The translations under genes were made by a program, and so were the position numbers. A stretch of DNA of 34,056 bases from a bacterium (GTDB lineage: Bacteria; Patescibacteriota; Minisyncoccia; UBA6257; JAGOQP01), in assembly GCA_021780615.1 (NCBI GenBank), contig JAJXYJ010000014.1:1-34056 (forward strand), given 5' to 3'. Shown one piece after another: positions 1 through 34,056 of the stretch (the first letter of the stretch is position 1; every line of letters starts with the position of its first letter). The notes below the pieces were generated by a model, which did not search any database, was not told where the DNA came from, and worked only from the letters and a program-made list of their open reading frames with translations.

Positions 1-2
1 TG

Positions 3-2270
3 TTACCTAACACCACGTATTACTTCCGCGTTGATGCGCAGAATCAGTATGGTACTACCCATGGTTCAACATTAAGTTTTACCACTCAAAATATCGTAAC
101 GGGTAATGCGCCCCTTGTTACAACAACAGGATCGACTAACGTTGCCCAAAGTTCTGCTACGCTTAACGGACAGGTAAATCCCAATGGCGCTACAACCAAT
201 TACTGGTTTGAATATGGCACGACGCAATCATTTGGCAATACGACGTCCATGCAGTCAGCGGGAGCGGGGAGTTCATTTATAAGCGCCTCAGCCCCGATTT
301 CTGGCTTGGCACCGAGCACCACGTATTACTTCCGCGTTGATGCGCAGAATCAGTACGGCACTACAAATGGATCAATCTTGAGCTTCACCACTCAATCGGG
401 CGGTGGTAGTACTGGTAATGCACCATTGATTATTACCAATGTGGCGACAAACATATCTCAGTATGGCGCTACACTTAACGGACAAGTAAATCCTAATGGC
501 GCCACGACCAATTACTGGTTTGAATATGGCACGACGCAATCATTTGGCAATACGACGTCCATGCAGTCAGCGGGAGCGGGGAGTTCATACAGCAATGTTT
601 CTGTACCAGTTTCCGGCTTGGCACCAAACACCACGTATTACTTCCGCGTTGATGCGCAGAATCAGTATGGTACTACCCATGGTTCAACATTAAGTTTTAC
701 CACTCAAAATATCGTAACGGGTAATGCGCCCCTTGTTACAACAACAGGATCGACTAACGTTGCCCAAAGTTCTGCTACGCTTAACGGACAGGTAAATCCC
801 AATGGCGCTACAACCAACTATTGGTTTGAATATGGCACCACGCAATCATTTGGCAATACGACGTCCATGCAGTCAGCAGGAGCAGGCAGTTCATATCTCA
901 ATGTGACCGTGCCAATTTCTGGCTTGATACAAAACACCACCTACTACTTCCGCGTTGATGCGCAAAATCAGTATGGCACGACGAATGGATCAATTTTGAG
1001 TTTTTATACACAGGCGGGATACAGTAATATGCCGAGCGTTACGACGCTTCAGGCAAGTTCCATATCGGGATATTCCGCGCAACTGAACGGCTACGTTGAT
1101 CCGCAGGGATCTGCTACAACGTATTGGTTTGAATATGGTACGAACCAGTCGTTGGGCATGCAAACACAATCACAGAGTACCTCGGGCGCGGCTAATATAT
1201 CCTCGTATGTTTCTGGATTACAACAGAATGCAACCTACTATTTCCGCGTTGATGCGCAGAATCAGTATGGTACCGTGTATGGATCCATTCTTAGTTTTTC
1301 CACATACCAAGGGGGGAATTATGGAAGTCAGCCAATAGCAAACACAAGCTCTGCAACAAATATTACTAACAATTCATCTCAATTAAACGGTACTATTAAT
1401 TCAAACAACACTTATACCAGTTACTGGTTTGAATATGGCACTACGCAATCATTGGGTAATACCACTGTCTCCCAGTCAGCAGGTTCGGGAAGTGGTAGCT
1501 ATAGCGTTTCCGCGCAGATTTATAACCTTTCACCGAACACCACCTATTATTTCCGCGTTGATGCGCAGAATCAGTATGGTACGGCATACGGAGGCATCCT
1601 TTCATTTTATACCAGTTCCGGAAGTGGCTGTTATGGATCAGGATGTAATAACAATACTGTTGCGCCGTATGTACAAACATATAACGCATCAGGTATCACA
1701 CAGACAACGGCAACATTGTATGGTTCGGTAAATCCAAATGGAACCACGGCAACGGGATGGTTTGAGTATGGCACTGATCCTAATAATTTAGTTAATCGGA
1801 CCAACACGATTAGTATCTATAGCTATACCACCGCAACGAATATGCAGATGTCCATCTCAAATTTGCAGGCGGGCACGACATATTATTTCCGCGCGGCGGC
1901 AAGTAACTATCTAGGCACTTCATATGGTTCAACGTTAAGTTTTACCGCATTTGGACAAACGACCAATGGTCAGGTACCGGTGGCAACTACTAAAGCGGCG
2001 ACCTATATTTCACAAAATTCCGCACTCTTAAACGGTACGGTTAATCCGAATGGCACTGCCGCAACGAACGCATGGTTTGAATATGGCACGTCGCCCTCTC
2101 TTGGATCGCGCACCATAAGCCAGCCAGTCGGATACGGTACACAGGACGCAGTGGTATCAGCGGCGGCAACTGGCCTTATGCCCGGAACGACATACTACTA
2201 CCGCATTGTGGCTCAAAATACCTATGGTTCAACGTATGGCTTTATCTTGGGCTTTACTACCCCGGGAACA
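3..2270 (+). repeat. About eight tandem ~300-bp protein-coding repeats, some near-identical at DNA level
   Basis: Window bases ~10-270 recur almost verbatim at ~628-890; 'ttccgcgttgatgcgcagaatcagtatgg' recurs in most units. Confidence 0.9.
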
Positions 2271-2876
2271 ACTATTGTTCCTAACAACGGTGGCACCAAT
2301 ACCATTATCGTGAATACCACGAGCTTTGGTGGCGGACAATCGTGTGTGCTTATTGTGCCGACTATTTCAAACGATAAGTTAAATGCCGGTGATCCGTTCA
2401 CCTACACTTTCACCTATCGCAACGGATGTACCTACAATCTTTCCAATGCGTATGCAAAGATTATTCTTCCGACCGAAGTTACCTATATCTCTACTAATTA
2501 TCCGCTCTTCCAGAAAGATTCAAATGGCATCACCTATAATTTGGGAACATTGGTTCCCGGAGCACAGGGAGCTATTAGTATTCAAGGGACGGTCAATACG
2601 GCTGCTATACAGGGAGACATTCTCATCTTCAGTTCGGTCCTCAATTATAGCGATGCAAAGTTACACCCGCAGTCAATCAGTTCATATCTTACCGCTCAAA
2701 TTCTTTCAGGTAAGAACTTGTCGGCAAGCATCTTTGATGCCTTCCGCTCGCTCTTCGGATCATGGTGGTTCTCATTATTGCTCTTGTTGATTATTATCTT
2801 CCTCATTTTATGGTTTGCCTTTTCTAAAAAAAGGAACACTCCTGTTGAAGATGATGTTGATGTGCTCAAGGCATAA
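3..2876 (+). CDS. Repeat-rich cell-surface protein, 5'-truncated by window, Fn3-like ~100-aa repeats, C-terminal TM anchor
   Basis: Frame stays open from base 3 through the listed ORF (249..2876). Recurrent NPNGxxTxYWFEYGT...TTYYFRVDAQNQYGT modules; C-terminal WWFSLLLLLIIIFLILWFAFSKKR TM segment plus acidic tail. Confidence 0.9.
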   Translation, partial: LPNTTYYFRVDAQNQYGTTHGSTLSFTTQNIVTGNAPLVTTTGSTNVAQSSATLNGQVNPNGATTNYWFEYGTTQSFGNTTSMQSAGAGSSFISASAPISGLAPSTTYYFRVDAQNQYGTTNGSILSFTTQSGGGSTGNAPLIITNVATNISQYGATLNGQVNPNGATTNYWFEYGTTQSFGNTTSMQSAGAGSSYSNVSVPVSGLAPNTTYYFRVDAQNQYGTTHGSTLSFTTQNIVTGNAPLVTTTGSTNVAQSSATLNGQVNPNGATTNYWFEYGTTQSFGNTTSMQSAGAGSSYLNVTVPISGLIQNTTYYFRVDAQNQYGTTNGSILSFYTQAGYSNMPSVTTLQASSISGYSAQLNGYVDPQGSATTYWFEYGTNQSLGMQTQSQSTSGAANISSYVSGLQQNATYYFRVDAQNQYGTVYGSILSFSTYQGGNYGSQPIANTSSATNITNNSSQLNGTINSNNTYTSYWFEYGTTQSLGNTTVSQSAGSGSGSYSVSAQIYNLSPNTTYYFRVDAQNQYGTAYGGILSFYTSSGSGCYGSGCNNNTVAPYVQTYNASGITQTTATLYGSVNPNGTTATGWFEYGTDPNNLVNRTNTISIYSYTTATNMQMSISNLQAGTTYYFRAAASNYLGTSYGSTLSFTAFGQTTNGQVPVATTKAATYISQNSALLNGTVNPNGTAATNAWFEYGTSPSLGSRTISQPVGYGTQDAVVSAAATGLMPGTTYYYRIVAQNTYGSTYGFILGFTTPGTTIVPNNGGTNTIIVNTTSFGGGQSCVLIVPTISNDKLNAGDPFTYTFTYRNGCTYNLSNAYAKIILPTEVTYISTNYPLFQKDSNGITYNLGTLVPGAQGAISIQGTVNTAAIQGDILIFSSVLNYSDAKLHPQSISSYLTAQILSGKNLSASIFDAFRSLFGSWWFSLLLLLIIIFLILWFAFSKKRNTPVEDDVDVLKA

Positions 2877-2917
2877 GATGATTGTTATGAGTAATCAGTT
2901 ACTCTAGCTTGTTAAAA

Positions 2918-2960
2918 AATCACTACAAAGCCGCCTATCATAGGCGGCTTTGTAGTGATT
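2918..2960. terminator. Intrinsic terminator, 20-bp perfect stem, 3-nt loop
   Basis: aatcactacaaagccgccta-tca-taggcggctttgtagtgatt. Confidence 0.85.
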
Positions 2961-2994
2961 GACAGTATTAATATAACCCTGTATACTCCATACA

Positions 2995-3107
2995 AAGTCT
3001 GCAGACAGTAGGTCCGCCGGAGGCGGATAATGTCATTGATACATGGCACCTACCGAGGATATAACTCTTTTTTGTCGCGACTTTTAATATGCAAAGGTCG
3101 TTTTTTT
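2995..3107 (+). promoter_or_regulatory. L10-type ribosomal protein leader followed by intrinsic terminator/attenuator
   Basis: agacagtaggt...ggcacctaccgagg upstream of rplJ resembles bacterial L10 leaders; then cgactttt..aaaggtcgttttttt hairpin+U-tract at 3078-3107. Confidence 0.7.
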
Positions 3108-3128
3108 ATCTGGTAGATATAACACCGT

Positions 3129-3632
3129 ATGAAATCAAAAATACAAAAAAATAAAGAAATAGAAAACGTGAGTGCGTTGGCGCAGAAAGCCCAATCAGTT
3201 CTTTTTGTTGATTTTACCAAAACACCCGTATCTGAAATCACTGCTCTTAAAAATAGTCTTCGAGCACTTGGGGCGACGTATAAAGTTATTAAAAAGAGAT
3301 TGTTGGCGCGCGTACTTGCTCAACACAACATATCAGCTGACGTGTTGCAGTTTGAAAAACAGGTAGCGGCGATATTTTCCAGCAAGGATATTTCGAGCAT
3401 TGCTAATCCAGTGGCAAGTTTTGCAAAGGAGGCAGTCAAGAAAAATATGCAGTTTCAGATGTTGGGCGGATATGATGGGCAGGCACACTTGTTCTTTGCG
3501 CAGGAAGAAATCAAACGCATCGGACAGTTACCGTCTCGTGACGTGCTCATTGCGCAGTTTGCAGGCCTCTTAAAAGCTCCCATGAATCAGTTGGCATATG
3601 TGCTTTCAAAAGTGGGAGAAGGGAAGAAGTAG
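3129..3632 (+). CDS. rplJ: 50S ribosomal protein L10
   Basis: 167 aa; VLFVDFTKTPVSEITALKNSLRALGATYKVIKKRLLARVL; followed by L7/L12. Confidence 0.95.
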   Translation: MKSKIQKNKEIENVSALAQKAQSVLFVDFTKTPVSEITALKNSLRALGATYKVIKKRLLARVLAQHNISADVLQFEKQVAAIFSSKDISSIANPVASFAKEAVKKNMQFQMLGGYDGQAHLFFAQEEIKRIGQLPSRDVLIAQFAGLLKAPMNQLAYVLSKVGEGKK

Positions 3633-3639
3633 AAAGTAT

Positions 3640-3840
3640 TAAGGAATAAGTATGAAGAAGTAAGGAAGAATTAAAATCCCAAATTACAAATTCTACATAA
3701 TAAATAATCCGCCAACTGGCGGACTGAATCAAAAATAAATTTGTTTTTATTGTTGGCATTTGGATATTATCTGATACTTGGTGCTTGAGATTTGGGATTT
3801 CCTTATTCCACACTACTAACTCCTTACTACTCCTTTGTAT
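3640..3840. repeat. Long imperfect inverted-repeat intergenic element with central TCCGCC-AACT-GGCGGA hairpin
   Basis: Left arm ~'attaaggaataag...aaaatcccaaatt' inversely matches right arm '...gatttgggatttccttattcc...'; central hairpin 3708-3723. Confidence 0.6.
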
Positions 3841-3861
3841 ATCATTAACTAACACATTACT

Positions 3862-4233
3862 ATGAACGAAAAATTTAAAGACATCGTTGAAAAAATAGAA
3901 TCAATGACGACGCTTGAAATAGCGGATTTAGTGAAAGCATTGGAGGAGAAGTTTGGCGTATCAGCGGCAATGCCGGTTGGCGCAGGGGCCGCGGGTGCGG
4001 GAGCTGCCGCCGCAGAAGAAAAAACTTCATTTAACGTTGTGTTAAAGAGCGGTGGTGAACAGAAAATTAATGTCATCAAAGCGGTAAAGGAAATCACCGG
4101 TCTCGGTCTTAAAGAGGCAAAAGATTTGGTTGATGGTGCACCAAAGCCTATAAAGGAGAATGTTAAGAAAGAAGAGGCTGAAGAAATGAAAAAGAAACTT
4201 GAAGACGTTGGTGCTGTTGTTGAATTACAATAG
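3862..4233 (+). CDS. rplL: 50S ribosomal protein L7/L12
   Basis: 123 aa; alanine-rich hinge and [47 protein letters not shown]. Confidence 0.98.
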
Positions 4234-4257
4234 TATATCAATGTGCTTTTGTGCCTT

Positions 4258-4288
4258 AAAACCCGCCGTTGCAAAATGGCGGGTTTTT
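4258..4288 (+). terminator. Intrinsic terminator after rplL
   Basis: aaaacccgcc-gttgcaaaat-ggcgggttttt. Confidence 0.9.
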
Positions 4289-4344
4289 AGATACACTGCA
4301 GGTTACGTTGGTACGTAAAACGAGCCCTGTAGCCTATCTTTATT

Positions 4345-4378
4345 GGGGCGTTTAGCGTAGCTGGTTAGAGCGTTGTAT
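4345..4378 (+). pseudogene. Truncated tRNA 5'-half-like sequence
   Basis: ggggcgtttagcgtagctggttagagcg resembles acceptor+D-arm; no matching 3' half follows. Confidence 0.55.
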
Positions 4379-4398
4379 CATTACCTCGTTAAAGGACA

Positions 4399-4425
4399 CT
4401 TAGTTTAGTGGTAGAACGTCGCATT
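4399..4425 (+). pseudogene. Truncated copy of tRNA-Val 5' half
   Basis: 27-nt exact match (cttagtttagtggtagaacgtcgcatt) to 4452-4478 of the intact tRNA-Val, 53 bp upstream; match ends in the anticodon loop. Confidence 0.8.
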
Positions 4426-4446
4426 GTTACCCTATTAGATACAAAT

Positions 4447-4518
4447 GCACCCTTAGTTTAGTGGTAGAACGTCGCATTCACATTGCGAAGGTCGTAGGTT
4501 CGATCCCTACAGGGTGCA
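4447..4518 (+). tRNA. tRNA-Val(CAC)
   Basis: Acceptor GCACCCT/AGGGTGC, anticodon arm TCGCA-TTCACAT-TGCGA, T-arm GTAGGTTCGATCCCTAC. Confidence 0.9.
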
Positions 4519-4550
4519 CAGGATTGATCTAACGGGGCGGGTTGCAAAGG

Positions 4551-4615
4551 GTTTAAGAGCAGTTGACTGCTTTTAAACGGGCATCCTGCTATCGCGAAGC
4601 GATAGCAGGATGCCC
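4551..4615. repeat. Two back-to-back hairpins downstream of tRNA-Val
   Basis: gtttaagagcag..ctgcttttaaac (4551-4578) and perfect 17-bp stem gggcatcctgctatcgc-gaa-gcgatagcaggatgccc (4579-4615). Confidence 0.75.
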
Positions 4616-4683
4616 TGGAACGTAAGTTTTTTGCCAGTCGGCGGACCCTACCAGGCGCACAGATATAACTTCTCGAAAGCTTT

Positions 4684-5325
4684 ATGAAATTTAAAAATGT
4701 CACTATTCGTTTTGTGGACGGTTATGCTATTAGGCAGTTTTTTGATACCGATTTTAACTCTTTTCATTTTAACCAAGGAGACTCGCTTAACTTTGATTCA
4801 AAACGATATATTCCAAAGGGGGAGGCATGGTGCGACGCGGCACTCAAAGATGAGGTTGCATTTTTGGCAAAGGTTGAATTATCTACCATTTCCAGTCGCG
4901 CGCAGGCGGTAAAAAAATTTACTCAAAAAGGAGTGATTCCTGATTTTAAGATACATAAAAGTAGGCAAGGAAAAAATAATATTGTACTTGTGGATGGAAG
5001 CATAGTGCGGCAATATATTGATCCATGGTTTGTGTGCGGTGGGCACGCATACGTGTATGCGTACATTCCTCAAAACGAGATTTGGATTGATGCAAAAATG
5101 GATGCTCGTGATATCCCTCATGTGATAGTACATGAAGCCTTAGAACAAAATCTGATGCATCTCAAGAAAAAAACGTATGATAGCGCCCATGAGTATGCCA
5201 CAGTTGCGGAGCGGGAATCACGCCGTACTGCCGGAGGATCGTATCCCGGAGAAGATGCGTTTCCCTTTGTGAGCTTAAAAAAGATGATACAATCATTTTA
5301 TGTCAGAGGATCAAAAAAAAGATAA
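4684..5325 (+). CDS. Hypothetical protein with metallopeptidase-like HExxE...H...E pattern
   Basis: 213 aa; VIVHEALEQNLMHLKKKTYDSAHEYATVAERESRR. Confidence 0.7.
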   Translation: MKFKNVTIRFVDGYAIRQFFDTDFNSFHFNQGDSLNFDSKRYIPKGEAWCDAALKDEVAFLAKVELSTISSRAQAVKKFTQKGVIPDFKIHKSRQGKNNIVLVDGSIVRQYIDPWFVCGGHAYVYAYIPQNEIWIDAKMDARDIPHVIVHEALEQNLMHLKKKTYDSAHEYATVAERESRRTAGGSYPGEDAFPFVSLKKMIQSFYVRGSKKR

Positions 5326-5824
5326 TAAAGTATATGTGAAACATGCGGTGCAATCACCGGGACTATGCGGACCTTCTTCGCTCAAGATTTTGTTGTCTCA
5401 TTTTGATAAAACATACAGCGAAGAGCAGATGATGCAACTTGCATCAGCGACGATGAATGTGGGAACCGAACACGAGGGGATGATTCAAGCCGCCAAAGAA
5501 ATCGGTGGATTTGTGTTTGCAAAAGAGGGAGGCACTATAGAAGAGTTGACGTATTTTATTGAAAAAGAAAACCTTCCCGTTATTATTGGATGGTTTGATA
5601 GGGATGGTGATCATTATAGTGTGGTCATTTCAGTGACCGATAAAAATATTGTTATTTCCGATCCAGCAGTAGATGATCCGGAACGATGGGTGGATAAAGA
5701 AATGTTTCCTGATGTGTGGTTTGATTTTGTGGGTGCTGATGGACGCACGGTATCATGGGGATGGTATATGGTTGTGACATTTGAAAAGAAACATTTTCCC
5801 ATTGAAGGAGGGTACTATTACTAA
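5300..5824 (+). CDS. C39-like/papain-fold cysteine peptidase domain protein
   Basis: 174 aa; QSPGLCGPSSLKILLSHF (Cys motif), DRDGDHYSVVISV (His), VISDPAVDDPERW (Asp); starts inside the preceding ORF. Confidence 0.7.
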   Translation: MSEDQKKDNKVYVKHAVQSPGLCGPSSLKILLSHFDKTYSEEQMMQLASATMNVGTEHEGMIQAAKEIGGFVFAKEGGTIEELTYFIEKENLPVIIGWFDRDGDHYSVVISVTDKNIVISDPAVDDPERWVDKEMFPDVWFDFVGADGRTVSWGWYMVVTFEKKHFPIEGGYYY

Positions 5825-5913
5825 TATTTCTTTTCTTGATTTTGAATATCATAAGAATATTTTTTTGACGAGCGTCAAGTTTATCCGTATGTAGTGTATG
5901 CAACGGAAGTGGT

Positions 5914-5942
5914 ACACCATGTCTTAAAAACATGGTGTTTTA
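5914..5942 (+). terminator. Intrinsic terminator
   Basis: acaccatgt..acatggtgttttagtt. Confidence 0.7.
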
Positions 5943-5943
5943 G

Positions 5944-6030
5944 TTATCCACAGTAAGGTGGTTGCATAGAACGTAATAGTGTATATAATGAATAGATAAG
6001 TGGGGAAAAGTGGATAACTGTGTGGATAAG
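5944..6030. promoter_or_regulatory. GTGGATAA/TTATCCACA box cluster upstream of mraZ (MraZ boxes and/or DnaA boxes)
   Basis: TTATCCACA at 5944-5952; GTGGGGAA at 6000, GTGGATAA at 6010 and 6022 (tgtggataa 6021-6029 is an exact inverted TTATCCACA). Confidence 0.6.
5962..5989 (+). promoter_or_regulatory. Sigma70-type promoter for mraZ/dcw segment
   Basis: TTGCAT-16 bp-TATAAT. Confidence 0.65.
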
Positions 6031-6062
6031 CAGGAAAATCCATTATATAGTGCGCCTTTTTA

Positions 6063-6509
6063 ATGCACCACTCTCATATGTTTCTTGGTGAATTCAAACA
6101 CAACATAGACAACAAGGGGAGAGTTGCCATTCCGGTAAAGTTTCGAACAAAACTTGAAGGTGGTGCTATTTTAACGCGCGGTCTCGATCATTGTTTGTTT
6201 CTTTTGCCGCAACGAGAGTGGGATGCGTTAGTTGAAAAACTTATGCGTCTGCCAATTGCACAAGCAGGGTCTCGAGCATTTGTCCGTCTGATGCTTTCAG
6301 GGGCAAGTGATGTGGAATTTGATGTACAGGGAAGAGTGTTGGTTCCTGAACATTTAAGAACGTATGCGCATTTAACAAAACGCGTGACGGTGACGGGGCT
6401 CTATAATCGCATTGAACTCTGGGATGATGGTGAATGGAGAAAGTACAAAACAAAAACAGAACAAGAATCAGATGAAATCGCCGAAAAACTGGGGGAGCTA
6501 GGAATCTAG
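6063..6509 (+). CDS. mraZ: Transcriptional regulator MraZ
   Basis: 148 aa; FLGEFKHNIDNKGRVAIPVKFRTKLE...VQGRVLVPEHLRTYAHL; followed by rsmH. Confidence 0.95.
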   Translation: MHHSHMFLGEFKHNIDNKGRVAIPVKFRTKLEGGAILTRGLDHCLFLLPQREWDALVEKLMRLPIAQAGSRAFVRLMLSGASDVEFDVQGRVLVPEHLRTYAHLTKRVTVTGLYNRIELWDDGEWRKYKTKTEQESDEIAEKLGELGI

Positions 6510-6516
6510 GAATAGA

Positions 6517-6610
6517 AGTTTTCAATTATCAATTATCAGTTTTCAATCAATGAGACAATGTTAAAATTTCATAATTGCGTTTCATTGGAAATTGATTATT
6601 GGAAATTATA
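6517..6610. repeat. AT-rich inverted-repeat intergenic element
   Basis: ttttcaattatcaattatcagttttcaatcaatgagacaat...ttcattggaaattgattattggaaatta; related element before dnaK. Confidence 0.55.
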
Positions 6611-6615
6611 GTCGT

Positions 6616-7512
6616 ATGCACATTCCCGTTCTTTTACATGAAGTTATAACTCAATTAGGTTGCCAACCGGGGAAATTTATAATCGACGGCACGCTTGATG
6701 GGGGAGGCCATGCGCACGAAATTATTGCACGCATTATGCCCGACGGACTGTTTCTGGGCGTTGACTGGGACAGTGGCATGGTGGCGCGCACGCAACAGAT
6801 GCTCCGTCAGACGTATGCATTAGTGCCACAGGCATCACTGCAATTTGCCCATAGTTCCTATGAGCACATTGGATCACTTTTGCGGGAAAAAAATTTACCG
6901 CTTGCCGATGGGGTACTATTGGATCTGGGATTTTCATCATTGCAAATGGAGGATGCTCATCGGGGCATGAGTTTTCAAAATGATGGTCCGCTTGATATGC
7001 GCTATGACATAGAAAGCGGCGAACCAGCGTCGGTGATAGTTAATACGTATCGCGAAGAAGAGTTGGCTGACATGATTTGGAAGTATGGAGAGGAGCGATT
7101 TTCACGTCGTATCGCACGCGCTATCGTAGATGCGCGGATGCGGGAAAAAATTATGACGACCGGCGTGCTTGCTCAAATTATTTTTCATGCAATGCCTTCT
7201 CAGGCACGCCATGGCAAAATCAATCCCGCGACAAAAACATTTCAGGCACTGCGCATTTTTGTAAATCATGAACTCGATAACCTTTCTTTATTCCTTGCTT
7301 CAGTGCGTGGTGTAGTTCGACCCGGTGGTCGAGTGGCTATTATCACCTTCCATTCGTTGGAAGATCGTATGGTAAAACACACCTATCGGGATATGCAACG
7401 GCGTGGATGGGGAACGGTTATCACCAAAAAGCCCATTATTCCTTCGGAAAATGAACGTAGTACAAACCGCTTGAGTAGATCAGCAAAACTTCGTGTCATT
7501 GAAATACAATAA
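6616..7512 (+). CDS. rsmH: 16S rRNA (cytosine1402-N4)-methyltransferase
   Basis: MHIPVLLHEVITQL...IDGTLDGGGHAHEI...LLDLGFSSLQMEDAHRGMSF...ITFHSLEDRMVKH. Listed ORF starts at 6592; the internal Met fits family start. Confidence 0.96.
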   Translation: MHIPVLLHEVITQLGCQPGKFIIDGTLDGGGHAHEIIARIMPDGLFLGVDWDSGMVARTQQMLRQTYALVPQASLQFAHSSYEHIGSLLREKNLPLADGVLLDLGFSSLQMEDAHRGMSFQNDGPLDMRYDIESGEPASVIVNTYREEELADMIWKYGEERFSRRIARAIVDARMREKIMTTGVLAQIIFHAMPSQARHGKINPATKTFQALRIFVNHELDNLSLFLASVRGVVRPGGRVAIITFHSLEDRMVKHTYRDMQRRGWGTVITKKPIIPSENERSTNRLSRSAKLRVIEIQ

Positions 7513-7571
7513 TATAAAAATAAGGTCGATACATAGTAATCATAATTGATAATAAGGATCGCAATAATCAT

Positions 7572-7886
7572 ATGACCGTTATAGAATTTCGTTCTCGCGA
7601 CATAAAAATAAATTATTTCATCACCGGACTCATTGTGTCTGTGGTTGGATGTGCATTGTGGAATATTTTCCTGTATAATAGTGTCACGACTGTGCGTCAC
7701 AATATTGATACGGCAGCAAATACACTTGAACAGGCACAGGTCCAGAATGCAGAATTAAAAAATTCATTGTACAGCATAACTGATGGCACGGGTCAGGAAG
7801 CATTTCTCCAATCGCGCGGTTTGGTGTTGGATAAAAGTCCTCAGTACAGCAAAACACCGCTGGTAGTATCGCGGGATGCTTTTTGA
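7572..7886 (+). CDS. FtsL-like / septum formation initiator-like membrane protein
   Basis: 104 aa, one TM then coiled coil, between rsmH and ftsI. Confidence 0.6.
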   Translation: MTVIEFRSRDIKINYFITGLIVSVVGCALWNIFLYNSVTTVRHNIDTAANTLEQAQVQNAELKNSLYSITDGTGQEAFLQSRGLVLDKSPQYSKTPLVVSRDAF

Positions 7887-7934
7887 TGTAGTGTATCGTG
7901 TGAGCTTGTGTGTGCTGGTATAGCTACTATTTTC

Positions 7935-9581
7935 ATGAAACTGAAGTTTTGGCTGATTAGAATAACATTTGTACTTATTTTTGGCGCCCTGGTGGTCAAC
8001 TTGTACTCGATTCAGGTCCAAAAAGGGAATTACTATGCACAAAAAGCCCAGGCTCGCGAAGAACTTTCGGGACAATTAATGCCACAACGTGGAGTTATTT
8101 ATATCACCGATAAGTACAACAACAATATTCCGGTAGTTCTCAATAAAGATTATCCCACCATCTATGCAGTTCCTAAGGAAATAAAAGATCCGGCCGATGC
8201 CGCGGCAAAGCTGGCGCCCATTATCGGCATGAACCAGCAACTCCTGCAAGCAAAACTTTCCCAACAAAATCTCTACGCACTTCTTGCACAAAAGGCAAAT
8301 CAAGACCAGGTGGCAAGTGTACAGCAGCTAAATATCCCCGGCATCTATATGCGGGATGAGATATTTCGCTTCTATCCATTTAGCACCATGGCCGCAAACG
8401 TACTTGGGTTCACCTCAACTGTTAATGATGGAGATGTTCCCCAAGGAAAGTACGGTGTTGAACGTGAATTTAATGACATTCTTGAGGGCAAGAGCGGTAC
8501 CGCACTCGCTGATGAAGTACGAAAGCCAACCGATGGATCGGATGTGCATCTTACCATCGATCGTAATGTCCAAGCGGAAGGGGAACAAATCATCAGTGAT
8601 CTGATGGCGCAGTGGCACGCCGCGAGTGCCGGATTTATTGTTGAGGATCCCATGAGCGGAAAAATTTTGGGCATGGGAAATCTACCGACTTTTGACCCCA
8701 ATAACTACAGCCAAGCCAGTAGCCTCAAAGATTATATTAACAGTAATGTTGAGTCGGTATACGAGCCAGGATCGGTTATTAAAGTGCTTACGATGTCCGC
8801 CGGTATTGATTCGGGAAAAATTACTCCCGATACGACGTATGTGGATACCGGATCAGTGACGTTAAACGGTAGTACAATCCGCAACTGGGATTTAAAGGCG
8901 CACGGTAAACTTACGATGACCAACGTTATCGAACAATCGCTTAATACTGGTGCGGTTTTTGCCGAGCGGACTATGGGATCGCAGATTTTTACCGAGTATA
9001 TTAAAAAATTTGGATTGGGTGATCGAACGGGTATAGACCTTCCTTCTGAAGCATCTGGAGACTTGAGTAACTTAAACCATGGACTTGATATTAACTATGC
9101 AACCGCATCATACGGACAGGGGATTGCCATCACACCGATTGAATTAGCATCTGCTATTTCAACCATTGCGAATGGTGGCTTGCTTATGAAACCGCTCATT
9201 ACCCAAGATGAGGTACCGACCGTTCTCCATCGAGTGATTAGTCAGGATACTGCTAGTAAGGTGACGGCAATGATGGTATCCGCGGTTAATAAAAATATAT
9301 TGGCGCATATTCCGCAATATAATGTCGCGGGAAAATCAGGAACGGCAAACTTACCCGACTTCCAGCATGGGGGATATTATCCCGATCGCTACGCAGATAC
9401 CTTTGCCGGATTTGCTCCTGCGTCACATCCGCAATTCGTGCTGATTATGAAAATTATGGATCCGCAGAATGGTCCCTTGGCTGGAGCCGCTGTCGTCCCT
9501 TCGTTTAAAAAATTCATGGAGTTTCTTTTAAATTACTACGATGTGCCTCCGGACAATCAAACAGTGTCAGCAACACCGTAA
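7935..9581 (+). CDS. ftsI: Penicillin-binding protein transpeptidase, FtsI/PBP3-like
   Basis: N-terminal TM; EPGSVIKVLTMSAGIDSG (SxxK), SLNTG, AGKSGTANLP (KSGT). Confidence 0.9.
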   Translation: MKLKFWLIRITFVLIFGALVVNLYSIQVQKGNYYAQKAQAREELSGQLMPQRGVIYITDKYNNNIPVVLNKDYPTIYAVPKEIKDPADAAAKLAPIIGMNQQLLQAKLSQQNLYALLAQKANQDQVASVQQLNIPGIYMRDEIFRFYPFSTMAANVLGFTSTVNDGDVPQGKYGVEREFNDILEGKSGTALADEVRKPTDGSDVHLTIDRNVQAEGEQIISDLMAQWHAASAGFIVEDPMSGKILGMGNLPTFDPNNYSQASSLKDYINSNVESVYEPGSVIKVLTMSAGIDSGKITPDTTYVDTGSVTLNGSTIRNWDLKAHGKLTMTNVIEQSLNTGAVFAERTMGSQIFTEYIKKFGLGDRTGIDLPSEASGDLSNLNHGLDINYATASYGQGIAITPIELASAISTIANGGLLMKPLITQDEVPTVLHRVISQDTASKVTAMMVSAVNKNILAHIPQYNVAGKSGTANLPDFQHGGYYPDRYADTFAGFAPASHPQFVLIMKIMDPQNGPLAGAAVVPSFKKFMEFLLNYYDVPPDNQTVSATP

Positions 9582-9594
9582 CGTATACCTTTTT

Positions 9595-10845
9595 ATGAAA
9601 GATACATTATTAAAAATTCTTAATCATATTATCCGCCATCTTGCTCTTAAAACGATTCAAACGTTTAAGCCATTTATTATTGCTATAACCGGCAGCGTGG
9701 GAAAAACATCTGCCAAAGAAGCGATTTACGCTGTTCTGCGTGATGCAAAGCGTGTGCGACGATCATCGGCGAATCTTAATAATGAATTAGGCGTATCACT
9801 GACTATTCTGGGAGATTGGAAATACATCAAACAACCCGCCTTCTTCTTTTGGCTTAAGGTTATCATCGTCGCATCGGCGCGACTTGTATGGAAACCGTTT
9901 GATCATTACCCCGAGGTGTTGGTCCTTGAATATGGAGCTGATGCCGCAGGAGATATTAAGCATCTTATGAGCATTGCACATCCTGATATGGGTGTATTGA
10001 CCGGCATTGGTATAATTCCGGTGCATGTTGAAAACTATTTAACCGGCGTTGATGGGGTAGTGCGAGAGAAGAGTACTATCGTCAGTGATCTGTATACATC
10101 AAATATTGCCTGCATCAATATTGACGATCCTCACGCCCCCGACGTTGTTAAAAAAACAAAAGCTCGCATTGTATCCTATGGATTTAATAAAGAAGCGGAC
10201 ATTCGTATTTCACGCGTGAGTCATACCTATGAGGGTGATGCGATTGCGGGTATTACCTTTAAACTTGATGTAGAAGGATCTTCTATTCCTTTTGTAGTAC
10301 GAAACGTATTTTCCATTAGTCATGCCCATGCCATTGCCGCCGCAGTGGCTATCGCGCATAGTATCGGTATCAACCCCGTGGTGGTAGCAACGTCACTGGA
10401 GCGGTACTACAAGCCCGTGCAGGGCCGTTCTGCTCTGGTTGAGGGTATAAAGCGCACTCAAATTATTGATGAGAGTTATAACTCATCTCCGGCGGCTCTG
10501 GAAGTAGCGCTTGCTTCGCTTAAAATGGTCACACACAGAAGAAAAATCGCTGTGTTGGGAGATATGCTGGAGTTGGGACAGTTTACGATACAAGCACACG
10601 AACGAGCGGGAGCGTTGGTTCCACAGGCGACCGACATTCTTATCACTGTTGGTGATCGCGCAAAATTTATTGCCCAAAAAGCACTTGAAAAGGGTATGTA
10701 TAAAACAAAAGTATTTGTGGTGGAAAATGCCGAAGAGGCATCGCGCAAACTGCAGGCTATTATGCTCCCCGGAGATCTTATTTTGGTAAAAGGATCTCAT
10801 TCCATCGGCCTCGATGCGGTAGTCAATGAGATGAGGAGGATATAA
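9595..10845 (+). CDS. murF: UDP-N-acetylmuramoyl-tripeptide--D-alanyl-D-alanine ligase
   Basis: IAITGSVGKTSAKEAI, NLNNELGVSLTIL, IDESYNSSPAALEVAL, VLGDMLELG. Confidence 0.92.
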   Translation: MKDTLLKILNHIIRHLALKTIQTFKPFIIAITGSVGKTSAKEAIYAVLRDAKRVRRSSANLNNELGVSLTILGDWKYIKQPAFFFWLKVIIVASARLVWKPFDHYPEVLVLEYGADAAGDIKHLMSIAHPDMGVLTGIGIIPVHVENYLTGVDGVVREKSTIVSDLYTSNIACINIDDPHAPDVVKKTKARIVSYGFNKEADIRISRVSHTYEGDAIAGITFKLDVEGSSIPFVVRNVFSISHAHAIAAAVAIAHSIGINPVVVATSLERYYKPVQGRSALVEGIKRTQIIDESYNSSPAALEVALASLKMVTHRRKIAVLGDMLELGQFTIQAHERAGALVPQATDILITVGDRAKFIAQKALEKGMYKTKVFVVENAEEASRKLQAIMLPGDLILVKGSHSIGLDAVVNEMRRI

Positions 10846-11124
10846 AAGTTATAAAGTTAAAAGTAAAAAGCATGCCCCGTAGTCAGCTTTGCTGTACTAT
10901 GGGGTGAAAAGCGGGGGAAAATAGTAATGAGTAAACAGTAACTGGAAACTGGAGAATTTAAAATTTGAAATCAATTTTTTAATTTTTGATTTTTATAATT
11001 TTATAAATAAATCCTAATGTTTAAAACACTAAAAATTGAAATATTATTTAAAATTTGAAACAGGTCATTCTGAGCACATTCGCTTCTGCTCAGTGCAGGC
11101 TCCGCGAAGAATCTCCCGTTATAT

Positions 11125-11153
11125 AAAAATTCCTGCGTGAGGCAGGAATTTTT
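11125..11153. terminator. Bidirectional terminator between murF and convergent hydrolase
   Basis: aaaaattcctgc-gtgag-gcaggaattttt. Confidence 0.85.
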
Positions 11154-11177
11154 AATGGAAGGAATGTGTGTAAAACA

Positions 11178-11750
11178 TCACCTGGTCATTGCAAGAATTT
11201 CAGCAAGTGCCGAGGGAAGCTCAATAACGCCGGCATCATCGCTAAAGTGCCCTTTAGCATGCTCTATAATTATTTTTGCCCCAAGATTTTTTTTAAAAAG
11301 ATCTTTGTCAGAAAGTGGCACATCAGGATCATTGTCCGAAAAAAGAGCGGTGATGTTTTTGGTGTGTTGCTTTATCTGCTTGTAATGAATGGGGGTAGTA
11401 AGCCATGGGGCGGCGATTCTCTTTTCCTCTTCGGTTTCCAGATAGGGGAGGTTAAAAAATGGAGCGACAAACAGAATGCCTCCTATTTTTGTATCCGTGG
11501 GAAGGTGCTCCATGTAGCGCATAATGGTCTGACAGCCGATACTATGGCCGACAAGGTATGTACGCTCATCGGGGTTTTGTATGACTTGGGAAAGTGCATT
11601 AACCCATGTTTCGATGCGCGGGTTATCAGCGTAGGGCATGGCGGGGACGATGACTTCATATCCTTGCATTTCCAGTTGTTGCCTCAGCCAAGGGAACCAA
11701 GCGTTATCCGGATTTCCGCTCCATCCGTGGACGAGATAAATTTTATTCAT
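11178..11750 (-). CDS. Alpha/beta hydrolase (RBBP9/YdeN-like serine hydrolase)
   Basis: YLVHGWSGNPDNAWFPWL, YLVGHSIGCQTIMRY nucleophile elbow, C-terminal GHFSDDAG. Confidence 0.85.
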   Translation of the reverse strand: MNKIYLVHGWSGNPDNAWFPWLRQQLEMQGYEVIVPAMPYADNPRIETWVNALSQVIQNPDERTYLVGHSIGCQTIMRYMEHLPTDTKIGGILFVAPFFNLPYLETEEEKRIAAPWLTTPIHYKQIKQHTKNITALFSDNDPDVPLSDKDLFKKNLGAKIIIEHAKGHFSDDAGVIELPSALAEILAMTR

Positions 11751-11867
11751 ATGTACGTATTAGTATAGCATTATAGTATGCATACTACGATGTTGATTGG
11801 GGAATATGGGCTATAAATCCATACAGTGATGGATATTTTTATTTCACGTGACTCTAGTGGGACAGTA

Positions 11868-11896
11868 TTGACTTAATCTTATATAAAATGTATAAT
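11868..11896 (+). promoter_or_regulatory. Near-consensus promoter
   Basis: TTGACT-17 bp-TATAAT upstream of the 11948 CDS. Confidence 0.75.
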
Positions 11897-11947
11897 ATAT
11901 ACAGAAAATTTAAATAAGTATAAAACAAAAAATTTATAGGAGGTTAC

Positions 11948-12373
11948 GTGAAAAAAGGTATGATGGTTTTTTTGGTAATTATTATCGCAGCGGGGATTTA
12001 TTATAATAGTGGCTACTATTATATGAGTACTATTAAGCAGATAGACAAGGGAGCTACACCGACTTCGCTGGTGCAAAAATTTATAGCTGGTCCAGGAGGA
12101 ATGCAAGCTAAATCAGGAAAACCTGACAATTTAGAAGATTATTTCGTATTTTTTTGTTGGGTGTGGATAGTTTATGTCATGATTGACATTATTTTTTGGG
12201 GCGCTTATGTTGTTTGGATGTTCCTGAATTGGATATTGTGGTTCATGCTTCAGGGCGGCGTCTATCAGACATATGGCTGGTGGGGAATATTTACTCTTAT
12301 CTTATTTCTTCTTGGAATTATTATAATCTGGCACAAGAAAATTGTTTTTCATAAGAAACCAACGGTTTCTTAA
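11948..12373 (+). CDS. Hypothetical membrane protein, 3 predicted TM
   Basis: 141 aa, GTG start after aggaggtta SD. Confidence 0.75.
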   Translation: MKKGMMVFLVIIIAAGIYYNSGYYYMSTIKQIDKGATPTSLVQKFIAGPGGMQAKSGKPDNLEDYFVFFCWVWIVYVMIDIIFWGAYVVWMFLNWILWFMLQGGVYQTYGWWGIFTLILFLLGIIIIWHKKIVFHKKPTVS

Positions 12374-12403
12374 TGTGCTTTAAGAAGATTATGGCTTTTT
12401 TTC

Positions 12404-12428
12404 AAGGTCACGGAAACGTGGCCTTTTT
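12404..12428 (+). terminator. Intrinsic terminator
   Basis: aaggtcacg-gaaa-cgtggccttttt. Confidence 0.8.
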
Positions 12429-12465
12429 ATTTTTGTGACACTAGTGGGAATTTCATCGCTCACCA

Positions 12466-12595
12466 CCCCAATGGGATTTCTTTTCACTCGTCGTTTCGCT
12501 GTGCTATTGCACATGCTTCACTTCTCCTTCAAAGCCGGGGTTGTAAAAAATGCAAAGCAGTTTGCATTTTTTACATACCCTTCAAATCCCATTGG
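12466..12595 (-). repeat. tRNA-Glu-derived inverted-repeat element C (T-arm copies around hairpin)
   Basis: ccccaatgggattt (12466-12479) and ttcaaatcccattgg (12581-12595) both match the adjacent tRNA-Glu T-arm/acceptor, in opposite orientations; 14-bp perfect hairpin at 12543-12574. Confidence 0.8.
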
Positions 12596-12608
12596 ATGAT
12601 CGTTATAG

Positions 12609-12644
12609 AAAACACCCACTCATTTAAAAACGAGAGGGTGTTTT
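12609..12644 (-). terminator. Terminator 3' of tRNA-Glu
   Basis: aaaacaccc...gggtgtttt. Confidence 0.65.
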
Positions 12645-12651
12645 ATAGCGG

Positions 12652-12725
12652 TGACCCCAATGGGATTTGAACCCATATTACAGGGATGAGAACCCTGCGT
12701 CCTAACCGGATTAGACGATAGGGCC
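12652..12725 (-). tRNA. tRNA-Glu(CTC)
   Basis: Reverse complement GGCCCTATCGTCTAATCCGGTTAGGACGCAGGGTTCTCATCCCTGTAATATGGGTTCAAATCCCATTGGGGTCA; loop TTCTCAT. Confidence 0.93.
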
Positions 12726-12836
12726 GGATAGAAAACAATTTTTTAATTTCGAATTTTGAATTTAGAAATGTAATAAGATAGGACTGACAAGGAATATGGT
12801 GGCATATTTTGGGGTATAATGCAATAAAAAAACTAT

Positions 12837-12865
12837 TTGACAATGTCACATAGAGGGGGGATAAT
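12837..12865 (+). promoter_or_regulatory. Promoter of the 12908 CDS
   Basis: TTGACA-17 bp-GATAAT. Confidence 0.7.
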
Positions 12866-12907
12866 CAAAATCTAGATATTTTTCGAACATTAACACAAGG
12901 AGGTTAC

Positions 12908-13339
12908 ATGAGCCCGCAAGAGGTTCTTGAAAGTTTGTTTCTTCAACTAAACAAAGAGTATGGTGAAGGAGAAGAGGTGGATGTTTCTTTGCAAGGAGGA
13001 ATGTTTTCCGCAGTCCACATACGGGGAATGAATGGGTTTTTAGGAATAAGCAAAAGTAAGGGGAGTTACTTTCATTTTTATGTATGGGAGGAGCTGTCAG
13101 CGTCATTTTATCCACATGTGCTATTTCGCTTATCGGTGCGCCGGTTTGCGAGTTATATTAACAGCAACAAATGCATAGAATCAATTTGTGTAGAAACGAA
13201 AGAGGATGCACAATTTTATAATTCATATACCGTAGATTCTCCGCTCTACGAATTTATTGAAGAGATTGTCCGCCCTCGCTTTCATGCATTACAAAAAAAA
13301 CTATCTTCTATTGCCGAAAGAACATACGCTCCGCAGTAA
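12908..13339 (+). CDS. Hypothetical protein, probable paralog of next CDS
   Basis: 143 aa after aaggaggttac SD; FLGISKSKG, EFIEEIVRPRFHALQKK. Confidence 0.75.
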   Translation: MSPQEVLESLFLQLNKEYGEGEEVDVSLQGGMFSAVHIRGMNGFLGISKSKGSYFHFYVWEELSASFYPHVLFRLSVRRFASYINSNKCIESICVETKEDAQFYNSYTVDSPLYEFIEEIVRPRFHALQKKLSSIAERTYAPQ

Positions 13340-13345
13340 CTATTT

Positions 13346-13369
13346 TCCCGGATATATTCCGGGATTTTT
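13346..13369 (+). terminator. Intrinsic terminator
   Basis: tcccgga-tatat-tccgggattttt. Confidence 0.85.
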
Positions 13370-13388
13370 ATGGCACAATGGTATTTAT

Positions 13389-13417
13389 TTGACTCCTATG
13401 CTTCTTTATCATAGAGT
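13389..13417 (+). promoter_or_regulatory. Putative promoter of the 13466 CDS
   Basis: TTGACT-17 bp-TAGAGT. Confidence 0.5.
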
Positions 13418-13465
13418 GCAAAATGTAATATATTTTTGAACATTTATAAAAGAAAGGAGTCGCTT

Positions 13466-13993
13466 ATGGTTACCAGCAAGGCCATGCGAACACTAACGGC
13501 GGAAGAAATTCTAAGAGAGACAGTGGAAGATCTGCTTCAACGGATTAAAGAAAAATTCTTTGGATATAAGAAGATGAAATGCGTGTATCATGATGAATAT
13601 CACATCGGATTTCCTGATACATTCAAGGGAATAGAAATACAGCGCAAAGGACTGTTTCTGGGTATAAAGAATGGTGATCGCCTCCCTGAAATTTCCCTAT
13701 GGATTAAAAACGACATCTGGCATTTCAAAGTATTGAGAATTTCCATCAGGGACTATTACCCAGGGGAAATGAGTTTTGATAAGAGGGTAGTCTATTATAA
13801 AAAAACTATCATTTTAAAAATAGAACATCCTCTTATTCCCGGGCACCTTGCCACTTCTTTGATAGAAGAGATTATTATGCCCGAATTCAATAAGACAAAA
13901 ATTCCTTCGCGGATTAAAAAAATGTCTTTGAGGCCTTTAGAAATACAAGAGATTGCCCATGTATTTATAGGCGAATCTCGAGAAAACGCTTAG
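13466..13993 (+). CDS. Hypothetical protein, probable paralog of previous CDS
   Basis: MVTSKAMRTLTAEEILRETVEDLLQR...IQRKGLFLGIKNGD...SLIEEIIMPEFNK; Met at 13466 follows an aaaggag SD. Confidence 0.75.
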   Translation: MVTSKAMRTLTAEEILRETVEDLLQRIKEKFFGYKKMKCVYHDEYHIGFPDTFKGIEIQRKGLFLGIKNGDRLPEISLWIKNDIWHFKVLRISIRDYYPGEMSFDKRVVYYKKTIILKIEHPLIPGHLATSLIEEIIMPEFNKTKIPSRIKKMSLRPLEIQEIAHVFIGESRENA

Positions 13994-14004
13994 GTTTTAG
14001 TTAT

Positions 14005-14034
14005 TCAGCTGCTTTTTTTGGCAGCTGATTTTTT
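14005..14034 (+). terminator. Intrinsic terminator
   Basis: tcagctgc..gcagctgatttttt. Confidence 0.8.
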
Positions 14035-14072
14035 ATCCTATCTTTTTTTATTTTCTACTTCTTTACTCGCCT

Positions 14073-14930
14073 CTATTCGTATCGGGCAAAGACACTACAG
14101 GGAAGGCTTCTGCCGCCGGATGTTTCGGTAATATGCAGTTCGCCGCAGGTGATGCGTTCAAGTGGTAGAATATCGCCGAGTATATTTTTAATAACCGTGG
14201 GGGAATATCCCATGGCGTAGCTATTAATAAGCACAAAAAGCGGATCAGGATCTAATATTTTTTGTAATGTGCTTAAAAGCAGGGGGACGTCTTTTTCAAA
14301 TTTAAACACCTTTCCTTTGGGATCCCTGCCAAATGATGGTGGATCCATGATAATGGCATCATAGGTGTTGCCGCGACGCGCTTCGCGTTCTACAAACGCG
14401 AGGGCATCATCAATAATCCAGCGGATGGGTTTTTCTTCCAGTCCGCTTAGTTTTTGATTTTCGCGAGCCCAGGTTATCGATGGTTTAGAGGCGTCCACAT
14501 GGGTGACCTGTGCCCCGGCCACCACCGCGGCCAGCGTCGCGCCTCCGGTGTAGCCGAAGAGATTTAATACTTTTGGCTGAGTGGGTGATTTTTTAATAAT
14601 GTCTGAAAACCATTCCCAGTTTTGAATTTGTTCGGGGAAAAGTCCGGTATGTTTGAAGGGGGAGAGTTTTAACTGCAAGGTAATATCTTTATAGTTAAAT
14701 TGCCACGGAGACATTATTTTTTTGTGATGCCATCGAGATGCAGCCGCTTTGGCGTCGGCATGAAAGAAAGCATCGGCACTGAGCCACGTATCTTTAGGAA
14801 GTTTTTGACGCCATATGGCATTAGGGTCAGGACGAGAAAGTGTATAGGCGCCAAACCGCTCCAGCTTATATCCTTGGCCAGAATCTAACAGTTCATAATC
14901 TTTTATTGGTTTCAGTGAAAATATATTCAT
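14073..14930 (-). CDS. SAM-dependent methyltransferase, COG1092/RlmI-like
   Basis: VLNLFGYTGGATLAAVVAGAQVTHVDASKPSITWARENQ, AIIMDPPSFGRDPKGKVFKFEKD. Confidence 0.85.
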   Translation of the reverse strand: MNIFSLKPIKDYELLDSGQGYKLERFGAYTLSRPDPNAIWRQKLPKDTWLSADAFFHADAKAAASRWHHKKIMSPWQFNYKDITLQLKLSPFKHTGLFPEQIQNWEWFSDIIKKSPTQPKVLNLFGYTGGATLAAVVAGAQVTHVDASKPSITWARENQKLSGLEEKPIRWIIDDALAFVEREARRGNTYDAIIMDPPSFGRDPKGKVFKFEKDVPLLLSTLQKILDPDPLFVLINSYAMGYSPTVIKNILGDILPLERITCGELHITETSGGRSLPCSVFARYE

Positions 14931-15014
14931 AGAGATTATGTGATGTGATGATATTGTTACATGCGCGGTAGGCGTATTGCAAATGCTTGGTAGCACGGAT
15001 ACAATAAAATAACT

Positions 15015-15368
15015 ATGAACAAGAATGTGTTAAAAAAATACATCCGCGATCCGCATATATGGATACCGCTTGCCATAGGGATTGTGGCGCTTGTTATCGG
15101 GGGCATTGATGCGTACATTCATTTTTTTACCGTTCGAGATAAGATTATCTTTCATCTCAATGTCAATCGAGAGATTGATATGGTGGGAGCGCGTAAAGAG
15201 CTATTTTTTGCACTCAGTGGATTTCTGTGTCTGGGAATTATTAATGCACTACTTTCTTACGCTCTTTATGTCCGTGAACGCGTGCTTTCCTATGTGATAG
15301 CGTATGCAGATGCATTTGTGATGATTATTGGGCTTCTATTTATCTTTTTTGTCGTGGGACTTAATTAA
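15015..15368 (+). CDS. Hypothetical membrane protein, 3 predicted TM
   Basis: 117 aa; hydrophobic segments IWIPLAIGIVALVIGG, FFALSGFLCLGIINALL, FVMIIGLLFIFFVVGL. Confidence 0.7.
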   Translation: MNKNVLKKYIRDPHIWIPLAIGIVALVIGGIDAYIHFFTVRDKIIFHLNVNREIDMVGARKELFFALSGFLCLGIINALLSYALYVRERVLSYVIAYADAFVMIIGLLFIFFVVGLN

Positions 15369-15385
15369 GTACGGGGTATATAAAA

Positions 15386-15410
15386 ACCCTGCTTAAAAGC
15401 AGGGTAAACA
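15386..15410. terminator. Hairpin between convergent genes
   Basis: accctgc-ttaaaa-gcagggt. Confidence 0.6.
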
Positions 15411-15428
15411 CATAAGCTCGACTAATAA

Positions 15429-15803
15429 TTATTCTTCAACAAAAAATTTTTTGATGCCTATATCTTCTGCGACAGACACCCCTTTAAATGATTTAAGAAA
15501 GTTTTTGTGTGGAGTTGCCGCAGGGGATGAAAAAATAAATAAAATGGATTTCCACTCATGTTTCCATATGAGTCGCTTTATCCTTTTAGTAAGTTCCTGA
15601 TAGTACCCTAATTTATGAGGTACTTTCAAATTCAGATGAGGTACATTTTGTGAGATGGGGATGCTTTCATCAACAATCAGATGAGCTCCATGTTGTTTTG
15701 AAATTATTTCTCCTTGAATGGCTAACTGCCATCGTTTATTGGGCGGTGTGGTGCCATCATTGACAACGATAATCGCGTCAAATGACTTGCCATGATTTTT
15801 CAT
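15429..15803 (-). CDS. Hypothetical protein
   Basis: 124 aa, AUG preceded by an aaaggaggtc SD on the minus strand. Confidence 0.65.
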   Translation of the reverse strand: MKNHGKSFDAIIVVNDGTTPPNKRWQLAIQGEIISKQHGAHLIVDESIPISQNVPHLNLKVPHKLGYYQELTKRIKRLIWKHEWKSILFIFSSPAATPHKNFLKSFKGVSVAEDIGIKKFFVEE

Positions 15804-15931
15804 GATATATGACCTCCTTTTGTTTCTACTTATACAAGTTGCTATTCTTCAGCTTATAGAAAAAGGGTGGCTTTGGTCAAGGGGATATTTCTCTTTGACT
15901 TTTGTGATGTGATTTGGTAGTATTGCGCCAT

Positions 15932-16243
15932 ATGTTTGCAGTCATTAAAACCGGAGGGAAGCAGTATGTGGTTTCTCCCGATACAAAAGTAACTATAGAA
16001 AAAATTGAAGGGAATGTGGGAGACACCGTATCGTTTTCCGACATGCTCTTATTTTCCGATGGTTCCCGCACTGTTGTGGGAACTCCCACAGTTGCTCATG
16101 GCGTCGTTGAGGCAAAAATTATCGCACAGGGACGTGATGAAAAAAAGATTATTTTTCGTTATCACGCCAAGACGCGATACCGCAAGTTAAAGGGACATCG
16201 GCAACATGTTTCAGAAATACAGGTAACATCAATTAAAGCATAA
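15932..16243 (+). CDS. rplU: 50S ribosomal protein L21
   Basis: MFAVIKTGGKQYVVSPDTKVTIEKIEGNVGDTVSF...FRYHAKTRYRKLKGHRQHVSEIQV. Confidence 0.95.
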   Translation: MFAVIKTGGKQYVVSPDTKVTIEKIEGNVGDTVSFSDMLLFSDGSRTVVGTPTVAHGVVEAKIIAQGRDEKKIIFRYHAKTRYRKLKGHRQHVSEIQVTSIKA

Positions 16244-16276
16244 TAAATAAAACCCCTATATGGGGGTTTTATTTAT
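16243..16276. terminator. Intrinsic terminator after rplU
   Basis: ataaataaaacccc...ggggttttatttat. Confidence 0.88.
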
Positions 16277-16285
16277 ATGTTCTTC

Positions 16286-16372
16286 CGATTCCCGACATCG
16301 AAAGAACACAAAATTACCGATTCGAATAGTAGACACTATTGCGCAAACATATTCTTTCGATGTCGGGAATCG
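16286..16372. repeat. MITE-like element: 21-bp perfect inverted repeat flanking a 45-bp core
   Basis: cgattcccgacatcgaaagaa (16286-16306) and exact reverse complement (16352-16372); core contains aatagt..actatt. Confidence 0.85.
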
Positions 16373-16378
16373 AAAAGG

Positions 16379-16981
16379 TTAGGAGCGGCGGGTAATGGAG
16401 TGAGCGAGTGTGTCGTCATCGGCAAATTCTATTTCCCCGCCTGTGGGGATGCCGCGTCCTAGGCGAGTAATGACTTTCGCGCGATGGATAAATTCTTTTT
16501 CTATGATTGATGCATTGAGATCGCCATACGTGCCCGGGTTGAGCGCGATGATTATTTCTTCTGCGATGCCATTGGGTTCATGGGTGGTGATAGTTTCTTG
16601 TAGGGCATGCAGGCGACGAAGTTGCCAGTCATCAAAAACACCCGTTTTAGTTAATGTTCCCAGCACCAAGTACCTTCCTTGATATGCCCCCGATCGTTCA
16701 ATGGAAAGTAAATCAGTTTCTTTTTCAAGAATCATATATATACCATTGTGTCGTTCCGGAGCGTCGCAAGTATGGCACATTGCCGCGGGGCTATCATATA
16801 CAAAAAAACAGCGGGGGCATACTTTCATTTGTGTAAGGCCGCTTAAAGCGTCTTGTATTTCCACAAGCCCCACTTTTGAAGAAGTGATTAACCAAAAAGC
16901 AAGACGAGTTGCCTGCCGTGGCCCAATAGAGGGGAGGCGTGAGAAGACGCGTATAAATTTTTGAATGGCATCAGGAAGCAT
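16379..16981 (-). CDS. recR: Recombination protein RecR
   Basis: LPSIGPRQATRLAFWL, zinc motif CPRCFFVYDSPAAMCHTC, TOPRIM-like ALNPGTYGDLNASIIEK, RLGRGIPTGGEIEFADDDTL. Confidence 0.95.
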   Translation of the reverse strand: MLPDAIQKFIRVFSRLPSIGPRQATRLAFWLITSSKVGLVEIQDALSGLTQMKVCPRCFFVYDSPAAMCHTCDAPERHNGIYMILEKETDLLSIERSGAYQGRYLVLGTLTKTGVFDDWQLRRLHALQETITTHEPNGIAEEIIIALNPGTYGDLNASIIEKEFIHRAKVITRLGRGIPTGGEIEFADDDTLAHSITRRS

Positions 16982-17004
16982 GGGAGAGGCAAGGGATATG
17001 TATT

Positions 17005-17098
17005 ATGTATTACGTATTAAAGAAGAGTGGAGGAAATAGTGTGATTAATTTCTGGAATTTCTTCCATACTACTTACTTCATACTACTCACTTCTTGTA
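17005..17098. repeat. Intergenic element related to the rplJ-rplL one
   Basis: ttccatactacttacttcatactactcacttcttgtat resembles ttccacactactaactccttactactcctttgtat at ~3807-3841. Confidence 0.5.
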
Positions 17099-18445
17099 TT
17101 ATTCCAGTGTCGCATATTTTTTATCCACCTCCTTAAAGGTGACTTTTTCAGGGTCAAATTTCACATCGACGGTACCGATAGGGCCATTGCGGTGCTTGGC
17201 AATGATAATAGAGGCGCTGTTTTCGTCTTCCAATGAGGGTTCATTGCGAGTACGATCTTTGCGATAAATGAGCAGTACGACGTCCGCGTCCTGTTCCCAA
17301 CTGCCCGTTTCGCGCAAATCAGAAATTTTTGGGATTTGTGATTCGCGCTGGTCAACGGAACGGTTGAGCTGTGAGAGGGCAAGAACGGGTACGTTCAATT
17401 CGCGCGCCAATGCTTTAAGGCCGTGGCTGATTTCGGTAAACTGTTGCACCATATTTTCTGACGACCCTAATGGTTGGATAAGTTGTACGTAGTCAATAAC
17501 CAAAAGCCCCAATCCATGTTCTGCTTGGAGTCGTCTGCCGATGGAGCGCAGCTGCATAATATTTAATGATGGAGTGTCGTCGATGTACACATCCATACGT
17601 GAAAGCCTGTCCAACGCTCCCTGGATCAACTCAAAATCAAGTTCGCTATTCAGTCTGCCGGTACGCAGTTTCCAGAGGGGGACTTGGGCTTCTGATGAAA
17701 TGAAGCGGTCAATAATCTGTTCCTTGGACATTTCAAGTGAAAAAATACCCACTGGAACTCCTGATTTGGCGGCGGCACGACAAAAATCGAGAGCGAGAGT
17801 TGTTTTACCCAATGAAGGACGCGCACCCAAGATGACTAAGTCTGATTTTTGAAAACCAGAGAGATAATTGTCCATAGCACTAAATCCTGTGGTGACACCG
17901 CGGAGACGAGATCCATCACCTTGGTGGAGCTTCTCAATACGTTCGTAGGCATCTTTGAGTTCGTCTTTAATGTGTACAAATTTTTTATCCTGTGATTTTT
18001 GAGACACTGAAAAAATGCGTTGTTCAATGGAATCAATGAGTCCTTCAACACTGAGTCGTTTTTCAAAAACAGATTCATGAATATCCGATGAGATGGTAAT
18101 GAGATCTCGCAGAACGCGTTTTTCTCGCACAATTTTTGCATAGTGAGCGATGTGCGATGAGGAAGGGACGACGTTGATAAGATCGGTTAAGTAACTGGCG
18201 CCGCCAACACGTTCAAGGTCTTGGTTCGTCTTAAGGACATTAGTAACACTTAAAATGTCTATAGGTTCATTGCGCGAAAAAAGATCGAGCATTACCTCGT
18301 ATACTTTTTGGTGCGCGGTGGCATAAAAATCGTATGGCGTGAGGGTGTCGGCGACTTTACTGACGGCATGCTTGTCAAGCATGATGGAACCCAATACCGA
18401 TTTTTCGGCGTCGAGGTCTTGTGGGGGGAGTGTTGCTGGTGCCAT
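17099..18445 (-). CDS. dnaB: Replicative DNA helicase
   Basis: LPPQDLDAEKSVLGSIMLD, LGARPSLGKTTLALDF, VLALSQLNRSVDQRE, DLRETGSWEQDADVVLLIYR. Confidence 0.97.
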   Translation of the reverse strand: MAPATLPPQDLDAEKSVLGSIMLDKHAVSKVADTLTPYDFYATAHQKVYEVMLDLFSRNEPIDILSVTNVLKTNQDLERVGGASYLTDLINVVPSSSHIAHYAKIVREKRVLRDLITISSDIHESVFEKRLSVEGLIDSIEQRIFSVSQKSQDKKFVHIKDELKDAYERIEKLHQGDGSRLRGVTTGFSAMDNYLSGFQKSDLVILGARPSLGKTTLALDFCRAAAKSGVPVGIFSLEMSKEQIIDRFISSEAQVPLWKLRTGRLNSELDFELIQGALDRLSRMDVYIDDTPSLNIMQLRSIGRRLQAEHGLGLLVIDYVQLIQPLGSSENMVQQFTEISHGLKALARELNVPVLALSQLNRSVDQRESQIPKISDLRETGSWEQDADVVLLIYRKDRTRNEPSLEDENSASIIIAKHRNGPIGTVDVKFDPEKVTFKEVDKKYATLE

Positions 18446-18456
18446 AAGGATGTGTG

Positions 18457-19845
18457 TTAGTGAGACTTTGGATAAAGGAAAGGCCCATGGGGCGTATCTT
18501 CTACTATGTATCCTAGCGTGTCCATTTCATTACGCAAGGCATCCGCCTGCATAAACTGTTTATATCTTCGATGTGCTTCCCTCTGCGTATTTAAACGAGT
18601 AATAGCCGCAGGAATAGTGGGGCGTGCGCTTAATGATATGCCAAGAGTGCGGAAGGTATCAGTGATATATGAGGCTATGTAGGTGGCATCGCGTGCTGAA
18701 AGGGTTTCTAATATTTTCTCTGTGGTGCCAATAAGTTCAAAGAGCGCGGCAAGTGCCAGGGGAGTATTAAAATCATCCTCAATAGCTTGATGGTAATGAT
18801 TGCGCGCCAGTGCCACGATGTCTTTAATGGTTTTTGATAACATTCCTTTTTGAGTGATGGTGTGTAATTTCCACACAAACAATTGAATGCTTGCCAGTGC
18901 GGCATGTGCTTGTGATGCAGTGGTGTTGGTGTAATCAAGAGGTGCTCGATAGTGGTGAGAAAGAACGATGTAGCGAAAAACAGGAGCGGGGTAGGAAGTA
19001 AGAAAATCATTAATACTTAAAAAATTCCCTTTGCTTTTTGACATTTTTTCCCCCTGCATCAGTAAAAATCCGGTATGCATCCACAGGCGTACCAGAGGGG
19101 ATTTTCCGGATGCCGCTTCTTGCTGGGCGATTTCGGCTTCGTGATGGGGAAATTTTAAATCCAGCGCGCCTCCATGAATATCATATTGGGTGCCAAAGTA
19201 TGTTTCGGTAATGGCGGTGTCTTCAATGTGCCATCCGGGGCGTCCTGATCCTAAGGCTGTCTTCCATGATGGTTCACCGGGCTTGGCAAATTTCCAGAGA
19301 GCAAAATCTCCTTTATTCCTTTTGGCAACACTATCGTCAACACGTGTAACCGCGTCTTCTGCCTGCAGAGCGGTGCGCCCTGAAAGTTTGCCATAATCTT
19401 TGAATCGAGCAATATCAAAATAGTAGCCGTCATCCGCAATGGCATACGCGTATCCCTTTTTTAAGAGTGCTTGCACCTGAGCAACAATATGAGGTATGTG
19501 ATCGGTGGCGCGGGCATAAACATCAACAGATATGATACCCAAATCATATTCGTTTTGGTGGTACTCTCGTTCATAAGAACGAGCCAGAGTTCGCCATGAT
19601 GTTTTGGTTTGTTGTGCGCGCTGGATAATCTTGTCGTCAATGTCGGTAATGTTTTGGAGATATACGATGGTATATCCCAAGGTACGCAGGGAACGGACGA
19701 TGATATCAAATGCTACATAGGTACGGGCGTTGCCGATGTGTGGAGAGTCATACACCGTTGGTCCGCACACAAAAAGTCGTATTGGCCGACTTGTTTTTTT
19801 AAGCGGTTCCTTGATTCCCGTGAGTGTGTTAAAAATCTGTATCAT
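18457..19845 (-). CDS. cysS: Cysteinyl-tRNA synthetase
   Basis: FVCGPTVYDSPHIGNARTYVAFDII, WHIEDTAI, GGALDLKFPHHEAEIAQ, GEKMSKSKGNF. Confidence 0.96.
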   Translation of the reverse strand: MIQIFNTLTGIKEPLKKTSRPIRLFVCGPTVYDSPHIGNARTYVAFDIIVRSLRTLGYTIVYLQNITDIDDKIIQRAQQTKTSWRTLARSYEREYHQNEYDLGIISVDVYARATDHIPHIVAQVQALLKKGYAYAIADDGYYFDIARFKDYGKLSGRTALQAEDAVTRVDDSVAKRNKGDFALWKFAKPGEPSWKTALGSGRPGWHIEDTAITETYFGTQYDIHGGALDLKFPHHEAEIAQQEAASGKSPLVRLWMHTGFLLMQGEKMSKSKGNFLSINDFLTSYPAPVFRYIVLSHHYRAPLDYTNTTASQAHAALASIQLFVWKLHTITQKGMLSKTIKDIVALARNHYHQAIEDDFNTPLALAALFELIGTTEKILETLSARDATYIASYITDTFRTLGISLSARPTIPAAITRLNTQREAHRRYKQFMQADALRNEMDTLGYIVEDTPHGPFLYPKSH

Positions 19846-19902
19846 GAGGACAATAGAGCTACAGTATAGCCTAAAAAGAATGACAAGGCGAGCATAAAAA
19901 AC

Positions 19903-19931
19903 TTGACAGAGGGGTGGTGCCATGCTTTACT
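19903..19931 (+). promoter_or_regulatory. Promoter of orphan small RNA candidate
   Basis: TTGACA-17 bp-TTTACT with TGC extended -10. Confidence 0.55.
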
Positions 19932-19937
19932 GTAATC

Positions 19938-20026
19938 AGACCTCATGATAATAGTTGTTTAAGCGCATGGACCCCCTTCCCGCGACACATACTTACTTTA
20001 GCGGGACCTATAAGGGGGTCTTTTTT
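19938..20026 (+). ncRNA. Putative small structured RNA ending in intrinsic terminator
   Basis: gacccccttcccgc...gcgggacctataagggggtctttttt; both flanking protein genes are on the minus strand, so this + unit has no downstream CDS. Confidence 0.5.
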
Positions 20027-20169
20027 ATATCGTGTCCTGTGTTTGTAAACGAGGAGCAGAGAGAAAGAAGAATTTTCAATGATTCATATCTTTCGCCAGC
20101 TGGCAAATAAAATTGTAAAATTAAATTGGGTATGTAGATATTAGAAATTTTGACAGTGCACGCTTCGTG

Positions 20170-21078
20170 CTACAACCATCCCTTCTTTTTGAAAATAAGC
20201 GTCATGAAGAAAATAGCAAACACCACAATACCGGCAAGAATCCAAAAATCGTAGGGCATTCCTACGATAGGCCGTGAGGACGTGTTGATGCTAAAGAGTG
20301 ACAAGAATACCATAATGGGGAATGTAAGAAATGCCAGTACTGAAAAACGCTGCATTACTTTGGTCATATGAATGGTAAGGAGTTGTGCGTTAGTGTGCTC
20401 GAAGGCCTCAATGGTTTCTTTGAGATTTTCGCACAGTTGCGTCACTTTCAGAAAATCGCCCTGTAAATCGAAAAAATATGCTTTTGATTTTTCTCCAAAA
20501 AACTGGACACCAATTTTATCCAACGAATTAAAGATGCCGGTCTGTGATTTACTGATGAGATAGTAGCTCAACAAATCGCGTTTGGTATACGATATTTTTT
20601 CCAACAGTTGTTGGTCTTCATGTTTGAAAATGTTATTGCGAATATCTTCAACTTTTTCATCGATATGGCGCAGTTGTCGGAGTGAAAAAATAACTCCTGC
20701 TTCTATGAGGTAGTAGAGTAATCGTGCGGTATCGCCTCCTAATAGGCGATCTTTGTAATCAGGGTCGTCTTCTATCTTTTCTTCAATGACACTGAAGGGT
20801 TCCAATTTTTCATACTGAATTGATATCAGCGTATTGTTGGTAATAAGAAAATCTATCTCTCCTTTGCGTGAAACGCGCTCGGTAACGTCGTAGATAGGTA
20901 GGTGGAGTACTATAAAAAGGTATTCATCATAAATTTCAACTTTTGAATGCGCCGACGTTGATCCGATTTGATCAAGAACGACAGGGTGAAACTTAAATTC
21001 TTTACGCAATGCCTCAAGTTCTTCTTTTTTGGGGTTGGTAATGTGAATCCAATTTATTTTCCCCTTACGAATGGTCAT
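20170..21078 (-). CDS. corA: CorA-family magnesium/cobalt transporter
   Basis: 302 aa; C-terminal two TM with GMPYDFW in place of GMN-type loop; long coiled-coil domain. Confidence 0.88.
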   Translation of the reverse strand: MTIRKGKINWIHITNPKKEELEALRKEFKFHPVVLDQIGSTSAHSKVEIYDEYLFIVLHLPIYDVTERVSRKGEIDFLITNNTLISIQYEKLEPFSVIEEKIEDDPDYKDRLLGGDTARLLYYLIEAGVIFSLRQLRHIDEKVEDIRNNIFKHEDQQLLEKISYTKRDLLSYYLISKSQTGIFNSLDKIGVQFFGEKSKAYFFDLQGDFLKVTQLCENLKETIEAFEHTNAQLLTIHMTKVMQRFSVLAFLTFPIMVFLSLFSINTSSRPIVGMPYDFWILAGIVVFAIFFMTLIFKKKGWL

Positions 21079-21299
21079 AGCAATAATTATGTATCTAAAG
21101 ATAATGCGACTATAACAATAATATGGATGTAGTATAAATGAGTGCGGCTTTATTTACCAGCGCAAGGCGATAGAAAATCTTCCGCTACGGTATGAGGGCT
21201 AAAAAATACGATTTAACGCCATTTTTTTATGGTAATGAGCTTATGGTATAGTTTGACATATTGCGTAAAATCGCTACAATAGGGAACGTAAACACAGGT

Positions 21300-21782
21300 A
21301 TGGATACATCAACACAACAAGATTTGCCGCCGTCCGTAGATCCTTCTGATCTTGAGTCATTGCGTCGCGAGCGCGATGAATATTTGGACGGATGGAAACG
21401 TGCGAAGGCGGATTTTATTAATTATAAAAATGAAGAAGTTGCTCGCCTTGATAGAATTATGAAGCTTTCCAACGAGCAATTAATGCGAGATGCCATTACG
21501 GTACTTGATTCATTTGATTTGGCGCTTGCTTCGCTGGAGGCACATAGTCCGGTGGAAAAAGGAGTGTATCTTATTCGTGCACAATTGGAAGACGTCCTCA
21601 AAAAACATGGTTTGGAACGAGTGGTGGTAAGTGTCGGAGAGGAGTTTAACCCAACAGTACATGAAGCAGTAGCTGTTATTGAGTCAGATAAGCCTCCGGG
21701 AACAATTGTTGATGAAGTGGAGCGGGGATATCTACTGGGAGGAAAATTAGTTCGTCCCGCGCGGGTACGAGTGGCAAAATAA
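21300..21782 (+). CDS. grpE: Nucleotide exchange factor GrpE
   Basis: DGWKRAKADFINYKNEE, LLHEFNPTVHEAV-type C-terminus (GEEFNPTVHEAVAVIESDKPPGTIVDEVERGYLLGGKLVRPARVRVAK). Confidence 0.95.
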   Translation: MDTSTQQDLPPSVDPSDLESLRRERDEYLDGWKRAKADFINYKNEEVARLDRIMKLSNEQLMRDAITVLDSFDLALASLEAHSPVEKGVYLIRAQLEDVLKKHGLERVVVSVGEEFNPTVHEAVAVIESDKPPGTIVDEVERGYLLGGKLVRPARVRVAK

Positions 21783-21828
21783 TTTTTATGATGTATGAAA
21801 TCAAGCTGAATTTCGTACATCATAAAAA

Positions 21829-21955
21829 ATTTTCAATGATCAATTTTCAGTTTTCAATAAATTTCTAAATTTTAAAATTATTCAATTGAAAATTCATTGA
21901 TCATTGGAAATTGGAAAATGAGACAATTTTTAAAATTATAAATTTTAAAACACAT
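21829..21955. repeat. AT-rich inverted-repeat element between grpE and dnaK
   Basis: ttttcaatgatcaattttcagttttcaat...attgaaaattcattgatcattggaaattggaaaatgagacaat; related to 6517-6610. Confidence 0.6.
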
Positions 21956-21956
21956 T

Positions 21957-23837
21957 ATGGCAAAAATATTAGGTATTGACTTAGGGACAACAAATTCTGC
22001 AATGGCAATCATTGAAAACGGCGAACCAAAGGTTTTGGAAAACGCCGAAGGAAACCGCACAACGCCTTCCATTGTGGCAATGAGTAAGTCGGGAGAGCGG
22101 CTTGTGGGATTAGTGGCAAAGCGCCAAGGAGTCGTAAATCCGGCCAATACCATATTTTCTATTAAGCGCCTCATTGGGCGTAAGTTTGCAGATACTGAGG
22201 TGCAACACGATATTAAATGGTTTCCCTTTGCGATGCGTGAAGCCTCAGGGGGCGGCGTCGAAGTACAGATGGCTGATAAGTGGTACAAGCCGGAAGAGAT
22301 TTCTGCTATGGTGCTGGCAAAATTAAAAGCGGACGCCGAAGCAAAGACAGGGGAAAAAATAACCGAAGCGGTCATTACCGTGCCGGCATATTTTGATGAT
22401 TCACAACGTCAGGCAACTAAAAATGCCGGAGAAATTGCAGGTTTGACAGTCAAACGCATTATTAACGAACCTACCGCGGCGGCACTCGCGTATGGGCTTA
22501 ATAAAAAGAAAAATGAAAAGATTGTCGTTTACGATTTTGGTGGCGGTACGTTTGACGTGTCCGTGCTTGAAATTGGAGACGATGTCGTGGAGGTTAAATC
22601 AACCGGCGGAGACACGCACCTGGGAGGCGATGACATCGATAAAATCATCATGGACTGGCTGGTGGGGGAATATAAAAAAACAGAAGGAGTGGATTTGTCC
22701 AAAGACCCACTCGCGTTACAGCGTCTTAAAGAAGCGGCGGAAAAAGCAAAGCATGAACTTTCCACGGCATTGGAAACAGAAATCAACTTGCCCTACATCA
22801 GTTCCGATGCCGCCGGCCCCAAGCATTTTCTTATGAAAATGTCCCGTTCAAAATTGGAAGAATTGGTGCGCGAGTTGATTCAAAAATCAATTGTTATCGT
22901 AGAAAAGGTTGTCAAAGATGCAGGGTTGCAGGTGAGCGATATGAATGAAGTGGTTTTAGTGGGTGGACAGACTCGTATGCCGGCAATTCAGGATGCCGTT
23001 AAAAAGTTATTTGGCAAAGAACCGAATCGGACCATTAATCCTGACGAAGTGGTGGCTATCGGTGCCGCGGTGCAAGCGGGTATTTTCCAAGGCGATGTAA
23101 AAGATGTGTTGTTACTTGATGTGACACCGCTTTCATTGGGTATTGAAACAATGGGAGGAGTCTTTACGCCCATTATTGAAAAGAATGCCACTATCCCTAC
23201 TTCAAAATCACAAATATTTTCTACGGCCGCGGATAACCAGACATCGGTAGAAATACATATTCTTCAGGGAGAACGCTCTATGGCGGCAGATAATAAAACA
23301 TTAGGACGCTTTATCTTAGACGGTATTCCTCCCTCGCCTCGTGGCGTGCCGCAGGTGGAAGTGATGTTGGATATCAATGCGGACGGCATTTTAAATGTAT
23401 CGGCAAAAGATAAGGCAAGCGGCAAATCACAATCAGTGCGCATTGAAGCCTCCACGCAACTTTCCAAAGATGAAATTGAAAAATTGAAACACGAAGCGGA
23501 AGTGCATGCGCAGGAAGATAAGAAAAAGAAAGAGGTAGTGGAAGCAAAAAACCATGCTGAGCAAGTGGTGTATCTTGCAGAAAAAAATCTTAACGAATGG
23601 AAAGATAAAATTGACGCGGGTATTAAAGATGGTATTACTAAAAAAATAGAAGAGCTTAAAACGGCGCTTGCAGGCGACGATGTTGAAAAGATGACCCAGG
23701 GTGCGTCAGATCTTTCTGCAGAGCTTCAAAAGATTGGGCAGACGATGTATACTCAAAAAGAAGAGCAGCAGCCTCCTCAACAGGACGTTCCCCCTTCAGA
23801 CACTGGCACGCACGAGGGAACAACGGGTGGCAACTAA
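21957..23837 (+). CDS. dnaK: Chaperone protein DnaK
   Basis: [41 protein letters not shown]; whole-length Hsp70. Confidence 0.98.
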
Positions 23838-23858
23838 TACATCCGCTCTTCGTACGAT

Positions 23859-24890
23859 ATGTTTGAAACGCAACTTGAAGGGTCAATGGAGCCATCTCCT
23901 CTTACCAAAAAGATTCTTTCTTCGTGGAAAGCAGTTACACTTGCTCTCATAACCATTGCCGCCGCCGGTGCATTGGGATTTGTGCTTCACTACTATTTTT
24001 ATAGTGGCAGTGAATCATTAGGAGGATATGCCGCACTCTTTGTTATATCGGCGATTATATTTTTTTCGTTTTTGTTTTTTTTGGCAATTGCGATTAATAA
24101 CAAGTGGGCGTTGGGGGCGAGTGCGTTGGCGGTGAGTATTGCGGCGGTGTATCCGTTTTATGTACAGGTGGGTATGTCCATTGCTATTGCCGGAGGAGTT
24201 TTTTTTCTATTCATTCTATTGGCCGTATTGGAGGGAAATCGTGAGGTTAAAAAATCACTTTCTATTCGCTTTATTAAAATATTGAGCCTGGTTACCAGTC
24301 GTGCGCTCTTGGGATTTGCTATTCTTTTGGCGGTAGTCTTTTTTAACGTATCTATGACTAAACCGCTTGATGGCAACAATCTGCTCTTTCCTCGATCACT
24401 ATTTGACGCCGCTTCACCTCTTTTTTCAAAGGTTGCGAGTCCACTTTTTGGTGGCACAGTTGATTTGTCTATGACCTTGGAACAGGTGGCTGGTCAGCAG
24501 GTTGATAGCGCTGTTGCTAATAGCGGCAATCGTCTCTTGGAACGGAGTATGACTCCTCAATTACGTCAGGAGTTTATTGATAAAGCGGTGGCGCAACTAC
24601 AAACCTCATTCCAATCATTTATGGGAGTACCCATTCAAGCAAACGAAGTACTTGCTACCGCTGTGTATGATGGACTCCTACATAAGTTTAATACGCTCGA
24701 CGAACCAACAAGAAGTAGTGTCTCAATGTTTCTTTCGGTTATTTTTGTATTAGCAGTGGGAGCGCTTTCATTTATCATTCGCCTCGTTCTTATTCCCATT
24801 GCATTTCTTTTTTATGAACTGTTTCTCTTTACAAAGTTTTTCACCGTTTCGTTTAAAAACGAGAGTAAGGAGGTAATTACCCTTACATAA
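23859..24890 (+). CDS. Hypothetical multi-pass membrane protein
   Basis: 343 aa with about 6 hydrophobic segments, between dnaK and dnaJ. Confidence 0.8.
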
Positions 24891-24900
24891 CCATATTGCC

Positions 24901-26043
24901 ATGAAAGATTACTACGACATATTAGGCGTGCCGCGCACCGCTTCTGACGACGATATTAAAAAGGCATTCCGCAAATTAGCGCATCAGTATCACCCCGACA
25001 AAAACGGCGGAGACGATAAAAAATTTAAAGAAATCAACGAAGCCTATCAAGCGCTTTCAAATAAAGAAAAGCGTGCGCAGTATGATCGATTTGGAAAAAC
25101 CTTTGATCAACAAGGAGGTTTTGGCGGTGCCCAAGGAGGTCCGTTTGGTGCCGGCGCAGGCGGTGGAAATCCCTTCGGATTTGATTTTAACGGCTTTAGC
25201 CAAGGACAAGGTGCCGACTTTGGTGATTTGGATGATATTCTAGGGGCATTTTTTGGTGGCGGGCGGGGGGCAACGCAAGCAAGCACCAAGCGTGGCAGTG
25301 ATGTACAGGTAGTATTGGAAATACCTCTTAAAGAAGTATATACCGGCACCACAAAAAATATTTCTTTTGAATCACTAATATCCTGTGATACTTGTAAAGG
25401 TATTGGCTATGACAAAGCGGCAGGAGTCAAAAAATGCGATGTCTGTAAGGGATCGGGAAAAATAAAAGAACAACATGCATCATTTTTCGGCACGTTTACG
25501 CAGACTCGCGAGTGTAGTACGTGCTTAGGTACTGGAGAAATTCCCAAAAAACCATGCGCCACATGTCATGGTACGGGGCGAGTAAAGGGTCAGCGTCATG
25601 CGTCAGTACACATTAAAGAAGGTGTTCGTGACGGGCAGGTTATTAAGCTGCAGGCTGAAGGCGAAGCGGGGCTCCGAGGTCATGAAGCGGGGGATTTGTA
25701 TGTGCGCATTAAAATTCCTTTACATCCCCATTTTCGTGTTGAGGGGGATAATCTTATTACCACTAAGAAAGTATCATTTGCCGACATTTTGCGCGGCGAG
25801 GCGTTACGCCTTGAGCATATCAGTGGGAGAAGTATTAGTTTTGATATCCCACCGCATTTTAATGTACGGGGATCGGTGGTTATAAAAGGTGAGGGAATGC
25901 CGCACAGCGGGTTTTCTTTGGGATCTCATAAGAAAGGAGATTTAATTATAGAGCTTGAACTGCAGACACCTAAAAAGATGAACGAGAAGGCAAAAAAACT
26001 CGCTCGCGAACTTGCTGATGAGTTGGAAAAAGACGAAAAATAA
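24901..26043 (+). CDS. dnaJ: Chaperone protein DnaJ
   Basis: [38 protein letters not shown] region; four CxxCxGxG-type zinc repeats. Confidence 0.97.
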
Positions 26044-26058
26044 AAAATAAAGAATTTT

Positions 26059-26083
26059 AAAAAGCACCATACGGGTGCTTTTT
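26059..26083 (+). terminator. Intrinsic terminator after dnaJ
   Basis: aaaaagcacc-atacg-ggtgcttttt. Confidence 0.9.
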
Positions 26084-26194
26084 AAATGTACTCAGTTTGC
26101 ATAAAATCTTGTATAGCAATTGATTCTTCTTATAAAATATGGTATACCGTGCTCTTAAATAACAGAACACTAAATAACTAAAAAGGAGGTCTCT

Positions 26195-26698
26195 GTGGAG
26201 ACATTAGTAAAAGATGTGGAGTTCAATGTAACATCCACAAGCCTGTTCAATAGAATTAGTCCCAATGCTATTTTTGCGGTAAGCACGCACGATCACGAAG
26301 TATTCCTTTCGATTTTTTTCTGGGACGATAAGGGAATGCACGAAATTTTTGGACCCGCGCCCTTTGATGAATTTCAAGTAGAGGAACTTGAAAACAGTGA
26401 AGATGCTTCGCTGATTATCGAGGATGTAAAAAATGCTCCTCGGTTGGAAGTAGCATTAACACTTATAGTAAACGATGGAGATGATCATGTTTTTACCATG
26501 ACTCATGATCCATTTTTTCTTAACGATATTATTGTACCAAGGACGGAATCTCTTGAAGAGATAAGTGCTGAGGTTGATGAGGAGGCAAGAGAAATATTTG
26601 AGTCCGAAGAGTTTGAAGAGGAGCGTGCTAAAGCTCAGGAGATTCTAGAGGCTCGAGATATGAATAGCAATGAGGACGAGGAAAAAGAAGGTGATTAG
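26195..26698 (+). CDS. Hypothetical acidic protein
   Basis: 167 aa, GTG start after aaaaaggaggt SD; Glu-rich C-terminus. Confidence 0.75.
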   Translation: METLVKDVEFNVTSTSLFNRISPNAIFAVSTHDHEVFLSIFFWDDKGMHEIFGPAPFDEFQVEELENSEDASLIIEDVKNAPRLEVALTLIVNDGDDHVFTMTHDPFFLNDIIVPRTESLEEISAEVDEEAREIFESEEFEEERAKAQEILEARDMNSNEDEEKEGD

Positions 26699-26740
26699 AT
26701 GTGTTAAAAACATCTCAATATACTAAAATATTATTTTATA

Positions 26741-26766
26741 GACCCGCACTGAGCGGGTCTTTATTT
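26741..26766 (+). terminator. Intrinsic terminator
   Basis: gacccgc-actga-gcgggtctttatttt. Confidence 0.88.
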
Positions 26767-26872
26767 TAAATAATTTTATGTTGCAGTTAACATAAAAAGA
26801 TCACAGGGCAAAGTAATTTTAACGAAGGAGAGATGAAGGAGTGCTGTGCATCACGAAGCCTTGGCGAAGTAG

Positions 26873-27015
26873 TGCGCCCGGAAGGGGGAGGACTTGGTTT
26901 CGCCTCTCATTTCGCCGTCGCTCAATTCGGGCTAACCACCGACTCGCTATGCTCACCGCTGTTCGCATATGCTCCGTCGTTCAAGTCCTTCACGAACGCA
27001 AAGCAGTTTGCGTTC
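26873..27015 (-). repeat. tRNA-Lys-derived element A
   Basis: tgcgcccggaagg (26873-26885) and gttcaagtccttc (26979-26991) match the tRNA-Lys 3' end/T-arm in opposite orientations; hairpin gaacgcaaa-gcag-tttgcgttc 26994-27015. Confidence 0.8.
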
Positions 27016-27022
27016 TCGGGCT

Positions 27023-27056
27023 AAAAAATAAACACCCTTTTGGGGTGTTTATTTTT
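27023..27056. terminator. Intrinsic terminator between tRNA-Lys elements A and B
   Basis: aaaaataaacaccc...ggggtgtttattttt. Confidence 0.8.
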
Positions 27057-27057
27057 G

Positions 27058-27199
27058 TGCGCCCGGAAGGAAAAGAGCTTGCCCTCGCCTCTCGTCGCAC
27101 CGTCGTGCTCCTCGGGCTGGGCACCGCCTCACGGTGCACTCTGCTGAGTGCGCAACGTTCCGGCGTTCAAGTCCTTCACGCGAACAAATAGTTGTTCGC
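27058..27199 (-). repeat. tRNA-Lys-derived element B
   Basis: tgcgcccggaagg (27058-27070), gttcaagtccttc (27165-27177), hairpin gcgaacaa-atag-ttgttcgc 27180-27199; same layout as element A. Confidence 0.8.
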
Positions 27200-27215
27200 T
27201 CGGAGCGCCTATATC

Positions 27216-27243
27216 AAAACAACTCCCGCAAGGGGAGTGTTTT
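27216..27243. terminator. Terminator 3' of tRNA-Lys
   Basis: aaaacaactccc-gcaa-ggggagtgtttt. Confidence 0.7.
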
Positions 27244-27249
27244 GCTATG

Positions 27250-27322
27250 TGCGCCCGGAAGGACTTGAACCTTCGACCATCTCCTTAAAAGGGAGCTGCT
27301 CTACCAACTGAGCTACGGGCGC
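27250..27322 (-). tRNA. tRNA-Lys(TTT)
   Basis: Reverse complement GCGCCCGTAGCTCAGTTGGTAGAGCAGCTCCCTTTTAAGGAGATGGTCGAAGGTTCAAGTCCTTCCGGGCGCA. Confidence 0.93.
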
Positions 27323-27429
27323 ATATATTTCTTATGGAAACAACAGTTGAAAATATAGACCAAAAAGCAAGGAGCGTCAACTTTCAGCTTTTAACTTTTT
27401 ATCATATCGTTTATACTAATATATATTAT

Positions 27430-27864
27430 ATGTATAAAGCAATCGTTCATTTTTTTGACAAACTCGAAGATCAGGTTCGTTACCACCTCAGCCACCGGCC
27501 CATGGTGTACGCCTGGATCGGCGGCATCGCCATTGTGCTTTTTTGGCGGGGTATATGGGATTTGGCGGACATGTACGGCATGACCCCCTGGACGTCGGTT
27601 ATCGTGTCCATTGTTATCATGATGGCAACCGGCACGTTCGTGTCATTCTTCATTGGAGAACGATTGCTCATGTCCGGGCTCAAAGAAGAAAAGCGCCTGG
27701 ATCAGCGCACCGAAGAGGATTTGGAAAAAGAAGAGGCGCACACGCAGCGTATTTTTGAAGAAATCGAAGAGATGCGCAAGATGATATACGAAATACACGA
27801 AGAACTGCATCAGCATCCCAAAAAAAGACATTTGGCAAAAGCGTCAAAAAAAGAGAAGAAATAA
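27430..27864 (+). CDS. Hypothetical membrane protein with 2 TM and charged C-terminus
   Basis: MYKAIVHFFDKLEDQVRYHL..., TM WIGGIAIVLFWRGIWDLA and VIVSIVIMMATGTFVSFF; listed ORF begins 27334. Confidence 0.7.
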   Translation: MYKAIVHFFDKLEDQVRYHLSHRPMVYAWIGGIAIVLFWRGIWDLADMYGMTPWTSVIVSIVIMMATGTFVSFFIGERLLMSGLKEEKRLDQRTEEDLEKEEAHTQRIFEEIEEMRKMIYEIHEELHQHPKKRHLAKASKKEKK

Positions 27865-27882
27865 TTCTTCTCTTTTTGTCAG

Positions 27883-27925
27883 GCACAGGATTTACGAAAT
27901 CCCCGGGATTTCGTAAATCCTGTGC
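27883..27925. repeat. 43-bp near-perfect palindrome between convergent genes
   Basis: gcacaggatttacgaaatccc-c-gggatttcgtaaatcctgtgc; 21-bp arms, 1-bp centre. Confidence 0.9.
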
Positions 27926-27929
27926 AGTT

Positions 27930-29792
27930 TTATTTCAGCCTATCAAACGGCAGATGCTTTTTAAACAGCTTCGCCGAATTGATGAGGGGAATAAAGTCGG
28001 TAAAAAAGTTATACGCCGCCGCACCGGCAGGGGAAAGCACGCCGCCGAATACCAACGCCAGTCCCACGGCATTTACTATGCCCCACACCCAAAAATTTTC
28101 TTTCGCAACACGGGCCACAAACCGCGACAAGCGCATGGTTTCGGGTATCTTGGCAAAATTATCTTTCATGAGCACGACGTCAGCCGATTCTATGGCGGCA
28201 TCCGATCCGATGGCGCCCATGGCAATGCCAATGTCGGCCAGTGATAGCGCTGCGGCATCGTTGACCCCATCGCCGATCATCATGACTTTATAATTGGGGC
28301 TCAAATATTTTTTAATTGTTTCAACTTTATTTTCAGGCAAAAGATTTGCGTGGTATTCATCGATGCCGGTGGCGGCAGCAATGCGTTGTGCGGTGGCTTC
28401 GTTATCGCCAGTCAGCATGATGCATTTTTCCACGCCCAATAATTTGAGCTGCGCAAGATCTTCTTTGATGCGTGGCTTTAAGGCGTCGGCGAGCGAAAAA
28501 ATACCCTGCAAGGCGCCATCGTAGGCAACCAGCGTGGTGTTCATATCCGCATTCTTTTCTTCTTGGATCTTTTGTTCTTGTGCTGCGGTTACCGCAATGC
28601 CGTGTTCTTTGAGAAATGACATTTTGCCGATGTATATGATCTGCCCCTTATCTGTGGCGGTGCCTCCCTCGCCACTTACTTCATCAAAATGTTCCGGTTC
28701 CGCGGCGGGTATCTGTTTTTCGTGGGCGTAAGTAATGATTGCCTTTGCCGAGGGGTGGCTGGAAAGAAAGCATGCCATAGCAGCATGAAAAATCAAAGTC
28801 TTTTCATCCGTGTCAAAGGGAATGACGCGTTCCACGTGCAATTTGCCTTTGGTGAGTGTGCCAGTTTTATCGGCAATTACGATTTTTACTCGTCGCAGGC
28901 CGTCCAAGTAATTTCCGCCTTTGATAATCACACCCTGTTGGGCGGCATGACCGATGGCGGCGGTGTAGGCAAGGGGAATGGCAACAGCGATATCATCCGC
29001 GCATACGACCAACAGCACTGCCAGCACTAACGCAACATTATGCATGAACACATACAAAAGAACCGAGCCTACCAGCATGATGACGATGTACCACAAAGAA
29101 AACGCATCGGCAATGAACGCAATGGGCGCTTTGCTTTCTTGGGATTGTTCCACCAGCGTGATGATTTTTTCCAACGTTGTATCTTTACCTGTTTTTTCGG
29201 TGCGGATGGTCAGATTGCCCGACACTACCACCACGGAGCTGAATACATGATCTCCTTTTTTGTGCTCAAGGGGAATCGATTCGCCGCTCAGTGATGATTG
29301 ATCCACCGTTGCTTCGCCATCGATAATGACGCCATCAACCGGAATGCGCTCGCCCAATTCGACAATGACGATGTCGCCCGGGTGTACGTTGGCAAGAGGT
29401 GTTTCAACAATGGCATCTCCCTTTTTCACTTTCACTTTAGTTGGCTTCAGTTTGAGTAAGCTTTTAATGACATGCCGAGCGCGATTATCAGTATACACGG
29501 AAAAGACGCGGGCGGAGGTCAGCATGAGGTTAATAAAAAGCGCCGATGCCCATTCGCCGGCCAAGAATGAAAAGATAAGCGCGACGCTGGCAAGCAGGTC
29601 CACTGATACCCGTTTGCTTTTAATGGATCGCACGGTGCTTGAAAGCAGGGGAATGAACGCAATAGCCGAAAGGACAATTTCGATTGGAATATCAATGGAC
29701 GGAGCAATGATATGCGTATAATGGGCAATAAGTCCCAGTACGATGAGTACGATTAAAGCTTTATCGGTTCGCGCAAGGAGTGTATCAAACAT
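27930..29792 (-). CDS. P1B-type heavy-metal-transporting ATPase
   Basis: DKTGTLTKG, SSHPSAKAI (HP motif), MIGDGVNDAAALSLADIGIAMG, SGESIP. Listed ORF starts 29855; MFDTLLARTDK is an alternative start. Confidence 0.9.
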   Translation of the reverse strand: MFDTLLARTDKALIVLIVLGLIAHYTHIIAPSIDIPIEIVLSAIAFIPLLSSTVRSIKSKRVSVDLLASVALIFSFLAGEWASALFINLMLTSARVFSVYTDNRARHVIKSLLKLKPTKVKVKKGDAIVETPLANVHPGDIVIVELGERIPVDGVIIDGEATVDQSSLSGESIPLEHKKGDHVFSSVVVVSGNLTIRTEKTGKDTTLEKIITLVEQSQESKAPIAFIADAFSLWYIVIMLVGSVLLYVFMHNVALVLAVLLVVCADDIAVAIPLAYTAAIGHAAQQGVIIKGGNYLDGLRRVKIVIADKTGTLTKGKLHVERVIPFDTDEKTLIFHAAMACFLSSHPSAKAIITYAHEKQIPAAEPEHFDEVSGEGGTATDKGQIIYIGKMSFLKEHGIAVTAAQEQKIQEEKNADMNTTLVAYDGALQGIFSLADALKPRIKEDLAQLKLLGVEKCIMLTGDNEATAQRIAAATGIDEYHANLLPENKVETIKKYLSPNYKVMMIGDGVNDAAALSLADIGIAMGAIGSDAAIESADVVLMKDNFAKIPETMRLSRFVARVAKENFWVWGIVNAVGLALVFGGVLSPAGAAAYNFFTDFIPLINSAKLFKKHLPFDRLK

Positions 29793-29837
29793 AATAATAG
29801 GTAATACCTGCAAGTATATCGTATTGTGCGGATATAG

Positions 29838-29869
29838 AAAAACCCCAACGTACATACATCGGGGTTTTT
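29838..29869. terminator. Intrinsic terminator
   Basis: aaaaacccc...ggggttttt. Confidence 0.8.
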
Positions 29870-29878
29870 GTGTGTGTG

Positions 29879-30580
29879 TTATAATTCCAGCGCTATGGAC
29901 ACCATATCGCTAAAGCCTTTTTCGCGTTCATCGGGGGAAAGTTCTTCACCGGTGATGACGTTATCGCTAATAGTAAGAAGAGTGAGCGCTTCGACATTTT
30001 TTTGGGCGGCAAGCGTGTATAATTCAGCCGTTTCCATTTCAACTGTTAAAACGCCATATGCCGCGAATGTTTTCCAGGCATCTGATCCATAGAATTTATC
30101 GGCAGCATAGTTATTGCCCACTCTCACCGGTATATTTTTTCTTTTGGCAATGTTATATGCCTTGAATAGCAATTCCCAATCAGCCATGGGAGCGAATGTG
30201 GTTCCAATGGGGAATCGTTCCAGATTCATACCAGATGCTGAACATGATCCCATCGCTAATATCACGCTTTTACATGGTATTCCATGCTGCAATGCGCCAG
30301 CGCTCCCAATGCGGATAATTCTTTGTGCGTCGTAGTCATCTATGAGTTCGCTTACATACAAACTCGTAGATGGCATGCCGATGCCCGTGCCCTGCACCGA
30401 AATCCTTTTTCCTTGTATGGTTATGCCGGTATAGCCGAGCATGCCGCGGACTGTGTTATAACACAGAGTATGGTGCAAAAAAGTCTCTGCAACCCATCGT
30501 GCTCGCAGAGGATCGCCCGATATAAAGACTGTTTCAGCGATATCTCCTTTTACCGCATGTATGTGAGTGCTCATGGACAA
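29879..30580 (-). CDS. deoD: Purine nucleoside phosphorylase, DeoD type
   Basis: STHIHAVKGDIAETVFISGDPLRARWVAETFL, RIGSAGAL, VEMETAELYTLA, LLTISDNV. Confidence 0.92.
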   Translation of the reverse strand: MSMSTHIHAVKGDIAETVFISGDPLRARWVAETFLHHTLCYNTVRGMLGYTGITIQGKRISVQGTGIGMPSTSLYVSELIDDYDAQRIIRIGSAGALQHGIPCKSVILAMGSCSASGMNLERFPIGTTFAPMADWELLFKAYNIAKRKNIPVRVGNNYAADKFYGSDAWKTFAAYGVLTVEMETAELYTLAAQKNVEALTLLTISDNVITGEELSPDEREKGFSDMVSIALEL

Positions 30581-30823
30581 GTCCTTTCTATATGGTTTTG
30601 AAATTATGTGTATTGTTCTGCCTTGACACTACGGCATTATTGAGCCATTTGTCAATTGCCTTTGGGTAGTTGATTATCAATTGGTGGTTGAAATTTTATT
30701 TCGGTTCATATACACTACCCCTGTCTTTTAAAGCAAGAGACAGGTTGAAGCGTTATACCTTTCAACTTTGAACTTTGTCATTTATATATTCCGCAGTAGC
30801 TCAATGGTAGAGCGGCGCCCTGT

Positions 30824-31422
30824 GAACATAGTCTTTATTTGCTATAATTTATATATGGCAGAGAAAAGATCCTATGCCGACAGAAGAGAGGAATTAATTA
30901 AGGCCGTTGCTAAGCGACGGCGAAAGATTAAACTTCTTGCTATTGCTTATAAAGGTGGCAAGTGCCAAGTGTGTGGATACGATACGTATCCAGGTGCATT
31001 GGATTTGCACCATCTTAATAGCAGTACTAAATCTTTTGGCATTGGTGATAAAGGGTACACGCGTTCTTGGGAAAAGATTAAACAAGAACTCGATAAATGT
31101 ATTCTGGTATGTGCTAATTGCCACAGAGAAATAGAAGCCGGTATAACGCAGCCCTTTGGAGTAATCCAAAGAGGAAAAACAAGGTGAAATCGGTGAAGCC
31201 CTGAGTGTATCGAAGGGTAATACCGAGCCTAACTCTCAAAAATCTGATGTTTGATATCAGACTTTCGATTGGAGGTGTAGAGACTATTCCTTTGAATCCT
31301 TCATAGTTTTACGCGAAGAAGGAGAGGAAGTACGCTGGCGCGTGCGTCAGTGGAAGCGCCTTGTCTCCTTTAATAAAGGAGAGTGATATAGTCCATGCTC
31401 AAAAGTAATTTTGGGATACGTG
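30824..31422 (+). other. Group I intron in tRNA-Asn anticodon loop
   Basis: 5' exon ends in U, intron ends in G; R-like gtagagactat (31276-31286) and S-like gatatagtcc (31385-31394) can form P7; P/Q-like cggtgaagccctgag...aataccgagcc after ORF. Confidence 0.88.
30855..31187 (+). CDS. HNH homing endonuclease encoded in the intron
   Basis: MAEKRSYADRREEL...GGKCQVCGYDTYPGALDLHHLN...CILVCANCHREIEAG. Listed ORF starts in the tRNA; internal Met 30855 is intron-internal. Confidence 0.88.
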   Translation: MAEKRSYADRREELIKAVAKRRRKIKLLAIAYKGGKCQVCGYDTYPGALDLHHLNSSTKSFGIGDKGYTRSWEKIKQELDKCILVCANCHREIEAGITQPFGVIQRGKTR

Positions 31423-31448
31423 TAAGGCGATGGTTGTAGGTTCGAGTC

Positions 31449-33056
31449 CTACCTGCGGAGCCATATGGGATGAGCAGAGCCAAAAGCTCTGCTTTTCTCT
31501 TTATCTACGGGCTCTTTTGGCGGTTCGAAAGTATTTTTATCAGTGTTTTTCTCGGATAACGCTTCATTTACGGTGCCGAGTATGAGTTGAAAGGGTTTTT
31601 GGTATGAAATCTCGACATTTTTGCCGTTTATCCTTGGGTTCGAAAATAAAAATGAGAATAGCATCCGTTTCTGTTCGACTGTCCGTCTTGGGTTCAAATA
31701 AATCTCCCTTGCCTGTTTTGCGATCTCAAGCACTGTCACGCCCATCTCAAAGTATTTGAGACTGGCATTGCGATGCTTATTCAAGCTATCAAGCACGCTG
31801 TCCTGCTCTTTCTTGTATTGCTCGAGCTTTTTGTTATAAAACTCGGCACTGATCCGGCAATCGATTTTATCGTCATAAAGTTTGTCTATTCGTTGGGTCG
31901 CTATCTGGTATTGTCGCTCAAGCTCGGCCGAAGATTTTTCTCTAAAGGCAATTTCATCGGCATGGCCTTCCCTTAGAGCTTCTTGGACCCACGACAACAT
32001 GCGTTCTACCCGCTCGTCTTTGTGGGTTACGGCGACTATGGATTCAGCGATTTGGATGTCGATATTTTCTTGTTTGACCCAATCTCGCTGTGAGCAATTC
32101 TTATAATGGTTGCAGTGGCCATACCAGTGGCCTTTTTGTATCTCCCACGTTATCGTTCCTCCGCATTCGCTACAGCGGAATACGCTTTTGAATAGCGAAT
32201 TGTGCTTGCGTGCTCTCGGCGCGCCATAGCTGTGCAGTTTATCCTGTACCTGCTGATAGAGTTCTTTGGTTATGAGCGGTTCGTGGTTGCCTTTGGTGAT
32301 CTGATTTTTCCACCGGTTCATTCCGTAATAAAATGGATCGCCGATAAGCTGGTGAATTCTGGCATGGCTTACTTTGTGGCCGGTTCGGGACCGGAGGCCT
32401 TTCTCGTACATTACGTCGCATAAGGTTTTGGTTGAATGCTGGCCGGAAGCATAAAGCTCGAACATCTTTTTTATAAGCGGTGCTTTTTCCTCATCCGGCA
32501 CATGGATTTTGTGGCCCTTGTCGCCGATTGTTTTATATCCAAGCGGTGGCTTGGTCGGAAGCCAGCCTTGCGATAATTTTTCTTTTTGACCTTTCTTTAC
32601 GTTCTCTGAAAGAAGCCGGATGTAATACTCGGCCGTGGCCACTTTGACTCGCCACATAAACCATTCATGGGATTTGGAGTCTTTGTGCAGAGTACAGCTT
32701 TCTTTAACCAGATGAATGGTGTGCTTTTCATCAGCCAGTATCCATTCGTCGATTACCGGCACGTCGGCGAAGTTACGGGTTAGGCGGTCGGTGGTTTCCA
32801 CGAAGATCGTGTTGATCTTAGCTTTGGTTACATACTCCATCATCTCGTGGAATATCTTTCTTTGGATTTTGCCGGCCGCCGATTCTTGAATGGCAAAAAC
32901 TTTTACGAGCTCGTAGCCGTTTCGATCGGCAAAGTCTCGCAAAAGTTTTTCTTGAGCCGGTAAGGAGTAGCCGGTGTCCTCTTGATCCTTGGAGGAGACA
33001 CGGGCATATCCTACGGCTCGCAATGGTTCAATTTCATTTTGCATTGTCATAGTCAT
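31449..33056 (-). CDS. Large serine recombinase/integrase
   Basis: VGYARVSSKDQEDTGYSLPAQEKLL, recombinase domain KPPLGYKTIGDKGHKIHVPDEE, zinc ribbon FRCSECGGTITWE...CNHYKNCSQ, coiled coil. Confidence 0.93.
   Translation of the reverse strand: MTMTMQNEIEPLRAVGYARVSSKDQEDTGYSLPAQEKLLRDFADRNGYELVKVFAIQESAAGKIQRKIFHEMMEYVTKAKINTIFVETTDRLTRNFADVPVIDEWILADEKHTIHLVKESCTLHKDSKSHEWFMWRVKVATAEYYIRLLSENVKKGQKEKLSQGWLPTKPPLGYKTIGDKGHKIHVPDEEKAPLIKKMFELYASGQHSTKTLCDVMYEKGLRSRTGHKVSHARIHQLIGDPFYYGMNRWKNQITKGNHEPLITKELYQQVQDKLHSYGAPRARKHNSLFKSVFRCSECGGTITWEIQKGHWYGHCNHYKNCSQRDWVKQENIDIQIAESIVAVTHKDERVERMLSWVQEALREGHADEIAFREKSSAELERQYQIATQRIDKLYDDKIDCRISAEFYNKKLEQYKKEQDSVLDSLNKHRNASLKYFEMGVTVLEIAKQAREIYLNPRRTVEQKRMLFSFLFSNPRINGKNVEISYQKPFQLILGTVNEALSEKNTDKNTFEPPKEPVDKEKSRAFGSAHPIWLRR
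31472..31496 (+). terminator. Terminator downstream of tRNA-Asn, inside the recombinase 3' end
   Basis: gcagagc-caaaa-gctctgcttttc. Confidence 0.65.
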
Positions 33057-33173
33057 ATTTAATGATAATTTTATTTGGTTCGAATTCGACTTTTGGTCTC
33101 AAGACACAACATACGCTATTTTTTCGGACAAGCTAAGCTTGAGTTGCCCACATCAGGAGACTTTTTGCTCGAT

Positions 33174-33233
33174 TTGTTGGGTCTTGTTGGGTTTTTTGTT
33201 CATTTTGTTGCCGTTTATTGCGGTTTATTGCCG
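33174..33233. repeat. Six 10-bp periodic repeats (iteron-like)
   Basis: ttgttgggtc ttgttgggtt ttttgttcat tttgttgccg tttattgcgg tttattgccg. Confidence 0.65.
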
Positions 33234-33815
33234 TTATGATTGCCTCGGATTGTCTCTCATGGTCATTTTGGCAATTAATCCGGCTTTCATCTCGTTTAAT
33301 TTCTTGATTTGGTTTCGGCCGTTAACTTCTTTATAATTTTCTTTAATTTCTTTTAAATCCTTAACTTCTATATCATCGCCGTCGTATGCGGACTGCTTTC
33401 CGTGCCGTCCGGCTTTTGATGCTGATTGGTTTCCGTTCTGCGTCAGATGTAGGACGGATAGCAAAGTGATCCCTCGGGGCTTGAACTTGGCGTCCTCGCC
33501 CCGAGTTTTAGTGATTGCTATGAATGTCCATTCCTCGAGTTTGTCCAAGCACTTCTTGATCGTCCGCCAATCTTTGAGGCCAGAGTAAATCCGAAGCGTC
33601 TTATTTGATGCTTCTATGGTTTGGCTGGCTTTGTTTGAAGCAATCTCAGTCAGGGCGCAGTACACGTTCCGCAGATTACGATAGGCATCATCGCTCACAT
33701 GCTTATCAATCCATTGCTGTCGCATATATCGCAAAGCCGGCTTATCTTGATAAGCGAATGGTGTCTCCCGATAATCTCGGACCTTATGCTTTTTGTCGTT
33801 CAAGTTCATGGTCAT
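33234..33815 (-). CDS. Hypothetical protein, possible wHTH replication/initiator-like protein of the integrated element
   Basis: 193 aa; YRNLRNVYCALTEIASNKASQTIEASNKTLRIYSGLKDWRTIKKCLDKLEEWTFIAITKTRG resembles helix-turn-helix replication-type domains. Confidence 0.55.
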   Translation of the reverse strand: MTMNLNDKKHKVRDYRETPFAYQDKPALRYMRQQWIDKHVSDDAYRNLRNVYCALTEIASNKASQTIEASNKTLRIYSGLKDWRTIKKCLDKLEEWTFIAITKTRGEDAKFKPRGITLLSVLHLTQNGNQSASKAGRHGKQSAYDGDDIEVKDLKEIKENYKEVNGRNQIKKLNEMKAGLIAKMTMRDNPRQS

Positions 33816-33993
33816 ATTGCACTATTGGCACTTCGGCTTTTTCGTTATCCTCGCAGTAGCACTGCAATAGCGTGTCGTAATAACCAAGAAGATTAAAAGC
33901 GACTTCATGCAGTTCCTGATCGCTTACTTCTTGGCCAAAGTCTTCTTTAAGAATCACGCGGAGTTTCTCCAGCGTTTCCGGTTTTAATTTCAC
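33784..33993 (-). CDS. Hypothetical small protein of the element
   Basis: 69 aa with GTG start, overlapping the next gene. Confidence 0.55.
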   Translation of the reverse strand: MKLKPETLEKLRVILKEDFGQEVSDQELHEVAFNLLGYYDTLLQCYCEDNEKAEVPIVQYDHELERQKA

Positions 33994-33998
33994 AGGTC

Positions 33999-34055
33999 TT
34001 AGTTCTCGGCATAAATCCGTACTTTGACCTGTTTAATCTGGTTGAAGAAGGCTTG
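33999..34055 (-). CDS. C-terminal fragment of a CDS running off the window
   Basis: Minus strand open to edge: ...QAFFNQIKQVKVRIYAEN*. Confidence 0.35.
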   Translation of the reverse strand, partial: QAFFNQIKQVKVRIYAEN

Positions 34056-34056
34056 G

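Follow-up and report, generated by a model that had tools for sequence, protein, structure and literature searches.

A group I intron in the anticodon of a Patescibacteriota tRNA-Asn(GUU) gene, with a probable HNH homing endonuclease directed at the same tRNA gene

The tRNA-Asn(GUU) gene described in this work is interrupted inside its anticodon by a group I intron, which very probably encodes an HNH homing endonuclease targeting tRNA-Asn, from a family found also in layouts resembling collaborative homing. The sequence analysed, here called the window, is a stretch of 34,056 nucleotides (contig JAJXYJ010000014.1; G000:C3) from a Patescibacteriota draft MAG of 612 kb in 22 contigs, 96% complete. 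The interest of the locus lies in the three layouts of the endonuclease family and in the fact that coding and guide sequence overlap.

The split tRNA-Asn gene and its intron

The features of the locus are as follows.

30790-30823 (+), 5' exon of tRNA-Asn(GUU), up to anticodon base 35; joined exons accepted by ARAGORN
30824-31422 (+), group I intron of 599 nt between anticodon bases 35 and 36; position +1 is G30824 and the last base G31422
30843-30848 (+), TATAAT box preceded by TGC, 6 nt upstream of the HNH start, a possible internal promoter; position conserved
30855-31187 (+), HNH endonuclease ORF of 110 amino acids in the P1 loop, extending across the guide sequence, P2 and the P3 5' strand
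31147-31151 (+), C31147, pairing with G30824, and the internal guide sequence GCAG, pairing with exon CUGU, together P1; covariation in 86 introns
31154-31171 (+), P2 hairpin
31180-31186 (+), 5' strand of P3, partner at 31357-31363; covariation in 61 introns
31190-31280 (+), P4-P6 domain; Rfam alignment and fold
31281-31286 (+), 5' strand of P7 (AGACTA), partner ATAGTC at 31388-31393; Rfam match
31287-31346 (+), two predicted hairpins between P7 and P3', resembling P7.1/P7.2; fold
31364-31382 (+), P8 hairpin; Rfam match and fold
31398-31415 (+), P9 hairpin; Rfam match and fold
31423-31463 (+), 3' exon of tRNA-Asn, starting at anticodon base 36, with CCA encoded; ARAGORN on joined exons
31472-31494 (+), terminator-like hairpin followed by a T run

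Joining of the exons 30790-30823 and 31423-31463 gives a 75 nt tRNA-Asn(gtt) which ARAGORN accepts, and with it the tRNA identity proposed in a sequence-only reading of this DNA. That reading had also placed the insert of 599 nt between anticodon bases 35 and 36, with U before it and G as its final base; the exon join and the recurrence of the junction in relatives bear this out, and by these comparisons the split gene is confirmed to the base. Chance is excluded, since the same junction recurs in 15 of 380 sampled genomes of the phylum and around 70 of the best 80 HNH relatives. When unspliced the gene is missed by both ARAGORN and Rfam; the intron mode of ARAGORN finds the same span, but puts the splice elsewhere and labels it Thr, and most of its other predictions in this genome look spurious. 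Standard tRNA finders miss genes split in this way. The single G.A mismatch, at the upper end of the anticodon stem, recurs in the intronless relatives L096-L098 and is therefore no sign of decay. No second tRNA-Asn was found in the 96% complete genome, where Rfam detects 28 tRNAs, none of them Asn, and a genome-wide search for the tRNA-Asn 3' end allowing up to three mismatches matched the interrupted copy only. The dependence of the cell on splicing, which the sequence-only reading had tied to such a search, agrees with this outcome, and the apparently sole tRNA-Asn of the cell would have been made dependent on a selfish RNA.

The assignment to group I, for which an Rfam scan had been proposed in the same reading, is supported by the Intron_gpI model (RF00028), which matches 31131-31415, the 3' half of the intron, from end to end with 47.9 bits (E 5.5e-11), 2 bits short of the gathering cut-off (50). 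Scores for homologues inserted at this site range from 41.7 to 90.3 bits, and 18 of the 21 scanned from other sources pass the cut-off. In P1 the exon bases CUGU (32-35) pair with GCAG at 31148-31151, with U.G at the splice site. Position +1 of the intron and the base before GCAG are G-C in 52 of 86 introns, A-U in 23, C-G in 5 and G.U in 2, one of the four non-pairing cases being a mis-picked guide, and the P3 strands, chosen without using complementarity, pair at three positions in 55, 57 and 58 of 61 introns with several compensated types; the introns are related, and these counts do not equal independent events. The terminal G is found in the window intron and in all 87 distinct homologous introns, the finder having required it for loci L108-L187 and not for the first 24 introns. 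The fold predicts two hairpins, resembling those of subgroup IA, in the segment from P7 to P3' of the window intron and of L092. A search by eye for a conserved P10 found none. The guide of the window would also pair with the CUGU of tRNA-Asp, tRNA-Tyr and tRNA-His.

An alternative guide near the HNH start codon (GGCAGAG) was rejected, as homologues and covariation fix the guide at 31148, and the minimum free energy fold of the whole precursor was discarded because P1 was mispaired in it.

At the RNA level the essential tRNA-Asn(GUU) would be transcribed together with a self-removing intron: exon CUGU would pair with the guide GCAG to form P1, a guanosine bound in P7 would attack after U35, and U35 would then be joined to U36. 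Such self-splicing is very likely, to judge from fold and covariation.

Facing the tRNA on the opposite strand, a large serine recombinase gene (window 31449-33056, minus strand) converges on tRNA-Asn, the final 15 bp of the gene overlapping the tRNA 3' end. In the relatives G426, G392, G393 and G395, too, a serine recombinase gene terminates at or within the 3' end of tRNA-Asn, some of these recombinases sharing only about 30% identity, so that this 3' end is likely a repeated integration site. Other contigs of the genome show further unusual RNA genes. One tRNA-Tyr(GTA) lies within another, tRNA-Tyr-like gene, at the end of its extended anticodon arm (L043 9583-9806; G000:C5 28583-28806); the two have nearly identical ends, the insert flanks are complementary, the whole folds with a z of -7.1, and the relatives searched match over a single tRNA-Tyr only. 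A second interrupted tRNA, tRNA-Thr(GGT) (L043 10117-10384; G000:C5 29117-29384), carries roughly 195 nt of inserted sequence, which probably follows position 36, with a weak Rfam group I match nearby (16 bits, E 0.03). A group I intron-like insert is found in an apparent 23S rRNA gene (L030 1501-1687; G000:C17 44742-44928) with 25 bits and E 7e-5.

The HNH reading frame and the guide sequence

The HNH endonuclease that had been read within the intron is recognised by the PHROG HNH families (E 2.7e-30), while the Pfam HNH match is weak (E 0.0053) and below the cut-off. The ORF of the window is intact, has the HNH motif with zinc-binding cysteine pairs and retains all invariant residues of the family (C37, C40, H52, H53, N88, C86, C89 and H90). 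Its structure model has a pLDDT of 74, and the best fold matches are HNH nucleases, none of them significant.

The codons lying over the guide read NNG-CAG in 73 in-intron ORFs, and the middle base of NNG makes a Watson-Crick pair with intron position +1 in 69 of these and G.U in 2, with no match in the remaining 2. P1 of the ribozyme thus dictates amino acids 98-99 of the HNH protein, and in the intron-encoded layout the reading frame, as these codons indicate, must also spell the guide sequence. The Gln codon of the free-standing copy L147 is CAA, as expected once the pairing constraint is gone.

A TATAAT-like box stands 4-9 nt before the HNH start in 48 of 74 homologous introns, compared to 5 of 74 at a control offset, and its position suggests a leaderless HNH mRNA from an internal promoter, which is plausible. 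The HNH protein, made probably from its own promoter inside the P1 loop, would cut or nick tRNA-Asn genes that lack the intron, and their repair with the intron-bearing copy as template would let intron and endonuclease spread together. Cleavage of DNA near the anticodon is likely, given the intact ORF and the association of the family with tRNA-Asn; homing by the window copy itself is plausible.

Relatives at the same site in bacteria and phages

For each of the 15 broken tRNA-Asn genes of the phylum sample, in which the pattern breaks off after CTGT, the corresponding 3' half was located, the intervening introns measuring 187-599 nt. Among the first 24 introns, an HNH ORF (broken in L091) occurs in those of at least 517 nt and in none of at most 294 nt. 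Within the order, strong HNH matches (E < 1e-40) are present in 20 of 150 genomes, the source genome included, a patchy spread, and in 16 of these 20 the HNH lies in a recognised tRNA-Asn intron. The best 80 of at least 488 related GTDB loci, which are the closest members and nearly all from MAGs, comprise 70 inside a tRNA-Asn intron at the same site, 3 on cut contigs with the tRNA-Asn 5' half present, 5 free-standing copies that immediately precede a tRNA-Asn whose intron lacks an ORF, one copy upstream of an uninterrupted tRNA-Asn, and one remnant. A junction scan not presuming Asn returned the tRNA-Asn site as the sole junction, in 69 loci. Record titles among these 80 include Nitrospira, Omnitrophota, Elusimicrobia, Acetothermia, Aerophobetes, Deltaproteobacteria, Pyrinomonadaceae and Simkania as well as Patescibacteria, and, these genomes being MAGs, single odd placements may be binning errors. 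Judged by sequence, the locus belongs to a widespread family of site-specific mobile elements, for which the tRNA-Asn anticodon is a repeated target in Patescibacteria and in several further phyla.

The contig of L108 (G386:C36) shows no difference from the window between its own first base and the end of the HNH ORF; identity then falls to 91% in the ribozyme core, and the sequence downstream is unrelated. This mosaic identity reflects either recombination or an assembly artefact, and the near identity of the G386/L108 intron was rejected as evidence of recent homing, which an assembly artefact would fit as well.

Most of the 80 best-matching viral relatives are genes standing alone within tRNA arrays. 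Clustered at 80% identity they form 44 clusters. A tRNA lies close by in 38 of these non-redundant loci and is tRNA-Asn(GUU) in 30 of the 38; permutation of the labels within loci gave a mean of 11.2 and a maximum of 19, with none of 5000 permutations reaching 30. L188, a putative viral contig, is the only viral contig found with an intron in tRNA-Asn. Phage HNH genes adjoining an intact tRNA-Asn must spare their own genome. The arrays of L190, L196, L198, L205 and L206 contain at least two tRNAs that share a GUU anticodon but differ greatly in the rest of the molecule; they flank the HNH gene on either side, and some have long variable arms.

We regard it as rather unlikely that the free-standing copies are unrelated to homing at the tRNA they adjoin and owe the Asn link to chance or shared descent. 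The phage lineages counted are related to each other, and HNH genes are reported in tRNA clusters generally (PMC6409571, PMC5966550), and both facts would fit such a link; on the other hand, the excess of tRNA-Asn persists after clustering and permutation within loci, and the bacterial free-standing copies, all just upstream of tRNA-Asn, are scattered on the tree among intron-encoded ones.

This last placement comes from a quick tree of 122 HNH proteins with few columns and many forks without support, which does not give the direction of change. L147 groups with L157 (SH-aLRT 98), L145 with L133 (90), and L142 falls within a clade of 97, and the strong branches force at least three layout changes. 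We lean, by a modest degree, towards one tRNA-Asn(GUU)-targeting HNH homing family with three interconverting layouts, namely free-standing in phages, beside an intron-bearing tRNA-Asn, and intron-encoded. If true, these would show directly how an intron and an endonuclease with the same target join and separate again.

Some intron-encoded endonucleases help splicing. The HNH could accordingly be a splicing helper, a role noted for CPR LAGLIDADG enzymes (PMC11270868), or a decaying remnant, no longer homing, in an intron which splices and is inherited vertically; the ORF-less introns at the same site and the broken ORF of L091 show that the intron persists without HNH. This is improbable, since the ORF of the window is intact with all its conserved residues, the distribution is patchy, and the same enzyme family stands alone beside phage tRNA-Asn, usually with no intron to splice. 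That the gene is simply broken or results from misassembly, a working copy lying in the 4% of the genome that the draft MAG lacks, as it lacks several other tRNA isotypes, is very improbable against intact exons and ribozyme core and the same arrangement in scores of unrelated assemblies.

With one enzyme family at one gene in intron-encoded, neighbouring and intronless layouts across bacteria and phages, cleavage, splicing and relocation become testable with small constructs, and the locus is a good case for asking how mobile introns gain cutting enzymes.

Comparison with known systems

In the literature searched, which was covered in part, nothing described an HNH family linked to tRNA-Asn. 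The closest possible prior report is a bioRxiv preprint by Nakagawa et al. (2025; 10.1101/2025.07.03.662931), which reportedly describes group I introns in tRNA genes of Patescibacteria; phylum and host gene class are the same as here, and it may include the tRNA-Asn site and so cover part of the present finding. The I-Ssp6803I system is similar in that a group I intron in a tRNA gene encodes an endonuclease for the anticodon region, but its host is another tRNA and the enzyme is of the PD-(D/E)XK class, not HNH. We know of no free-standing relatives of I-Ssp6803I beside the same tRNA.

Group I introns are known in bacterial tRNA-Leu, tRNA-fMet and tRNA-Ile2 (PMC5733544, PMC8450103) and are mentioned without detail in CPR tRNAs (PMC8172020), and the phage group I introns known at the time of one review were all in protein-coding genes (PMC3984707). 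The LAGLIDADG group I introns of CPR rRNA genes (PMC11270868) share homing and a common occurrence in the phylum, but differ in host gene and enzyme, and the main text of that paper contains neither the word 'tRNA' nor 'HNH'. HNH genes in tRNA arrays and SegB of T4 are, like the phage copies here, free-standing endonuclease genes tied to tRNAs, with neither a single-isotype preference nor a link to introns described in the available portions of these papers (PMC6409571, PMC5966550). In the collaborative homing of T7-like phages and of a cyanophage a free-standing endonuclease lies beside an ORF-less group I intron (PMC10448857), and the same arrangement, with the endonuclease gene outside the intron and adjoining the host gene, is found in L135, L142, L143, L145, L147 and L083. 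There it takes place around protein-coding genes, while here the gene is tRNA-Asn, with intron-encoded members of the same family at the site; the window, whose ORF sits inside the intron, is itself of the intron-encoded type.
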